Source: Mucilaginibacter celer
GTDB lineage: Bacteria; Bacteroidota; Bacteroidia; Sphingobacteriales; Sphingobacteriaceae
Length of the DNA: 64,000 bases
NCBI RefSeq assembly: GCF_003576455.2
Contig: NZ_CP032869.1
Location: forward strand, 6,138,001-6,202,000
Direction of reading: 5' to 3'
The translations under genes and the position numbers were made by a program. Below are positions 1 through 64,000 of this stretch, in pieces (position 1 is the first letter of the stretch; every line of letters starts with the position of its first letter). Below the pieces are notes generated by a model. That model did not search any database, was not told the origin of the DNA, and worked only from the letters and a program-made list of their open reading frames with translations.

Positions 1-1
1 C

Positions 2-250
2 GATTACAGCGGCGAGCATAAACTGGCTGCCGTTTACCGCGAAGAACTTGACCAGATCTATACGCAATACAATACCATTTTGGTATCGCTTGCCGAGGTT
101 ATTGAACGTTATGATAAACTGTTTAACCACGTGCGCCTGGAATACGTGAGTAAAAAACTAAAAGAGTTAAAGCGCAAAGTGAGCGCCGGCGAGGTGCGGT
201 TTGACCTGCTGAAGGACAATATCCACACCGCCTACGGAATTTCCGACTGA
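2..250 (+). CDS. C-terminal fragment of an unidentified protein
   Basis: An open frame enters from the left edge and stops at TGA 248-250, giving the last 82 residues of a protein whose start lies outside the window. The fragment is charged and probably helical (for example KKLKELKRKVSAGEVRFDLL) and ends TAYGISD. I do not recognise the family. A strong hairpin with a T-run follows about 30 bases later, which supports a real gene end. The function is unknown. Confidence 0.6.
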   Translation, partial: DYSGEHKLAAVYREELDQIYTQYNTILVSLAEVIERYDKLFNHVRLEYVSKKLKELKRKVSAGEVRFDLLKDNIHTAYGISD

Positions 251-280
251 CCATATCACTATAAGCACCTGCAATGCATG

Positions 281-313
281 TCCCGTTCGGCGCTTGGCCG
301 GCGGGATTTTTTT
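281..313 (+). terminator. Rho-independent terminator after the left-edge gene
   Basis: A GC-rich imperfect hairpin (outer arms TCCCG and CGGGA, inner CGGC and GCCG) is followed directly by seven T. It lies 30 bases after the stop codon at 250. Confidence 0.7.
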
Positions 314-359
314 GTTTGACAAGCAGAAGATTGTAGCGTGTTGGGTATAATATGTTAGC

Positions 360-821
360 TCAATCTATAAAATGATATAAAAATACCACCTCGCCGCTGA
401 AGGCCGGTTTGCGCTGATCTTTTATTTCCATTTCGATAGCCATGGTAGCCTTGATTACGCCGCGCAGGTTTAATAAGCCTGCCAGTTTCACTTTTAAGCG
501 TACTTCGCTGTTAACCAGTGCGGGCTGGGCAAAGCGCAGGCTTTCGATACCGTAGTTAATTTCCATTTTCAGGTTTTCGATCTTTACAATCTCTTTCCAC
601 AGGTATGGGGTAAGCGACAGTGTAAGGTATCCATGCGCGATGGTGGTTTTAAACGGACTATCGGTTTTAGCTCTTTCCTCATCCGTGTGGATCCATTGAT
701 GATCCAAAGTGGCATCGGCAAACTTGTTGATCTGCTCCTGGGTAATGGTATGCCATGATGAGGTACCCAATTCTTCGCCTACATGCTGTTCAAATTCCTG
801 GAAACTTTTTATAACTATCAT
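360..821 (-). CDS. MaoC-family (R)-specific enoyl-CoA hydratase-like protein
   Basis: A 153-residue single hot-dog domain of the MaoC/PhaJ/NodN type. The hydratase signature is visible: D40-x4-H45 (the catalytic Asp/His pair in PhaJ) followed by FKTTIAHGYLTLSL at about 57-70. Family members hydrate trans-2-enoyl-CoA or related thioesters, and the exact substrate here cannot be read from sequence. The length is typical of the single-domain form. ATG at 819-821 is the only good start. The gene stands alone, convergent with the left-edge gene. Confidence 0.85.
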   Translation of the reverse strand: MIVIKSFQEFEQHVGEELGTSSWHTITQEQINKFADATLDHQWIHTDEERAKTDSPFKTTIAHGYLTLSLTPYLWKEIVKIENLKMEINYGIESLRFAQPALVNSEVRLKVKLAGLLNLRGVIKATMAIEMEIKDQRKPAFSGEVVFLYHFID

Positions 822-894
822 ATCGGTATTTAATAACCGGCCACACGCAGCGGCCTTAAATTTTGAAGGCGCAAAGGTATCAAATTAATCGTTA

Positions 895-2511
895 TCATTC
901 ACCTAATAAAGCTTTTAGGCTTTCAAGGGTGTCGGCTTCTTCCTTGGGTTTATCATGCCGCCAGCGCAAGATCCGCGGGAAACGCAGCGCTATGCCCGAT
1001 TTATGCCGGCTTGACTTATTGATACCCTCAAAGCCTATTTCAAAAACCAGCTCGGGCTTTACGGTACGTACGGGACCGAATTTTTCGATGGTATTGCGTT
1101 TGATAAAATAATCAACCTTATTGATCTCGGCATCGGTAAGGCCCGAGTAGGCTTTGGCAAAGGGAACCAGCTTATCGCCGTCCCAAACGGCAAAGGTATA
1201 ATCGGTATACAGGTCGGCCCGGCGGCCGTGACCTTTTTGGGCATAGATCATCACGGCATCAACAGATAGCGGGTCGATCTTCCATTTCCACCAGTCGCCC
1301 CGGCGGCGGCCCACCTGGTAGGCAGCGCTTTTCCGTTTCAGCATAATGCCTTCGGCAATCATAGCGCGCGATTGTTCGCGAATTTTCCCCAACTCCTCCC
1401 AGCTATCAAATTTAATTAATGCCGAAATCCGGAAAACTTCGGAATAAGCCGTTACCGACTGCAGACGCTCCAGCACCTCACGACGTTCTGATTGTGTTTT
1501 ATAGCGGATATCCTCGCCCGCGTATTCCAGGCAATCATAAGCAATAACAGCTACCGGGCTTTCTTCCAGTATTTTTTTGCTGAGGTTTTTCCTGCCGATG
1601 CGGGTTTGCAGCACATTGAAGGGCATGGGTAAACCATGTTGAAAACTGAGGATCTCGCCATCTATCACGGTACCATCGGGCAGGGCGTTTAAAAATGGAT
1701 GCAATTCGGGGAATTTTTCGGTGGCGAGGTCTTCGCCGCGGCTCCAGATAAAAATTTCGCCGCCGCGCTTTATCATTTGCGCGCGGATGCCGTCCCATTT
1801 CCACTCGGCTTGCCAATCGGCGGCGTCACCTAAAGCTATCCCTACTTCGGCGGGTGTTTTTTGTTTTTCGGATGTTTCCTGTATGGGATAGGCCAAAAAG
1901 AAGGGGTAGGGGCGGGAAATATTGGCCGCCTCGTCCTGCTCTTCCATCAGTTGCGTAAACTGGTAAGTTTCGGGTAGCCAGCTGCCCATAATACGGTGCG
2001 TGAGCACGGCGGCTTCCAGGCCAGAAATATCGGCCAGGGCCTTGATCACCAGGTTTTGCGATACCCCAACCCTAAAGCTACCGGTAAGCAGTTTGTTAAA
2101 TACAAAACGTTCCTGCGTATCCAGCATAGCCCAGCTTTGTATCAGCCACTCTTTTTTCTCTTCCTCGCTTTTATCGTACAGGGTGTTGATTTCGGCTATC
2201 CATTCGGTAAGGGTTTTGCTGCTGCTTTGATTGCTTTGGGGCATGAGCAGGGCCATGGTTTCGGCCAGATCGCCCACCACGTGATAGCTTTCTTCAAAAA
2301 GCCAGGCCGGAATATTGGAGGCCTCAATAGCCCAGTTACGTACCAGGGTTGAATTGATAGGCCTTCGCGGACGCCTGCCGGTAAACAGGGCCAGCATGTG
2401 CATTTTATCAGTATCGGGTACGGCGTTGAAATAATCTTTCAGCACCTTAACCTTTTCGTTGGTTTTATTGGTTTCATCAAGAGAGAGGAAGAGTTGGGCG
2501 AATGCTTTCAT
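895..2511 (-). CDS. ATP-dependent DNA ligase (exonuclease-associated type)
   Basis: A 538-residue ATP-dependent ligase. The adenylation motif K238-W-D-G241 carries the lysine that would be AMP-modified; an N-terminal helical DNA-binding domain precedes it and an OB-fold region follows (FPRILRWRHDKP near the end). This class of bacterial ligase is usually encoded next to a metallo-beta-lactamase-fold exonuclease, which is the case here: its ATG overlaps the stop of the upstream exonuclease gene by 4 bases (ATGA), implying translational coupling. The pair probably acts in a DNA repair or end-processing pathway separate from the replicative NAD-dependent ligase (inference). The Lhr-type helicase and phosphoesterase partners often seen in such clusters are not in this window. 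Confidence 0.9.
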   Translation of the reverse strand: MKAFAQLFLSLDETNKTNEKVKVLKDYFNAVPDTDKMHMLALFTGRRPRRPINSTLVRNWAIEASNIPAWLFEESYHVVGDLAETMALLMPQSNQSSSKTLTEWIAEINTLYDKSEEEKKEWLIQSWAMLDTQERFVFNKLLTGSFRVGVSQNLVIKALADISGLEAAVLTHRIMGSWLPETYQFTQLMEEQDEAANISRPYPFFLAYPIQETSEKQKTPAEVGIALGDAADWQAEWKWDGIRAQMIKRGGEIFIWSRGEDLATEKFPELHPFLNALPDGTVIDGEILSFQHGLPMPFNVLQTRIGRKNLSKKILEESPVAVIAYDCLEYAGEDIRYKTQSERREVLERLQSVTAYSEVFRISALIKFDSWEELGKIREQSRAMIAEGIMLKRKSAAYQVGRRRGDWWKWKIDPLSVDAVMIYAQKGHGRRADLYTDYTFAVWDGDKLVPFAKAYSGLTDAEINKVDYFIKRNTIEKFGPVRTVKPELVFEIGFEGINKSSRHKSGIALRFPRILRWRHDKPKEEADTLESLKALLGE

Positions 2512-3617
2512 AAAGCCGGGCCTCCAGCCTCACCTAAATCCTCTCCAAAGGAGAGGCCTTTATTTGCATTTTCAACCTGGGTTCCAGGCTCCCTCTTCTC
2601 GGGAGAGGGCTCGGGTGAGGCCTCTTCTTCCTCCCCTCCATACAACGTATGCACTTCTTTCGCATTAAAACCAATCTCATTCAAATATCTTGTAAACGTA
2701 GCGGTATAGCCGTGAGTTAAATAAACACACTCGCAGCCTGTGGCATCAATGGCGCTGATGAGGCCGTCCCAATCGGCATGGTCTGATAGTACAAAACCCC
2801 TGTCGGCAGCGCGGCGGCGCTTGGCTCCCCGAATGGCCATCCATCCCGAGCAGTAACCAAAACTATAAGGCTGAAACTTACGCATCCAGGGTGTGCCTAC
2901 TGATGATGGTGGTGCTATGATAATACCTTTTCGCACTTCCTCTTTTATGCTTTCGGGCGTGATTCTTTCGGTAGGATTAAGTTGCACCCCGTTGCGGCGC
3001 AGGGCCTCGTTGGTGTTTTCGATAACGCCATGGGTATAAACCTTGCCGTTAAACAGATCGAGGTTTTGGAGGATGCGTTGCGCCTTGCCCAGCGAGTAAC
3101 CCACCAACACAGTTGCCAGGCCATTGTGCAGATTACTGCGCCACCAGTTATTGATCTCGATAAAAGTTTGCACCTGCGGCTTCCATTGGTACACCGGCAT
3201 GCCAAAGGTGCATTCGGATATAAAGTGATGGCATTTAACCGGCTCGAAAGGTGTGGAAATTCCGTCGTCCTCCACCTTATAATCGCCGGATACTACCCAA
3301 ACCTCGCCTTTGTATTCCACCCTGATCTGCGCCGAGCCAATTACGTGCCCTGCTGGATATAAGGAGATGGTTACACCATTTTTCATCACCGTTTCGGCAT
3401 ATTCAACCGTTTGCAGGTTGATTTCGCCCAGGCGGTATAGCAAAACCTCGCGTGAGAGATGATGGGCCAGGTAACGCTTATGCCCTACATAAGCATGATC
3501 GGCATGGGCGTGGGTTATTACAGCGTCATCCACAGGTTTCCATGGGTCGATATAAAATTTGCCTTTGGCACAGTAAATGCCCCTGTCGGTAAATTCAAGC
3601 AATGGTTTATTGGCCAT
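2508..3617 (-). CDS. DNA ligase-associated exonuclease, metallo-beta-lactamase fold
   Basis: A metallo-beta-lactamase/beta-CASP-like nuclease. The metal-binding motif ITHAHADHAYVG lies at about residues 34-45 counted from ATG 3617; a TTG further upstream (3641) is a poorer start. Later motifs include LSDHADWDGL and LTHGYTATF. Members are annotated as putative exonucleases coupled to ATP-dependent DNA ligases, and this gene overlaps the ligase start by 4 bases. The last ~40 residues (rich in Glu, Pro and Ser) look foreign: residues of about 333-364 are encoded by a palindromic intergenic-type repeat (2527-2621) that has been read through. The catalytic core is complete, so the enzyme is probably active. 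Confidence 0.87.
   Translation of the reverse strand: MANKPLLEFTDRGIYCAKGKFYIDPWKPVDDAVITHAHADHAYVGHKRYLAHHLSREVLLYRLGEINLQTVEYAETVMKNGVTISLYPAGHVIGSAQIRVEYKGEVWVVSGDYKVEDDGISTPFEPVKCHHFISECTFGMPVYQWKPQVQTFIEINNWWRSNLHNGLATVLVGYSLGKAQRILQNLDLFNGKVYTHGVIENTNEALRRNGVQLNPTERITPESIKEEVRKGIIIAPPSSVGTPWMRKFQPYSFGYCSGWMAIRGAKRRRAADRGFVLSDHADWDGLISAIDATGCECVYLTHGYTATFTRYLNEIGFNAKEVHTLYGGEEEEASPEPSPEKREPGTQVENANKGLSFGEDLGEAGGPAL
2527..2621. repeat. REP/BIME-like palindromic element inside the exonuclease 3' end
   Basis: The ends are inverted copies GCCTCACC (2527-2534) and GGTGAGGC (2614-2621). Between them lie two separate hairpins: CCTCTCC-AAA-GGAGAGG at 2540-2556 and CTCCC...GGGAG at 2589-2605. 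The sequence resembles intergenic repeats of the CTCTCC-AAA-GGAGAG type common in Bacteroidota. Its reading frame stays open, adding a low-complexity tail to the exonuclease. Confidence 0.75.
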
Positions 3618-3650
3618 GGTATATAAACTATTGATGTGCAAATTGGTTTG

Positions 3651-3682
3651 CCCCCCGGCCCCCTAAAGGGGGAGTTTGGATG
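3651..3682. repeat. Short palindromic repeat, CCCCCTAAAGGGGG type
   Basis: A perfect palindromic core, CCCCCTAAAGGGGG, lies at 3659-3672 just upstream of the exonuclease gene. A related copy (CAGCCCCCTAAAGGAGGAG) occurs at 12603-12621, so this is a dispersed repeat. Confidence 0.65.
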
Positions 3683-3793
3683 GCGGGTGAGTAAATTATC
3701 CCGTCCGGCAAATCTCCCCTCAAATCAACCTTTTTTATAAATATAAATATTCAACCTATTGTTGCTATCTTAACTTGCAGCAAATAACCTCTG

Positions 3794-5107
3794 ATGAAAG
3801 CAAACCTCATTTTATTGCTGTCGGTATTCTCCCTATCCGCGGCAGCGCAAAAAAATAACTTGCGCAAACAGGTTGATGTCAAAGCCGATGCCCTGCAAAG
3901 CCAGGTAGTTACCTGGCGACGCGATTTTCATGAACATCCGGAATTGGGTAATCATGAAGTGCGTACTTCGGGCATCATTGCCAAACACCTGCAATCGCTG
4001 GGGATAGAGATACAAACCGGTGTGGCAACAACAGGCGTAGTAGGCATTTTAAAAGGAGGTCATCCGGGACCGGTTGTTGCTCTAAGGGCCGATATGGATG
4101 GCCTGCCGGTTATTGAGCGTGTTGATGTTCCGTTTGCATCCAAAGTAAAAACAACCTATAACGGGCAGGAAGTTGGCGTGATGCATGCCTGCGGACACGA
4201 TTCGCACATGGCTATCCTGATGGCCGTGGCGCAGGTGCTATCATCTATGAAGGCTGATTTACATGGCACCGTAAAATTCATTTTTCAACCCGCCGAAGAG
4301 GGTGTGGAACCCGGCCAGAAAGGCGGCGCCGAGCAAATGGTGAAGGAAGGCGTATTGGAAAACCCAAAGGTTGATGCCATATTTGGCCTGCATATCAACT
4401 CGCAAACCGAAGTGGGTAAAATTACCTATCGGCAGGGCGGGATCATGGCGGGGGTTAATGATATGCAGATCATTGTTAAAGGCCGGTCGGCGCATGGTGC
4501 TTATCCATGGTCGAGCGTGGATCCTATCGTGGTGTCGGCCCAGATCATTAATAACCTGCAAACCATTGTAAGCCGCAATATCAATATTACCGAAAACCCG
4601 GCTGTGGTTACCATCGGGGCTATAAAGGGCGGCAACCGATCAAACATTATTCCGGAAACGGTGGAGATGCTGGGCACCCTGCGCGCATTTACCCCGGCCG
4701 ACGAGAAGACGCTGGTTGAAAAGGTAACTGCGATTGCCACCAAAACGGCCGAAGCCCAGGGCGCTACCGCTACAGTAAAAATACCTTACAGTAACCACTA
4801 CCCGGTAACGTTCAACAATCCCGACCTTACCCAGCAAATGCTGCCCAGCCTGCAGCGCACGGCTGGGACGGCTAACGTGCTGTTACGCCCGCCGGTAACC
4901 GGGGCCGAAGATTTTAGCTTTTACCAGGAAAAAGTACCGGGCTTATTTATATTTTTAGGCGGGATGCCCAAAGGCGCCGACCCGGTCAGGGCACCATCGC
5001 ACCATACACCCGATTTTTATATTGATGAAAGCGGATTTGTGCTGGGCGTGAAAGCTTTATGCAATTTGACCATCGACTACATGGAAACCAAAACTAATCA
5101 TAAATGA
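3794..5107 (+). CDS. Secreted M20-family amidohydrolase (hippurate/IAA-amino acid hydrolase-like)
   Basis: A 437-residue metallo-amidohydrolase of peptidase family M20D. A Sec signal peptide (about residues 1-19, ending SAAAQ) sends it to the periplasm or outside. Metal-binding and catalytic elements are visible: ALRADMDGLP at about 97-105, MHACGHDSHM at 130-139 (Cys133, His135), FQPAEEG near 168 and GLHINS near 198. Relatives cleave N-acyl or N-aromatic amino acids; the substrate is not predictable. The stop overlaps the start of the next gene (ATGA at 5104-5107), so the two are co-expressed. Confidence 0.9.
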   Translation: MKANLILLLSVFSLSAAAQKNNLRKQVDVKADALQSQVVTWRRDFHEHPELGNHEVRTSGIIAKHLQSLGIEIQTGVATTGVVGILKGGHPGPVVALRADMDGLPVIERVDVPFASKVKTTYNGQEVGVMHACGHDSHMAILMAVAQVLSSMKADLHGTVKFIFQPAEEGVEPGQKGGAEQMVKEGVLENPKVDAIFGLHINSQTEVGKITYRQGGIMAGVNDMQIIVKGRSAHGAYPWSSVDPIVVSAQIINNLQTIVSRNINITENPAVVTIGAIKGGNRSNIIPETVEMLGTLRAFTPADEKTLVEKVTAIATKTAEAQGATATVKIPYSNHYPVTFNNPDLTQQMLPSLQRTAGTANVLLRPPVTGAEDFSFYQEKVPGLFIFLGGMPKGADPVRAPSHHTPDFYIDESGFVLGVKALCNLTIDYMETKTNHK

Positions 5108-5703
5108 AATATCTTTTTACAGCAGTAATGCTGCTTAGCCTCGGTTGCGGGCAAAATGCTAAAAACACCAATGCAGCCAAATCAACAACCGATACTGTTA
5201 AAGCCCTGGTTATCACCAAAGCCGATACCAACGGCGAGTATATCGACTGGTATAAGGTTAAGCTAAACGGTAACTTGCCAATGCTATCCAGCTTTAAAGC
5301 CTCGGGCAAGGAACTCGGCAAGCCCGATAGCGTTGTTACACCCAGGTATGAAGATGTGAGTGTTTCGTTTTTTAATGGCAAAACCTTTAAATATGTGTAT
5401 TATAAAGGGCTTCAGTTTGAAACCGAAAACGATAGCCTGGCCTTTAGCCGCGTTGATTTCAGCAAAAATCCCAAGCTATTTTTAACCACTGATAAAATTA
5501 AGCTGAGCCCTGCTACAACGCTGGATGAGTTTAAAAAGCTTTTCCCAAAATCGGCAAATGAAGCTTTACATGGTACGGATATGGATAAACGCGCTTCGTT
5601 TAGGCTTAATGTTGCCAAAGGCAATACTGATGATGCCTGGATCCTTGAGTTTGATACCGTGAGCGGAAAGCTGCTGAGCGTTGATTACTTCATACCTGAT
5701 TGA
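5104..5703 (+). CDS. Hypothetical lipoprotein downstream of the amidohydrolase
   Basis: A 199-residue protein with a lipoprotein signal: MKYLFTAVMLLSLGCG, with lipobox LSLGC and a predicted lipidated Cys17. The mature part contains no domain I recognise. It overlaps the amidohydrolase gene by 4 bases, so it may be a partner or envelope-bound accessory, but nothing in the sequence specifies a role. Confidence 0.75.
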   Translation: MKYLFTAVMLLSLGCGQNAKNTNAAKSTTDTVKALVITKADTNGEYIDWYKVKLNGNLPMLSSFKASGKELGKPDSVVTPRYEDVSVSFFNGKTFKYVYYKGLQFETENDSLAFSRVDFSKNPKLFLTTDKIKLSPATTLDEFKKLFPKSANEALHGTDMDKRASFRLNVAKGNTDDAWILEFDTVSGKLLSVDYFIPD

Positions 5704-5735
5704 TGGGAGAACGTGTAGGGAATCACTTTTTAAAA

Positions 5736-5882
5736 CACGAGGCTCTTATGGAGCCAGGAAACACCTTTTGTTTTTGCTATAAACACGTTACCCCTACGGA
5801 TGTTTTTTTATAACTCCGGTAGGAGGTATCGTGTTTATAGCAATATGTTAAAGATTGGAATTGGCTCCATAGGAGCCCCGTG
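5736..5882. repeat. Large nested palindromic intergenic repeat
   Basis: Three nested inverted pairs. The outer arms 5736-5756 and 5862-5882 match at 19 of 21 positions. The middle arms 5774-5787 (TTGCTATAAACACG) and 5830-5843 are perfect. The innermost arms 5788-5800 and 5815-5828 are imperfect. Together they can fold the whole 147 bases into one cruciform or RNA hairpin. No ORF is present. This accounts for most of the 277-base gap between the flanking genes. Confidence 0.8.
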
Positions 5883-6004
5883 TTATCCGGATTATTTTAA
5901 AAGCAATTTTCCTTTTAGCGCGAGCGCTGAACAGTAACAATCAAAAAGTTATTTGTATATTGAACGGCCTTTAATATAACATGGAACACGGATTAAATAA
6001 GATC

Positions 6005-6499
6005 ATGAAAAAGCATTTACTCCCCCTGATATGCCTCTGCATGCTTATTGCTGGTAAAACCTTTGCAAGCCCAATTTTACCTGCCGATACCGTTGTTAAG
6101 TTAAAACCCGAAGTTAAACAGATCATCGAAAAAGTGATTAAAGCATCGGGCACGTTCAGTATTGATGAAGTGTCTGATCTGTACGCCCCAAATGCTGTTG
6201 TTGCCGATGAGCAGCCGCCTTTTTCATGGAATGGTCAGCTGGCAGGTGTGCAATGGATTAACTCGGTTGAAAAAGCTGTTAAAGATTTTAAGATAAAAGA
6301 TTTTAAGGTTGATCTGCAGCGCATCAAAACTTTTCAGCAAACCGAAGAGATTGTTTACCTCGTGGCCCCGGTTGAATACACCGGCACCGTAAACGGCGAA
6401 CATTTTGAAGAGCAGGGCGCTTTTTCATTTGTGCTGCGCGTGGTAAGCGGCAAATGGCTCATTAAAAGCCAGGCCTGGATTCCGCGTAACGGGATGTAA
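6005..6499 (+). CDS. Secreted SnoaL/NTF2-like (DUF4440-type) protein
   Basis: Starting at ATG 6005, 24 bases inside the longest frame, gives a clean signal peptide, MKKHLLPLICLCMLIAGKTFA. The mature part reads as a small NTF2-like alpha+beta cone: an N-terminal helix, DEVSDLYAPNAVVADEQPP, and strand-rich C-terminal segments (GAFSFVLRVVSGKWLIKSQ). Such proteins bind small ligands or act as ketosteroid-isomerase-like enzymes; the role here is unknown. It stands alone between the large palindrome and the next operon. Confidence 0.65.
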   Translation: MKKHLLPLICLCMLIAGKTFASPILPADTVVKLKPEVKQIIEKVIKASGTFSIDEVSDLYAPNAVVADEQPPFSWNGQLAGVQWINSVEKAVKDFKIKDFKVDLQRIKTFQQTEEIVYLVAPVEYTGTVNGEHFEEQGAFSFVLRVVSGKWLIKSQAWIPRNGM

Positions 6500-6543
6500 T
6501 GCCTTTACACTAATATATACCGCTGTAATAACAGCAAAATAAT

Positions 6544-7203
6544 ATGCCTGAATTTATCACATTTAGTGTATTTGACGATGCCCCGGCTGCCTGGCAGTTC
6601 ACCGGGTTATTGGACGAAAACGACATCGAATACCAAAGTGAAGAAAGTGCCATTTCTGCTGATGTAGACCGGTATAACAATAAAATACCTGCTGTTAAAT
6701 ACATAGTAAAAATAAAACCCGATGATTTTATTCGCGCCGCCGAACTGTTAAAAAACAGCGAAGAGGAAGGCCTTGAACAAGACACCCAGCTGTTTGAGTT
6801 TACCGATGCGGAACTGATGGAAATACTTGAAAGACCCGACGAGTGGCGCATATCCGATTACAATAATGCCCGCGAGCAGCTTGCCGAACGTGGCGTTGAC
6901 GTGAGCGACAATGTTATGGCCAGGCTTAAAAGAGATCGGGAAATTGCATTGGCAGCCTACAAAGAATCGCAGAAGGGATGGATAACAGCCGGTTATATAT
7001 TAGCGTTTGCGGGTGGCTTGTTAGGTTTAGTGATTGGCTGGCGCCTTGCATTTCAGAAAAGAGCCTTACCTGATGGCTGGCGGGTTTATGAATACAATGA
7101 AGGCGACCGGAAGCATGGCGAGCTGATACTTCTTATTTCATTTATGATGTCACTTTTTACGGTTATCTATGAAGTGATGACCGCAATTTCAAAAGCTAAT
7201 TGA
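6544..7203 (+). CDS. Membrane protein with N-terminal DUF2007-like domain
   Basis: A 219-residue protein. The N-terminal ~75 residues (ITFSVFDDAPAAWQFTGLLD...) resemble the DUF2007 'putative signal transducing protein' fold, followed by a charged linker and two hydrophobic segments at about 145-167 and 193-212. It is probably an inner-membrane protein with a cytosolic sensor-like domain. The gene below starts one base after its stop. The DUF2007 assignment is by pattern only. Confidence 0.6.
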   Translation: MPEFITFSVFDDAPAAWQFTGLLDENDIEYQSEESAISADVDRYNNKIPAVKYIVKIKPDDFIRAAELLKNSEEEGLEQDTQLFEFTDAELMEILERPDEWRISDYNNAREQLAERGVDVSDNVMARLKRDREIALAAYKESQKGWITAGYILAFAGGLLGLVIGWRLAFQKRALPDGWRVYEYNEGDRKHGELILLISFMMSLFTVIYEVMTAISKAN

Positions 7204-7204
7204 A

Positions 7205-8068
7205 ATGAATAGAATATTTTTCCTGTTACTTGTTTTATTAATCCCCATACTGCATTCTTTCGCCCAGGAAAGGGATCTGAATAAAATTGCAGGCACAATT
7301 GAAAAAGAGGCCAAAACACTTTATAACTCCGAGTGGGCATCGTGGTATGGCACTGATATCTTTTTAGAAAAATGTAAGGATAAACAGCAGGCGGCCGGAG
7401 GCTTTATCTCGTACGAAACACCAACCGGCCGTAATAATGTTTTCTACTCGCGCGATGAATCGCCCAGAGCATTGATAACCATAGCTTTCGGTTCGGACTT
7501 TAACGCGGCCAATTACACACTTGATACTACAGCCAGAGCATTAACGCCTGCAGAGCGTGAATTGTATGAGTTAAAAAATGCCGCGCAGCAATGTATGGTG
7601 CACGATTCCACATTCAAGGTGTTTAACAATACCAATTTAAACCCGGTGCCAATTATCCAAAACGGTGTTAAAAAAGTGTATGTGCTAACCGGGCCTAAAG
7701 TAACCGGCGTAGTACTATTTGGGAATGATTATCTGATTAATTTTGATAAGGATAATAAGGTAACCGAAGTGAAAAAACTGCATAAAAGTCTTATTCCATC
7801 CTACTATTCAAAGCCGGGTGCAGATAGCAGCAAAATTCAGGTATCGGCCATGCACTCGCATTTGCCGGAGTTTGATGGTTTTATAACGGTTACCGATATC
7901 TGTACTCTGATGTTGTATGAGAAATTTACAACATGGAACCAATATATGGTGGTGTCGAAAGATTTTATATCGCTATGGGACTGTAAAAAGAATTCGCTTG
8001 TAATATTAACTACCGAAGCCTGGAAAAAAATAATGGATGATCAGCCGGAACGAATCAAAAGGGAGTAA
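7205..8068 (+). CDS. Secreted protein of unknown function
   Basis: A 287-residue protein with a signal peptide (MNRIFFLLLVLLIPILHSFAQ). I recognise no catalytic motif. The central part, KKVYVLTGPKVTGVVLFGND, suggests a beta-rich fold. It begins one base after the stop of the DUF2007-like gene, so the two form an operon. Confidence 0.7.
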   Translation: MNRIFFLLLVLLIPILHSFAQERDLNKIAGTIEKEAKTLYNSEWASWYGTDIFLEKCKDKQQAAGGFISYETPTGRNNVFYSRDESPRALITIAFGSDFNAANYTLDTTARALTPAERELYELKNAAQQCMVHDSTFKVFNNTNLNPVPIIQNGVKKVYVLTGPKVTGVVLFGNDYLINFDKDNKVTEVKKLHKSLIPSYYSKPGADSSKIQVSAMHSHLPEFDGFITVTDICTLMLYEKFTTWNQYMVVSKDFISLWDCKKNSLVILTTEAWKKIMDDQPERIKRE

Positions 8069-8088
8069 ATCACCCACCTGTTTATCTT

Positions 8089-8661
8089 TTACCTGTACAA
8101 ACTTTTACTCTCAATAAACTTCAGCACCGCATCGGGCACAAAATACTGCACGTTCTTTTTTTCGGCGATGGATTTGCGGATAAAGGTTGCAGATAGTTCC
8201 ATCTGTGGCGTCATGGTAATGGTTACCGAAGGATGATCGGCCAGTTCGGCGTTTTCATAACCGGGGCGTGGGTATACGTAGATGCGGTAATCGCGCAGAA
8301 TAAGCTTATAATTTTTCCATTTATGCAGGGTGCCCAGGTTATCCGACCCCATAATGAGGGCAAATTCATGCTCGGGGTATTTTTCCTTTAAGTGGGCAAG
8401 GGTATCAATAGTGTACGATGGCTGAGGCAGTTTTAACTCCACATCGCTTACGCTGATATTGGTTGCATTATCGGTAGCCAGGCGGGCCATCTCCAGCCTG
8501 TCGTAGGTATTGATCAGGTCGCCGTATTTTTTCAGCGGGTTTTGGGGCGATACCACCAACCACACCTTATCAAGCGTGGTATGGTTAGCCATGTAGTTAG
8601 CTATAATTAAATGCCCTATGTGTATAGGATTAAATGAACCAAACAGTAAGCCAATTTTCAT
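8089..8661 (-). CDS. nadD: Nicotinate (nicotinamide) nucleotide adenylyltransferase
   Basis: A 190-residue nucleotidyltransferase that transfers AMP to nicotinate mononucleotide, the penultimate step of NAD synthesis. The nucleotide-binding motif GSFNPIHIGH sits at residues 8-17 and the C-terminal SATFIRKS motif closes the site. The length matches the NadD family. The gene is followed upstream (higher coordinates) by an inverted-repeat-bounded relic and then gmk, so it was probably once closer to gmk. Confidence 0.93.
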   Translation of the reverse strand: MKIGLLFGSFNPIHIGHLIIANYMANHTTLDKVWLVVSPQNPLKKYGDLINTYDRLEMARLATDNATNISVSDVELKLPQPSYTIDTLAHLKEKYPEHEFALIMGSDNLGTLHKWKNYKLILRDYRIYVYPRPGYENAELADHPSVTITMTPQMELSATFIRKSIAEKKNVQYFVPDAVLKFIESKSLYR

Positions 8662-8663
8662 AT

Positions 8664-9139
8664 CAGTTTGCAGTTTTCAGTTGGTAGTTTGCAGTTGGTT
8701 AACGGCAACTGTTTTTACAGGGTTTGGCCTTTTTATTGGCCTGCCCCAAATTTTCCGGGATTGTCGATCATGTATTGAACGAGACGTCCTATTTCATCAG
8801 ACAATGAGTGTAATTTATCGTAAACCTCGTTGTTAATATAATTACAAGCCAACGAAAACTCAAGCCAGCCTTGTGTTTCGCTGTTTTCCATATCAACGTC
8901 GGTTAATTTGCTTACAAAGTGATTTGGAAAGCGACGCTTGCGATAAGCTTCAATAGTACAGATGTTTGCAGATCTTGATGATCGGCGGATTTGTCTATGA
9001 GTGAAAATGTTTCTTCTTTCGGAAATTGTTTTGTGACAAAATAAATCTCCATAGCAAGACTAAAACTTTTCTTGTACAGCAATAAGTCTTTATAAGTTCC
9101 CATTAATTACTGCAAACTGCCAACAGAAAACTGCAAACT
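8664..9139. mobile_element. Inverted-repeat-bounded cassette carrying a four-helix-bundle pseudogene
   Basis: Two arms, 8665-8695 and 9109-9139, are inverted copies matching at 29 of 31 positions and built from the word AGTTTGCAGTTTTC. They exactly enclose the four-helix-bundle pseudogene. The left arm begins 3 bases after the nadD start codon and the right arm overlaps the gmk stop by 2 bases. The arrangement resembles intervening sequences of 23S rRNA (a small four-helix-bundle ORF inside a long stem), here placed between protein genes. Mobility is inference; no transposase is present. Confidence 0.55.
8733..9103 (-). pseudogene. Frameshifted four-helix-bundle protein (23S rRNA intervening-sequence protein family)
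   Basis: Starting at ATG 9101-9103 the frame reads MGTYKDLLLYKKSFSLAMEI and FPKEETFSLIDK, then leaves the family sequence. Shifting by one base from about 8995 restores it: RRSSRS, EAYRKRRFPNHFVSKLTD, ENSETQGWLEFSLA and SDEIGRLVQYMIDNPGKF, ending at TAA 8733-8735. One missing A in the AAA run coding for Lys-Ile explains the break. The rejoined product would be about 122 residues, normal for this family (PF05635/TIGR02436). It could also be a sequencing error, which re-reading would settle. Confidence 0.75.
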
Positions 9140-9710
9140 ATTTTGTTAAAAACGCGCTCACCAATTCCTCAGCTTCTTTGCAAGCCGTTTCAAGATCGTA
9201 ATTTTTTAGGATAATATCAAACTGGGGTGCGTATTTAAGCTCTTTTTCGGCTTTTGCAAAACGTTCCTGCAGTTTTTCTTCGCTATCGGTACCGCGGCCG
9301 GTTAACCGCTCAATCAAAACCTCCAATGATGGCGGCTGAACAAATATAGCCAATGCCTGTGCGCCGTATTTACGCTTAAGGTGCAGGCCGCCCTCTACAT
9401 CAATATCAAATATCACGGTTTTACCGTTTGCCCAGATGCGTTCAATCTCGGTACGCAGGGTACCATAAAATGTACCGGTGTAAACCTCTTCAAATTCTAC
9501 AAATTGCTTTTTGGCAATTCGGTGCAAAAACTCTTCCTTGCTGATGAAGTAATAATCCTGTTCATGTACTTCATCGCCACGGCGCTCGCGCGTGGTGGCC
9601 GAAATAGAAAATTCGAGCGTAGGGATCTTCCCCAGCAAATGGTGTACTATAGTGGTTTTACCCGCTCCCGACGGAGCCGAAAATATGATGAGTTTACCGT
9701 TTTGGCTCAT
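9138..9710 (-). CDS. gmk: Guanylate kinase
   Basis: A 190-residue kinase converting GMP to GDP with ATP. The Walker A loop APSGAGK is at residues 12-18, followed by family motifs SISATTRERRGDEVHEQDYY and FDIDVEGG. Length and motif order match bacterial Gmk. The 3' end touches the inverted repeat of the neighbouring cassette. The gene shares direction with yicC upstream; the two are commonly neighbours in bacteria. Confidence 0.95.
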   Translation of the reverse strand: MSQNGKLIIFSAPSGAGKTTIVHHLLGKIPTLEFSISATTRERRGDEVHEQDYYFISKEEFLHRIAKKQFVEFEEVYTGTFYGTLRTEIERIWANGKTVIFDIDVEGGLHLKRKYGAQALAIFVQPPSLEVLIERLTGRGTDSEEKLQERFAKAEKELKYAPQFDIILKNYDLETACKEAEELVSAFLTK

Positions 9711-9717
9711 AGTTCAT

Positions 9718-9783
9718 GGTTCATAGTTCATGGTTTATAGTTGGTTTTAGTAAATGGAATGTAGCAGCCATGAACTATGAACC
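9718..9783. repeat. Inverted repeat of the word GTTCATAG/GTTCATGG
   Basis: Perfect 16-base arms at 9718-9733 (GGTTCATAGTTCATGG) and 9768-9783, with further partial copies on both sides, fill the gap between gmk and yicC. Confidence 0.7.
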
Positions 9784-9797
9784 AACAACTATGAACT

Positions 9798-10673
9798 TTA
9801 CAATACGTTTAAAAGCTGTTCTTTAATTTTTTCAAGTTCTTCTTTCATGCCTACAACCAGTTTCTGGATGTTGGCATCGTTGGCTTTCGAGCCAAGGGTG
9901 TTTATTTCCCTGCCTATCTCCTGCGAAATAAAACCCAGCTTTTTGCCATTGGCGTCGGCATTTTTAAGGGTTTCGATAAAATATTCGCAATGAGCTTTAA
10001 GCCTTACCTTTTCTTCGGTGATATCAAGCTTATCGATGTAATAGATCAATTCCTGCTCAAAGCGGTTTTGATCGATAGCTTCGCGGTTAGCTGCTTCGGC
10101 CAAAAAGGTATCCAGGCGCTCGCGGATCAGGGGTACCCGTTTAGGGTCTTCCAGTTCAACCAGCTCAAGGTTTTTAAGGATGGTGCCGATGCGCTGTTTC
10201 AGGTCCTGCTCAATCACATTACCCTCCTGCGCCCTAAAATCCTGGAAAGCGGCCAGTGCCTGCTGAAATGTTTTTTCAACAGCTTTCCACTCATCTTCAG
10301 ATATGGTATCCTCTTCGTATTTAACCACCTCGGGCAAGCCTAATGCTAATTGCAGCAGGTTGCCGGTTGGTTCGCCAAGCTCTTCGCTTACTGTTTTAAG
10401 CTGCTGGTAGTAGTGTTTCAACAGATCTTTATCAATACCGGCAGCTTTAACGGCCTGGCCAACCTGTTCCACATTGATGGATAAATTCACTTTACCGCGC
10501 TCAATAAGCTTGCTGCAATCATTACGCAGCTGAAACTCTTTTTCGGCGAAAATTTTCGGTAAACGAAGCGATAACTCTAAAAATTTGCTGTTCAGGGATT
10601 TAACCTCTACGGTATATTTTGTATTGCCGGTATCAAAACTGGCAATTCCATACCCTGTCATGGATTTTATCAT
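9798..10673 (-). CDS. yicC: YicC-family putative endoribonuclease
   Basis: A 291-residue YicC/YloC protein. The family start MIKSMTGYG fixes the ATG at 10671-10673; a TTG two codons upstream is rejected. The C-terminal DUF1732 part contains KLGFISQEIGREINTLGSKA, the most conserved stretch. E. coli YicC is a hexameric RNase that destabilises RyhB sRNA; the role in Bacteroidota is not established. The gene lies directly upstream of gmk in the same direction. Confidence 0.9.
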   Translation of the reverse strand: MIKSMTGYGIASFDTGNTKYTVEVKSLNSKFLELSLRLPKIFAEKEFQLRNDCSKLIERGKVNLSINVEQVGQAVKAAGIDKDLLKHYYQQLKTVSEELGEPTGNLLQLALGLPEVVKYEEDTISEDEWKAVEKTFQQALAAFQDFRAQEGNVIEQDLKQRIGTILKNLELVELEDPKRVPLIRERLDTFLAEAANREAIDQNRFEQELIYYIDKLDITEEKVRLKAHCEYFIETLKNADANGKKLGFISQEIGREINTLGSKANDANIQKLVVGMKEELEKIKEQLLNVL

Positions 10674-10774
10674 GTGCAAAGATAGTAAATTTAGAGATTA
10701 GTGGTTTGAGGTTAGAGATTAGGAATTTACCGGGAGATTAGAGGTTGGAGATTAGAGGTTAGGCTGATTTTTGA

Positions 10775-10853
10775 GAGATTAGAGGTTGGAGGTTAGAGAT
10801 TAGGTTGGCTTTTGAGACAAAAAACTAATCTCTAACCTCCAACCTCTAATCTC
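10775..10853. repeat. Inverted repeat of the word GAGATTAGAGGTTGG
   Basis: Perfect 29-base arms at 10775-10803 and 10825-10853 with a 21-base loop. Extra tandem copies of the same word extend left to about 10687 and right to about 10872. The array lies upstream of yicC. Shorter copies recur near 32400-32440 and 40918-40950. Confidence 0.8.
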
Positions 10854-10910
10854 TGATCTCCAACCTCTAATCACCAGCGCGCAAGCGCGCCCTTTAACAC
10901 TTTTTCACAT

Positions 10911-10938
10911 TTGGTATAAAATACAACTCCTATATTTA
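10911..10938 (+). promoter_or_regulatory. Candidate Bacteroidetes promoter
   Basis: TTTG(G) near 10910 and TATATTTA at 10931-10938 (consensus TAnnTTTG, 7 of 8) are separated by 17 bases. The spacing fits the Bacteroidetes primary sigma factor. It would give a leader of about 10 bases before ATG 10955. Confidence 0.5.
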
Positions 10939-10954
10939 CGTTCAATTATCACTA

Positions 10955-11755
10955 ATGCATAATCGTTTTTACCTGCATATCATAGGCTTATTATGCCTGT
11001 TTACCATTAGCGCTTCGGCACAGGAGTTTACCCTGAAAGGGATAACTTCCAAAAAAAGTTCGCCCGACAGGGTTGGGCAGGTGCTGATCAAAGACCTTAA
11101 TACCAAGGTGATGATGATGAGCGATGATGTTGGCTGGTTTACCATTAAAACCCGCATAGGTGATACCCTGCTATTTACCAAAGACGAATATACCCCGCTA
11201 AAAGTAGTTGTGTTAAACAACAGCGATATGCCCGTTGCCCTGCAACCCGTTATTAAACTAAGCGAGGTGAAAATTGTAGGCCAAACCAAAAGGCAGGAGC
11301 TTAATGAGGTAATGAACGAGTATAAAAAGCAGGGAGCCTATTACAACGGAAAGCCACCCATATTATCCATGTTATCAAACCCATTGCAGGGCGTGTATGA
11401 GCTTTTTGGTAAAACCCCCGGCCGCGCCCGCCGCTTTGCACGCGATGCAAAAAGCGAACTGGAGCAGGCCGAAATTAATAAGCGCTACAACATTCCGTTT
11501 GTGAAGCAGTACACCGGCCTGGCAACCGATACACTGGCCCGTAAATTCATGAATTACTACAGCCCAACGTACGAAGATTTGAAAGGCTGGACACAGTACG
11601 ACCTGATTAAGCACATGCTGAAAGCCTATAATTATTATAAGGACAGCAATGAAAAGGATAAGCTTGAAAGCCTGAATAGCCCTACCTTTATTAAGCAGGA
11701 TACCACCGTAAAACTTGGCGAGGGACCGGTAACGTTGAAGAAGCCTAATCAGTAA
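10955..11755 (+). CDS. Secreted protein with carboxypeptidase-regulatory-like domain
   Basis: A 266-residue protein. The signal peptide ends near ISASAQ (about residue 22). Residues ~24-105 look like the CarboxypepD_reg-like beta-sandwich often found at the N-terminus of TonB-dependent receptors (FTLKGITSKKSSPDRV, VGWFTIKTRIGDTLLFTK), but no receptor barrel follows. The rest is charged and helical. It is probably a periplasmic or surface protein of the DUF4488-like stand-alone kind; function unknown. Confidence 0.7.
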   Translation: MHNRFYLHIIGLLCLFTISASAQEFTLKGITSKKSSPDRVGQVLIKDLNTKVMMMSDDVGWFTIKTRIGDTLLFTKDEYTPLKVVVLNNSDMPVALQPVIKLSEVKIVGQTKRQELNEVMNEYKKQGAYYNGKPPILSMLSNPLQGVYELFGKTPGRARRFARDAKSELEQAEINKRYNIPFVKQYTGLATDTLARKFMNYYSPTYEDLKGWTQYDLIKHMLKAYNYYKDSNEKDKLESLNSPTFIKQDTTVKLGEGPVTLKKPNQ

Positions 11756-11784
11756 ACGCCATATCTTTTCGTTGTTTTATGGGT

Positions 11785-12573
11785 TTATAGCGAGATCAAC
11801 CCCTTCTCCGTTAATTTATCCAGGTAAATATCAATCTCTGAATCGCCCATGCCAAAAATAGCCTCGTTTTTCCAGAAGGTTTTGTAAAGATCTATTTTGG
11901 TTTTTGCACCGCCATTATAGATCCCGAGCAGTTTTTGTTCAATATAACTTAAGCCATCAGCATTAACCTGCAAACGTTTAAGATGTGCTTTTAATGCAGG
12001 TTTAAGCAGCGGTATGCCTCCCCAAAAAGTATTTTCATTAAGCCATTTTTCCAGCGCGGCTGTATCATTGTTTACATATAAGCGCCATGCATCGGCGGCA
12101 AGGCCAAGCTCCCATTCGTTAAGGCGTTCGCGGGCATCGTATAGTTCTTCAAATTGCCGGCCGGTTAGTTCGCCGAGGCCTTTTTTATTTTCAAACTGTA
12201 CGCAATCGGCCAAACAAATCAGATAAATAGCCGGGGCCGACATATCGGTTTTTAACGAAAGTATCTCCAGCACACCCAGCAGGTTTACCTGGCAATGCAA
12301 ATCAAACTCAAACCACAGGTTAATCTCCTTGTAGGGACAGTTCAGTTTGCCCAATTCATCCAATACTTTATGCTGATAATCATCGGCCGGAGCATCAAAT
12401 GCACGGCCTATCCAATCGCGGCGGTCGTTCCAGAAATCTGCGGAAAGAATGTTTTCCTGTAGAGGCCCTTCAGAAAATACCTCGCGCCAAACCATAACAT
12501 CGCCGTCAAGACCTGTTTGCTCAAAACCATCTAAGGCAGCATCGCCGTTTAAAATGTGGAGAATGGAGTTCAT
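11785..12573 (-). CDS. DUF1835 domain-containing protein
   Basis: A 262-residue cytosolic protein opening with LHILNGDAALDGFEQTGLDG and WREVFSEGPL, the conserved start of DUF1835. The C-terminal half (QKLLGIYNGGAKTKIDLYKT) fits the DUF3658-type companion region. The function is unknown across the family. The gene is convergent with the secreted-protein gene and separated from it by about 30 bases. Confidence 0.8.
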   Translation of the reverse strand: MNSILHILNGDAALDGFEQTGLDGDVMVWREVFSEGPLQENILSADFWNDRRDWIGRAFDAPADDYQHKVLDELGKLNCPYKEINLWFEFDLHCQVNLLGVLEILSLKTDMSAPAIYLICLADCVQFENKKGLGELTGRQFEELYDARERLNEWELGLAADAWRLYVNNDTAALEKWLNENTFWGGIPLLKPALKAHLKRLQVNADGLSYIEQKLLGIYNGGAKTKIDLYKTFWKNEAIFGMGDSEIDIYLDKLTEKGLISL

Positions 12574-12673
12574 AGAGGCTAAGTTAAAAAAATAATGCCC
12601 CTCAGCCCCCTAAAGGAGGAGTTTTTGATTTGTTATGACAATAATGAAAATTATTGGCCCCCGATAGCAAACA

Positions 12674-12696
12674 AGCCCCGCCAGGACGGCAGGGCT
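12674..12696 (-). terminator. Probable terminator of the ribonucleotide reductase gene
   Basis: A GC-rich hairpin (AGCCC-x-GCC...GGC-x-GGGCT, one mismatch) followed on the minus strand by TTGTTT, 46 bases after the nrdJ stop. Confidence 0.5.
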
Positions 12697-12741
12697 GTCT
12701 CATAAAAACTATTTATAACTGATTGCGAAATCCTTATTTAA

Positions 12742-15700
12742 TTACGAGCAACCCATCGAGTTGCCGCAGTTAAGGCATTTGTAACAGGTGCCCGAACGTA
12801 CGGTGGTATGCCCGCAAACATTGCAGCTGGGCGCATCGCTCTGCACACCCATACTAACATCGAAAGATAGGCCTTTTCTTTGAATATTTACAGCGTTATC
12901 TGCATATACCTGATTTCCGGTAGATGATGGGGTATAAACATTTGTCTCGTCGGTATTGAAATCGGCATCATCCATCTGTGGGTTGCCCAGCGTGCCATTC
13001 GCCTCGGTAATTACATGCACCAGGTCGGTACGGTTCTGGTATTCATAGCCCAGCATTCTGAAAATATAATCGATGATGGATGTGGCACTCTTAATGTTCG
13101 GGTGGCCAATTACCATGCCTGCCGGCTCAAAGCGGGTAAAGGTGAATTTCTCTACATATTCTTCCAGTGGCACACCATATTGCAAACCAACCGAAACGGC
13201 AATGGCAAAACAGTTCATCAACGAACGGAAGGTGGCCCCCTCTTTATGCATATCCACAAAAATCTCGCCCAGGGTACCGTCTTCGTATTCGCCGGTGCGC
13301 ACAAAAACATTTTGACCGCCTATGTTGGCTTTTTGGGTGAAACCACGGCGCTTGTACGGCAGGTTTTTCTTTTCCACCACGCGCGACAACTGGCGCATAA
13401 AAGCCGTATCCTTCGATTTTTCCATAATGGCCATGGCTGCTTCAATTACCTGCTCGGGTGTTAGATCGGCCAGTTTTACGTTGGCGGCCTCGCCTAAAAC
13501 CTCTTCAACCGTATCCAGCTTATCATCTGCTTCCTCTTTCACATCCGATTTGGTTGAGAGCGGCTGCGATAGTTTACAACCATCGCGGTAAAGCGCATTG
13601 GCTTTCAGGCCAAGTTTCCAGGATAGCTCATAGCAATCTTTAATTTCATCAACCCGGGCTTCGTTTGGCAGGTTGATGGTTTTGGAGATAGCGCCCGAAA
13701 GAAAAGGCTGGGCGGCGGCCATCATTTTGATGTGGCCATGTGCATGGATATAACGCTCGCCTTTGGTGCCGCATTTGTTGGCGCAATCAAAAATAGGGTA
13801 GTGCTGTAATTTTAAGTACGGCGCACCTTCAATGGTCATGGTACCGCAGATGTATTCGTTAGCTTCGGCAATTTGTTTTTTGCTGAAGCCGATAGCCCGG
13901 AGTAAATTAAAATCAGGCGCATTATATTGCTCAGCCGTTAACCCCATGCGTTTTAAACACTCTTCGCCTAATGACCATACATTAAACGCGAAACTGATCT
14001 CGAAAGCGGATGCCAGGCCTTTCTCTACCTTTTCCACCTCATCATCAGTAAAACCTTTGGCTTTGAGGGTATCTAAGTTGATATGCGGTGCACCTTTTAA
14101 GGTTGCGGCTCCTTTAGCATAGTTAACTATGGCGGTAACTTCATGCTCCTGGTAACCTAAATTGCGCAGGGCTTCGGGCACAGCCTGGTTAATAATTTTG
14201 AAGTAGCCGCCGCCCGATAGTTTTTTAAATTTAACCAGCGCAAAATCGGGTTCGATGCCGGTGGTATCGCAATCCATCACCAGGCCGATAGTGCCGGTTG
14301 GCGCAATAACGGTGGTTTGGGCGTTACGGTAGCCATATTTTTCGCCCATTTCTACAGCCCTGTCCCAGGCATTGCAAGCGGCCGAAAGCAGGTAATCGGG
14401 GCAGATTTTTTGATCGATACCCGGAGGGGTTATTTCCAGACCCTCAAAATTTTCTGTCGAGTTATAGGCCGCGTATCGGTGGTTGCGCATTACGCGCATC
14501 ATGTGCTCCCTGTTATCATTATACCGGCTAAAAGCGCCTAATTCGCGAGCTATCTCGGCCGAGGTGGCATAAGCAGTGCCAGTCATGATAGCCGTAATGG
14601 CACCGCCAATGGCGCGGGCTTCATCGCTGTCATACGCAATGCCGCTTACCATCAGGGCCGAGCCTAAGTTGGCATAGCCGAGGCCCAGTGTGCGGTAATC
14701 ATAAGATAGCTGTGCCACTTCTTTTGATGGGAACTGGGCCATCAGCACCGAGATCTCCAATACGATGGTCCACATGCGGCAGGCGTGCTCAAAGCCCTTT
14801 ACATCAAACACGCGGGTTTGCGGGTTAAAGAAATGGGCAAGGTTGATGGATGCGAGGTTGCAGGCCGTATTATCCAAAAACATGTATTCTGAGCAGGGGT
14901 TGGAAGCATTGATGCGGCCGCCTTCGGGGCAGGTGTGCCACTCATTAATGGTGCTGTCAAACTGCACACCCGGATCGGCACAGGCCCAGGCTGCAAAGGC
15001 TATATCATCCCATAACTTTTGTGATGAGATTGATTTAACTGTTTTGCCGCTCATGCGGCTGATTAAGTTCCAGGCCGAACCGGTTTTTAAAGCGGTGAAA
15101 AAGCTGTTGGGAATGCGTACTGAATTGTTGGAGTTTTGCCCGGATACGGTGCGATAAGCTTCGCCCTCATAATCCGACGAGTAACCGGCAGCTATCAACG
15201 CAGCTACTTTTTTTTCTTCCTCCACCTTCCAGTTTACAAAACCTTCTATCTCCGGATGATCCAGATCAAGGCAAACCATTTTGGCCGCGCGGCGGGTTGT
15301 TCCGCCCGATTTGATGGCCCCGGCCGCCCTGTCGCCAATTTTCAGGAACGACATCAGGCCTGATGAATAGCCGCCGCCGGATAGTTTTTCACTTTCGCCG
15401 CGGATTTTTGAATAGTTGGTGCCCACGCCCGATCCGTATTTAAAAATGCGGGCTTCACGTACCCACAGATCCATAATGCCGCCCTCGTTTACCAAATCGT
15501 CATCAACCGAAAGGATGAAGCAGGCATGCGGCTGCGGCCGCTCATAAGCCGATGTTGATTTGCTTAACTGTTCGGTAACCGGATCAACAAAATAATGGCC
15601 CTGCGGCTTGCCTGTAATACCGTACGAGGTATGTAAACCGGTATTGAACCACTGCGGCGAGTTTGGCGCAGCCTGCTGCCCAACAATGGTATAAACAATT

Positions 15701-16080
15701 TCATCATAAAATATTTCGGCATCTTTTGGCGTAGCGAAGTAACCATAGCGCATGCCCCAATCCTTCCAGCAATTGGCCATACGGTGGGCAACCTGCTTAA
15801 TGCTTTTTTCTGATCCGGTTGTACCATCGGGCTGTGGCACACCAGCCTTGCGGAAATATTTTTGAGCTAAGATATCCGTTGCCACCTGCGACCAGCCCGC
15901 CGGTACCTCTACATCATTCATCTCAAATACGGCATCGCCCGAGGGGTTGCGGATTACCGACGATCGTTTTTCATACTTAAACAGGTCATAAACGCTTGTG
16001 CCTTCCCTGCTGAAATAGCGTTGTGTTTTGAGTCCCTTTCCTTCGCTTGCGGAGGCTTTTTTGGTAATGTTTTTAGCCAT
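12742..16080 (-). CDS. nrdJ: Adenosylcobalamin-dependent (class II) ribonucleoside-diphosphate reductase
   Basis: A 1112-residue vitamin B12-dependent reductase that makes deoxyribonucleotides without oxygen or a separate radical subunit. The radical-site motif NPCSE is visible, with partner cysteine in PHACFILSVDDDL, and the barrel motif TTVIAPTGTIGLVMDCDTTG. The C-terminus carries a four-Cys zinc ribbon (CNVCGH...CYKCLNCG), typical of long NrdJ proteins, and ends GNSMGCS, whose cysteine may shuttle electrons. The length is normal for this subtype. I saw no cobalamin riboswitch upstream. Confidence 0.93.
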   Translation of the reverse strand: MAKNITKKASASEGKGLKTQRYFSREGTSVYDLFKYEKRSSVIRNPSGDAVFEMNDVEVPAGWSQVATDILAQKYFRKAGVPQPDGTTGSEKSIKQVAHRMANCWKDWGMRYGYFATPKDAEIFYDEIVYTIVGQQAAPNSPQWFNTGLHTSYGITGKPQGHYFVDPVTEQLSKSTSAYERPQPHACFILSVDDDLVNEGGIMDLWVREARIFKYGSGVGTNYSKIRGESEKLSGGGYSSGLMSFLKIGDRAAGAIKSGGTTRRAAKMVCLDLDHPEIEGFVNWKVEEEKKVAALIAAGYSSDYEGEAYRTVSGQNSNNSVRIPNSFFTALKTGSAWNLISRMSGKTVKSISSQKLWDDIAFAAWACADPGVQFDSTINEWHTCPEGGRINASNPCSEYMFLDNTACNLASINLAHFFNPQTRVFDVKGFEHACRMWTIVLEISVLMAQFPSKEVAQLSYDYRTLGLGYANLGSALMVSGIAYDSDEARAIGGAITAIMTGTAYATSAEIARELGAFSRYNDNREHMMRVMRNHRYAAYNSTENFEGLEITPPGIDQKICPDYLLSAACNAWDRAVEMGEKYGYRNAQTTVIAPTGTIGLVMDCDTTGIEPDFALVKFKKLSGGGYFKIINQAVPEALRNLGYQEHEVTAIVNYAKGAATLKGAPHINLDTLKAKGFTDDEVEKVEKGLASAFEISFAFNVWSLGEECLKRMGLTAEQYNAPDFNLLRAIGFSKKQIAEANEYICGTMTIEGAPYLKLQHYPIFDCANKCGTKGERYIHAHGHIKMMAAAQPFLSGAISKTINLPNEARVDEIKDCYELSWKLGLKANALYRDGCKLSQPLSTKSDVKEEADDKLDTVEEVLGEAANVKLADLTPEQVIEAAMAIMEKSKDTAFMRQLSRVVEKKNLPYKRRGFTQKANIGGQNVFVRTGEYEDGTLGEIFVDMHKEGATFRSLMNCFAIAVSVGLQYGVPLEEYVEKFTFTRFEPAGMVIGHPNIKSATSIIDYIFRMLGYEYQNRTDLVHVITEANGTLGNPQMDDADFNTDETNVYTPSSTGNQVYADNAVNIQRKGLSFDVSMGVQSDAPSCNVCGHTTVRSGTCYKCLNCGNSMGCS

Positions 16081-16371
16081 AGCTTTTCCCTAATTATGAT
16101 AACAGTTAAACAAGTAGATGCAACACAAAAAAGGTTCAGGGGTTTTAGATCAAAGCTATTAGTATACTGAATAGCATACCAGTTGGAGTTTTCCACAGGA
16201 TGAAAGAAAACGGCCCAAGCTGAACTTACCAGAATTTAAATTAGCTGTTTTTTAGCTGTTTATGGTGTTAATAACTCAAAAGTAGTGCAATCGAAATAGC
16301 GATAAGGGGAATATATTTTAGCATGACGAAGGTGGCTACCCTAAAACTGTAGTGCCGAACTAAATTCAGGT

Positions 16372-16531
16372 GCTGGTGCACGCGTGCCGCGTATACCTTT
16401 ATGAGAGTTATATAAAGATCACATCAGGACAATGCCGAAATAACTGGGACCCATATAAGGGCGCAGACGGATGCCGGGAGATAAATGGCGACGATGTGCA
16501 TACGGGGTACACGCGGCACGCGTGCACCAGC
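16372..16531. repeat. 26-base inverted repeat around a 108-base core
   Basis: The arms 16372-16397 and 16506-16531 (both containing GCACGCGTGCCGCG or its complement) match at 25 of 26 positions. The core carries no ORF. This element and the following terminator are all I can find in the 546-base gap between nrdJ and the coiled-coil gene; the rest is AT-rich with no clear signal. Confidence 0.75.
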
Positions 16532-16560
16532 AATAAAAAGAAATGAAAACTCATCAAATA

Positions 16561-16596
16561 AAAACTCCCGGCAGCAATCATGCTACCGGGAGTTTA
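16561..16596 (-). terminator. Rho-independent terminator of the coiled-coil membrane protein gene
   Basis: A perfect 11-base stem, AAACTCCCGGT...CCGGGAGTTT (read on either strand), with a T-run on the minus-strand side, about 30 bases beyond the stop of the gene at 16627. Confidence 0.8.
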
Positions 16597-16626
16597 TTAT
16601 ATAGCTTTTAAACTGATTAGAAAATA

Positions 16627-17541
16627 TTATTTAAGCGTAATACTGGTTTTACCCATAGTGCCGCCATCAGCATACAGCATAATGGTGTAGGTGCCTTTTT
16701 GAAATGGCAGGGTTGGGTTAATCCAATCGATAGTATACTGTGCGCCGTCGTCTTTAAAATCAATAGCGGTTTTGTAGGTGTATTGCAAATCCTGGCCATC
16801 GGCGCTGAATGTGCCCGAATCAGGAGCGGTGATCAGGTTACCGGTTGGATCTATCACACGCACATAAATATCGTGCATAGCTTTGGTTGCCAGTGTGTTG
16901 CTTGCAACTGTGAAGTTAATTTTCAGTTTTTTGGCCGGGCCGGCGCGGGTTACATCAACCTCTTTACCGCTGCCTTTTATTTTGTAGGCAACTACATCTG
17001 TTGTAGCCAGCTTAAGTGCCTGCGCCACTTTAACCTTAGCGCCCAGATCTTCATTTTGTTTTGATAGCGTATCCACCTTTTTTGATACCGTAGCCAGGTT
17101 GGTTTTCAGCGTATCGCGCTCGGTGGCAAGGGTGGTGTTTTGTTTTTTCAGTTCCTCAATCTGGGCAGTGTAGTTGGTTACAAAGTAACGCAGCTGTTTA
17201 ACGTCTTCCTGCACTTTGGCAAGTTCATGGGCGGTAAGTTTGCCTTTGGCCAGCTTTGCCCGCAATACTTTAATGGTCGATTTCAGCGAGTCGTTTTTAG
17301 CGGTTAATTCGGCAGTCATTTTGGCTTTGCCTGCAGTTACCTGCTCCACCTGCGATTCGAGACTGTCCAGTTCGGTTTGCAGCTTTGTTTGCTCATCATG
17401 CTGATAAACTATTTTTTTATCAGAGTTGTTTTTTTGCAGGTACAGGTAAACATCGGTTCCTAACAAAGCAAGTACAACCACAATTAAAAAATAAATAACG
17501 TTCGAGTTTTTTTTAGGTTGTTGCCCAGATTGGTTTTCCAT
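16627..17541 (-). CDS. Membrane-anchored coiled-coil protein
   Basis: A 304-residue protein. A short cytosolic N-terminus is followed by one membrane segment (VIYFLIVVVLALLGTDVYLY, about 15-34). Residues ~45-170 are a long coiled coil rich in Lys, Glu, Leu and Thr, and residues ~185-304 form a beta-rich domain ending GKTSITLK. The layout suggests a periplasmic rod with a C-terminal binding head. I do not recognise a named family. It is monocistronic with its own terminator. Confidence 0.75.
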   Translation of the reverse strand: MENQSGQQPKKNSNVIYFLIVVVLALLGTDVYLYLQKNNSDKKIVYQHDEQTKLQTELDSLESQVEQVTAGKAKMTAELTAKNDSLKSTIKVLRAKLAKGKLTAHELAKVQEDVKQLRYFVTNYTAQIEELKKQNTTLATERDTLKTNLATVSKKVDTLSKQNEDLGAKVKVAQALKLATTDVVAYKIKGSGKEVDVTRAGPAKKLKINFTVASNTLATKAMHDIYVRVIDPTGNLITAPDSGTFSADGQDLQYTYKTAIDFKDDGAQYTIDWINPTLPFQKGTYTIMLYADGGTMGKTSITLK

Positions 17542-17879
17542 AGCAATTAAATGTTTTAAGTTTTAGCATAGTAAGCCGTGTGATAACACCGTTTTTACTA
17601 TTGTGTTTAAAAAAATGGGGCATATCAACGGTTAATTGATATAACCTGTTTTCCTGTAGGCTTATACAGGTGTTTTATTTTTGGCGATTAAACGTATTGA
17701 ACGTTGAAACACTAAAAATATGATTTTAAATAAAATTTACTGCATTAATTGTGTAGGCGTAAAGCTAAATTAAATACAATATGTTTAAAACACAATAAAG
17801 GTTGGTTTTTTATACTTGATAATAAACCCGCTACGTTAGTAGTTTATATCTTTGCAGCGCTTACGTTTAAATCTGTTTA
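17542..17879. other. Divergent intergenic region
   Basis: A 338-base AT-rich spacer between divergent genes. The only signal I can name is TATCTTTG at 17847-17854, an exact match to the Bacteroidetes -7 box TAnnTTTG 25 bases before the start of the GHL10 gene. No matching TTTG is found at the usual distance. No ORF or repeat is seen. Confidence 0.4.
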
Positions 17880-19442
17880 ATGCATATATCCCAACGCCTC
17901 ATACTCCTGATTGTAATTCTGTTTGCAAGCCTCCGTGCAACCGCACAACCGGCCGAGCTTGTTCCCGCCCCGGTTGATGTTAAAATGCAGCCCAAACGCG
18001 AATTCAGGGGAGTATGGATAGCTACCGTAGTTAATATCGATTGGCCAACCAACTCCAAATCGCCATCCGATAAGCAAAAGCAGGAACTGATTAATATCCT
18101 CAACTCGCACCAGGAAACAGGTATTAACGCGGTGATGCTGCAGGTAAGGCCCGCTGCCGATGCTTTCTACGCCAAAAGCCGCGAGCCATGGTCAAAATAT
18201 TTAACCGGAAAACAGGGGCAGGGGCCTACTCCTGCTTATGATCCGCTGGAGTTTGCCATTGCCGAGGCACACAAGCGTGGCATGGAACTGCATGCCTGGT
18301 TTAACCCCTACCGGGCCACTTTTGATGGTAATTTTGCAGCATTGAGTCCGCAGCATATCACCAAAATAAAGCCTGAGTGGTTTTTTACCTACGGCGGCAT
18401 CAAAACCTTTAACCCGGGTTTGCCCGAGGTGCGCGATTATATTGTACAGGTGATACTGGATGTGGTTGATAATTATGATATCGACGGTGTACACATGGAT
18501 GATTACTTTTATCCATATCCCATTGCCGGCCAAAAAATAAACGACGATGCAACCTTTAAGCAATACGGCGAAGGTTATGACAATATCAAAGACTGGCGCC
18601 GCCACAATGTTGATCTGCTGATCCACATGATTGCCGACAGCGTACATGCGCACGATCCTAACATTAAATTTGGTATCAGTCCGTTTGGCATCTGGGCAAA
18701 CAAGACGCAAAATGAAGAGGGCTCGGAAACTAACGGAGGCTCGTCATATTATGAAAACTATGCCGATACCCGCAAATGGGTGCAGGAGGGCTGGATTGAC
18801 TATATCAACCCACAGCTCTACTGGCAGATAGGCAACCGCGCTGCCGATTTTCAAAAGCTATTAAACTGGTGGGGCGATAATACCTTTGGCAGGCATTTAT
18901 ATATTGGCCAGGCCGCATATCGTATCAACGAGCGTAAGGTGCTGGCGTTTAAAAATCCATCACAACTGCCGCAACAGATTCAGCTGATTCGCGATAATCC
19001 GAGGGTACAGGGCAGCGTATACTTCAGTTCAAACTCGCTCACCAGCAATCCGCTGGGCTTTACCGACTCGCTGCGCGATAATTATTACCAGTACCCGGCC
19101 CTGCCGCCGGTAATGTTATGGCGCGATTCGATACCGCCTAATGCGCCGCAACAGCTAACCGCCAAAGCTATCGGCAGATCAGTTTCATTAAAATGGCTTA
19201 CACCCACACAGGCCAAGGATGAAGAACCCGTTTATGGTTACGTGATTTACAGGTTTGATGATGGTGAAAAGATTAATGTGGATAACCCGAAAAACATCCT
19301 CAAAATAAAATACGATGCTGCATTAGGTTATGATGATAATACCGTGGTGAAGGGCAAAACCTATTTTTATGTGGTCACGGCGCTGGATAGGATGAAGAAT
19401 GAGAGTGAGCGATCACCTACTATTGCGGTGACGGTACCGTAG
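17880..19442 (+). CDS. Secreted GHL10-type glycoside hydrolase-like protein (YngK/DUF187 family)
   Basis: A 520-residue protein with a signal peptide (about 1-22, LRATAQ). The family opening PKREFRGVWIATVVNIDWP starts near 38, followed by TIM-barrel motifs GINAVMLQVRPAADAFY, GMELHAWFNPYR, DGVHMDDYFYPYP and KFGISPFGIW. The last ~90 residues look like a fibronectin type III-like domain (SVSLKWLTPTQAKDEEPVYG). Family members are thought to act on cell-wall-related glycans; the exact bond cleaved is not known. Convergent with rnc. Confidence 0.85.
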   Translation: MHISQRLILLIVILFASLRATAQPAELVPAPVDVKMQPKREFRGVWIATVVNIDWPTNSKSPSDKQKQELINILNSHQETGINAVMLQVRPAADAFYAKSREPWSKYLTGKQGQGPTPAYDPLEFAIAEAHKRGMELHAWFNPYRATFDGNFAALSPQHITKIKPEWFFTYGGIKTFNPGLPEVRDYIVQVILDVVDNYDIDGVHMDDYFYPYPIAGQKINDDATFKQYGEGYDNIKDWRRHNVDLLIHMIADSVHAHDPNIKFGISPFGIWANKTQNEEGSETNGGSSYYENYADTRKWVQEGWIDYINPQLYWQIGNRAADFQKLLNWWGDNTFGRHLYIGQAAYRINERKVLAFKNPSQLPQQIQLIRDNPRVQGSVYFSSNSLTSNPLGFTDSLRDNYYQYPALPPVMLWRDSIPPNAPQQLTAKAIGRSVSLKWLTPTQAKDEEPVYGYVIYRFDDGEKINVDNPKNILKIKYDAALGYDDNTVVKGKTYFYVVTALDRMKNESERSPTIAVTVP

Positions 19443-19472
19443 TCTGAACCGGGATTTATGGGATTTTTTCGC

Positions 19473-19703
19473 TTTTGTCTGAACTCGAATTTATTGAATT
19501 AATGAATTGACAGAATAAATAAGTAAGTTCTGATAATACCCCCAAATTCGAGTTCAGACAAAACACTTGCATGCGGTCGTGGAGACACGACCGCCGGGGT
19601 AAAAGAAAGCTAAGCAAATTCGATAAATTCTAATAATTCCCCCAAATTCTGGTTCAGACAAATTCTGCTAATCCTAAAATTCTGTAAATTCTGATTCAGA
19701 CAA
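19473..19703. repeat. Array of inverted repeats of the word GTCTGAACTCGAATTT plus a perfect hairpin
   Basis: Perfect 20-base arms at 19473-19492 and 19544-19563. A separate perfect stem of 9 bp with a GAGA loop is at 19573-19594 (GCGGTCGTG-GAGA-CACGACCGC). Further copies of the word CTGRTTCAGACAA occur at 19646-19660 and 19690-19703. The array fills the convergent gap between the GHL10 gene and rnc and could terminate transcription from both sides. Confidence 0.75.
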
Positions 19704-20429
19704 TTATATCCCCAAAGCCTCACAAGCTTTCTCAGCTGCCAGTTTCTCAGCATTCTTTTTGCTGAATTCTTTGCCAGATCCCATTACTTCGCCATCAATA
19801 TTGGCTTGTACGGTGAAAAGTTTAGTACTTTCGCCGTCCTGGTTGGTTACCAGTTCAAAAATGATATCGCGGCCGTGGCGCTGGCACCATTCAATAAGCT
19901 TGCTTTTGAAATTGGTTTCCGTTTGCTCAAGCTTGTGGATATCAATATGGGGTTTAATGATGTGGTTAATCAGGAAGTTTTTGGTAAAATCGTACCCTTT
20001 ATCAAGGTATACGGCACCAATAAGGGCTTCAAAGGCGTCGCCCAGTAATGATCCCTGCCTGCTTGAGTTAAGCATGCGGTTATCATATTCAATCAGTTTA
20101 TCGAAACCAAGTTTTTTGCCAAGCGCGTTGAGGTTTACGCGGCTTACAATTTTTGAGCGCAATTCGGTGAGGAAACCCTCGTCCTCAAAAGGGTATAATT
20201 TGAATAATACTTCGGCAATAACGCTGCCCAGCACGGCATCACCCAGAAACTCCAGGCGTTCGTTGCTGTTCTTTACCCCCTTCTTAATGTTTTGCGCAAC
20301 CGATTTGTGGCGAAAGGCCATTCGGTATAAAGACAAATTGCCCGGCACGAAGCCGAGCAAATTCTTTAATATTTTAACATATTTCCGGTTAGGGGACAGG
20401 TATAGTTTGTAGAACCGACTTATAGGCAT
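19704..20429 (-). CDS. rnc: Ribonuclease III
   Basis: A 241-residue double-stranded RNA endonuclease used in rRNA and mRNA processing. The catalytic signature NERLEFLGDAVLG begins near residue 56 and the second acidic site is in GDAFEALIGAVYLDKG. A dsRNA-binding domain forms the C-terminus (GSGKEFSKKNAEKLAAEKAC). ATG 20427-20429 is chosen over a TTG one codon upstream. It is the last gene of acpP-fabF-rnc, with 13 bases between fabF and rnc. Confidence 0.95.
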   Translation of the reverse strand: MPISRFYKLYLSPNRKYVKILKNLLGFVPGNLSLYRMAFRHKSVAQNIKKGVKNSNERLEFLGDAVLGSVIAEVLFKLYPFEDEGFLTELRSKIVSRVNLNALGKKLGFDKLIEYDNRMLNSSRQGSLLGDAFEALIGAVYLDKGYDFTKNFLINHIIKPHIDIHKLEQTETNFKSKLIEWCQRHGRDIIFELVTNQDGESTKLFTVQANIDGEVMGSGKEFSKKNAEKLAAEKACEALGI

Positions 20430-20442
20430 CAAATTACCACAA

Positions 20443-21696
20443 TTAATCTTCGTACTTTTTAAATATTACAGAAGCATTGTGGCCGCCAAAACCAAATCCG
20501 TTGCTCTGAACCATCCTTATATCGCGTTTTTGAGCGGTATTGAAAGTGAAATTGATCTTAGGATCAAAAGCAGGATCATCAGTAAAGTGATTAATGGTTG
20601 GAGGGATGATGCCGTTTTTCAACGCCAGTATCGACGCGATAGCTTCAACCGCACCGGCAGCACCTAAAAGGTGACCTGTCATTGATTTGGTTGAGCTAAT
20701 GTTGATACGGTAAATATCATCGCCAAACACATCCTGTATTGCTTTTACTTCCTGCGGATCACCGATTGGGGTTGATGTGCCGTGAACGTTCACATAATCA
20801 ATATCGGCAGGTGTTAAGTTTGCATCTTCAAGGGCCGCGCGCATTACAAATGCAGCACCTAAACCATCGGGGTGAGGGGCTGTCATGTGGTAAGCATCGG
20901 CGCTCATGCCGCCACCCACCATTTCGGCGTATATTTTAGCGCCGCGGGCTTTAGCATGCTCTAATTCTTCTAAAATGATGGTGCCTGCGCCTTCGCCTGC
21001 TACAAAGCCGTCGCGGTCCAGATCAAACGGGCGTGAAGCTGTTGCTGGATCGTCGTTACGGGTTGACAGGGCGTGCATAGCGTTAAAACCGCCGATACCG
21101 GCTTCGTTGATGATAGCTTCAGAACCACCGCTGATGAACATATTAGCTTTACCCAAACGGATATAGTTAAATGAATCGATAAGCGAGTTATTTGATGAAG
21201 CACATGCCGAAACGGTAGTGAAGTTAGGTCCACGCAAACCATATTTAATAGAAATATGGCCGGGGGCTATGTCGGCAATCATTTTAGGGATAAAGAAGGG
21301 GTTAAAACGTGGAGTACCATCGCCTTTGGCAAAAGTCATCACCTCGTCGAGGAAGGTTTTTAAACCGCCTATACCCGAACCCCAGATAACGCCTATACGG
21401 CTGGTATCCAGTTTCGAAAAATCTAATCCGGCATCCTGTACAGCTTCTTCGGTTGAGAAGAGCGCGTATTGAACAAAAGGATCCAATTTACGGGCGTCTT
21501 TACGGCCCAAAAAACCATCCGCGTCAAAGCCTTTCACTTCGCACGCGAATTTAGTTTTGAACTTTTCGGTATCAAAACTCTTAATCAAGGCAGCGCCACT
21601 TACTCCATTGATCAAGCCGTTCCAGTAATCTGCAACGGTATTACCAATAGGAGTAAGCGCTCCAAGCCCGGTTACTACAACTCTTTTAAACTCCAT
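20443..21696 (-). CDS. fabF: 3-oxoacyl-ACP synthase II
   Basis: A 417-residue condensing enzyme that elongates fatty acids with malonyl-ACP. The Cys-His-His triad is visible: VSACASS (Cys165), NVHGTSTPIGDPQE and KSMTGHLLGAAG. Full length for FabF. Lies between acpP (20 bases upstream) and rnc, the usual Bacteroidetes order. Confidence 0.96.
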   Translation of the reverse strand: MEFKRVVVTGLGALTPIGNTVADYWNGLINGVSGAALIKSFDTEKFKTKFACEVKGFDADGFLGRKDARKLDPFVQYALFSTEEAVQDAGLDFSKLDTSRIGVIWGSGIGGLKTFLDEVMTFAKGDGTPRFNPFFIPKMIADIAPGHISIKYGLRGPNFTTVSACASSNNSLIDSFNYIRLGKANMFISGGSEAIINEAGIGGFNAMHALSTRNDDPATASRPFDLDRDGFVAGEGAGTIILEELEHAKARGAKIYAEMVGGGMSADAYHMTAPHPDGLGAAFVMRAALEDANLTPADIDYVNVHGTSTPIGDPQEVKAIQDVFGDDIYRINISSTKSMTGHLLGAAGAVEAIASILALKNGIIPPTINHFTDDPAFDPKINFTFNTAQKRDIRMVQSNGFGFGGHNASVIFKKYED

Positions 21697-21716
21697 TTAA
21701 TCCAGTTAGGGAGTTC

Positions 21717-21953
21717 TTATTTAACGTTTTTTTCAAGGTAAGCAACAGCCTGGCCTACAGTACCAATAGTTTCAGCCTGATCGTCAGGAATAGCCACGTT
21801 AAATTCTTTTTCAAACTCCATGATTAATTCCACGGTGTCTAACGAGTCGGCACCAAGATCATTGGTGAAACTCGCTTCTGGTGTAACTTCACTTTCGTCA
21901 ACACCCAGTTTTTCTACGATAATAGCTTTTACTCTTGAAGCGATATCAGACAT
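21717..21953 (-). CDS. acpP: Acyl carrier protein
   Basis: A 78-residue acidic helical protein. Ser37 in [10 protein letters not shown] is the phosphopantetheine attachment site. It carries growing acyl chains for FabF, FabH and PlsX, two of which are encoded elsewhere in this window. First gene of the acpP-fabF-rnc operon with a recognisable promoter upstream. Confidence 0.97.
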
Positions 21954-21989
21954 AGTCTTTATAGTTTAATGATTAATAAAAATTCTGTG

Positions 21990-22020
21990 CAAAGAAAAAT
22001 AAATTCTGCCAATAAACAAA
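21990..22020 (-). promoter_or_regulatory. Candidate promoter of acpP-fabF-rnc
   Basis: On the minus strand TTTG (22017-22020), a 19-base spacer, then TTTCTTTG (21990-21997), one mismatch from TAnnTTTG. The predicted leader is about 30 bases. Confidence 0.5.
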
Positions 22021-22060
22021 TCTAAAACTTTTACAATATAAATCTCTAAACAAAATTTTA

Positions 22061-22087
22061 TTGAAACGGTTTGTATTAGTAATTTTG
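22061..22087 (+). promoter_or_regulatory. Candidate promoter of the IPExxxVDY-family gene
   Basis: TAATTTTG at 22080-22087 matches the -7 consensus TAnnTTTG exactly. TTG lies at 22061-22063, with a 16-base spacer that is shorter than usual. Start codon at 22102. Confidence 0.4.
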
Positions 22088-22101
22088 ACGCCGTAAAAGT
22101 A

Positions 22102-22527
22102 ATGATTTTGAACAGGAAATTTTTAAAGTTTGAGATCGATTTTGATTTTGTGCTCATCGCGGTAACAACTTCACTTAAAGATTACCGCATTTGTTATCTT
22201 ATCAACAAATATTTAAATTTTGATTTTGTTAAGGTTGATGACCTGGAAGTTGATATTTACCAGGGCAGCGAGCCTGTTTTATTCTCATTATACCGCTACA
22301 GTTGGGAAACTACCGAAACAGATTTTTATTTTATAGGTAATAAAGGATCAGATGGTTACCTTGTACCCGAAATAAAAAGTGCCGATTATTTTTTAATGAT
22401 TCGTAACTATATAGATGATAATGAGCTTGATACAATAGTGTCATCCCTCAATAAAATACCCGAAGTGGTTGCGGCCGTAAAGATTGATCCAAAAAAAATA
22501 AAATCACGGGAAAATCTGTTATTTTAG
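22102..22527 (+). CDS. IPExxxVDY-family protein
   Basis: A 141-residue protein. It carries the family-naming motif in the form VPEIKSADYFL (about residues 92-102) and ends with a lysine-rich helix (KIDPKKIKSREN). The family is small, restricted to Bacteroidota as far as I know, and of unknown function. It lies 66 bases upstream of pyk in the same direction, a pairing that suggests co-expression. Confidence 0.75.
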   Translation: MILNRKFLKFEIDFDFVLIAVTTSLKDYRICYLINKYLNFDFVKVDDLEVDIYQGSEPVLFSLYRYSWETTETDFYFIGNKGSDGYLVPEIKSADYFLMIRNYIDDNELDTIVSSLNKIPEVVAAVKIDPKKIKSRENLLF

Positions 22528-22593
22528 CGCCGAATTTTAAAATGTTGGTTTTACAATCATTTATAATACCCTCCAGTTTTTAACCCGAATAAT

Positions 22594-24033
22594 ATGGAAC
22601 TATACTATAATCGTACAAAAATTGTTGCCACCATGGGGCCGGCATCAGCTAAAAAAGATGTTTTATTAGCGATGATCAAGGCCGGTGTTAACATTTGCCG
22701 TCTTAATTTTTCGCACGGTAAGCCCGAAGATCATAAAGTAGTGATCGATCTTATCCGCGAAATTAACGAGCAATACAAAACCAACGTGGGCATCCTTGCC
22801 GATTTGCAGGGCCCTAAAATCCGTATCGGCCTTGTAAAAGACGGCGGTATTCACCTTGTAAACGGTACTCAGATTAAAATTACCACGCACGAGTGTATTG
22901 GTAATGATGAGCAGATTTACATCACTTACCCAACCTTCCCACAGGATGTACAGGCAAACGAAATTATTTTGCTTGATGATGGTAAACTGCAATTAAAAGT
23001 TATTGAAACCAACCGTGCCGATACTGTTATCTGCGAGGTTGTACATGGCGGTATCTTAACATCCCGTAAAGGTGTTAACCTGCCAAATACTAAAGTATCT
23101 ATCCCAAGCTTAACCGAAGAGGATTTGATCAACCTTGAATTTGCCCTTAAACAGGATGTTGAATGGATAGGTTTATCATTTGTACGTACAGGCGAAGATA
23201 TTATCGACCTGAAACGCATCATTGCCCGTAATGGTTCGGCAGCCAAAGTTATTGCCAAAGTTGAAAAGCCGGAGGCTATTGAAAATATTGATGCCATTGT
23301 TGCCGCTACAGACGGTGTGATGGTTGCCCGTGGCGACCTGGGTGTTGAAATGCCGCTTGAAGAAGTGCCTTTGCTGCAAAAAATGATTGCCCGTAAATGC
23401 CGTGCGGCTTCAAAACCGGTAATTGTTGCTACCCAGATGCTGGAGTCGATGATCACTACTCCGCGCCCAACCCGTGCCGAGGTGAATGACGTTGCCAACT
23501 CTGTACTTGACGGTGCCGATGCCGTGATGCTGAGCGGTGAAACATCTGTTGGTGAGTTCCCGGTTATCGTTATCGAAACTATGGCCAAAATTGTACGTAA
23601 TGTTGAAGAGCTTGGCTATCCTTTCAATGCGCCTAAAGAGGCCGTTGTTAAAGACCCATCATCTCCAAACTTCCTGAGCAATGCCCTTTGCGAATCGGCG
23701 GTGCATATTGCCGGGCAAAGTAACGCTGCAGGTATCGTATCGATGACTACCTCGGGCTACACCGCTTTCGAAATTTCGAGCCACAGGCCTAAAGCCAGCA
23801 CTTACATCTTTACTTCAAACAAACAGCTGTTAAACGCGCTGAGCCTGGTTTGGGGTGTGCGTACATTCTACTACGATCAGCTGGAAAGTACCGATCAAAC
23901 TATTGCCGATGTAAACAATATTCTGAAAGCCGAAGGCTTGATTAAAACAGGCGATGTGGTTGTTAACACTGCTGCAACACCTATTATTAAACAAGGTAAA
24001 ACCAATACGCTTAAATTAAGCGTTATTGAATAA
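22594..24033 (+). CDS. pyk: Pyruvate kinase
   Basis: A 479-residue glycolytic enzyme converting phosphoenolpyruvate and ADP to pyruvate and ATP. The start TKIVATMGPASAKKDVL, the active-site stretch VIAKVEKPEAIENID and MVARGDLGVEMPLEEVP are all present, followed by ATQMLESMITTPRPTRAEV. Full length with a C-terminal allosteric-type domain. A terminator follows. Confidence 0.97.
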   Translation: MELYYNRTKIVATMGPASAKKDVLLAMIKAGVNICRLNFSHGKPEDHKVVIDLIREINEQYKTNVGILADLQGPKIRIGLVKDGGIHLVNGTQIKITTHECIGNDEQIYITYPTFPQDVQANEIILLDDGKLQLKVIETNRADTVICEVVHGGILTSRKGVNLPNTKVSIPSLTEEDLINLEFALKQDVEWIGLSFVRTGEDIIDLKRIIARNGSAAKVIAKVEKPEAIENIDAIVAATDGVMVARGDLGVEMPLEEVPLLQKMIARKCRAASKPVIVATQMLESMITTPRPTRAEVNDVANSVLDGADAVMLSGETSVGEFPVIVIETMAKIVRNVEELGYPFNAPKEAVVKDPSSPNFLSNALCESAVHIAGQSNAAGIVSMTTSGYTAFEISSHRPKASTYIFTSNKQLLNALSLVWGVRTFYYDQLESTDQTIADVNNILKAEGLIKTGDVVVNTAATPIIKQGKTNTLKLSVIE

Positions 24034-24067
24034 GGCTTTATAAAAAATCTTACTTTTAATGAAGAAG

Positions 24068-24095
24068 GCTCGCCGGGTAACTGGCGGGCTTTTTT
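24068..24095 (+). terminator. Rho-independent terminator of pyk
   Basis: Stem GCTCGCC...GGCGGGC with an 8-base loop and six T, 35 bases after the pyk stop. Confidence 0.8.
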
Positions 24096-24147
24096 GTTGG
24101 ATTTATTTTGAGCCAAAATTATATATTCGGATAATTTATAAATAAAT

Positions 24148-25158
24148 ATGCCTCTACCTTATAACCATGATATAAAAGCTATCCTTGAACGCCGTTATCA
24201 CCGAAATTTGTTGTATGGATATTATGGAGGGATTTTTAACCCTGTCGAAGATAAATTTTATGCATGCACCTGGGTGAAACTTTCTACAGTTGATTATGAT
24301 GAATTTATCTGGCACCATGAACAATTAATGGGTAGTTCTGCAATGTATTTCGATATTGAAAAAACAAGAAAGCAAGTCGATTCAAATTCCTGGCAAAGCA
24401 AAACTCCTAAGGAATGCATAGATGAAGGCATCTACCTATATTTTTCAGTTTTATTTATGGGGGTGTTTTTTGAGAACGAATGGTTTATTACTCCAAGCCT
24501 CTGTTTTTATGGGAATGACTTAGAAGAGGTTAAACTAAAAGAACGGGCTGAAGCAAATATTACATCGGGCAAAACATGGGAGAGTAGCCTTTTTCTGCCC
24601 GAAAAAGAGATTGACCTAAAAGGCTATCCCAAGATGGGTTTATCGCCGACATCTCTCGAGTTTAAAAATGTTCCCTGGATGGTATCCATAATAAAACAGG
24701 AAAGGAAAGAGCGGTTGAACCATGCTTATTGTATATATATTAATGAAGAATACCTAAAACCCTTTTTTGAAAAGTTAAAAATTCGGGATTATGAGAATTT
24801 TGTAAGTGCCGATCAGTTAAGATATGGTTACACAATGATTTTTCCTGAACATAAAAAGTATACCTTGTTTTGTGGTTTGATAGAAAATAATCAAGGTAAA
24901 TGGAGGCTCGAGTATTTTTTTCTTAATGAGGGTAAGTTTTACCGATGGACCTATTTCAGTAAAACTGAACACGACTTTTCCTTTTTTTATGGGGATTTAA
25001 TCATTGCTGATCTGCAGCAAATTTCTAATTGGGATCAGGAGCCTTACTTAGATTCGTCATGCACAATGGACGATCCTCACTTTTGGAATTGTTATGTTTT
25101 TTCCCGGGATAGCTCATCCGGTGAGTTTTTATATCTTGAGGAAATTCATTTTGACTAA
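24148..25158 (+). CDS. Hypothetical protein, AT-rich orphan
   Basis: A 336-residue protein with no signal peptide, no membrane segment and no motif I recognise. It is rich in aromatic residues (many Tyr, Trp, Phe), for example MLYGYYGG-like and DPHFWNCYVF stretches. Its coding sequence is visibly more AT-rich than pyk and aroE on either side, with frequent runs of A and T, which suggests recent acquisition. It follows the pyk terminator and is probably transcribed separately. Confidence 0.7.
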   Translation: MPLPYNHDIKAILERRYHRNLLYGYYGGIFNPVEDKFYACTWVKLSTVDYDEFIWHHEQLMGSSAMYFDIEKTRKQVDSNSWQSKTPKECIDEGIYLYFSVLFMGVFFENEWFITPSLCFYGNDLEEVKLKERAEANITSGKTWESSLFLPEKEIDLKGYPKMGLSPTSLEFKNVPWMVSIIKQERKERLNHAYCIYINEEYLKPFFEKLKIRDYENFVSADQLRYGYTMIFPEHKKYTLFCGLIENNQGKWRLEYFFLNEGKFYRWTYFSKTEHDFSFFYGDLIIADLQQISNWDQEPYLDSSCTMDDPHFWNCYVFSRDSSSGEFLYLEEIHFD

Positions 25159-25235
25159 TAGCCCGCCAAAAACCATACCCACGTACAGCTATAATTGATT
25201 ACTTTAGCGCTTTAGCATCGATATAAAAATTGATA

Positions 25236-26042
25236 ATGAAACACTACGGACTTACAGGATTTCCGCTCTCGCACTCGTTTTCGAAAAAGTTTTTTACCGA
25301 AAAGTTTGAGGCCGAGGGCATTACCGACTGTCGCTATGATCTTTACCCCATAGAACATATTAAAGACCTGCAGGACCTGCTTGACGAGCATCCCGATATT
25401 AAAGGCCTGAACGTTACCATCCCCCATAAAATAAATGTACTGCCCTACCTGGATTGGATTGAGCACGATGCCCGTACAGCAGGTGCCGTTAACTGTATCC
25501 GTGTAACCGCCGAGAGCCCGATAGAGGCTGCTTTTTCGGGCGAGATAGGAGTAAAAGATCACGATTTCAGGCTGGAAGGTTACAATACCGATATTTATGG
25601 CTTTGAGCAATCATTAAAACCCCTGATAGGCGATGGAAACGACGATGCCCTGGTGTTGGGCGACGGCGGAGCTGCAAAGGCGGTAAAGTGTGTGCTTGAA
25701 AACTTAGGCATCAGTTATAAAGTGGTAACACGCAAACCCACGCATCAGCCGGATAATATCCTGTTTAAGGATTTGAAGCCGCACCACATCATGCATCATA
25801 AAATTATTATCAACACCACGCCGCTGGGCACCTATCCCAATGTTGATGAATGCCCGCCCATACCTTATGATTATATTGAAGATGGGCATGTACTGTATGA
25901 TTTGATTTATAACCCCGAAGAAACCATGTTTTTACGGGAAGGCCGTTTGCGCGGAGCTGTTACCAAAAACGGTTACGAAATGCTGGTGCTGCAGGCCGAA
26001 AAATCATGGGAGATCTGGACCTCAAAAGAAAAGCATCCATGA
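25236..26042 (+). CDS. aroE: Shikimate dehydrogenase
   Basis: A 268-residue NADPH-dependent enzyme of aromatic amino acid synthesis (3-dehydroshikimate to shikimate). The substrate motif YGLTGFPLSHSFSKKFF opens the protein, LNVTIPHK carries the catalytic lysine, and VLGDGGAAKAVK is the nucleotide loop. The ATG at 25236 is preferred to a TTG two codons earlier. The stop overlaps the next start by 4 bases (ATGA 26039-26042). Confidence 0.94.
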   Translation: MKHYGLTGFPLSHSFSKKFFTEKFEAEGITDCRYDLYPIEHIKDLQDLLDEHPDIKGLNVTIPHKINVLPYLDWIEHDARTAGAVNCIRVTAESPIEAAFSGEIGVKDHDFRLEGYNTDIYGFEQSLKPLIGDGNDDALVLGDGGAAKAVKCVLENLGISYKVVTRKPTHQPDNILFKDLKPHHIMHHKIIINTTPLGTYPNVDECPPIPYDYIEDGHVLYDLIYNPEETMFLREGRLRGAVTKNGYEMLVLQAEKSWEIWTSKEKHP

Positions 26043-26617
26043 AATATGCAGCTTTAGTAATTGTGACCTTATTGCTTTTAGCAGCATGCGGTGGCAATCA
26101 TGACTATTCGCCAAAGCCGCGGGGCTTTTACCGCATTATGTTCCCTAAAAAGGAATACCAGGAATATACCGCCGGTTGCCCCTATACTTTTACTTATCCC
26201 AAATATGCAGTTATTGAGCCCGATAAAAAGGCCGGGGCCAAGCCCTGCTGGGTTAACATGCAGTTTCCGCAGTTTAAAGCTACCCTGCATTTAAGCTATC
26301 AGCCGGTTACTTCAAAAAAAGAGTTTAACGAACTGGTGGAAGATGCCCGCACTTTTGCGTTTAAACATACTGTAAAGGCCACATCAATTGATGAAGGCAT
26401 TATTCATTATGCCGATAAAAAGGTTTACGGCATTTACTACACCATTGATGGTAACGCAGCTTCATCGGCACAGTTTTTTCTTACCGATAGTACTCAAAAC
26501 TACATCCGCGGCGCGCTGTACTTCAATAGCGAACCGAGGCTTGATTCGATCCAGCCCGTGCTTAATTTTATTAAGCAGGATATAGCCGTGATGATTAAAA
26601 GTTTTAAGTGGAGATAA
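26039..26617 (+). CDS. gldD: Gliding motility lipoprotein GldD
   Basis: A 192-residue lipoprotein. Starting at ATG 26039 gives MKYAALVIVTLLLLAACG with lipobox LAAC. The mature start YSPKPRGFYRIMFPKKEYQ is characteristic of GldD, which in Flavobacterium johnsoniae is needed for gliding and type IX secretion. The predicted site is the periplasmic face of a membrane. Many Sphingobacteriaceae do not visibly glide, so here it may serve secretion (inference). Translationally coupled to aroE. Confidence 0.87.
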   Translation: MKYAALVIVTLLLLAACGGNHDYSPKPRGFYRIMFPKKEYQEYTAGCPYTFTYPKYAVIEPDKKAGAKPCWVNMQFPQFKATLHLSYQPVTSKKEFNELVEDARTFAFKHTVKATSIDEGIIHYADKKVYGIYYTIDGNAASSAQFFLTDSTQNYIRGALYFNSEPRLDSIQPVLNFIKQDIAVMIKSFKWR

Positions 26618-26677
26618 GAGAGGCAAGAGATCAGAAATCAGGATGCAAGATATATTTGGCTGAAAAATAATTAACCT

Positions 26678-27601
26678 ATGCAAACCTGCTACATCGGTAT
26701 CGAAATAGGAGGCACTAAACTCCAGGTAGTGTTGGCTGATGATGCCCTGGCCATCATTCAAACTTTTCGTTTTGTTGTTGATAAAAGCCGCGGCGCTGCA
26801 GGTATACAGGAGTCCATAACTCAAACTATAGCCGGTGTTTTAAAAGAATTTCATATTCGGGGTATCAGCATCGGCTTTGGCGGCCCGGTTGACAGGGAAG
26901 CCGGGCGCATTGCCAAATCGCACCAGTTAAGTGGCTGGGATGGTTTTGATATCTCCGGATGGCTGAAGCAAATGGTTAATGTGCCGGTTATTTTAGAAAA
27001 CGACGCCAATGTTGCCGCCCTTGGTGAAGCAATACAGGGCGCAGGCAAAGGTTATGAACATGTGCTTTACATAACCCTTGGCAGCGGCGTAGGTGCCGGC
27101 ATGATTGTTAACGGCGAAATTTATCACGGTGCCAAACCTGGCGAAGCAGAAATAGGACATATCCGCCTTAACCGCGAAGGTTTAACACTTGAAGATAGCT
27201 GCAGCGGCTGGGCGGTTGATAAAAAGATACGGGACGCGATGGCCCGTGAGCCGGATGGTGTTCTCGCCCGGCTTTGCGAGGGATTAAATGGCGGCGAGGC
27301 AAAAATACTTTTAACCGCTATTGACGAGGGAGATGCCACTGCCTTAAAAATATTGAATGTTACCGCTGCCGATCTTGGCTTCGGTTTATCGCATGCAGTA
27401 CATCTTTTTCACCCGGATCTTATTGTTTTAGGGGGAGGCTTATCATTGCTGGGAGAGCCATTAGCCGTTAAGGTATATGAGGAGATGCAAAAGCACATCA
27501 TGAAGCTTTTTTTGCCGGGACCTAAAGTGGTAATTGCCGAATTGGGTGAAAGGGTTGTACCCCTTGGGGCCATTGAAAATTTGAGGCAGCATTTAAGATA
27601 A
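26678..27601 (+). CDS. ROK-family sugar kinase (glucokinase-like)
   Basis: A 307-residue kinase. ATP loop IGIEIGGTKLQ at residues 4-14; phosphate motif GSGVGAGMIVNGEIYHG and GEAEIGHIRL in the middle. The usual ROK zinc motif CxCGxxGC is replaced by EDSCSGWAVDKK, a form seen in some glucokinase-like members. Probably phosphorylates a hexose or amino-hexose at the 6-position. Stands alone about 60 bases after gldD. Confidence 0.85.
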   Translation: MQTCYIGIEIGGTKLQVVLADDALAIIQTFRFVVDKSRGAAGIQESITQTIAGVLKEFHIRGISIGFGGPVDREAGRIAKSHQLSGWDGFDISGWLKQMVNVPVILENDANVAALGEAIQGAGKGYEHVLYITLGSGVGAGMIVNGEIYHGAKPGEAEIGHIRLNREGLTLEDSCSGWAVDKKIRDAMAREPDGVLARLCEGLNGGEAKILLTAIDEGDATALKILNVTAADLGFGLSHAVHLFHPDLIVLGGGLSLLGEPLAVKVYEEMQKHIMKLFLPGPKVVIAELGERVVPLGAIENLRQHLR

Positions 27602-27671
27602 TTAGTTACTAAACAAACAGCCCGCTATATCCTTTGTTATCGATATAAGCAATGTTAAAAACAGTGCTTAT

Positions 27672-28241
27672 ATGATAACCATGAAACTCATCAAACTCAA
27701 TAAAATAGGCAGCGACCTCAGGTTGCATACCGAAAACCTTGCCCATATCGGCTTCCGTAAAATATTCGACGGTATCGATCAGCTTAAAATAAAAAACGGC
27801 GTTGATAAACTTGGTATAGATGGTTTTATTAACCAATGTGCCTGTCTGGCTGCAGGCTCGGGCGCTATGGCCGGTAGCGGGGGCATGTTCACGCTTGTTG
27901 CCGGGATTCCGTTTGATTTTATAAACCTGATTACCCAGCAATTCAGGGCCATTATGGGCATCATGTATTATTACCGCGGTACTTACGAAAATGGCTTTGA
28001 TGATTTTATGAGTCTTGTTGCCACCTCGGTTAAGGTAGAGGCTGGTGTAGCCATTACCCGCAGCATGATGGAAGGCATTGCCGAACGGATGCTGATGATA
28101 TTAGGCACCCGTACAGCCGAGCGCCTGGTGCCGGTTGTTGGCGCTGTGATTGGCGGTACCGCAAACTACCTGTTTATAAAACGCATGGCGGCAAGGGTAA
28201 AAGAGATGCAGAAGGAGTTTGTGGTGATAGCGATTGAATAG
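27672..28241 (+). CDS. EcsC-family protein
   Basis: A 189-residue protein resembling the EcsC family. Hydrophobic helices with glycine patches (GSGAMAGSGGMFTLVAGIPFD) and the C-terminal VPVVGAVIGGTANYLFIKRM are typical. Probably membrane-associated; the biochemical role of the family is unknown. A second ATG lies three codons downstream. Confidence 0.7.
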   Translation: MITMKLIKLNKIGSDLRLHTENLAHIGFRKIFDGIDQLKIKNGVDKLGIDGFINQCACLAAGSGAMAGSGGMFTLVAGIPFDFINLITQQFRAIMGIMYYYRGTYENGFDDFMSLVATSVKVEAGVAITRSMMEGIAERMLMILGTRTAERLVPVVGAVIGGTANYLFIKRMAARVKEMQKEFVVIAIE

Positions 28242-28307
28242 ATTTTATTCCTGATAGGAAATTGATGATATATTAATGCGGGTACAAGTTTTTCATAAAA
28301 AGAAAAT

Positions 28308-28456
28308 GTCATTCGATAGAGCAGGGCGGAATTGAGTGATGGGGCGAAAGAGAAATCTTGTACGCCTCGCAAATCGCGATGCAAAGTTATGAAGCAGAGC
28401 GTACAAGATTTCTCCTCACCCGCCCCACGGATTCCTTCGCAGTTCGTCGAAATGAC
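28308..28456. repeat. REP-like palindrome of the GTCATTTCGA...GAGAAATCTTGTACGC type
   Basis: The ends GTCATTCGA and TCGAAATGAC are inverted, and an inner pair GAGAAATCTTGTACGC / GCGTACAAGATTTCTC is perfect over 16 bases. The motif resembles widely dispersed intergenic repeats of Bacteroidota. It occupies the convergent gap between the EcsC-like gene and the reductase gene. Confidence 0.75.
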
Positions 28457-28481
28457 AGCTTTTTTTAAGATTACCAACCAA

Positions 28482-29030
28482 CTACATCCCCTCAAGCATC
28501 CCCAAATCAAACTTAGGCTTCATAGTATACCGCAACTGGATCAGGCCGCTCGAAAATGTTTCGCTGCCAAGTAACACCAGTTGCACCCGCTCTTTAATAT
28601 CTGTAAAAAGTGGTCGCCCGGCACCTAAGATTATGGGATGAACGGATAATAAAAGTTCGGAAATAAGATTATGCTCAATAAAAGCCGAAACAAGGCTTGC
28701 CCCGCCGAATAGCCAAATGTTTTTTCCATCTTGGGCCCTGATTTCCTCAACACGTTTTAAGAAATCGCCAGAGCGGATAAGCTCAACATTCCCGCCCTGT
28801 GGTTCATTCAAAGTATCCGAAAACACGTATAGCTTTATCCCGGCAAACATGTTAGGATCGGTATTCATAATGAGTTCATAACTTTTACGGCCAACAAATA
28901 TGGCATCGCTGGCGTTGAAAAACTCCGTGAGGCCATAATCCTGGTCGTTAAAACACCAGTCGTATTCGCCGTTGGGGCCTTCTATAAAGCCATCAAGGCT
29001 TACTGCAAGGTTCAAAATTATTTTGCGCAT
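28482..29030 (-). CDS. Dihydrofolate reductase-family (RibD C-terminal domain) reductase
   Basis: A 182-residue protein. It begins MRKIILNLAVSLDGFIEGPN and continues DAIFVGRKSYEL, the hallmark of stand-alone RibD-C/DHFR-like reductases; a nucleotide-binding stretch follows (NIWLFGGASLVSAFI). Substrate unknown. It starts 5 bases after the lutB stop, so both are co-transcribed. Confidence 0.85.
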   Translation of the reverse strand: MRKIILNLAVSLDGFIEGPNGEYDWCFNDQDYGLTEFFNASDAIFVGRKSYELIMNTDPNMFAGIKLYVFSDTLNEPQGGNVELIRSGDFLKRVEEIRAQDGKNIWLFGGASLVSAFIEHNLISELLLSVHPIILGAGRPLFTDIKERVQLVLLGSETFSSGLIQLRYTMKPKFDLGMLEGM

Positions 29031-29035
29031 GGGCT

Positions 29036-30427
29036 TTAATCTTCAGGTTCGCTTTTATGCAGTTCCTGCCATTGTTTACTGAATGATTTATCGGCCACCT
29101 TAGGCATCTCGCGTAAATGACCCCAGGTACGCTTGAAGAAGGTTTTGAGCAGGAAGTTTTTCATTCCGCCACCAAAAAAATCGGCCATGCTGCGTTTAAG
29201 CATTCCTTTTTTCCAGATGGCCCAACCCCAGCGCTCCTTGTTGGTTACCAGGTTTTGGTTAACGGCATCACGGCGGTTAAGCAGCAGCATTTTATGGATA
29301 TCGATTTTAACCGGGCAAACCTCGGTACATTTGCCACAGAGGCTTGAAGCATAGCTGAGGTGCTTAAAATCTTCCATGCCCTGCGTGTGCGGGGTAATGA
29401 TTGATCCGATAGGCCCGCTGTAGGTGGTAGCAAAAGTATGGCCGCCAATGTTTTTATAAATAGGGCAACCGTTAAGGCAGGCCCCGCAACGGATACAATA
29501 CAAACCCTGGCGCTGATCTTTTTGAGCCAGCAGGTTGGTACGGCCGTTATCCAGCAACACCACGTACATTTCCTCCGGACCGTCGGTTTCGTTTGGTTTG
29601 CGCGGACCGCTTAGTATAGTATTATAAACTGTAAGGTTTTGCCCTGTACCATGGGTTGAAAGCATCGGCCAAAACAGATCAAGATCAGTAATTGACGGGA
29701 TGACCTTTTCAATGCCGACAATGGCGATATGTATTTTAGGAAAGGTGGTGCAAAGCCTTGCATTACCCTCATTTTCGCTGATGGCAATGCTGCCGGTATC
29801 CGCCAGTAAAAAGTTAGCACCTGTAATGCCTACATCGGCCTGCACATATTTTTCGCGCAGCATTTCGCGGGCTTTCAGGGTAATCTGTTCCGGGGTGGCA
29901 TCCGGCGGGGTGCCAAATTTTTCGTGGAAAAGTTTGGCAATATCCTCTTTACTGAGGTGCATGGCCGGGGTAACGATATGGTATGGCTTTTGGCCAAGCA
30001 ACTGTACAATGTATTCGCCCAGATCAGTTTCGAGTGATTCGATGTTATTACTTTCCAGAAATTCATTTAAATGAACCTCCTCCGTAACCATCGATTTTGA
30101 TTTCACCACGGTTTTGGCACCGGCTTTTTTGATGATGTTCAGGATCTCGCGTTGGGCTTCCTGCACATCATTTGCCCAGATCACTTTGCCGCCACGTTTT
30201 TGAAAGTTGGCCTCAAACTCGGGGAGGAATTTATCCAGGTTTTCCATCACCTTCCACTTAATTACATGCCCCTTCTTTTTGGCATTATCCAAATTAACAA
30301 CCCGCGACAAGCCGCGGGCCACGGCCGTATTATAACGGTCGATATTAAAATTGATAATGCGGCGATGATCGGCATCAAAGGCTTTTTCCTCTGATTTTAC
30401 CAGGAATTCTTCCGAGGTTGCTCCCAT
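29036..30427 (-). CDS. lutB: Lactate utilisation iron-sulfur protein LutB (LldF-like)
   Basis: A 463-residue protein of the LutB family. An N-terminal LUD domain is followed by two 4Fe-4S motifs: CIRCGACLNGCPIYKNIGG and CGKCTEVCPVKID. In Bacillus, LutABC oxidises L-lactate to pyruvate. The usual partners lutA and lutC are not in this window; they may be elsewhere or already beyond reach. It probably passes electrons from lactate or a related hydroxyacid to quinones. Confidence 0.88.
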   Translation of the reverse strand: MGATSEEFLVKSEEKAFDADHRRIINFNIDRYNTAVARGLSRVVNLDNAKKKGHVIKWKVMENLDKFLPEFEANFQKRGGKVIWANDVQEAQREILNIIKKAGAKTVVKSKSMVTEEVHLNEFLESNNIESLETDLGEYIVQLLGQKPYHIVTPAMHLSKEDIAKLFHEKFGTPPDATPEQITLKAREMLREKYVQADVGITGANFLLADTGSIAISENEGNARLCTTFPKIHIAIVGIEKVIPSITDLDLFWPMLSTHGTGQNLTVYNTILSGPRKPNETDGPEEMYVVLLDNGRTNLLAQKDQRQGLYCIRCGACLNGCPIYKNIGGHTFATTYSGPIGSIITPHTQGMEDFKHLSYASSLCGKCTEVCPVKIDIHKMLLLNRRDAVNQNLVTNKERWGWAIWKKGMLKRSMADFFGGGMKNFLLKTFFKRTWGHLREMPKVADKSFSKQWQELHKSEPED

Positions 30428-30457
30428 ATATGCGAAAATAGGGTTTTGTTTTTTAAA

Positions 30458-30753
30458 AGTGAGTAGTTGATTGGGTTGATTAGGTGAGTGGTTGTGTTTT
30501 TTGATAAATAATTTTCACTGCCGCGGGTTTAGCGCAGCGTAACCCGTGGTGTAAAATAGTTCGGGTCTCTGACCCGAGTGGAACTTAAGTTATAAACTGA
30601 AGTCATGCCTAACCATAGGTTACGTTGCGCTAAACCTGCGGTAGCTATTCAGCTATCTTCATAAACAGAAAAAGGCGCAAACTGTGCGCCTTTTTCTGTT
30701 TTATTTATTTGTGAGACAACCATTCACCTAATCAACCCAATCAACCACTCACT
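30458..30753. repeat. Composite palindromic element, copy A
   Basis: Outer arms 30458-30494 and 30717-30753 (word GTTGATTGGGTTGATTAGG) match at 35 of 37 positions. Inside lies a second palindrome with arms 30522-30550 and 30614-30642, built from GGGTTTAGCGCAGCGTAACC, around the hairpin CGGGTCTCTGACCCG. A related element lies at about 44355-44765. This and the terminator at 30663-30701 fill the 331-base gap between lutB and the M28 peptidase gene. Confidence 0.8.
30663..30701 (-). terminator. Terminator of the M28 peptidase gene
   Basis: A perfect 17-base stem (AAACAGAAAAAGGCGCA and complement) with a 5-base loop and flanking A/T runs; likely works in both directions. Confidence 0.8.
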
Positions 30754-30758
30754 AACAA

Positions 30759-32324
30759 TTACTCTTTCCCCGCATTTCCGTCAACAACCGGGCGTTTATC
30801 GCGGTTAGCTAATTCCCAACCTGTATAGAATACCAGTTGAGCGCGTTTGGCCAACAATGGGAAGTTAATTTTGCTTACTTCATCACCTGGCTGGTGGTAA
30901 TCGGCATGTACACCGTTAAAGTAGAAGATAATTGGCACGCCGTGTTTAGCAAAGTTGTAATGATCGCTGCGGTAGTAAAAACGGTTAGGATCGTTAGGAT
31001 CATCATACTTATAATCAAGTTTTAGCTTGGTGTAAGTATTGTTGGCATCTTCGCCTATCTGGTGCAATTCCTTGCTCAGCATGGCCGAACCGATAGGGTA
31101 AACATAATTAGCCGAATCGGGCTTGCCAATGTACTCTTCACCTACACGGCCAATCATATCGATATTTAAATCGGTAATGGTATTAGCCAATGGGAATACA
31201 GGATGATCTGAGTAATATTCAGAACCTAACAAACCTTTTTCTTCGCCAACGTTACCTAAAAACAGGATGCTGCGGCGTGGACCGTGGCCGTCTTTTTTGG
31301 CTTTAGCGAAAGCACGGGCAATTTCGAGGATGCCGGTAGTACCCGAACCGTCGTCATCGGCACCGTTGTTTACTTTATCTTTGGCTTTCTCGTCGGCTAC
31401 CAAACCAATATGATCGTAATGGGCCGAGAAGATCAATACTTCATCTTTCAGATCGGTACCCGGCATATAGCCCAATACATCTACTGCTTTTACATCTTTT
31501 TTAACGCTGATGTAGTTAACAACAACATCGTTTTTAATAGTGGCGGCCGGAACTATCGCTGCAGCCGAAGCTGATTTTAAATCGGCATAAGTTTTACCGG
31601 CTGGCTTTACCAGCTCATCAGCCATGGGGCCGTTGATGTTAATTACCGGGGCGCTGGTGTTTGCAGGTTTACTGCTTTCGTCTTTAATGGTTAAACGTGG
31701 ACTGGTGATGCTTTTACCAAAGCGGCTAAGCACAGCGCCAATACCGGGATTGGCAGCCAAGATAATAGCCGGTTTTTTGCTTTGTAAGTTTTTTACAATT
31801 TTGGTACGCGCAGTACTCATGCGGTAGCTGGTGTTTGGCGTGGTGCCGGCCACCGGTTTATCTTCATTTATCCAAAGCACAATTTTGCCGGTAAGATCGA
31901 TACTGCCAATTTCCTCGTCGGTACCGTAACCTACAAATACAACATCATTTACCGATGTGCTTTTATCAGGGAACGAACCGCCGAAATAAAAATCGGTGCC
32001 AAATTCAAAAGCTTTTCCGTTAATGGTGAATGCGGTGACTTTTAAGCCGTTTTCGGTAAGCGGCACATCAAAAAAGTACGATCCGTTAACAGGGCCCTGC
32101 AGGCCTAATTTTTTAAACTCGCCTGCAATATAGTTGGCAGCCTTTTCGGCGCCCGGTTTACCTGTTTCGCGACCTTCAAAGGCATCCGAAGCCAGGATAC
32201 TTAAGTGTTTTTTGGCATCCTCGGCAGTAATAAGCCCGGCGTATTTAACAGCCGTAGCGTTTTGCTGTGCACAGGCCGCTGTAGCCGATGCCAACGCAAG
32301 GATCAATAATGGTAATTTATTCAT
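30759..32324 (-). CDS. M28-family zinc aminopeptidase with PA domain, secreted
   Basis: A 521-residue exported peptidase. The ATG at 32324 begins a proper signal (MNKLPLLILALASATAACAQ), where Cys18 could be lipidated; a longer frame adds 12 unlikely residues. Residues ~140-250 form a PA insertion. Zinc ligands are readable: FSAHYDHIGL, NGADDDGSGT, NVGEEKGLLGSEYY and the C-terminal SDHYNFAKHGVP. It releases N-terminal amino acids from peptides in the periplasm or outside. Confidence 0.9.
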   Translation of the reverse strand: MNKLPLLILALASATAACAQQNATAVKYAGLITAEDAKKHLSILASDAFEGRETGKPGAEKAANYIAGEFKKLGLQGPVNGSYFFDVPLTENGLKVTAFTINGKAFEFGTDFYFGGSFPDKSTSVNDVVFVGYGTDEEIGSIDLTGKIVLWINEDKPVAGTTPNTSYRMSTARTKIVKNLQSKKPAIILAANPGIGAVLSRFGKSITSPRLTIKDESSKPANTSAPVININGPMADELVKPAGKTYADLKSASAAAIVPAATIKNDVVVNYISVKKDVKAVDVLGYMPGTDLKDEVLIFSAHYDHIGLVADEKAKDKVNNGADDDGSGTTGILEIARAFAKAKKDGHGPRRSILFLGNVGEEKGLLGSEYYSDHPVFPLANTITDLNIDMIGRVGEEYIGKPDSANYVYPIGSAMLSKELHQIGEDANNTYTKLKLDYKYDDPNDPNRFYYRSDHYNFAKHGVPIIFYFNGVHADYHQPGDEVSKINFPLLAKRAQLVFYTGWELANRDKRPVVDGNAGKE

Positions 32325-32444
32325 TCTTTTAGTTAATAGTTCTTTGTTGGGACGGTTCATAGGTCATGGTTGATAGATCATAGTAAAAGCAAAATAGCGA
32401 TATGCCCTAACTAATCTCTGATCTCCAACCTCTAATCTCTAAAA

Positions 32445-32882
32445 CTACGCACATGCAATTTTCCCTACCCTTGTAGCGTGCCTGCCGCCTTCAAATTCGG
32501 TGTTTAAAAATGTGGTTACTATGGCTTTTGCTTCTTCGGGGGTAACAAAGCGGGCCGGGATGCAAACTATATTTGCGTTATTATGACTGCGGGCCAGTAC
32601 GGCAATTTCTTCCTTCCAGCAGATGGCCGCACGGATGCCCTGGTGTTTGTTGGCGGTAATGGCTACACCATTGGCCGCGCCGCAAATCAGGATGCCCAGG
32701 TCGCATTCGCCGCTTTCAACGGCATCGGCAACGGGATGGGCGAAGTCAGGATAATCAACCGAATCGGGTGAATAGGTACCGAAATCTTTTATTTCGGCAT
32801 CAGGTAATGCTTCTGTTAAAATTTGTTTGTAATCAAAGCCGGCATGGTCCGAGCCGATAGCGATTTTTAGTCCTTGCTTCAT
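32445..32882 (-). CDS. rpiB: Ribose 5-phosphate isomerase B
   Basis: A 145-residue isomerase interconverting ribose 5-phosphate and ribulose 5-phosphate. IAIGSDHAGFDYK opens the protein and Cys67 in LGILICGAANGVAI is the catalytic base position of RpiB. The length is normal. It lies downstream of tatC in the same direction, separated by 178 bases in which I see no feature. Confidence 0.93.
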   Translation of the reverse strand: MKQGLKIAIGSDHAGFDYKQILTEALPDAEIKDFGTYSPDSVDYPDFAHPVADAVESGECDLGILICGAANGVAITANKHQGIRAAICWKEEIAVLARSHNNANIVCIPARFVTPEEAKAIVTTFLNTEFEGGRHATRVGKIACA

Positions 32883-33060
32883 TTTTCAAAAGTATAACGT
32901 TTTACTACTGCTAAAGGTAAATAATTTGTTATACAACGAGCGAATTTACGGCTTTACAGGTCGCGGCCGAATCATAAAATAAGCCGAAATCACTTTTCGT
33001 AAAAAAAGGGATGGTTTTTGACGTGAAAAAATCGAATGTTTTTGAAAATGCGCTTAAAAC

Positions 33061-33930
33061 TTAAGACACTTTATCAAATTCCTGCTCCTTTTTAATCTTA
33101 CGTTTTTCAACAAGGCCGGCAACTACAATACTTACCTCGTATAAAACAAAAAGCGGGATACTTACTACCGTCATGGTAAGCATATCCGGCGTTGGGGTTA
33201 CAACGGCTGCAATAACCAGAATAACTACAATAGCATAACGCCGGGTTTCTTTCATGAATTTTGGGGTCATGACGCCGAGGTTAGCCAATATATAAACGAT
33301 AATAGGCAATTGGAACACCACACCTGTGGCAAGTGTTAAAGTTGCAACTGATGAGATGTAAGAATCAACATCGAACAGGTTTTCAATAGCAGAGCTCACT
33401 GTAAAACCCGAAAGAAAGTTGATAGACATTGGCGTGATTACGAAATAGCCAAATAAAACTCCTGTAAAGAAAAGCAAACAGGCATAAAACACAAAACCGG
33501 TGGCGGCTTTGCGCTCTGCATCATGAAGGGCGGGCTTAATAAAGCGCCAAATCTCCCATATAAGGTAAGGGATCCCCATGGTGATACCTATAATTAGCGC
33601 AGAGTTGATTTCGAGGGTAAACTGACCTGCCATTTCGGTATTGATCAGTTTAACATGTACATTGTTTATACAAAAGCCGTCGCGGTGCAGGGCTGCGCCG
33701 ATTTTGCACAGCATGCGGTAGGTCCAGAAAGTTGATTTACTCGGACCCATGATAATGGTATCAAAGATCCAGTCGTAATAATAAAAAACAACAGCGGTAA
33801 ATACTACAATGGCTATCGAAGCCCGTACGAGGTGCCATCTTAAAGCCTCGAGGTGATCAAAAAACGACATTTCTGCCTCTAACGTTTTCCCTTTTTCCTT
33901 GATGGCCTTGATGATCTTGTTCTCGCTCAT
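33061..33930 (-). CDS. tatC: Sec-independent protein translocase TatC
   Basis: A 289-residue inner-membrane protein with six hydrophobic segments. Conserved features are SFFDHLEALRWHLVRA at the N-terminus and the periplasmic/cytosolic loops near FALEINSA-like and PALHDAERKAA. TatC binds twin-arginine signal peptides of folded proteins. TatA is not adjacent. Longer than E. coli TatC because of an extra loop at about 65-110 (SKSTFWTYRMLCKIGAAL), common in Bacteroidota. Confidence 0.93.
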   Translation of the reverse strand: MSENKIIKAIKEKGKTLEAEMSFFDHLEALRWHLVRASIAIVVFTAVVFYYYDWIFDTIIMGPSKSTFWTYRMLCKIGAALHRDGFCINNVHVKLINTEMAGQFTLEINSALIIGITMGIPYLIWEIWRFIKPALHDAERKAATGFVFYACLLFFTGVLFGYFVITPMSINFLSGFTVSSAIENLFDVDSYISSVATLTLATGVVFQLPIIVYILANLGVMTPKFMKETRRYAIVVILVIAAVVTPTPDMLTMTVVSIPLFVLYEVSIVVAGLVEKRKIKKEQEFDKVS

Positions 33931-34006
33931 TGTAATATATACCGCTGTATAAGCGTTATCGTGCTAAGTACGTTTTTTTATATGAAGATAGTTTGAATTT
34001 GCTGTT

Positions 34007-35341
34007 TTATATTTCAAACGTATCCATAAACTTGGTGGTAAAGTTACCAGCGCGGAAGTTAGGATCCTTCAATAATTTTAAATGGAATGGAATGGTGGTT
34101 TTGATACCTTCAATCACAAACTCGCTCAGGGCGCGTTCCATGGTGCTTAAAGCTTCATCGCGGGTTTGAGCCACGCAAATAACTTTGGCAATCATCGAAT
34201 CGTAGTTTGGAGGGATAATATAACCTGAATACACGTGAGTATCGATACGTACACCATGACCACCCGGAGAGTGGAAATTGGTTATTTTACCTGGTGACGG
34301 GCGGAAACCGTTAAACGGATCTTCGGCATTGATACGGCACTCAATGGCGTGCATTGTTGGCTCGTAGTTTTTGCCCGAGATAGGTATACCGGCAGCTACT
34401 TTAATCTGTTCTTTAATCAAATCGAAGTTGATTACCTCTTCGGTAACCGGGTGTTCTACCTGGATGCGGGTGTTCATCTCCATAAAGTAGAAGTTGCGGT
34501 CTTTATCAACCAAAAATTCTACGGTACCGGCACCTTCATAATTAACGGCTTTGGCACCTTTAATGGCGGCGTCGCCCATTTTTTTACGAAGTTTCTCGGT
34601 CATGAAAGGCGAAGGCGCTTCTTCAACCAGTTTTTGATGACGGCGCTGGATAGAGCAATCGCGTTCAGAAAGGTGGCATACTTTACCAAACTGGTCGCCT
34701 ACTACCTGGATCTCGATGTGGCGCGGGTCCTGAACATATTTTTCAAGATATAAGCCGTCGTTACCGAAAGCAGCACCCGACTCGGCACGGGCCGAATCCC
34801 AGGCGTTTTCAAACTCCTCGTCTTTCCAAACAATACGCATACCACGGCCACCACCACCGGCAGTAGCTTTCAGGATAACCGGGTAGCCAATTTTGTTGGC
34901 GATAGCGATACCTGTTTTTACATCGCTCAACAAACCTTCCGAACCGGGAACGATAGGTACGCCGGCTTTTTTCATGGTATCTTTAGCCGAAGCTTTATCT
35001 CCCATCTGGTTAATCTGCTCAGCAGTGGCACCAATAAATTTGATACCGTACTCGGCGCAGATAGCTGAAAACTTAGCGTTTTCAGATAAGAAGCCGTAAC
35101 CAGGGTGGATAGCATCCGCATTGGTTAATTCGGCAGCCGATATAATGTTAGGGATATTTAAGTATGAATCGCGGCTTGGCGGCGGACCGATACATACAGC
35201 TTCATCAGCAAAACGCACATGAAGGCTATCACGATCGGCAGTTGAATATACAGCTACCGTTTTAATACCCATCTCTTTACAGGTACGGATAACACGAAGG
35301 GCGATCTCGCCACGGTTAGCTATTAGTATTTTTTTAAACAT
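34007..35341 (-). CDS. accC: Acetyl-CoA carboxylase, biotin carboxylase subunit
   Basis: A 444-residue ATP-grasp enzyme that carboxylates the biotin on AccB, the first step of fatty acid synthesis. The start [20 protein letters not shown], the glycine loop [14 protein letters not shown] and [15 protein letters not shown] are diagnostic. Lies downstream of accB with a 149-base gap containing a stable hairpin. Confidence 0.96.
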
Positions 35342-35423
35342 GGTTTTTCTTTAATGTGCAAATTACAGATGTGCAAATATGCAGATGAAAAAACGAATAT
35401 GATAAACTCAATGAACGGGTCAA

Positions 35424-35471
35424 ATTATAAATGTGCAGATGACTTATTGCATTCATCTGCACATTTATAAT
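35424..35471. repeat. Perfect hairpin between accB and accC
   Basis: Perfect 19-base arms at 35424-35442 and 35453-35471 with a 10-base loop, built from the word ATGTGCAGATG. Further copies of the word lie at 35347-35385 and 36009-36050. In mRNA it would form a strong stem in the accB-accC spacer. Confidence 0.75.
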
Positions 35472-35490
35472 CTGCACATCCGCACATCAA

Positions 35491-35964
35491 TTAAACTGGT
35501 TCTACTAAAAACAAAGGTTGATCGTACTCAACCGGTGAGGCGTTGTCAACAAGTACTTTTACTACGCGGCCTGAAACTTCCGATTCGATTTCGTTGAACA
35601 GTTTCATCGCTTCGATGATACATACCACGCTGCCTGGTTTTATTTCGTCGCCAACGTTTACAAACATAGGCTTATCCGGACCGGCCGAACGGTAGAAAGT
35701 ACCGATCATCGGTGATTTTACGGTGATGTATTTAGATGTATCAGGAGCGGCCGGGGCTGCAGGCTCGGTTGGAGTTGGTGCAGGAGCGGCTGGCAACACA
35801 GGTGTAACCGGTTGGGTAACGGCCGGGATGGTTGCGTGCACTACCGTAGGCTGAACCTCGCTGGTTTTAATTGTGATCTTAAAATCTTTTTGCTCGATCG
35901 ATACTTCGTTTACGCCCGATTTTGAAACAAAGCGAATAAGGTCCTGAATTTGTTTAATATCCAT
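35491..35964 (-). CDS. accB: Acetyl-CoA carboxylase biotin carboxyl carrier protein
   Basis: A 157-residue carrier. The biotin site is Lys121 in IEAMKLFNEIE; a Pro/Ala-rich flexible linker (residues ~48-75) connects it to the N-terminal part. Upstream gene of accC. The 255-base gap to fabH holds only ATGTGCAGAT-type repeat words and an exact -7 match (TACATTTG on the minus strand, 36161-36168) that may start a separate accB transcript. Confidence 0.95.
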   Translation of the reverse strand: MDIKQIQDLIRFVSKSGVNEVSIEQKDFKITIKTSEVQPTVVHATIPAVTQPVTPVLPAAPAPTPTEPAAPAAPDTSKYITVKSPMIGTFYRSAGPDKPMFVNVGDEIKPGSVVCIIEAMKLFNEIESEVSGRVVKVLVDNASPVEYDQPLFLVEPV

Positions 35965-36219
35965 GTTGAAGGATTAATTGGTTTTGGACAGTTTTATACC
36001 TAAATTATAATCAAATGTGCAGATATGCAAATATGCAGATGTGCACATTATATGTTAATTAACTAATTAGTGGATCGAATACTGCGGTGATCCGGATTAT
36101 GTACTCTTCTATAAGCAGATAACATGTACCTTTTACGGATGTTTTATTTTTTTGATGCTGCAAATGTACTTAAAAACTCAATTTGCACATCTGCTCATCT
36201 AAAATCTGCACATCCGAAA

Positions 36220-37209
36220 TTAATAAGCCCATTTCAAATATACCGAACCCCAGGTAAAGCCACCGCCAAAAGCTGCTAAAATAAGGTTATCACCTTTTTT
36301 AAATTTGCTTTCCCATTCCCATAAACAAAGGGGGATGGTACCGTTGGTAGTATTGCCGTAACGTTCAATATTAATGATCACTTTTTCGGGACTGATGCCT
36401 GTGCGGTTTGCAGTAGCATCAATAATGCGCTTATTGGCCTGGTGCGGTACCAGCCAGGCAATATCATCGCCTGTAAGGTGATTACGCTCCATAACCTCGT
36501 GTGCAACATCTGCCATATTGGTAACCGCGAATTTAAACACTGCCTGGCCTTCCTGGTAGGCAAAGTGTTCGCCGGCATCAACAGTAGCATGGCTTGCAGG
36601 TTTTAATGAACCACCGGCTTTAAGGTTTAAATACTGGCCGCCCGCGCCATCGCTTTTCAGGATAGAGTCGATCAGGCCATTACCTTCTTCGTTTGGTTCC
36701 AATAAAACAGCGCCGCAGCCATCGCCAAAAATAATACAGGTAGCACGATCTTTATAGTTTACAATGGCCGACATTTTATCGCCGCCCACAACCAATACCT
36801 TTTTATGCTTGCCGCTTTCAATAAACTGCGCACCCGATGTTAAGCCGTAAAGGAAGCCTGAGCAGGCTGCCTGTAAATCAAATCCCCACGCGTTTTTAGC
36901 GCCAATTTTATTGGCTAAAACGTTGGCCGTAGCCGGGAAGATCATGTCGGGGGTGGTAGTACAGAAGATGATAAGATCGATCTCGTCGGCACCGATACCG
37001 CGCTTCCGTAAAAGTTCGGTAACAGCGGGGACCGCCATATCAGATGTAGCAAGGCCTTCGCCTTTTAATATGCGTCGCTCTTTGATACCGGTACGGCTGG
37101 TAATCCACTCGTCGTTGGTATCAACCATTGTTTCCAGTTCCTGGTTGGTTAATACATAGTCGGGAACGTAACCATGTACAGCGGTAATAGCGGCATGAAT
37201 TTTACTCAT
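36220..37209 (-). CDS. fabH: 3-oxoacyl-ACP synthase III
   Basis: A 329-residue enzyme that begins fatty acid synthesis by condensing an acyl-CoA with malonyl-ACP. The triad is visible: Cys116 in [10 protein letters not shown], His in [11 protein letters not shown] and Asn in [10 protein letters not shown]. In Bacteroidota it typically accepts branched primers. It lies 10 bases after plsX. Confidence 0.96.
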
Positions 37210-37219
37210 CTTTATAAAA

Positions 37220-38158
37220 TTACTGGAATGCTTGTTTTATTTTATCAACAAGATTGCTCTCTACCATGTCCCTTGATAGCAGCACCATGTTTTTAATAGC
37301 CTCGGGACTTGAGATGCCGTGGCCAACTACAACCGGGGCATTAACACCCAAAATAGGGCTGCCACCGTATTGTTCATAATTAAACCGGTCAAAAAACTCG
37401 TCCTTAAGCGCTTTTTTACGTGTAATAACATAAAACGATTCGGCCAGCTTTAATATTATATTGCCGGTAAAACCATCGCATACATATACATCGGTACCTT
37501 CGCTAAAAAGGTCGCGTCCTTCAACGTTACCAACAAAGTTAAACAACTTTGTTTCTTTCATTAAAGGGTAGGTAGCCTGACAAAGCAAATTGCCTTTTTC
37601 TTCTTCTTCGCCAATGTTAATGAGGGCAACCCGCGGGTTACTGATATCATAAACAGATTGCGCGAACAAGCTGCCGAGTACACCGAACTGAACAAGCACA
37701 TCGGGTTTACAATCGGCATTGGCACCTACATCCAACAAAATACCCAAACCGCCTTTAAGTTTGGGTACAATGGTTGTCATAGCCGGGCGTGAAATACCCG
37801 GAATAGTTTTTACGCTGAACATGGCACCAACAAGCATGGCACCAGTGTTACCAGCTGATGAGAAAGCCTTGATCTCGCCTTTTTTTAACAGCTGGAAACC
37901 AACTGAAATGCTCGAATCAGGTTTCTGAACAATAGCTTTTGTGGGATGCTCGCCCATGCCAATAACTTCGGTTGTATGCACAAACTCGAAGTGATCGGGG
38001 CTTACACCATTTTCCTGAAGAATACTTACTGTAACCTCCTTATCACCAATAAGAACCAGCTTCTGGTTGGGTGATAAAGTTTTATAAGCTTCGATAGCTC
38101 CTAAAACAGCTGCTTTAGGAGCGTAATCACCGCCCATAATATCCAAGCCAATCTTCAT
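37220..38158 (-). CDS. plsX: Phosphate acyltransferase
   Basis: A 312-residue enzyme making acyl-phosphate from acyl-ACP for phospholipid synthesis. The start [17 protein letters not shown] and the later [12 protein letters not shown] and [13 protein letters not shown] are family marks. Part of yceD-rpmF-plsX-fabH, with rpmF 16 bases upstream. Confidence 0.95.
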
Positions 38159-38174
38159 TTTCAGAAAATTTAGC

Positions 38175-38366
38175 TTAGGCTACTGCTGCTTTTTCAATAA
38201 GTAACTTGCCGTTGTAGTAAACGTTACCATCAACAGTATACGCGCGGTGCGGCAAGTGTATAGCGCCTGTAGTTTGGCAGGTAGTTAAAGTTGGAGCTTC
38301 CGCTTTGTAATGAGTTCTGCGTTTATCTCTCCTTGATTTCGAAAATTTCCGCTTTGGATGTGGCAT
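38175..38366 (-). CDS. rpmF: 50S ribosomal protein L32
   Basis: A 63-residue basic protein starting MPHPKRKFSKSRRDKRRTHY, the L32 signature. Only one cysteine (Cys30) remains of the zinc ribbon, so this is a zinc-independent form. The gene lies between the DUF177 gene and plsX, as in most bacteria. Confidence 0.95.
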   Translation of the reverse strand: MPHPKRKFSKSRRDKRRTHYKAEAPTLTTCQTTGAIHLPHRAYTVDGNVYYNGKLLIEKAAVA

Positions 38367-38381
38367 AATATCCTAAATTAA

Positions 38382-38903
38382 TTATTTATTCATGTTCCTG
38401 AGGGCATCCCACCGTGGGTCTGCCTGCTCACTTTGTTCACCGTTTGCCGATAAGCTTTTCAGCTTATCAAGCATTTCTTTATCGCAGACTGAGTTATTAC
38501 CCTCGCCGCAAATTGAAATAAACGGCACTGCTACGTTAATATATTCATATATCAACCCGGCAACGTCAATCTCGTGATCGTTTTTGCCGAGTGTTATAAT
38601 CTCTTCATCCTCATCAATCTCTTCATCACTAAACTTAGCAATCTGCTGTTCGGTAATATCAAGCTGAATTGGCAAGGGCTTCAAACACCTATCGCAGGTG
38701 GTTTCAATTGTGCCATCTATCTTAAAGTTCAGGATCAGCATAGTTTCCTGCTTATCCAGTTCAATTTCACAGTGCAGGGTTGCTTTCTTAACGAGCGAAT
38801 ATTCAAACTCGTCAAAAAAATCATCCTGTATGTCATACTCAAACAGGTGTTTCCCCAGTTTAAGCCCCGTAAAGGGAATCGAATATTTTTTAAGCGATTT
38901 CAA
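38382..38903 (-). CDS. DUF177 (YceD) family protein
   Basis: A 173-residue protein of the YceD/DUF177 family, which is linked to 23S rRNA or ribosome assembly. The cysteines CDRCLKPL near residue 75 are conserved. No ATG is available near the N-terminus; the most plausible start is TTG at 38901-38903, giving MKSLKKYSIPFTGLKLGKH. A TTG at 38924 would lie inside the -7 promoter box and is rejected. First gene of the rpmF-plsX-fabH operon. Confidence 0.85.
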   Translation of the reverse strand: MKSLKKYSIPFTGLKLGKHLFEYDIQDDFFDEFEYSLVKKATLHCEIELDKQETMLILNFKIDGTIETTCDRCLKPLPIQLDITEQQIAKFSDEEIDEDEEIITLGKNDHEIDVAGLIYEYINVAVPFISICGEGNNSVCDKEMLDKLKSLSANGEQSEQADPRWDALRNMNK

Positions 38904-38921
38904 TGAGCAACAATTAGCCCG

Positions 38922-38952
38922 CAAATGTATGGAAAAATACCATAACTGAAAA
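38922..38952 (-). promoter_or_regulatory. Candidate promoter of the yceD-rpmF-plsX-fabH operon
   Basis: TACATTTG on the minus strand (38922-38929) matches TAnnTTTG exactly. Nineteen bases upstream is TTTT (38949-38952), one mismatch from TTTG. The leader to TTG 38903 would be very short. Confidence 0.55.
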
Positions 38953-39020
38953 GTGTTTTTTCATTTTGCCTTTTTTGGGAGCTGAAAGGTAAAAGGCTAA
39001 AGGTAAAAGGTTGATAGTTA

Positions 39021-39049
39021 GGGAGATTATTCGGTGTGAATAATCTCCC
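39021..39049. terminator. Perfect hairpin after the S8 protease gene
   Basis: Perfect 12-base stem GGGAGATTATTC / GAATAATCTCCC with a 5-base loop, 15 bases beyond the protease stop. It has no clear T-run, so it may stabilise the 3' end instead of terminating. The spacer to yceD also contains repeats of AGGTAAAAGG. Confidence 0.5.
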
Positions 39050-39063
39050 TGATTATCGGCAGA

Positions 39064-40713
39064 TCAGTTGCCTGAAAGCTCTGGTTTCATTTTCGAGGCC
39101 AGTTGCAGCGCTTTATATGCGTTTACAATACCGCCTGTTTTTGAGAGTGTTGTAAAATTTACCTTCTCGGTTTTGCTGCCGGGCTTCAATACCATGGTGG
39201 TAGTAAGCGGCGTAGCCGAACCCAAAATGGCCTGCTTCAGCTGTTTGGCACTGAGGTTGGGATAGTACTCCAGTATTAAAGCGGCTATGCCCGCAGTAAT
39301 TGGCGAGGCAAAGCTGGTGCCATCTTCGGTATCTGATTCGGCATCGGTAGTGAGCGAAGTTACTTTCACTCCCGGCGCGAAAACATCAACGTTTTTTTGA
39401 CCATAGTTGGAAAAATCTCCGGCAAGTTTTTGACCTGATTTAGGGCCCGATGCACCTACATTGATCACATTATCAGCATCAGTTGCCGATCCATCCAAAA
39501 AAGTATCATTCGGAAACTCCGGCTGGGCATCTACATCCTGGTTATCATTTCCGGCTGCCATTACCAATAAAACATTTTTTGAAGCAGCGTATTTAAAGGC
39601 GGCATCAACCCACTCTTTATGCGGAGAGATTTTTTTACCAAAACTCATGTTAACTACCCTTGCGCCGTTATCAACCGCATAGCGAATGGCGTTGGCTATG
39701 TCTTTATCATATTCATCGCCATTGGGTACGGCTTTGATAATCATGAGCTTCACATTATCGGCCACGCCGTTAATGCCGTAGTTGTTATTACGTACCGCGC
39801 CAATTAATCCGGCTACACCTGTTCCGTGGGCGGCATCGGCAAATTTTACCAGGTTGTTGCCATAAGGTTTGCCATCCTGTACATCCGGATCGTCACCTAC
39901 AATGCGCTTGCGCGAGGTAAGATCGGGCGATACATCGTTGTTTAGTTTGGCCAAATATTCGCTCAGGTCTTTGATGATCTTGGCATTGTTGGCACCTACA
40001 CCCTCTTGCGAGAAAACCGATTCCCAAACGTATTTGCTTTGGCTCAGGGTATCGTTAAGGGCTTTTACGCGTACCAGGTCAGCTTTGGTAAAAGTACCAT
40101 TGGCCGGTAAATTCAAACCGCGTTTAATGTAGCCGCTGGTAACCATCAAAGCATTCATCACAGGCGAAAGCTGGCTGATCTCGGTATTGGCCTTATTCAC
40201 CGTCGAATCATAAACGGTTTTAACGCGTAGCCAGTACGCGTATTCTTTTTTATCGGTAGCGGTCGAGTCGGTAACGGACGCGTATTTGCCCTTCAGTTTG
40301 TTATACTCGCGCACCTCCTCGGTGGTTTCGGTAAAGTCGGCCTTGCCGCCGGGGCCGCCTAAAAAGTTCCAGCCGTGTATATCGTCAACATAACCGTTAT
40401 GGTCATCATCAATACCATTGCCCGGAATTTCCTTTTTATTTACCCAAAGCACCGGTTTCAGGTCTTTTTGCAGGGTATCGGCACCGCTGTCAATAGTGGC
40501 AACCACTACAGGTTTGCTTTTTTTTGCCTTTACAAACAGGTAAGCCTGTTTCAGGCTGATGCCGTAGTAGCCGGTTTCCTTTAAATCCAGCAGGTGCCAG
40601 GCCTTAGGCGGGGCAGGTTCGGCCGCAGGCATTTGTTGAGCCGAAGCCGAATAGTTGAATAATAATGCTGCTGATAAAGCTGTGCCGGTAACGTACTTGC
40701 AAAAATTGAACAT
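39064..40713 (-). CDS. Secreted S8-family (subtilisin-like) serine protease
   Basis: A 549-residue exported protease (signal peptide ~1-26, SASAQQ). The triad is visible: Asp75 in VATIDSGAD, His in AAHGTGVAGLIGA (about 296), Ser in DGTSFASPITAG (about 476). Roughly 220 residues separate Asp and His, far more than in subtilisin (about 32), so a large helical insertion sits there. There is no C-terminal T9SS sorting domain. The protein probably acts in the periplasm or outside. Confidence 0.88.
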   Translation of the reverse strand: MFNFCKYVTGTALSAALLFNYSASAQQMPAAEPAPPKAWHLLDLKETGYYGISLKQAYLFVKAKKSKPVVVATIDSGADTLQKDLKPVLWVNKKEIPGNGIDDDHNGYVDDIHGWNFLGGPGGKADFTETTEEVREYNKLKGKYASVTDSTATDKKEYAYWLRVKTVYDSTVNKANTEISQLSPVMNALMVTSGYIKRGLNLPANGTFTKADLVRVKALNDTLSQSKYVWESVFSQEGVGANNAKIIKDLSEYLAKLNNDVSPDLTSRKRIVGDDPDVQDGKPYGNNLVKFADAAHGTGVAGLIGAVRNNNYGINGVADNVKLMIIKAVPNGDEYDKDIANAIRYAVDNGARVVNMSFGKKISPHKEWVDAAFKYAASKNVLLVMAAGNDNQDVDAQPEFPNDTFLDGSATDADNVINVGASGPKSGQKLAGDFSNYGQKNVDVFAPGVKVTSLTTDAESDTEDGTSFASPITAGIAALILEYYPNLSAKQLKQAILGSATPLTTTMVLKPGSKTEKVNFTTLSKTGGIVNAYKALQLASKMKPELSGN

Positions 40714-40824
40714 TGAACTTGTTTTTTATTAATCTGTCTTTTTTAAAGACTTTGTTGAATCGTTTTAGTTTAAATTGTCTGAACCGGGATTTGGGGGGAT
40801 TAGGAGGATTTATAGGATTTTTTG

Positions 40825-40912
40825 TCTGAACCGGAATTTATCGAATTAAAGAATTTATGGAATTTGCTTAGCATTCTGTTCATTCCTTTAATTCGATAAA
40901 TTCCGGTTCAGA
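40825..40912. repeat. Perfect 27-base inverted repeat, word TCTGAACCGGAATTT
   Basis: Arms 40825-40851 and 40886-40912 are exact reverse complements with a 34-base loop. It is one of two independent palindromes in the 450-base gap between the S8 and ALDH genes. Confidence 0.85.
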
Positions 40913-41040
40913 ACCTAACTAATCTCTATTCTCCAATCACTAATCTCTCAATAAGGGCGTTGCCTGCGGCCGGGCTATGCGCTCATACTGCGCAGGCCTT
41001 AGCCACGAGGCCGGTATCCGCTCCTATCCCTAACGCTTTT

Positions 41041-41157
41041 TCTGAACCGGGATTTGGGTGGATTATGGGGATGGGCAGGATTTTTCCCTTATCAATTTAT
41101 TAAAAAGGACAAGCAAATCCTATAAACCCCCATAATCCACCCAAATCCCGGTTCAGA
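41041..41157. repeat. Perfect 30-base inverted repeat, word TCTGAACCGGGATTTGGG
   Basis: Arms 41041-41070 and 41128-41157 are exact reverse complements. The same opening word begins the repeats at 40779 and 19442, but the interior sequence differs. The stretch between the two palindromes (40918-41040) holds GAGATTAG-type words and a GC-rich segment with no ORF. Confidence 0.85.
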
Positions 41158-41163
41158 CAACCT

Positions 41164-42705
41164 CTACAAATCAAACTTAATCCCCTGCGCCAATGGCAAG
41201 GTTTTAGAATAATTTATAGTATTGGTCTGCCGCCTCATATAAACCTTCCAGGCATCTGAGCCTGATTCCCTGCCGCCGCCGGTTTCTTTCTCACCGCCAA
41301 ACGCACCGCCAATCTCCGCGCCCGAAGTACCGATATTAACGTTGGCAATACCGCAATCGGAACCCGCATAGGATAAAAATTGTTCTGCCTCGCGCAAATT
41401 ATTGGTCATGATGGCTGATGAAAGGCCTTGCGGAACGCTGTTTTGCAGTTCGATGGCCTCGTCGATGGTGCTGTATTTAATGAGGTAAAGTATCGGCGCG
41501 AAGGTTTCGTGCTGTACTATCTCAAAATGATTTTCCGCCTCGGCAATGCATGGTTTTACATAGCATCCCGATTCGTAACCGGCACCTTCCAGTTTGCCGC
41601 CTTCTACCACAAAGTTGCCGCCTTCGGCTTTGCATTTCTCAATCGAGTTGAGGTATAAAGCAACTGCATCATTATCGATCAGCGGGCCCATGTGGTTATG
41701 CTCATCCAATGGGTTACCAATCCTGATCTGTTTATAGGCATTAACCAGTTTCTGTTTAAAAGCTTCATAAACACTTTCGTGGATGATGAGCCTGCGGGTA
41801 CTGGTGCAACGCTGCCCGGCTGTGCCCACCGCGCCGAAAACAGCACCGATCAATGACATATCCAGATCCGCATTTTCGCTGATGATGATGGCGTTATTGC
41901 CACCAAGCTCCAGCAGGCTTTTGCCCAACCTTGCGCCTACAGCAGCGCTAACTGCTTTGCCCATGCGGGTAGAGCCAGTGGCGGATACCAGCGGAACACG
42001 GGCATCCGCGGCCATTAACTCGCCTATATTACGCTCACCTATTACCAGGCATGATACACCTTCTTCAATATTGTTCTTTTTAAAAACTTCCTGTGCTATG
42101 TGCTGGCAGGCAATCGCCGTTAACGGAGTTTTTTCGGATGGTTTCCAGATACAAACGTCGCCGCAAACCCAGGCCAGCAATGAATTCCAGCTCCAAACCG
42201 CTACCGGGAAGTTGAATGCCGAAATAATACCTACAATACCCAGCGGATGGTACTGCTCATACATGCGGTGTTCAGGCCTTTCGCTGTGCATGGTCAGGCC
42301 GTATAACTGGCGACTTAAGCCTACTGCGAAATCGGCTATATCAATCATCTCCTGTACTTCGCCCAGGCCCTCCTGCAGACTTTTGCCCATCTCGTAGGAT
42401 ACCAGTGTACCTAAGTCTTGTTTGGCGGCGCGCAGGGCCTCGCCAATCTGGCGTACTATCTCTCCTCGTTTGGGCGCAGGGGTTTTGCGCCAGGTTTTAA
42501 ATGCTTTGGCCGCCTGCTCAACTGCCTGGTTATAATCGCTTTCGGTAGCTAAACGTACTGAGGCTATCTTTTTACCGTCAACCGGCGATAGTATATCTTT
42601 TACAGTAGCATTGGCGCTGCTGCCCCAGTTGTTGCCTGTACTAAAGGCCTCATTAATATCGTTTATATGTAAACGTTTTAGGATATCTGAAATATTAGGC
42701 TCCAT
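41164..42705 (-). CDS. Aldehyde dehydrogenase, ALDH7-like (alpha-aminoadipic semialdehyde type)
   Basis: A 513-residue NAD-dependent aldehyde dehydrogenase. ATG 42705 (MEPNISDILKRL) is chosen because the upstream 19 residues look non-coding. Catalytic motifs are LELGGNNAIII and GTAGQRCTSTRRL with the active Cys; the latter is characteristic of ALDH7/antiquitin. The likely reaction is oxidation of alpha-aminoadipic semialdehyde in lysine breakdown. A TACCTTTG -7 match lies at 42721-42728. No other lysine gene is nearby. Confidence 0.87.
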   Translation of the reverse strand: MEPNISDILKRLHINDINEAFSTGNNWGSSANATVKDILSPVDGKKIASVRLATESDYNQAVEQAAKAFKTWRKTPAPKRGEIVRQIGEALRAAKQDLGTLVSYEMGKSLQEGLGEVQEMIDIADFAVGLSRQLYGLTMHSERPEHRMYEQYHPLGIVGIISAFNFPVAVWSWNSLLAWVCGDVCIWKPSEKTPLTAIACQHIAQEVFKKNNIEEGVSCLVIGERNIGELMAADARVPLVSATGSTRMGKAVSAAVGARLGKSLLELGGNNAIIISENADLDMSLIGAVFGAVGTAGQRCTSTRRLIIHESVYEAFKQKLVNAYKQIRIGNPLDEHNHMGPLIDNDAVALYLNSIEKCKAEGGNFVVEGGKLEGAGYESGCYVKPCIAEAENHFEIVQHETFAPILYLIKYSTIDEAIELQNSVPQGLSSAIMTNNLREAEQFLSYAGSDCGIANVNIGTSGAEIGGAFGGEKETGGGRESGSDAWKVYMRRQTNTINYSKTLPLAQGIKFDL

Positions 42706-42944
42706 AATTGTTACTTTTGCCAAAGGTAGAAATCTTTGAGGCAATTTTTCAGTATCCCCCATTTGTTACCTGCTGTATCCATTGCTATTAATTATCAAGG
42801 CTTTGTAATAAACAGTTGTTAACAATGTGTGAATGTTGAAAACTTAATTGCATTTGGGTTGGTTTGTTATTGTAATTTAAGACTCAATAAGTCTTTACAA
42901 GGCAATTTGTCAACCTAAAGCGGATGTTCTGCAAACAAAATTGA

Positions 42945-44348
42945 ATGGAAGAAGAATTTGAATTTGGTTTTACCGAAGACCCAAAATTCTCGGTAGAACG
43001 GTACGAGGAAATGATCAGAAATCAGGACTTGTACTTTTTTGATGCCCAGGCGTTTGAGAACATTATCGACTACTACATCGAGAAAAATGACCCAGCCAGG
43101 GCTTTACAGGTAGCAGAATACGCGCGAAATCAGCACCCTTTTGCGGCAATTTTCCTGATTAAACAGGCCCAGCTGCTTGTGGTAACCAACAAGGTACCCG
43201 AGGCATTCGCGGCCCTGGATAAAGCTGCCATGCTCGAAGCATCTGATGCTGATATTTATATCATCCGTGGCAACCTTTACGAAAGCCTGGAGCGTTACTC
43301 GGAAGCGTTAGAAAACTACGAAAAGGCGCTCGACCTTGCCGAGGAAACCGACGAGATATTGCTGCACATTGCCTACGTTTACCAAAACATGGGCGATTAC
43401 GATACGGCCATTACCTACCTTAAGCTTTGCCTTAAGCAAAACATGGAAAATCAGGATGCCCTTTACGAACTGGCTTTTTGCTACGACGTAATGGACAACC
43501 AGCAGGAAAGCGTACAGTTTTACCAGCAATATATCGATAACGAGCCCTACAGCTACGCAGCCTGGTATAACTTAGGTAACGCTTTTACCAAGCTAAGCCT
43601 GTTTGAAAAAGCTATCGACGCTTATGATTATGCTATCTTAATAAAAGACAGCTTTGCATCAGCCTACTTTAATAAAGGTAATGCGTTAGTTAACCTTGAA
43701 AAATATGCTGAAGCGATAGAAGTATACCGCCAGACTTTTGAATACGAGCAACCCAATGCCGATACCTATTGCGCTATTGGCGAATGCTACGAAAAACTGG
43801 AGCAGATGGACGATGCCCGGGCTTTCTATAAAAAATCGGTTAAGATGGACCCTAAACTGGCCGATGCCTGGTTTGGGATTGGTGTAACCCTCGATTTTGA
43901 GGAGCGTTATTTTGAGGCCCTGCACTTTTACAAAAAAGCGCTCGATCTGGATATTGCCAATGCCGATTTCTGGTTTGCCATTGCTGATGCCGAGTATAAA
44001 CTTGGTCATTTGCCCGAAGCCGAAAAAGCTTACGAAAAGGTTGTTGAGCTAAATCCGCTGGATGTTGATGCCTGGCTGGATTATTCATCGATACTGTACG
44101 AACAGCAAAAGCTTAACGAAGCTACCGAGATTATAGCCGAAGCGATAAAAAACAACCCTGAATCTGCCGAGCTTTATTATCGCATTGTTGCTTACTTATT
44201 TGCCAAAGGCGAATACAACGAAGCCCTCAACAACCTTGAGTACGCCTTAACGGCCGATCCGGATAAACACTACATCCTGTTTGATTACCTGCCGCAGCTG
44301 CAAAATAATAAGGTGATTATTGATATTATTGCGAGGTATACGAGGTAG
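42945..44348 (+). CDS. Tetratricopeptide-repeat protein
   Basis: A 467-residue cytosolic protein built almost entirely of TPR helices: about eleven repeats with the A-x3-Y-x8-P pattern, for example ALENYEKALDLAEETDEI, AWYNLGNAFTKLSLFEKAI and AFYKKSVKMDPKLADAW. It has no signal peptide or enzyme domain, so it is a protein-binding scaffold. The partner is unknown. Followed by a strong terminator. Confidence 0.88.
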   Translation: MEEEFEFGFTEDPKFSVERYEEMIRNQDLYFFDAQAFENIIDYYIEKNDPARALQVAEYARNQHPFAAIFLIKQAQLLVVTNKVPEAFAALDKAAMLEASDADIYIIRGNLYESLERYSEALENYEKALDLAEETDEILLHIAYVYQNMGDYDTAITYLKLCLKQNMENQDALYELAFCYDVMDNQQESVQFYQQYIDNEPYSYAAWYNLGNAFTKLSLFEKAIDAYDYAILIKDSFASAYFNKGNALVNLEKYAEAIEVYRQTFEYEQPNADTYCAIGECYEKLEQMDDARAFYKKSVKMDPKLADAWFGIGVTLDFEERYFEALHFYKKALDLDIANADFWFAIADAEYKLGHLPEAEKAYEKVVELNPLDVDAWLDYSSILYEQQKLNEATEIIAEAIKNNPESAELYYRIVAYLFAKGEYNEALNNLEYALTADPDKHYILFDYLPQLQNNKVIIDIIARYTR

Positions 44349-44354
44349 GGTTGG

Positions 44355-44765
44355 GTGAGTGGTGAATGGTTGATTAGGTGAGGGGTTTTGCCGCGGAACA
44401 TAAAACAACAATGGCGCGAATTTCGCGCCTTTGTTGTTTTATTATGATTAACTGCCGCGGGTTTAGCGCAGCGTAACCCGTGGTTCACCATCACTTAAGT
44501 TTATAACTTAAGTCCCACTCGGGTCAGAGACCCGAATAGTTATTCCCACAGGTTACGCTACGCTAAACCTGCGGTAGCAAAAGTTTATAACTTAAATCCC
44601 CACTCTCGGGGCACAGCCCCGAATGGTTATTCCCACCGGTTACGCTGCGCTAAACCCGCGGTAGCAAATAGTAAAAAGATAGGATCCACGCCAACCACTC
44701 ACCTAATCAACTCAATCAACCGCTCACTAAAAAAAACAACCACTCACCTAATCAACCCAATAAAC
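44355..44765. repeat. Composite palindromic element, copy B, with a duplicated right half
   Basis: Outer words GTGAGTGG...GATTAGGTGAG (44355-44385) and their inverted copies (44691-44765, twice). The inner left arm 44456-44484 can pair with either of two right arms, 44547-44577 or 44634-44665, which flank hairpins CGGGTCAGAGACCCG (44521-44535) and CGGGGCACAGCCCCG (44608-44622). The same parts make up copy A at 30458-30753. It fills the 520-base gap before the synthase gene; nothing else is visible. Confidence 0.78.
44403..44441 (+). terminator. Terminator of the TPR gene
   Basis: A long stem AAAACAACAA-x-GGCGCGA with its complement and a flanking T-rich arm, 55 bases after the stop codon. 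Confidence 0.8.
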
Positions 44766-44868
44766 CACGTACCTAAATTTAACATTTGAAATTTGCACAT
44801 CTGCACATTTGTTGCGACCTTTACGGCAGTTAGAACTTTTAGTTATAGGCTATAACCACCGTCTTGAA

Positions 44869-45630
44869 ATGAACTACACTATCAATCATCTTCCCGAACG
44901 TACAGCTAAACCACGTGATAAAGGCATTACCATGGTTATGGATAAAGGGCTTAGCCTGCGCCAGGTTGAAGATTTTATTGAAGTTGGCGGGCCATATACT
45001 GATATTGTGAAACTGGGTTGGGCTACATCGTATGTTACGCCAAACCTTGATCAAAAACTACAGCTTTACCGCGAAGCCGGCATTCCGGTTTATTTTGGCG
45101 GTACTTTGTTCGAAGCATTTATTGTGCGTAACCAGTTTGATGATTATCGCCGTTTACTGGATAAATATAAACTGGAGCATGCCGAGGTATCAGATGGATC
45201 GATCACCATCGAGCATGATGTGAAATGTAATTACATCAGCGAACTGGCCAGGCAGGTAACCGTGATCTCGGAAGTAGGTTCGAAAGATGTACAGAAAATC
45301 TTCGCCCCTTATAAATGGATCAAGCTCATGAACGCCGAACTTGAAGCCGGCTCGTGGAAAGTGATTGCCGAAGCCCGCGAAAGCGGCAACGTAGGGATCT
45401 ACCGCGATTCGGGCGAGGTACGCCAGGGATTGGTTGATGAAATATTAACCCAGATTTCGGAAGAAGCTATTATCTGGGAAGCTCCGCAAAAGGCACAACA
45501 GGTTTGGTTTATTAAGCTTATAGGTGCCAATGTAAGTTTGGGTAACATCGCCCCGGCAGATATTATCCCCCTGGAAACTTTGCGCCTCGGCATCCGTAGT
45601 GATACTTTTGATCACTTTTTAGAAATGTAA
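44869..45630 (+). CDS. Phosphosulfolactate synthase (ComA family)
   Basis: A 253-residue TIM-barrel protein. The family joins sulfite to phosphoenolpyruvate to make phosphosulfolactate. Conserved stretches are RDKGITMVMDKGLSLRQVED, DIVKLGWATSYV, PVYFGGTLFEAF, SDGSITIEHD and ISEVGSKD. ATG 44869 is chosen; the longer frame would read through repeat sequence. In methanogens the pathway makes coenzyme M; in Bacteroidota a role in sulfonate or sulfonolipid precursors is conceivable (inference). It stands alone with its own terminator. Confidence 0.87.
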   Translation: MNYTINHLPERTAKPRDKGITMVMDKGLSLRQVEDFIEVGGPYTDIVKLGWATSYVTPNLDQKLQLYREAGIPVYFGGTLFEAFIVRNQFDDYRRLLDKYKLEHAEVSDGSITIEHDVKCNYISELARQVTVISEVGSKDVQKIFAPYKWIKLMNAELEAGSWKVIAEARESGNVGIYRDSGEVRQGLVDEILTQISEEAIIWEAPQKAQQVWFIKLIGANVSLGNIAPADIIPLETLRLGIRSDTFDHFLEM

Positions 45631-45662
45631 TTGTTGACTGATCTTATACACAATTAACCAGG

Positions 45663-45691
45663 GCCTTCGGAATTTTCTGAAGGCTTTTTTT
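45663..45691 (+). terminator. Terminator of the phosphosulfolactate synthase gene
   Basis: Stem GCCTTC...GAAGGC followed by seven T, 33 bases after the stop. Confidence 0.8.
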
Positions 45692-45810
45692 GTTTGGACG
45701 GGTATGCAGGATTAAGAATCTACGCTTAGCTGCTCAGGTATGGAAGCGTGGACGCTACCTTTAAAAAAGATGCGGGCGAAGTACGCTTGGGGCTGTGATT
45801 AAAATAGAAT

Positions 45811-45850
45811 AAAAAAACGGCGAACCTGTTTAACAGATTCGCCGCTTTTT
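45811..45850 (-). terminator. Terminator of the giant dehydrogenase gene
   Basis: Stem GGCGAA...TTCGCC (extended by flanking CG) with A/T runs on both sides. It lies 24 bases beyond the stop of the gene at 45874 and may work in both directions. Confidence 0.75.
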
Positions 45851-45873
45851 TATAGTATTGGGTTCTTTCCTGT

Positions 45874-48800
45874 CTATTTCGCACTAAAAATAACCGAAGT
45901 TACCCCTGCTGTCATAGCAGCCTTACTTGCCGGTTTATACACAAAAAACAGCTTATGCATTTTACCATCGGTAACCGGGTTAAGCACAAGGTGTACAACA
46001 CCGCCTTTGGCATCCTTAGCCGGTACGGCCATACTGCCTTTTCCGGCTACCGCGCCGGTTTCAGAATCCAGCCTCAACTCAAAATTAAGAGGGGCCGTTG
46101 GTGGTGCCTGCCAGAAGTTGGTAAGGTTGATGGAACGCACGCCGGTTAAATCGATATTGTCAATCTCAAACCAGCCATCGCCGCCAGGGTAGATCATCAG
46201 GTTGATACCATTGTATTTAAAGGCGGTAAATCCGTTAAATTTCTCCGAGCCTTTAAACAAATAAGTGCTGCTGTTTAGCGATACTACGGCGTTTCCGGTC
46301 ATCTTTTTGATGTCGTTACCGCCATCATCAGTATATTTGGCCGAGAGCACCAACGCCGCCGACTGTTGTTTTTCTGGCGGAGCAGGCAAAATAGTACCCG
46401 ATGCAGCCAATGATGGTTTCTGATCGCTCTTATCTAACGAGAGCACCCAGTTGATGATCTGGTCAAGATCACCTTTTTTGATGCTTGGGTGGGCCGACAT
46501 TGCAGTTTCTCCCCAAACACCGGCACCGCCTTTTATTACCTTTTGGCTAAGTTTAGCCGCAGCGTTAGGATCTTTTTTGTATTTGGCTGAAACCTGTAAA
46601 AACGACGGACCGATAGATTTACCGTCTTCCTTATGGCAGCTTTTGCAATCCATGGTTAACATAATGGTTTTACCGCGGTTTTCAGGTTCGCCCTGTTCTA
46701 ATTGCGCAGCAGTTTGCGCTTTATCAAAGCCATCAATATAATCAAGCCCTACATAAATGCGTTTCGGATCAACCGCTTTGGTATCCGGGCCATCGGTTAC
46801 GCTAACTGCATATTTAACGGGCAGGCCCGGCAGATAGAACGATTTATTACCTCCGGATATATTGATGCTAACCGTAGGCTGCTCGTTACCTGCGTAAACG
46901 GCTATAGGGGCGCCTTTACCGGCAGCACCTTTATCATCCTTAGTTTCAACCGTAATTTTATAATCGCCTACAGTAGTATAGGTATAGCTAAGCGTTGGCG
47001 TAGTTGTTTGTTTGGTTACGCCGTTGCCTAAATTCCAGGTGTAGGAGATATTGTCTTTTTCCGGATCGTGAGCCTCAACCGAAAGTTTAACAGTAAACGG
47101 CAGCACGCCCGATTTTTTGTCGGCTTTAAATGATGTGATCTCTGGCGGGCGGTTGCCTGCTATATAATCAATCCTGAACAAGCCTGCATCCGGGTTGTGG
47201 CTAAACCAGCCGCTGCCGTATTCCAGGCCGTAAAGCCTGCCATCGGGGCCAACCTCCATATCAATCATCGAGTTCACCTTCAGTTTAGGGAAGAAAGGCT
47301 CCATCTTATCAAAATCACCTTCGGGTGTAAGACTGATGGCCTTGATCCAGCCGCGCATCCAATCGTACGCTAAAAACTTGCCGTTATAATAATCGGGCAG
47401 GCGGGTATCTGAAGGGAACATATCAGTATAATACACCGGACCAGCCATGGCATTTCTGCCGCCTGTACCAACCTGAGGGAAATCGGCCGATGGTCCGTAC
47501 GGATACCATACAAATGCGGGCTGTGCCGGAGGCAGGTCACGCAAACCGGTATTGTTGCGCGAATCGTTAACCGGATGTTTCGGATCAAAGGCCGGGCCCG
47601 ATTTGCCTGTGCCATAATCATACAGATGGTATGGTTTGTTATCGCCTACAAAATAAGGCCAGCCAAAATTACCGGCTTTTTTTGCCTGGTTAACCTCGTC
47701 ATAACCCATAGGGCCGCGGGTATCCAAACTGTCGTTATGCGCATCCGGACCAACCTCACCCCAGTACAGGTAACCATTTTTCTGATCTACCGAGATACGG
47801 TACGGGTTCCTGTCGCCCATTACATAAATTTCGGGGCGAGTTTTAGGTGTGCCTTTAGGGAATAGGTTGCCTTCCGGGATGTCATACGTGCCATCATCCT
47901 TTACATTGATGCGCATAATTTTACCGCGAAGATCATTGGTATTACCTGCCGAGCGGCGGGCATCAAATTGTAAATGTCCCGGCCTGTCATCCAGCGGAGC
48001 ATAACCGCTGCTCACGTATTTCTGACCCTTTTCATCAAAAGGCGTTGAGTTATCACCGGCCGAGAAAAACAGGGTTTTATCAGGCCCCGGTCCGAAGGCT
48101 ATCGAGCCGCCGGTATGGCAGCAGATCTCGCGCTGCGCCTTTACCTCCAATATTACTTTTTCGGTTTTCTTATCAAGCGTATCGTTTTTAAAGGTAAACC
48201 TCGATAAGCGGTTAACCGAACTATCCGCAGGGCTGTAGTAAATATAAATCCAGTTATTTTTTTCAAAGTCGGGGTCTTTAGCCAAACCCAACATACCTTC
48301 TTCTGCATTTACATTGGGTACGTGGGCTTTCCAGTACACATCAAAAAAACCAACCTGTTTTACCTTTTGGGTATCGTGCTTATACAGCATGATTTCGCCG
48401 CGGCGTTGCAGTACCAGTATATCAAAGTTAGGTAAGATGGTCATTTCGGTAGGCTCAAAAAACTCGCCGGTTGAGAGCTGGGTCTTTTTAAACCGGTCCT
48501 CATCGGGTGGGTTTTGTGTTTTGGCTTTGCCGTAATCCAGTTCCTTATTATCGCCAATGGCATATTTAATACCGGCAAGCAGCATTTTCAGGTAACCGGC
48601 TTCTTTATAAGTTTCGTCGGTATGGCCCATGGCGGTATAAAACGAGCGACCGCCATCAAAATCATGGTACCAGGTGGCAGGATGCAGACCCATACGTTTG
48701 CCGCCTTTGTAGGTGCTTTCGTCAAGGGTGATCAGTACATGCACATCCTCAGCCAGCGGTTTGCGGAAACTGTAAAACTCGTCGGTGCGTTTCCAAACCT

Positions 48801-49296
48801 TTGGCAGGTCTTTGGTGGCATCGTTATTAGCATCAACTATGTTATAGGTGCCGGGTTGTACGTTGGGGTTTTTATCGTGGATGCCGGGATGGTCATAAAA
48901 CCAGGCGCCAACCAGGCGGCCATACCAGCCCCAGTCGTACTCGGTATCTGATGCAGCGTGGATGCCCACAAAGCCGCCGCCTGCCTGGATATAGCGCTCA
49001 AAAGCGGCTTCCTGGCGGTAATCAAGTACATCGGCGGTAGTGCTTAAAAATATCACTGTTGAGTATTGTTTCAGTGTATCGTCATTAAACATTGCCGAAT
49101 TTTTTGTGGTATCCACGTCAAATCCGTTTTCGGCACCAAGTTTTTTGATAGCTACGATACCCGCATCGATAGATGCATGGTGAAAGCCCATGGTTTTTGA
49201 AAAGATGAGCACCTTTGGTTTATTGGGGCGCGTTTTGTTACAGGATAAATAAATGCAGCTAAGGGCCGCAAACATTATCAGCACGATTTTTCTCAT
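45874..49296 (-). CDS. Multidomain lipoprotein: ThuA, sugar dehydrogenase propeller, PKD, cytochrome c, CBM
   Basis: An 1140-residue exported lipoprotein (lipobox CIYLSC, about residue 19). Domain order: ThuA-like glutamine amidotransferase fold (~27-250; KVLIFSKTMGFHHASIDAG, GFVGIHAASDTEYDW); PQQ-type glucose/sorbosone dehydrogenase propeller (~275-690; PNVNAEEGMLGLAKDPDF, GEVGPDAHND); PKD (~715-800); cytochrome c with CKSCH near 882 and a likely Met ligand near 932; carbohydrate-binding CBM6-like end (~985-1130). It probably oxidises a sugar at the envelope and passes electrons through the haem. It has its own promoter and terminator, downstream of SusCD. Confidence 0.85.
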   Translation of the reverse strand: MRKIVLIMFAALSCIYLSCNKTRPNKPKVLIFSKTMGFHHASIDAGIVAIKKLGAENGFDVDTTKNSAMFNDDTLKQYSTVIFLSTTADVLDYRQEAAFERYIQAGGGFVGIHAASDTEYDWGWYGRLVGAWFYDHPGIHDKNPNVQPGTYNIVDANNDATKDLPKVWKRTDEFYSFRKPLAEDVHVLITLDESTYKGGKRMGLHPATWYHDFDGGRSFYTAMGHTDETYKEAGYLKMLLAGIKYAIGDNKELDYGKAKTQNPPDEDRFKKTQLSTGEFFEPTEMTILPNFDILVLQRRGEIMLYKHDTQKVKQVGFFDVYWKAHVPNVNAEEGMLGLAKDPDFEKNNWIYIYYSPADSSVNRLSRFTFKNDTLDKKTEKVILEVKAQREICCHTGGSIAFGPGPDKTLFFSAGDNSTPFDEKGQKYVSSGYAPLDDRPGHLQFDARRSAGNTNDLRGKIMRINVKDDGTYDIPEGNLFPKGTPKTRPEIYVMGDRNPYRISVDQKNGYLYWGEVGPDAHNDSLDTRGPMGYDEVNQAKKAGNFGWPYFVGDNKPYHLYDYGTGKSGPAFDPKHPVNDSRNNTGLRDLPPAQPAFVWYPYGPSADFPQVGTGGRNAMAGPVYYTDMFPSDTRLPDYYNGKFLAYDWMRGWIKAISLTPEGDFDKMEPFFPKLKVNSMIDMEVGPDGRLYGLEYGSGWFSHNPDAGLFRIDYIAGNRPPEITSFKADKKSGVLPFTVKLSVEAHDPEKDNISYTWNLGNGVTKQTTTPTLSYTYTTVGDYKITVETKDDKGAAGKGAPIAVYAGNEQPTVSINISGGNKSFYLPGLPVKYAVSVTDGPDTKAVDPKRIYVGLDYIDGFDKAQTAAQLEQGEPENRGKTIMLTMDCKSCHKEDGKSIGPSFLQVSAKYKKDPNAAAKLSQKVIKGGAGVWGETAMSAHPSIKKGDLDQIINWVLSLDKSDQKPSLAASGTILPAPPEKQQSAALVLSAKYTDDGGNDIKKMTGNAVVSLNSSTYLFKGSEKFNGFTAFKYNGINLMIYPGGDGWFEIDNIDLTGVRSINLTNFWQAPPTAPLNFELRLDSETGAVAGKGSMAVPAKDAKGGVVHLVLNPVTDGKMHKLFFVYKPASKAAMTAGVTSVIFSAK

Positions 49297-49398
49297 ATCG
49301 ACTTTTGTATTGGTTTTGGGTTAATTGGTTTTATGCCTTTAATTTTTAGGGTTTGGGGCCGTAATTTACTCAATCGATTGCAATAAATTGCTGCCTAT

Positions 49399-49428
49399 CA
49401 AATTTATAACTAAATATTTACGAAACAA
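49399..49428 (-). promoter_or_regulatory. Promoter of the giant dehydrogenase gene
   Basis: TTG (49426-49428), a 19-base spacer, then TAAATTTG (49399-49406), an exact TAnnTTTG. It gives a leader of about 95 bases, showing independent transcription from SusCD. Confidence 0.55.
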
Positions 49429-49525
49429 TAGCCAATGTGTAAAAATGACACGATAAATTATTGTGTTGTTTTTTAAAGCTTAAAATCAGGTTTATCTATT
49501 TGAATTGAGGTGGCATGAAGGCTAA

Positions 49526-49558
49526 TAAAAAAGCCGGCCCTGTTATCAGGACCGGCTT
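49526..49558 (-). terminator. Terminator of the SusCD operon
   Basis: Near-perfect stem AAGCCGGTCCTG...CAGGGCCGGCTT with T-run on the minus strand, 27 bases after the SusD stop. Confidence 0.85.
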
Positions 49559-49584
49559 AGCAAAACTACATAAAGTAAAGTTTA

Positions 49585-51498
49585 TTAATGTTTTGCCCAC
49601 CAAAGCGGTGTTAACACTGCATCGGCACCACCAAGGGCAGATACGGCTGTGTTATAACCGGCGGCGTTGCTGTTACGCAGGTTCGACGGATATTTTACAC
49701 GTTGCGGCAAAAACTGGATGCTGCTGGTCATGTAGTTTGAACCGGTTAATGCCGGCAAATCGGTCAGGATATCTTCAACCGCCGGGTTCTCGAAGAAAGG
49801 TAATCCTAACCTTCTGTGGTCGCTCCAGGTTTCTAAAGGCAACCATGGCAGTTGTGCCAGGTATTTTTGGGTAATGATTTTGGTTAGGTGATCATTACGT
49901 ACAGTACCCGATTTATACAGATCATTTTTAGGATAGGCAACATCAACAGTACCTGCGGCTCCGGTAATACCATCTTCATAGTTCATGGTGTGGGTTGCAG
50001 CTGGTTCGGTGGTGTTATCCCAGTTAACAGAGGTACCTACGCGGTTGTAATCAGTAGAAGCGAGGTAAGTGCTAAGGTTAGCTGTCGTTCCGAAATATTC
50101 GAAACTTTTAGCAATACCTGTTTCATAAGCAGTTTTAGCAGCAACAGGCGATGTCCATCCGCGTTCGGCAGCTTCGGCAAGCAGGAAGTAAGTTTCCCAT
50201 GGGCCAAAAAATACCCTGCGGTTGTTGCCGCTGCGATAAAGCAGGTTTAACAATGGTTTACATCCGTTGGTAGTGATAGCCGCATTACGTGATGCTTTAG
50301 GGCCCCAGTTACCATCAACTTTGGCATTCCAGGTGTATTTTGCATCAAGTGTTTTAACAACTGTGCCGGCTGTGTTTTTCAGATCGCCTTTTGATGTTGT
50401 AAAGCTTGTGCTGATTGACGGATAATTGATATCAGTAGTATTGCCCGGGATGCTGTATATTTTATATGCACGCGGATCGATAGTATTCGGCAAGCCGTTT
50501 AACCAGTAACCAGCCATAGGGTCGTTGGTTTTTGTAGCAAACTGATCGGTATAGCGTTGACCAAGCCAGTTGGCAGGCTTAATAGCCGATTGGAAGGTTG
50601 CACTTAACTGGTCGGCCGATTTAACACCGCCCAAACCAACAGCAAGGTTGTTATAAGTAGCAGAGATTGGCAGGCCCATCCATGATGATTCGCGACGGAA
50701 TACGCTGGCCAATGCATCCCAGCCATGCGATTCGGTTACACTGAAGATATCGGTAGCATCTGTAATAAAGTCGCTGTTTTTGGCAGCATCTTCAAATTCG
50801 GTTTTTGCTTTTGATGCATCAACCTCAGATAAACGCATGGCTAAACGCATGCGCAACGAGTTGGCAAATTTACGCCATTTAGCATAATCATAATTGTAAG
50901 CAGGATCTTCCGATTTAACCTGTGATGGATTGGTAACGTTCAGATCCAGTTTTGACGAAGCATCTTTAAGCTCGCCCAAAGCAAAATAATATACCGTTTT
51001 TACATCTTTAAACTGTGGGTTTGTTCCCTGGAAAGCATCGGTAGGCATTGGGCCAAAAGTATCCGAAAACTCGCTCATCAGGTACGCTCTCCAGATCCTT
51101 GCAACCTGGATAAGGTTTTGTGTATAAGGTTTTGATGTACCCTTAGCTATTTGATCGGTACCTACCTGTATAGCAGTGTTGATATTATTTTGCCACTGCG
51201 ATGACTGTCTGTAGTATTCAGATGCCCAATCATCAACAAATGAACCTTGCGAAAAAGTATCGCCATCCTCATCCTGCAGCGAATGACCGCCAACAACCCA
51301 GTAAAGGATAAACATACGCTCGGATAAACCGGGGTCCTGCTGCGCACCGATGATAGCGTTGTTTATAAAATATTCTGTTTGAACCTGATCGCCGTTTGCT
51401 GCAAAGGGATCGGTATTCACATCATTAAACTTCTTGCACGATGCCAGCATTGAAGTTGCCAACAGCACGATGCATGATTTTTTTAATATCGATTTCAT
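49585..51498 (-). CDS. SusD/RagB-family nutrient-binding outer-membrane lipoprotein
   Basis: A 637-residue surface lipoprotein (lipobox MLASC, Cys ~21) followed by KKFNDVNTDPFAAN, the usual SusD-like_2 opening. It forms the lid over the partner SusC channel and captures the ligand. SusD specificity cannot be read from sequence. Starts 28 bases after the SusC stop, in the same operon. Confidence 0.92.
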   Translation of the reverse strand: MKSILKKSCIVLLATSMLASCKKFNDVNTDPFAANGDQVQTEYFINNAIIGAQQDPGLSERMFILYWVVGGHSLQDEDGDTFSQGSFVDDWASEYYRQSSQWQNNINTAIQVGTDQIAKGTSKPYTQNLIQVARIWRAYLMSEFSDTFGPMPTDAFQGTNPQFKDVKTVYYFALGELKDASSKLDLNVTNPSQVKSEDPAYNYDYAKWRKFANSLRMRLAMRLSEVDASKAKTEFEDAAKNSDFITDATDIFSVTESHGWDALASVFRRESSWMGLPISATYNNLAVGLGGVKSADQLSATFQSAIKPANWLGQRYTDQFATKTNDPMAGYWLNGLPNTIDPRAYKIYSIPGNTTDINYPSISTSFTTSKGDLKNTAGTVVKTLDAKYTWNAKVDGNWGPKASRNAAITTNGCKPLLNLLYRSGNNRRVFFGPWETYFLLAEAAERGWTSPVAAKTAYETGIAKSFEYFGTTANLSTYLASTDYNRVGTSVNWDNTTEPAATHTMNYEDGITGAAGTVDVAYPKNDLYKSGTVRNDHLTKIITQKYLAQLPWLPLETWSDHRRLGLPFFENPAVEDILTDLPALTGSNYMTSSIQFLPQRVKYPSNLRNSNAAGYNTAVSALGGADAVLTPLWWAKH

Positions 51499-51526
51499 AT
51501 CTATGAATTTTCTTTGTTAGAGTTAA

Positions 51527-54500
51527 TTAAAAGCCTACGGTTAGGTTAAGCAATATGGTACGTGTTGTAGGCGCACTTCCGCTTTCAAAGCCGGTTGCAT
51601 TGCTTCCGGTTGCAAAAACAGATTCAGGGTCCATACCATTCAGGTGGCTCTTAATTAACCATACGTTATTGGCAGATACACCTATTTTTGCCCTTTGCAT
51701 ACCTAAGCTTGTCATCAGGCTTTTTGGCAGATCATAGCTAAACTGAACGTTACGAACGCGGATGTTTGAGGCATCGTAAATGTTAGCTTCTGTGATACCT
51801 AAGTTACCGCGACCGGCAACCGCAGCCCAGTAATTTTGAGGAGATACAGCAACTGTATTTTTTTGGTATTGGTTAGTAGATGTATTCAATACCACACCAT
51901 CAACTACAAAATCTTTCCTGTCGCCGCCAACAACGGTGTTGCTTGCGGTACCAAGGGCCTGCATTTTTTGCAAAGTTCCGGAGAAGATTTTGCCGCCAAA
52001 ACGGGCATCAACCAGGAATGAGAAGCTGAAGCTTTTGTATGAGAAAGAGTTGGTAACACCTAATAAGCTTGAAGCTTGCTGGTTACCCAGGTTGCTTTTT
52101 ACGCCGTCATCAGTTTGTGGTAAACCTGCGTTCGAAAGGATCAGCTGGCCTTTGTAAGGGCTGTTGGCATCTGTTACGCGTTTAAATGTTGTACCGTAAA
52201 TTGTACCGTAAATCTGTCCGGTTTGTGCAACTACAGCAATGTTATCATAACCGCCTAATGCGTATTGTGATACATCGGCTGTAAGCGATTTAACAAGGTT
52301 GCGGTTCATAGAGAAGTTTACCAGCGTATTCCAGTTAAAACCCCTGCCGGTGAAAATCTTGCCGTCAACCATTAACTCCAAACCTTTGTTCTGGATATTA
52401 CCTGCGTTGATTTTGCGCGAAGTGTAACCGCTTAGGTTATCCATTGGCAGGTTGATGAGCTGCCTGGTTGCGTTAGTTTTATAAACCGAAAAGTCAAAAC
52501 CTAATCGGCTGCCGAAAAAGCGCATTTCCAAACCGGCTTCGTACGATTTAATCAGCTCGCTCTTAACATTCGGATCAAACAACACATCATTTCTGCTTGC
52601 GGTGGTGTTGCCAAGCGGGTCTTTGCTGATGGTGTAGGTATTTACCAGCTGATACTCATCCATATCGTTACCAACGGCAGCGTACGAACCTCTTAATTTA
52701 CCGTAAGTGATCCATGATGGCAGGTTGCCATTTCTGTTAAGCAATTCAGAAAATACCAATGAGCCGGTTGCCGATGGATAAAAATATGAACGGTTGGCAG
52801 CGCTTAATGCCGAGCTCCAATCGTTTCTGAAAGTGCCGTCAAAAAACAGGAACTGATCATAATTGATACCTAACGAACCATAAACCGAGTTGATGTTGTG
52901 GCGATAGAGACCCTGGCCAAGCACCGGATTGCCTACTACGTTGTTTATAGAGAACAGGTTAGGTACATTTAAAGTACCGGCGCTTGCACTAAGGAATGAA
53001 CGGTTCCTGTCCATAAGATTACCACCTAATGTTGCAACGCCGCCCCATTTGCCAAACAGGTTATCTTTTTTGGCAGTGAACAGCATGCTGTAGTTGGTTT
53101 CGGTGAAAGAGGTTCTTCTTACACCGTATGAACCGCCTGTAACACCGGGAGCACCTGCGTACAGCCTGTTTTCGGCATTGGTGGTATATTTATCGGCACC
53201 GGCACGGCCTTCAACATTTAACCATTTGTTAAATTGATATTTGATAGATGCGTTTAATAAAAACCTGTCCCTGATATCCTCGTTCAGACTGTATTTTGAT
53301 GCCCAGTAAGGGTTCAGGTCCGGTCCGTCATGCCACCAGCGCATGTTACCGGCAGAGTTCAACGGATTTTTATAACTGGTAACATCTATTGAATTTGGAA
53401 GTGTTTCCAGGTAATAAAAATAGTTGTTAGGGTTGTAGCCAGACTGCGGACGGTTTTTTGCTGTTGCGTTGATGTATTGAACTTTGGTATCAACTGTCCA
53501 CCTGTCATTACTGCCAAATTTGCTAACCGTACGTGCGGTAAGGTTATTGCGGATCAGCTTGGCACCAGGGATGTAGCTTTTATCATCCAAACGGTTGTAT
53601 GAAGTATAAACCGATGTTGATTTATACTGTTGCTGCCATGAAATGCCTTGCATTGATTGCAAACCTGTTTGAAAATAATTGGCGATGTTATCGTTATAGT
53701 TTTGTGCAAACTTTGTACCATCAAGAGCGGTTTGGCTTTGCCCGCCATTTTTTTCGCCCCAGCTCTGATCAGAGGTGTTTACAAAACCACCGCCTGTACC
53801 CTGGCCAAACACGGTTTGCATTTTAGGCCTTGCAAATATGCTTTCAAAACCAAATGATGAGGTGAAGGTAATACCTAAACCGTTTTGGCTTTTACCTGTT
53901 TTGGTAGTAATTAAAATGGCACCGTTACCAGCCCTCGAGCCATAAAGTGCAGCTGCAGCCGGGCCCTTTAACACGCTCATACTCTCAATATCATCAGAGT
54001 TGATATCGGCCAAACCGTTACCCATATCCCTGCCGGGGTTGTAATAATCGTTATTGTTGTTTTCGTTACCTATAAAGTTATCTAAAGGCGTGCCGTCAAC
54101 CACAATGAGGGGTTGGTTTGTACCTGTAAGCGAGTTGTTACCCCTTAAGGTAATACGGCTTGAACCACCCGGGCCATTGCTTGAACGGGTAATTTGTAAA
54201 CCCGCTACCTGGCCCGAAAGCGCGTTAACAATGTTTGCTTCCTTGCGGTCGGCAATGGTTTGTCCTTTTACTTCCTGTACGGCGTAGCCTAATGATTTTT
54301 TTTCGCGCTTAATACCTAAAGCCGTTACCACTACCTCATTCAAACTACTTTCCCCACTTTCCATTACCACATTAATAGTTGTATTTTGGCCAACTGCAAC
54401 TTCCTGCGTTTTATAGCCTACAAACGAAAACGTTAATATGGCACCCGGTTTCACAGTAAGTGTAAACTTGCCATTAACATTGGTGGCGGTGCCATTGGTT

Positions 54501-54646
54501 GTACCTTTTTCGGTAACATTGACACCAGGAGCGGCCTGCCCCGTTTTTTCAGTTACCGTACCGGTAACTACTTTTTGCGCATACGCTGCCATTGTCATCA
54601 AACTGAATAACAAAACGGCGGTACACCTCAGGTACATTTGTTTCAT
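51527..54646 (-). CDS. SusC/RagA-family TonB-dependent receptor
   Basis: A 1039-residue outer-membrane importer. ATG 54646 starts a signal peptide (MKQMYLRCTAVLLFSLMTMAAYAQ); a longer frame overlapping the regulator gene is rejected. A carboxypeptidase-D-like regulatory domain (~27-110) precedes the plug (LNEVVVTALGIKREKKSLGYA, the SusC signature) and the 22-strand barrel ending LLNLTVGF. It works with the SusD downstream. No promoter is seen in its 64-base leader, so it is probably transcribed with the ROK regulator upstream. Confidence 0.94.
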   Translation of the reverse strand: MKQMYLRCTAVLLFSLMTMAAYAQKVVTGTVTEKTGQAAPGVNVTEKGTTNGTATNVNGKFTLTVKPGAILTFSFVGYKTQEVAVGQNTTINVVMESGESSLNEVVVTALGIKREKKSLGYAVQEVKGQTIADRKEANIVNALSGQVAGLQITRSSNGPGGSSRITLRGNNSLTGTNQPLIVVDGTPLDNFIGNENNNNDYYNPGRDMGNGLADINSDDIESMSVLKGPAAAALYGSRAGNGAILITTKTGKSQNGLGITFTSSFGFESIFARPKMQTVFGQGTGGGFVNTSDQSWGEKNGGQSQTALDGTKFAQNYNDNIANYFQTGLQSMQGISWQQQYKSTSVYTSYNRLDDKSYIPGAKLIRNNLTARTVSKFGSNDRWTVDTKVQYINATAKNRPQSGYNPNNYFYYLETLPNSIDVTSYKNPLNSAGNMRWWHDGPDLNPYWASKYSLNEDIRDRFLLNASIKYQFNKWLNVEGRAGADKYTTNAENRLYAGAPGVTGGSYGVRRTSFTETNYSMLFTAKKDNLFGKWGGVATLGGNLMDRNRSFLSASAGTLNVPNLFSINNVVGNPVLGQGLYRHNINSVYGSLGINYDQFLFFDGTFRNDWSSALSAANRSYFYPSATGSLVFSELLNRNGNLPSWITYGKLRGSYAAVGNDMDEYQLVNTYTISKDPLGNTTASRNDVLFDPNVKSELIKSYEAGLEMRFFGSRLGFDFSVYKTNATRQLINLPMDNLSGYTSRKINAGNIQNKGLELMVDGKIFTGRGFNWNTLVNFSMNRNLVKSLTADVSQYALGGYDNIAVVAQTGQIYGTIYGTTFKRVTDANSPYKGQLILSNAGLPQTDDGVKSNLGNQQASSLLGVTNSFSYKSFSFSFLVDARFGGKIFSGTLQKMQALGTASNTVVGGDRKDFVVDGVVLNTSTNQYQKNTVAVSPQNYWAAVAGRGNLGITEANIYDASNIRVRNVQFSYDLPKSLMTSLGMQRAKIGVSANNVWLIKSHLNGMDPESVFATGSNATGFESGSAPTTRTILLNLTVGF

Positions 54647-54710
54647 GTTTTTTGGGATTATGTAGTTATTAAATAATAGGTAGTGTTTCTTTTTAGTACG
54701 ATGTATTGCA

Positions 54711-55901
54711 TTAATTAAAGTCGCAGTGCTCAATCACTAAGGTTGCTGCGCCTAAAAGCTTTGCATCCGAGGCCAGCCGCGAAACCTCAATCTCTGTTTG
54801 CTCGGCCAGCCAGGGGATACAAAATTCATTTATGGCCTGCTGAATAGGGGCCATCAGTATTTTACCGGCTATGGCCCCGCTTCCACTCAGCACAATAAGC
54901 CCCGGATTCATGATATGGATCAGGGTGGATATGCCCTTGCCAATTAAAAAAGCTGCATCCGAAAGGATGGAAACCGCCAATGGGTCGCCGGTGCGTGCAG
55001 CGTGCAGGAAAGAATCTACAGGCAAATCGGCTGTGCCCTTATAAATTTTTTCCATGCTTGAACTTGCCCCACCATCCATCTCGGCTTTTGCACGCGCAAT
55101 CATTACCAGCAGCGAAGTGTCAACTTCCAGGCAACCCCGCTTGCCGCATGAGCATATTTTGTTGGTTTCCGATAATGGGATATGGCTAAACTCGCCTGCA
55201 TAACCTGTATGCCCTCTGAATAAAGATCCGTTAACCACCATTCCCAAACCAATGCCCCAGCCAATATTAACTACCAGTACATCCTTATGATTTTTGCCCA
55301 CACCAAATTTTAACTCGGCAAGTGCTATTAAACTCGAGTCGTTATCGATGCTCACCGGCAGTCCAAAAACATCGCTTAAATATTTTTTAAGACTGATGCC
55401 ACCGTCGGGTTTGAAAAAGGTATGGTTTATGCCCTCAGTTGCGTTAACAAAACCCGGCATGCCCACCCCTATACCAAGAATTTGGTTATGAGGGATCCCC
55501 GACCGGGAGATGTAGCCTTTTATAAAATCAATAAAAGTTGCCAGCGAAGAGTTATCATCTCTTAAAAGAGTGATCTCTTTAGTTTCGGGAGTGATTTTGA
55601 TATTGTTCATCATATCGTAAATCACTACCTGGGTAATCAGCTGATCAACTGCCACGGCAACAACATAACGCTGCAACTGGTGGTTAAGCAGGTAAGACAA
55701 AGCACGCCGCCCGCCGGTAGATGGGGCCAGCCCGTGCTCCTGTACATAGCCTTCTTCCACCAGGTTATTAACTATCGTGGTTATCAGGGGCAGGCTTTTA
55801 TGAGTAAGCTTGCTCAACTCGTTAAGCGTAAGATACTTGTTATAAAAAAACTGCTTGATCAGTTCTTTTCTTAAAAGATCGTGCTTGGTTACAATGGCCA
55901 T
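54711..55901 (-). CDS. ROK-family transcriptional regulator
   Basis: A 396-residue repressor-like protein. An N-terminal winged helix (about 10-60; YLTLNELSKLTHKSLPLITT) is joined to a ROK sugar-binding domain with the zinc motif CSCGKRGC (about 252-259) and GVGMPGFVN. NagC/Mlc relatives release DNA on binding a sugar. Encoded just upstream of SusC, so it probably controls this locus in place of the usual hybrid sensor or sigma/anti-sigma pair. Confidence 0.9.
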   Translation of the reverse strand: MAIVTKHDLLRKELIKQFFYNKYLTLNELSKLTHKSLPLITTIVNNLVEEGYVQEHGLAPSTGGRRALSYLLNHQLQRYVVAVAVDQLITQVVIYDMMNNIKITPETKEITLLRDDNSSLATFIDFIKGYISRSGIPHNQILGIGVGMPGFVNATEGINHTFFKPDGGISLKKYLSDVFGLPVSIDNDSSLIALAELKFGVGKNHKDVLVVNIGWGIGLGMVVNGSLFRGHTGYAGEFSHIPLSETNKICSCGKRGCLEVDTSLLVMIARAKAEMDGGASSSMEKIYKGTADLPVDSFLHAARTGDPLAVSILSDAAFLIGKGISTLIHIMNPGLIVLSGSGAIAGKILMAPIQQAINEFCIPWLAEQTEIEVSRLASDAKLLGAATLVIEHCDFN

Positions 55902-55922
55902 TAATTGGGGTGGTTATTAATT

Positions 55923-55952
55923 CAAACTTAGTGTTTTATTTAAAATATCCAA
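55923..55952 (-). promoter_or_regulatory. Promoter of the ROK-SusCD operon
   Basis: TTG (55950-55952), 19-base spacer, TAAGTTTG (55923-55930), an exact TAnnTTTG. The leader to ATG 55901 is about 15 bases. Confidence 0.6.
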
Positions 55953-56224
55953 TAGACTTTTTATTTTTTTTAAAAACTTTTTAAAGGTTTATAAAATTAT
56001 GGGATATAAAGTTTTGTGGCTTGATAGATTTTTTTGGTGTGGCACAGATATAATTAGCCCTTGATAATGCTTTGAAACTTAATAATTGCAGGAAGAATAT
56101 GCTGTTTATCAGCTCAGAAGCAAGAGGATGGGGGAGGGGGAGTGGTTGCAATGGGCTAAACAGGCAAGCCTGGCAATATGAGTTATTTAATGCAAGGTGT
56201 TGTTTCAAAAACCTATAAAAACAG

Positions 56225-56252
56225 CAAAGCCCCTGATGGGCAGGGGCCTTTA
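56225..56252 (-). terminator. Terminator downstream of the tandem tRNA-like genes
   Basis: Stem GCCCCTG/CAGGGGC with a 5-base loop, followed on the minus strand by TTTGCTGTTTTT, about 40 bases after the second tRNA-like gene. The remaining sequence between here and the ROK promoter contains no supported feature. Confidence 0.6.
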
Positions 56253-56287
56253 CTAACCAATTATAAACCTAAATTATGAGAAGAGCT

Positions 56288-56403
56288 GTAGGAGAAGGAG
56301 TCGAACCTTCACGGAGTGGTTATTTTTATTGCTAAAAGTTTCCCAATTTCTCCGCCACCGCGACAAGGAGGTGTGTCTGCCAAAAATTTCACCATCCTAC
56401 AGT
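56288..56403 (-). tRNA. tRNA-like gene 1, apparent GUC anticodon, giant variable arm
   Basis: A 116-base class II-like cloverleaf. Acceptor TGTAGGA/TCCTACA (7 bp, perfect) with discriminator G; D-arm GTG/CAC with loop AAATTTTTGGCAGA (G18G19 present); anticodon stem CCTCC/GGTGG with a central U-U mismatch; loop TTGTCGC, so anticodon GUC (Asp codons); T-arm GAAGG-TTCGACT-CCTTC. The variable region is about 44 bases, closed by CGGAG/CTCCG. No CCA is encoded. The D-arm and variable-arm class point to a Leu- or Ser-type ancestor, contradicting an Asp anticodon, so the amino acid is uncertain. Could be a divergent or non-translational tRNA. Confidence 0.7.
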
Positions 56404-56470
56404 GAATTAAGTTTTTAGTTCGCAGTTTTTAGTTGGCAGTAGCCATCTTTAAACCTTGTACTTAAACTTG

Positions 56471-56581
56471 CTGTTGGGGAAGGATTCGAACCTTCACAGA
56501 GTGGTTAGCCCTTACGGGTTTTCCATGATCTCCGCCACCGGGACAAGGAGGTGTGTCTGCCAAAAATTTCACCACCCAACA
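56471..56581 (-). tRNA. tRNA-like gene 2, apparent GUC anticodon, giant variable arm
   Basis: A 111-base paralogue 67 bases upstream of gene 1 in the same direction. Acceptor TGTTGGG/CCCAACA (perfect, compensated relative to gene 1), discriminator G, identical D-arm, anticodon stem and T-stem; loop TTGTCCC, again GUC but with C instead of G at position 37. The variable region of about 39 bases has closing pairs CGGAG/CTCTG and an inner hairpin CCC-GTAA-GGG unlike that of gene 1. Conserved fold with changed paired bases argues against simple pseudogenes. Confidence 0.7.
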
Positions 56582-56627
56582 TTGTTTTTCGTTTAAAGAA
56601 CAGTAAGCATTTCCCTTTTGCTTGATA

Positions 56628-56659
56628 CAAATTTAATAGGACTATCTATTTCTTGCAAA
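56628..56659 (-). promoter_or_regulatory. Promoter of the tandem tRNA-like genes
   Basis: TTTG (56656-56659), 20-base spacer, TAAATTTG (56628-56635), an exact match to the Bacteroidetes consensus. Start of transcription is expected about 40 bases before gene 2. Confidence 0.6.
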
Positions 56660-56732
56660 TATTTCAACAAAAATATTTTATTTTTAATCGAATTTTAATT
56701 AAACTTGTATTTCAATATAGATATTCAAATTT

Positions 56733-57209
56733 ATGTCCCACAGAAAAGCTCAAAATTTAGAAATTGATAATCTCGACATCCAGATTTTGTCAATATTAAT
56801 GAAGAATGCTACCACTCCGTACACCGAGATAGCTAAAGAGTTGATTGTTTCTGGCGGAACCATACACGTGCGGATGAAAAAGTTAGAGGAGATGGGTGTA
56901 ATAAAAGGTGCCAGCCTTGAGGTTGATCCACAAAAGTTAGGATATGACATCACCGCATTCCTCGGGATTTATCTTGAAAAAGGATCTCAGTATAACGAAG
57001 CCGTAAAGCAGCTAAAAACAATTAAAGAGATTGTTGAACTGCATTACACCACCGGCGAGTGGAGCATCTTCGCAAAAATTGTATGTCATGATACCACCCA
57101 CCTGCGCGAGGTTTTGAACGAGCAGATCCAAGGTGTGCGCGGCATTCAACGTACCGAAACCTTCATTTCGCTCGAAGAAAGCATCAGGAGGCAGATAACG
57201 CTGGAATAA
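56733..57209 (+). CDS. Lrp/AsnC-family transcriptional regulator
   Basis: A 158-residue regulator. Winged helix at about 12-60 (LDIQILSILMKNATTPYTEI) and an amino-acid-binding RAM/AsnC domain at ~70-150. Family members sense amino acids and control their metabolism. Divergent from the tRNA-like unit, sharing the 150-base spacer with its promoter. A strong terminator follows. Confidence 0.92.
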   Translation: MSHRKAQNLEIDNLDIQILSILMKNATTPYTEIAKELIVSGGTIHVRMKKLEEMGVIKGASLEVDPQKLGYDITAFLGIYLEKGSQYNEAVKQLKTIKEIVELHYTTGEWSIFAKIVCHDTTHLREVLNEQIQGVRGIQRTETFISLEESIRRQITLE

Positions 57210-57230
57210 AATTTTACGCAACTTATTGAA

Positions 57231-57275
57231 AACGCCCCTACCCTGGTTTTACCGGGATAGGGGCGTTATTTTTTT
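57231..57275 (+). terminator. Terminator of the Lrp gene
   Basis: Stem AACGCCCCTA-CCC...GGG-TAGGGGCGTT followed by seven T, 22 bases after the stop; also usable by tex from the other side. Confidence 0.85.
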
Positions 57276-57308
57276 ATAATTATTTGGAAGCTTGGAGTTT
57301 CGAACTAT

Positions 57309-57331
57309 CACGTCATTGCAATGACGCGTGG
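57309..57331. repeat. Minimal REP: CACGTCATTG/CAATGACGCGTGG
   Basis: A 23-base palindrome that keeps only the ends of the longer CGTCATTGCGAGGTACGAAGCAATC elements found at 59745 and 60908. It looks like an internal-deletion relic. Confidence 0.6.
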
Positions 57332-57344
57332 TGAGTAATGAGGA

Positions 57345-59624
57345 TTAAATCTTAAACTTACCCTTCAAAGCAGCCAGCTTCAAAGCCATATCTGTTTCCG
57401 GTTCACGCTCCTGGCGTTTGTTGTTAAAGTTTGGCTTGTTACCACCACCTTGCGGTCTGCGGTCATCATTCCGTCGCGGCTGGTCAGGTGCGCTCTTATC
57501 ATTTTCTTTCATCGATAAGGCGATACGTTTACGGTTCACGTCAACTTCGGTAACGGTAACCTCAACTTTTTGGTGCACTTTCAGTACCTCGTTCGGGTCT
57601 TTAATATAGCGATTAGTGATCTGGCTTAAATGCACCAGGCCATCCTGGTGAACACCGATATCAACAAAAGCACCAAAAGCGGTGATATTGGTAACAATAC
57701 CAGGTAGTTTCATACCCACTTTCAAATCGCCAATCGCGTTTACGCCATCGGTAAAGCTGAAAGCCTCGAACTGCTCGCGCGGGTCGCGGCCTGGTTTGGC
57801 CAGCTCGGCCATGATATCATTAAGCGTTGGTAAGCCAACCGTTTCGGAAGTGTATTTTTGTAGCGGGATGCTTTTGCGCAGGGTTGGGTTACTCATCAAA
57901 TCTTTTACCGTGCATTTCATATCGGTAGCCATTTGTTGTAATAAACCGTAACGCTCGGGGTGTACTGCGCTGCTATCCAACGGGTTTTCGGCATCGTGGA
58001 TGCGGAGGAAACCTGCCGCCTGTTCAAATGCTTTATCGCCCAAACGCGGCACTTTTTTCAATTGATCACGGCGTTTAAACGCGCCGTTTTGATTACGGTA
58101 ATCCACAATGTTCTGCGCCAGTTGCGGACCAAGGCCTGATACATAAGCCAAAATCTGTTTGGAGGCGGTATTTAATTCTACACCAACAGCATTCACAGCA
58201 CTGATCACGGTATCATCCAGTGATGTTTGCAATTTATTTTGATCAACATCGTGCTGATATTGACCAACGCCAATTGATTTTGGATCGATCTTTACCAACT
58301 CAGCCAATGGATCCATCAAACGGCGACCGATTGATACCGCGCCCCTAACGGTAACGTCATAATCAGGAAATTCTTCCCTGGCCACTTCAGATGCCGAATA
58401 GATAGATGCACCACTTTCGTTTACCATCACTATAACGGCACCCGGTAAGTTCAGCTTGCGTACAAACACTTCTGTTTCGCGGCCTGCTGTACCGTTGCCG
58501 ATGGCAATAGCTTCGATGTTATATTTTTTGAAAAGATATTCAACAGTTTTTTCGGCCTCGCGTGCCTGGCCTGCGCCGGTGTGCGGGTAAATGGCCGTAT
58601 TCTCTAACAGTTTACCCTGCTCATCCAAACAAACCGTTTTGCAGCCTGTACGGAAACCAGGGTCAATCGCCATAACACGTTTCTGCCCAAGCGGTGCAGC
58701 CAACAAAAGCTGGCGGGCATTCTCGGCAAAAACACGGATAGCCTCTTCGTCGGCTTTCTTTTTGGTAAGCAAACGTACTTCTGTTTCCATCGATGGCTTC
58801 AACAAGCGCTTGTAGCCATCGGTTATGGCTAAGCGTACCTGTCCGGATGCTGCGTTGTTCGCTTTTACAAAGCTGCTTTCCAGTATTTCAAGCGCGTCAT
58901 CTTCTTCTGGTTTCAGGTCGAGGTATAAAATCTCCTCCTTTTCGCCGCGGCGCATGGCCAGGATCCGGTGTGATGGGGCCGATTTAACAGGCTCGGTCCA
59001 CTCAAAGTAATCTTTATATTTAATGCCGGCCTCTTCCTTGCCTTCAACCACGCGCGATGCAAAAGTGCCTTTCTCTACAAATAACTCGCGAATTTTGGTA
59101 CGAGCTTCTACATTCTCGGCAATGGTTTCGGCAATGATATCCCTTGCACCGGCCAAAGCTTCTTCCACACTGGCAACCCCTTTTTCATCGCTGATATATT
59201 CGGCAGCAATCAGTTCAGGATCTTTATTTTGTTGTTCGAGGATGATATCAGCCAGCGGTTGTAAACCTTTTTCGCGGGCTGCGGTAGCGCGGGTTTTGCG
59301 TTTAGGGCGATATGGCAGATAGATATCTTCCAGCGTAACCATGGTTTCGGCCTCGTTAATCTGCTTTTCCAGTTCGGGCGTTAGTTTGCCCATATCGGTA
59401 AGCGATTTCAGGATGGCTTCGCGGCGTTTATCAAGTTCGCGTAGTTGCTGCACCCTGTCGCGGATGGTGGTTACCTGTACCTCATCCAAACTGCCGGTAA
59501 CCTCTTTACGGTAACGGGAAATAAACGGAACGGTTGCTCCTTCATCAAGCAATTCAACCGTAGCGGTTACCTGCTTCTCGGCCACAGAAAGCTCCGTGGC
59601 AATTATTTTATAATGAATACTCAT
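57345..59624 (-). CDS. tex: Tex-family RNA-binding transcription accessory protein
   Basis: A 759-residue Tex protein. Order: helical N-terminal domain, YqgF-like domain (VMAIDPGFRTGCKTVCLDE), helix-hairpin-helix region (ASKQILAYVSGLGPQLAQNI), and an S1 RNA-binding domain near the C-terminus (GIVTNITAFGAFVDIGVHQD), followed by an Arg/Asn/Gly-rich tail. ATG 59624 is used instead of a TTG two codons earlier. Tex binds RNA and RNA polymerase and affects expression broadly. Confidence 0.93.
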   Translation of the reverse strand: MSIHYKIIATELSVAEKQVTATVELLDEGATVPFISRYRKEVTGSLDEVQVTTIRDRVQQLRELDKRREAILKSLTDMGKLTPELEKQINEAETMVTLEDIYLPYRPKRKTRATAAREKGLQPLADIILEQQNKDPELIAAEYISDEKGVASVEEALAGARDIIAETIAENVEARTKIRELFVEKGTFASRVVEGKEEAGIKYKDYFEWTEPVKSAPSHRILAMRRGEKEEILYLDLKPEEDDALEILESSFVKANNAASGQVRLAITDGYKRLLKPSMETEVRLLTKKKADEEAIRVFAENARQLLLAAPLGQKRVMAIDPGFRTGCKTVCLDEQGKLLENTAIYPHTGAGQAREAEKTVEYLFKKYNIEAIAIGNGTAGRETEVFVRKLNLPGAVIVMVNESGASIYSASEVAREEFPDYDVTVRGAVSIGRRLMDPLAELVKIDPKSIGVGQYQHDVDQNKLQTSLDDTVISAVNAVGVELNTASKQILAYVSGLGPQLAQNIVDYRNQNGAFKRRDQLKKVPRLGDKAFEQAAGFLRIHDAENPLDSSAVHPERYGLLQQMATDMKCTVKDLMSNPTLRKSIPLQKYTSETVGLPTLNDIMAELAKPGRDPREQFEAFSFTDGVNAIGDLKVGMKLPGIVTNITAFGAFVDIGVHQDGLVHLSQITNRYIKDPNEVLKVHQKVEVTVTEVDVNRKRIALSMKENDKSAPDQPRRNDDRRPQGGGNKPNFNNKRQEREPETDMALKLAALKGKFKI

Positions 59625-59744
59625 AATCAAAATTCGGATTGCGAAGTTGGGGCAATCGGCTTACAATTCAAAAAAAGGTTGTTAACAATGGGTTGAAAGA
59701 TTTTGATTGGCTTGTTTTATCTTTTAGACAAGGTACAAAAAGAA

Positions 59745-59839
59745 CGTCATTGCGAGGTACGAAGCAATCCCGAACTGTGCAGGGCGGATTGACTTGGTTG
59801 CTCTGCTTATTGGGGATTGCTTCGTACCTCGCAATGACG
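59745..59839. repeat. REP element, CGTCATTGCGAGGTACGAAGCAATC type, copy 1
   Basis: Perfect 27-base inverted arms at 59745-59771 and 59813-59839. Lies between tex and the 3' end of the dehydrogenase gene. A second copy bounds the other side of that gene. Confidence 0.85.
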
Positions 59840-59859
59840 CGTGGAGGTTTCAAGCAATA

Positions 59860-60789
59860 TCAGCCCTTCAAATCAATCAACTTCTCCGCCATCACCTCGC
59901 TAATCTTCCTGTACGAATCAAACGTCCACCCGGCCACATGCGGGCTCAGAAGTACTTTACCACTTTGTTTCAACTCATCAAACCAGCTTTGCTCGGCCAG
60001 CGACGGGAATTTTTCAACTTCCAGCACATCCAAACCGGCACCTAAAATTTTGCCTTCGCGAATGGCGTTCAGTATAGCCGATACTTTAGCGGTTTTTCCG
60101 CGCGATGTGTTCAGGAAAAATATCGGTTTTTTAAAGTGGAACAGGTATTCATCATCCACCAGTCCGTCGGTTTCGGTGGTTAGGGGGATGTGGAGGCTGA
60201 GCACATCGCTATGCTTAACAATTTCTTCCATGCTCACTTCACGTGCGTATTTATCGCTGAAACCGGTTTTATATTTATCGTAAGCGATAACATTTACCTG
60301 GAAGCCCGAAAGCTTGCGTGCAAAGCTGCTGCCCATATGCCCATAGCCTATAATGCCCACGGTTTTACCTTTCAGCTCGTAACCACGGTTGGCTTCACGC
60401 TTCCATTCGCCATTGCGGATCTCGGCATCGCCACGGTTTAAGTTGTTCATCAGCGAAAGCAACAAACCTATAGCATGTTCGCCCACTGCATCCGAGTTAC
60501 CTTCGGGCGCGTTAATGAGGTTAATGCCTTTTTCAAGCGCGTAAACTTCATCAATATTATCCATCCCGGCACCGGCACGGGCTATGAATTGTAAATTGGT
60601 AGCCGCATCGAGCACAGCCCTATCAACCCTGAATTTTGAACGGATCACCAAACCGGCGTAATCGCCTATAATTTGCATGGCTTCGTCAACCTTAATCAGC
60701 GGACGGTAATCGCAGGTGTAACCTTTAGCTTCGGCCATTTCCATAAATATGGCGTGCACATCATCAACAATCAGAATATTATTTTTCAA
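59860..60789 (-). CDS. D-2-hydroxyacid dehydrogenase family protein (phosphoglycerate dehydrogenase-like)
   Basis: A 309-residue NAD-dependent dehydrogenase. Nucleotide loop VGIIGYGHMGSSFA, substrate Arg in FIARAGAGMDN, acidic partner in GLDVLEVEKFP and catalytic His in LSPHVAGWT. It reads LKNNILIVDDVHAIF with TTG as start at 60787-60789; the next in-frame ATG is 15 codons later and would cut the fold. Could be SerA-like or a general 2-oxoacid reductase. It is bounded by REP copies on both sides. Confidence 0.85.
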   Translation of the reverse strand: MKNNILIVDDVHAIFMEMAEAKGYTCDYRPLIKVDEAMQIIGDYAGLVIRSKFRVDRAVLDAATNLQFIARAGAGMDNIDEVYALEKGINLINAPEGNSDAVGEHAIGLLLSLMNNLNRGDAEIRNGEWKREANRGYELKGKTVGIIGYGHMGSSFARKLSGFQVNVIAYDKYKTGFSDKYAREVSMEEIVKHSDVLSLHIPLTTETDGLVDDEYLFHFKKPIFFLNTSRGKTAKVSAILNAIREGKILGAGLDVLEVEKFPSLAEQSWFDELKQSGKVLLSPHVAGWTFDSYRKISEVMAEKLIDLKG

Positions 60790-60907
60790 CGCAGTATTAA
60801 TTTTTGTATTAGGGGATAAAAGTACGAATTGCTACCGTATTAGCTGAGAGGGTTTTATAATAGGAGAGCGATTTTTACTTTGGGGATAGAAAAACGTTGA
60901 TTCTCGC

Positions 60908-60999
60908 CACCACGTCATTGCGAGGTACGAAGCAATCGCACATAAGCTGGTCCGCTCTGTATAGTTCGCGATTGCTTCGTTCCTCGCAATGACGTGGTG
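60908..60999. repeat. REP element, CGTCATTGCGAGGTACGAAGCAATC type, copy 2
   Basis: Inverted 32-base arms 60908-60939 and 60968-60999 with one mismatch. Confidence 0.85.
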
Positions 61000-61012
61000 T
61001 ACAAGGAAAATA

Positions 61013-61034
61013 ACAAAGCCCGGCATCTTTCAAT
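61013..61034 (-). terminator. Terminator of the C-terminal processing protease gene
   Basis: Stem AAGCCCGG/CCGGGCTT with a T-rich minus-strand tail, 30 bases after the stop. Confidence 0.75.
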
Positions 61035-61064
61035 ACCGGGCTTCAAATTATGTAATCAGGCTGC

Positions 61065-63209
61065 TTAGTTTGCAGGCTGCCCGTTAATGCTGGTAAACTT
61101 GTTATCCAGGCTAATGTAATCAGTCATGATCTGCCCTGCCTCGCGTTTTACAAAATCCAGGTCTTCGTTTTTAGGTTTGGTTTGACCTTTTTTAAGTGCA
61201 GGTAAACCTAAAGCTATGCGGCGCAGGTTGTTACGTTCGAAGGATTTTTCCTCATCATCGTCACGCTGTTTTTTCAAATCCGATTCTTTCAATGAGATGC
61301 TGTCGTCGGCATCGTGCTTTTTGAAATCTGCAATATCTTCCAGTAAGTATTTATAGCTGTCGCTGCTGCTCATACGCTGATCATGCAGTTTTTTAAGCTG
61401 CGGTAGCACGGTGCTGAAATCGCCAATTTTGGTATAATCAGATTTCGCGATGATATCAAACGGCATGGCCGATGGCTCGGTATCTTCACCATATTTATCC
61501 AACGGGATAACCGAGGGGAATGAAATATCCGGCGTTACACCTTTATGCTGTGTTGAGTTACCGCTGATGCGATAAAATTTGGCGATAGTTAAGTTTAGCT
61601 GGCCATAAGTGCTTTGGCTGCCGGTTGAGGTACTTTTTTTAGCACCACCAACCATATTGCTGATCTTGTTACGAAGCGATGAACCGATCACCCTGTCCAG
61701 ATCAATAGCGCTTTGCACTGATCCTTTACCATAAGTTTGGGTCCCCAAAATCAACCCGCGGCCGTAATCCTGTATAGCGCCCGAGAAAATTTCGGAAGCT
61801 GAGGCGCTGAAACGGTCAACCAATACCGCCATAGGGCCGGTGTATGAAACAGCCGGATCTTCATCTTTATCAACCTCAACCTGGTCTTTAGTATCACGAA
61901 CCTGTACTACCGGGCCGGTTTTAATAAACAAGCCGGTAAGCTCGATAGCTTCCATTAACGAACCACCGCCGTTTTCGCGCAGGTCGATCACCAGGCCATC
62001 GATGTTTTCTTTCTTCAACGAATCGAGGATAGCCTTAACATCGTGCGTGGTGCTTTTATAGTTAGGGTTGCCTGCTTTGTAATCGTTAAAATCGATATAG
62101 AAAGCCGGGATCGAGATTACACCGATTTTAACCGTTTTGCCATTGCTGTTATAGGTACGGATCTCCTTTTTGGCCGATTGATCTTTCAGGATGATTTTTT
62201 CGCGCACCATTTCAACCACTTTTGGTTTGCTTGAGGCACTTGCACCGGCAGGCAAAATTTCCAGCCTAACGGTTGTACCTTTGGTGCCGCGGATGATAGC
62301 GATGGCATTATCCACACGCCAGCCCACTACGTTCTGGAACTCGCCGGTTTTTCCCTGTGCTACGGCAACAATGCGGTCATCAACACTAATCTGGTGGCTT
62401 TTATCGGCAGGACCGCCCGGTACAATGGTTTTGATGGTTACGTATTCGTTCTCTACCTGTAGCGAAGCGCCGATACCTTCAACCTGGCGCGACATTTCGA
62501 TATTGAAATTGGCCGCGTTTGATGGGTTAAAGTAGTTGGTATGGGGATCTATAGCCTCGGTAAAGGCATCCATAAAGTATTGAAAAACGTCTTGATTTGA
62601 TAACTTGTTGGTTTGAGTTAGCAGGTTTTCATAACGTTTTTTAAGCGTTTCTTTGTTTTTGGCCATATCTGCATTGGCCAGTTTAAGGTTCAGCAGGTCG
62701 TACTTAACGCGTTGGCTCCACATGGCATCCATTTCGGTTTGGGTGGCTATCCACGGCAATTTATCGCGATCGTAAACAAAAGTTTCGGTTTTGTTGAAAT
62801 CGAAGTTTTTATTGATCTGCTCCAGCGAATATTTAACATGCTCGATATACCTTTTCTGAAAAACGTTGAAAATGTAAAAAGCATCGGCCAGGTTGCCGGC
62901 TTTAATATCATCATCCAATACAGTTTTATACTTTTCAAAATCCTTGATATCCGATGCTAAAAAATAACTGTGGTTTTCATCAAGCGATTTGATATAACGA
63001 TCATAAATAATGGCCGAAACAGAATCGTTCAGCTCAACTTTTTTATAATTATAGTTTGCAATAAGCGCTGCAACCTGCTTGCAAACAACGCTTTGCTGTT
63101 CGTCGGGTTGCAAATCGTTTGATCCTGTTACTTTAACCGGTTTTGATGGCGATGCTTTACATGCGAGGGCGGTGCCGAGCACCAATAATAAATATAGCTT
63201 CTTAAACAT
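61065..63209 (-). CDS. C-terminal (tail-specific) processing protease, S41 family
   Basis: A 714-residue envelope protease of the Prc type. ATG 63209 starts a lipoprotein-like signal (MFKKLYLLLVLGTALAC). After an N-terminal helical domain (~35-215) comes a PDZ (~225-320; VEGIGASLQVENEYVTI) and the S41 fold with Ser in DRFSASASEIFSG and Lys in GTQTYGKGSVQ. A charged C-terminal domain of ~170 residues follows. It trims C-termini of periplasmic proteins; single gene. Confidence 0.93.
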   Translation of the reverse strand: MFKKLYLLLVLGTALACKASPSKPVKVTGSNDLQPDEQQSVVCKQVAALIANYNYKKVELNDSVSAIIYDRYIKSLDENHSYFLASDIKDFEKYKTVLDDDIKAGNLADAFYIFNVFQKRYIEHVKYSLEQINKNFDFNKTETFVYDRDKLPWIATQTEMDAMWSQRVKYDLLNLKLANADMAKNKETLKKRYENLLTQTNKLSNQDVFQYFMDAFTEAIDPHTNYFNPSNAANFNIEMSRQVEGIGASLQVENEYVTIKTIVPGGPADKSHQISVDDRIVAVAQGKTGEFQNVVGWRVDNAIAIIRGTKGTTVRLEILPAGASASSKPKVVEMVREKIILKDQSAKKEIRTYNSNGKTVKIGVISIPAFYIDFNDYKAGNPNYKSTTHDVKAILDSLKKENIDGLVIDLRENGGGSLMEAIELTGLFIKTGPVVQVRDTKDQVEVDKDEDPAVSYTGPMAVLVDRFSASASEIFSGAIQDYGRGLILGTQTYGKGSVQSAIDLDRVIGSSLRNKISNMVGGAKKSTSTGSQSTYGQLNLTIAKFYRISGNSTQHKGVTPDISFPSVIPLDKYGEDTEPSAMPFDIIAKSDYTKIGDFSTVLPQLKKLHDQRMSSSDSYKYLLEDIADFKKHDADDSISLKESDLKKQRDDDEEKSFERNNLRRIALGLPALKKGQTKPKNEDLDFVKREAGQIMTDYISLDNKFTSINGQPAN

Positions 63210-63284
63210 ATCTTTAACAGTGGTTAAATTGGAGTTGTTGTAAAACATCAATACTTGTGCCTAATATTAGATTGCTAATGTAAA

Positions 63285-63316
63285 ATAAAAAAGAGACAGT
63301 CAAAATGCTGTCTCTT
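63285..63316 (-). terminator. Terminator of the right-edge TPR gene
   Basis: Perfect stem AAGAGACAG...CTGTCTCTT, loop of 8, with a T-run on the minus strand, 81 bases beyond the stop. Confidence 0.8.
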
Positions 63317-63396
63317 AATAACTAATAACAATATTACGATTATGTTTTGCTAATAGTATGCAGGCAACACCATTTTACGCTTTTGTTACAAAAAAA

Positions 63397-64000
63397 TTAT
63401 TTGTTAGCCGTCTGCGTAGTGGCTTCGGCAGTTTCGGGGAACCGACTTACCGACTGTAGTGGTTTAAATTTAGTGTCCTGTAAATAACGCGTTTTCTTTT
63501 CAACCTGGGCCAAATCGTAGGTAAGGCCTTTATTAACAGCCAACTGGCGGGCTTCGGCTAAATCTTTTTTAGCCTGCTCATAATCGCCGTAATCGGCTTT
63601 TACGGTAGCCAGGTCCATCAGGTTGGCAATGGTATGCCTGTCGTCATTTTGCTGGCGCGATATGGTGATGCTTTGCAGCAGGAACCATTTGGCCTCGGCC
63701 AGGCGCTTTTGTTTCATGTACATTTGGGCCAGGTCGCTAAAATTATAGCTGGCAGCATTGTAAACATGAAAGCGCATATTATGCTGCGCCGTTTTCATTA
63801 CCGATGCCTCAATCATGGCCATTACATAAGGCGTATGCTCAATAGTAGTAGGCGGGATTTTTACTTTAGCAAAGGAAGCGCCCGGCAATTTTGCTACCGA
63901 ATGATTAACCGGCTCATCAACCTGCGGGTAGCGGGTATGCTTACGGAAAGGGTTGTATTTGTACCATTGCGCTGATGCATTTAAACCAACGGTGCACAAA
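63397..64000 (-). CDS. Secreted TPR-like protein, truncated by the window edge
   Basis: The visible 200 codons start mid signal peptide (...VGLNASAQW), so the true start is beyond 64000. The mature part contains two to three TPR-like helical repeats (SDLAQMYMKQKRLAEAKWF, MDLATVKADYGDYEQAKKD). Ends TTQTANK. The role is unknown. It has its own terminator and is probably exported. Confidence 0.75.
   Translation of the reverse strand, partial: LCTVGLNASAQWYKYNPFRKHTRYPQVDEPVNHSVAKLPGASFAKVKIPPTTIEHTPYVMAMIEASVMKTAQHNMRFHVYNAASYNFSDLAQMYMKQKRLAEAKWFLLQSITISRQQNDDRHTIANLMDLATVKADYGDYEQAKKDLAEARQLAVNKGLTYDLAQVEKKTRYLQDTKFKPLQSVSRFPETAEATTQTANK

Follow-up and report, generated by a model that had tools for sequence, protein, structure and literature searches.

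The intervening sequences (IVSs) in the 23S rRNA of Leptospira, Coxiella, and other bacteria are the closest known kind of element to the one analyzed here and share its plan of arms around a PF05635-type gene in a host transcript. According to the available part of PMC4990558, the Coxiella IVS contains tandem heptamers ahead of its S23 gene, the open reading frame of this IVS is expendable, the S23/IVP four-helix-bundle (4HB) proteins have no known function, and a 4HB protein from Xanthomonas forms a toroidal homopentamer. The entries of two solved relatives, 2rld and 2gsc, contain five chains each. PF05635 also resembles Avd of the diversity-generating retroelements (available part of PMC10053308); the NCBIfam Avd model gave the 4HB subfamily studied here 30 bits compared to a cut-off of 80. 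A different kind of dispersed element, the REPIN, consists of inverted doublets of short extragenic words that are tied to a cognate gene (available part of PMC3116915).

A 4HB cassette between gmk and nadD

The window, which is the whole stretch of 64,000 nt from Mucilaginibacter celer that was analyzed, is part of a genome with a single contig of 7.15 Mb. This genome is designated G000; other G and L labels indicate other genomes and loci. Between gmk and nadD, the window contains a 4HB gene on the strand of both neighbors (Table 1). The sequence-only reading that preceded this analysis described inverted arms around this gene, and these were borne out, with 31 nt, 94% complementarity, and 413 nt between them. 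A looser alignment lengthens the arms to positions 8665-8710 and 9095-9139. The reading placed the ends of the cassette 3 bases from the nadD start and within the gmk stop, which agrees with the positions of the two codons, 8659-8661 for the nadD start and 9138-9140 for the gmk stop. The plan is an arm, a 4HB gene, and an inverted arm, fitted in sense between a stop codon and the next start codon.

Table 1. Positions of the cassette, its host genes, and further hairpins in the window
Feature	Positions	Strand	Basis
nadD, cytidylyltransferase-like by Pfam, downstream host gene	8089..8661	-	
Downstream arm on the nadD side, heptads of the CAGTTTG word	8665..8695	.	inverted-pair alignment
4HB gene (PF05635/TIGR02436), one-base frameshift between 8993 and 9020	8733..9103	-	
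Upstream arm next to gmk, same word array in inverted orientation, overlapping the gmk stop codon	9109..9139	.	
gmk, guanylate kinase, upstream host gene	9138..9710	-	
Empty hairpin with the word GTTCATR in the spacer of gmk and its neighbor (read as yicC), word of 4HB element L001	9707..9794	.	
Empty hairpin with the word TTAGAGATTAG next to the start of the gene read as yicC, word of 4HB element L002	10693..10854	.	
Perfect inverted pair of 20 nt with 51 nt between, GxxExxY-type cap GTCTGAACTCGAATTT (compare L429, L437)	19473..19563	.	
Hairpin with the 9-nt word GTTGATTRG, as in 4HB elements L182 and L184 of other genomes	30458..30753	.	
Empty word hairpin ATGTGCAG between accB and accC (by reading), word of 4HB element L004	35340..35490	.	
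Hairpin of GxxExxY type by its word and outer cap (compare L286)	40775..41160	.	

The first piece of the gene scored 27.9 bits against PF05635, below the cut-off of 33.8, and the search of the whole genome gave 44.6 bits, above the cut-off, and 25.4 bits for its two pieces. In the sequence as assembled, the gene is interrupted by the lack of one base, as had been read: it occupies two frames, measures 371 bases from start to stop compared to 372 in the intact ortholog of G013, and aligns to this ortholog with a single gap, on the side of the window. According to the reading, the arms could pair if transcribed, and in the RNA fold of the stretch they were paired with the gene in the loop (z, −8.1). 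Rfam gave no match at gathering score anywhere in the window. When 48 larger genes of the window were scanned for arms, the median score was 9.5, and just two genes, both adjoining other hairpin repeats, scored above 12.5.

The cassette possesses the stem-forming inverted arms and the S23/IVP protein of a 23S rRNA IVS, although the frame of the window copy is broken while its orthologs are intact. In contrast to the IVS, it is located between two protein genes instead of within an rRNA gene, and elements of this type occur several times per genome with a word tied to the protein subfamily. The claim of an IVS-like layout outside of rRNA was supported.

Other 4HB genes have the same layout

The PF05635 search identified five genes in G000, including the window copy. 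A check of the other 4HB genes for flanking arms, as proposed with the reading, found them at four of four, with arm scores of 25 to 30 compared to 13 or less for shuffled flanks. The words of these four genes were all different, GTTCATR, TTAGAGATTAGAGG, GTTCATTAGTTCACTGG, and ATGTGCAG, and all five 4HB genes of the genome have inverted arms, each with its own word.

PF05635 matches were present in 58 of 60 genomes of the same genus or class, including G000. The best-scoring matches listed for the 60 genomes yielded 133 loci, with the broken gene of the window left out. Among these matches listed, arms scoring at least 14 were present at 113 of the 133 4HB loci (median, 20), the score was below 14 at 20, and in-frame stops were found in 7. 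Shuffled flanks gave 1/133 and mispaired flanks 30/657, the latter as expected if words recur. Addition of 30 non-duplicate loci from further searches resulted in 163 4HB genes from 66 genomes within the genus or class, and arms were carried by 139 of these genes. Another set comprised 80 named loci, nearly all from Bacteroidota, one of which was dropped at a contig end; here, arms were found at 50 of 79 genes and at 0 of 79 with shuffled flanks, while 29 of 79 remained below the threshold. The two loci of this set from outside of the phylum, L359 in Ignavibacteriae and L394 in Syntrophobacterales, had arms scoring 28.5 and 24.5, respectively.

The controls with shuffled flanks and with window genes rule out chance or shuffled base composition as the source of the arms. 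The window cassette is one of a large, uniform class and not an isolated insertion. Searches of an open-license library listed no account of such elements.

Anatomy of the arms and their placement in operons

The same base recurred within the arms with a frequency of 0.62 at a shift of 7 and of 0.61 at a shift of 14, compared to about 0.30 in shuffled arms. A period of 7 was the best one in 153 of 190 arms; a second measure gave this period for 225 of 278 arms and a median array of 32 nt. Four whole heptads were present in 98 of 199 arrays and five in 40 of 199, so that an arm represents about 4 to 5 heptads. Arrays of this kind distinguish the words of the 4HB elements from those of REPINs. 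The 5' arm contained more G than C in 133 of 139 elements.

Among the 139 armed elements, 127 were in sense between co-directional genes and none was antisense, with 11 at mixed junctions and 1 unclear. “Neighbor” means the longest open frame of at least 70 codons near the arm, within 200 nt; an extension of this search to 600 nt gave 122 sense, 0 antisense, and 17 mixed cases. Since 75% of the neighboring gene pairs in the window are already co-directional, the striking part of this result is sense versus antisense. The left arm started at a median of 2 nt past the upstream stop codon and within 30 nt in 131 of 133 cases (125 of 128 with the wider neighbor search), and the right arm ended at a median of 5 nt before the first downstream ATG, within 30 nt in 109 of 133.

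The sequence-only reading considered the paired arms as a possible target of RNase III. The two arms of an element gave a pairing score of 21.4 compared to 19.7 for arms taken from other elements with the same word, and in 55 of 90 elements, the own pair scored higher than the mean of the cross pairs. A G-U bias on the sense strand was not found in the mismatches of the arms, with 89 of the sense type versus 115 of the antisense type. Neither the wobble-bias test nor the own-versus-cross test indicated selection on specific base pairs of the arms, and neither supported selection for arm pairing in RNA. Since own and cross arms are nearly equal and a G-U bias was not seen, a shared word is a better explanation of the arms than selection that acts on an RNase III stem alone.

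Association of words with protein subfamilies

Protein identity and word similarity were compared for 147 loci with scores of at least 13. For pairs with unrelated translated flanks, the Mantel r was 0.544, with 0.046 as the best of 500 shuffles, and the association was equally present (r, 0.543) in a preceding comparison without pairs of similar flanking DNA, although some same-locus pairs may remain in both comparisons because only about 1 to 1.5 kb of the flanks were fetched. Words were shared (cosine of >0.3) by 47 of 47 pairs with at least 80% protein identity, by 55% of those with 70 to 80%, 16% with 60 to 70%, and 15% with 50 to 60%, but by 1 to 3% of those under 50% and about 1% under 40%. 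Same-locus descent is unlikely to be the sole cause of shared words since the association stayed after both flank filters.

Outside of the genus, gmk or nadD was beside none of the 27 loci of relatives with 47 to 66% identity to the window's protein, 3 of which were cut by a contig end. From 28 phylum loci for this subfamily, 3 cut loci and 1 of the same genus were removed, and 17 of the remaining 24 had arms of at least 14. A CAGT core was present in 16 of these 17 armed relatives compared to 3 of 112 4HB elements below 45% identity. In the genus-and-class set, the core was absent from 9 of the 27 elements with at least 45% identity, and seven of the nine belonged to a subfamily of 57 to 65% identity with the word AGTCTTGAG. 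The gene downstream of the latter is presumably tag for DNA-3-methyladenine glycosylase, and the right arm can be read as the first codons of this gene in 7 of 8 loci. At L197 and L199 to L204, the end of the element appears to have become part of the host protein in this way.

In a lineage resembling L027, the words judged by eye were mostly AGATTTGAG where identity exceeded 70%; around 60%, AGTATTGAG was frequent, and other words occurred too. One subfamily with one word occupied two loci, at the folC side and at the metF side (names by reading). An exploratory ranking of residues that co-vary with the word, confounded by phylogeny, had its top columns just past the NIAEG motif and near the C terminus.

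The heptad word is a characteristic of the 4HB subfamily while the flanking genes differ. The sequence-only reading had regarded the arms as a local word of the insertion site, and this had to be given up: the word tracks the subfamily of the protein and is found again beside other flanking genes. Arms and gene travel together, so their pairing alone is co-inheritance, and an association of this kind does not prove recognition; the claim of recognition leans more on the counts of word copies in trans.

Word copies in trans and empty hairpins

Among 61 genomes of the genus, 11 contain the window's subfamily, and the CAGTTTG word had a median of 20 hits in these compared to 1 in the other 50 (p = 3e-6, not corrected for the tree). 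A second word had a median of 25 in 8 genomes with its cognate gene versus 2 in 53 without (p = 0.004, again not corrected for the tree). Membership in the window's subfamily required at least 74% identity. The counts include the own arms of the elements, which were 2 of 26 hits in G000 and 1 of 2 in G081. Of the two cross-controls, one was null (p = 0.47) and one weakly positive (p = 0.03); a control with the first word's pattern reversed gave 0 hits in most cases, with up to 15 in G026. At least 10 hits were present in 7 of the 50 genomes without the gene cognate to the first word and in 16 of the 53 without that of the second, and one genome with the second subfamily had zero hits of the second word.

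Direct tandem CAGTTTG heptads at L223 (G017:C14:637535-637662) provided 13 overlapping hits of the 18 in G017. A direct tandem array of the same heptad was also seen at G079:C18:40239-40285. The arrays in G017 and G079 are apparently word expansions.

Periodic arms were found in 8 of 43 hairpins of G000 and 24 of 75 of G026, in 800 kb each, and by reading, 4 of these 8 and 9 of these 24 bore the word of a known resident gene. The word AGTATCAAG of the 4HB locus L039 was present in five hairpins of G026 and in none of G000, where this subfamily is absent, again in 800 kb each. Arms without a gene between them, which had been named as a case that would speak against the reading, do occur in the window as the two empty hairpins beside gmk and yicC; they bear words of gene-bearing elements of this genome, and the finding is widened by them. 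Within the accB/accC hairpin, the best-paired part is at 35421-35474. The hairpin with the word GTTGATTRG has 220 nt between its arms, in which no 4HB gene was noticed.

The spacer of the hairpin between yicC and the window's gmk contains another hairpin word in G013 and G017, and that of the accB/accC hairpin contains another one in G013. As an observation by eye, no trace of the alternative word was present at these two spacers, as in a replacement of the word at a fixed site.

Dispersed inverted word doublets that follow a cognate gene are a feature shared with the REPIN/RAYT system, with exceptions and without tree correction. In contrast to that system, the cognate gene is a 4HB gene (PF05635) and not a Y1 (HUH) transposase gene, and it lies between the arms. 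Elsewhere in G000, three Y1_Tnp matches are present, one of them with REP-like flanks. A RAYT as the mover of the 4HB words was rejected because only this one of the three has such flanks and their sequence is different.

History and constraint at the nadD-gmk site

The nadD-gmk spacer was compared among relatives, as had been proposed, and the site is polymorphic. In 16 relatives from the genus, the gene was present in G012, G013, and G014 and absent from 12, and only the edge was available for G006. A CCCCTAAAGGGG hairpin was present instead of the gene in G017 and likewise in G010, G004, and seemingly G006; G017 and G013 are equally close to G000, each with 95% identity in gmk. Loci L058, L062, and L066 contain such a CCCCTAAAGGGG-type hairpin in this spacer, with the 4HB gene absent. 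G005 has an empty GTTCAT hairpin, and several relatives have short, plain spacers.

The window's subfamily was present in 11 of 61 genomes, including G000, and was between gmk and nadD in all 11; the other 50 genomes searched, some of which are incomplete, gave no match to it. A wider search added G179, also with the gene at nadD-gmk. The matches in the 10 other genomes and in G179 were all free of internal stops. Two copies, L187 in G012 and L293 in G179, remained below the arm thresholds of 13 and 14, with the words present by eye. For the subfamily, the median pN was 0.129 and the median pS 0.851 (55 pairs, 11 intact orthologs); pN/pS was finite in only 5 pairs, with a median of 0.039. The window's subfamily is under strong purifying selection, in contrast to the Coxiella IVS reading frame, which is called expendable in the available part of PMC4990558.

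Since the subfamily was at gmk-nadD in all 11 genomes and is strongly constrained, the element at this site looks old, vertically kept, and often lost. The reading had suggested a decayed insertion: decay of the window copy stands, since none of the 11 other genomes with the subfamily at this place has a stop inside the match, but an isolated or recent event does not, given the large class and a gene that looks long resident at nadD-gmk and repeatedly lost. Elsewhere, movement or replacement is seen, with one word at two loci and with hairpin words that differ at two spacers. A target duplication at the insertion point was not seen by eye in spacers that are too diverged between species. Table 5 of PMC5524665, as far as the available part of this source goes, lists under phage elements a gene for a four helix bundle protein that separates gmk from nadD in Flavobacterium columnare; it may be an element of the present kind rather than of a phage.

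GxxExxY genes as a second cargo

Genes of another family, GxxExxY (PF13366/TIGR04256; PDDEXK_3), from the same genus resemble the 4HB elements in word arms and sense placement. The set comprised 33 loci, from which 3 cut ones were removed and the fragment L289 was omitted; arms were present at 27 of 30 genes compared to 0 of 30 with shuffled flanks. Of the 27 armed elements, 24 were in sense between co-directional genes, 1 was antisense, and 2 were mixed or unclear. The protein is unrelated to the 4HB proteins, and instead of heptads, the arms judged by eye consist of units of about 8 to 9 nt plus an outer cap, for instance GTCTGAACC or TTTAACCACAGAG. Two hairpins of the window are of this type (Table 1); the longer one has 281 nt between its arms, and no gene was noticed inside either of them. 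At L288 and L289 (G000:C1:2329805-2331408), a GxxExxY gene is in two pieces about 1.2 kb apart, with an in-frame stop in one piece, and word arms were not found.

Interpretation and rival explanations

The best reading of these data is an rRNA-IVS architecture placed in mRNA operons, with arms made of protein-specific words that the protein would bind. We lean towards the cassette being a decayed, operon-embedded, IVS-like element in which the 4HB protein reads its own heptads and which is kept by protein and arms jointly. Such an element would lack a promoter of its own and be read as part of the operon mRNA. Its 4HB protein may recognize the heptads in both arms, in RNA or in single-stranded or duplex DNA, perhaps with one heptad per subunit of a pentamer, although arrays hold four whole heptads more often than five. 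The element could persist since protein and arms cooperate in its spread or protection, and the flush stem-loop between two reading frames would be harmless to both, similar to an IVS inside the 23S rRNA. The empty hairpins with the same word may then be non-autonomous derivatives served in trans. A broader version, which we put forward tentatively and rather doubt than assert, is that these are undescribed, RNA-level, operon-resident selfish elements of the Bacteroidota, in which a pentameric 4HB protein and the heptad “address” it reads diverge together, the rRNA IVSs are a minority that ended up in rRNA, and the GxxExxY elements are an independent second lineage.

The dispersed empty hairpins with the word of a resident gene, the word counts that track the cognate gene, the presence and words of hairpins that vary between close species at the same spacer, and the one subfamily with one word at the folC and metF sides (by reading) would also agree with a REPIN-like DNA element. 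Its arms would be recognized as DNA hairpins, possibly single stranded, and copied with the 4HB protein helping host enzymes, RNA would have no role, and the position in operons would be where insertions are tolerated. A strict sense orientation of 127 to 0 is unexpected at the level of DNA unless selection removes antisense copies, and 4HB proteins are not known to act as nucleases or transposases, so that this explanation is an unlikely one. Hairpins could instead serve the host as operon spacers by setting the ends or the stability of the mRNA, with the 4HB protein binding to its own arms and regulating the operon. The long residence and low pN relative to pS of the nadD-gmk copy, arms flush with both genes, and RNA folds in which the arms are paired (z, −8.1 and −3.8) fit such a service, but the 50 of 61 genomes, some incomplete, without a match to the subfamily, the variation of words and hairpins among close species at a given spacer, and broken copies, with in-frame stops in 7 of 133, make it improbable. 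The least probable explanation, to which we give very little credit, regards the arms as mere slippage-prone simple repeats, the 4HB genes as hitchhikers, and the match of word and protein as shared descent of linked DNA. It would account for arms built from arrays of short units and for own arms whose fit hardly exceeds that of arms taken from other elements with the same word. It would not account for the 7-nt periodicity and inverted pairing on either side of 139 of 163 genes, for the CAGT core that 16 of 17 armed relatives outside of the genus have retained, or for the word counts in trans.

The pairing of subfamily and heptad word offers an immediate candidate binding target for each 4HB protein, by which the function of a protein family that is common in this group and has solved relatives becomes testable. 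It would tie the IVSs of rRNA to elements in mRNA that are far more numerous and account for a share of the odd inverted repeats in the operon spacers of these bacteria.

Other repeats in the window

Two further repeats of the window are apart from the elements described above. At 59860-60999, hairpin-forming CGTCATTGCGAGGNACGAAGCAATC palindromic repeats are located on either side of a gene and represent a family apart from the heptad words. An inverted pair of 27 nt, with 108 nt between the two copies and no periodic units, is present at 16371-16532.
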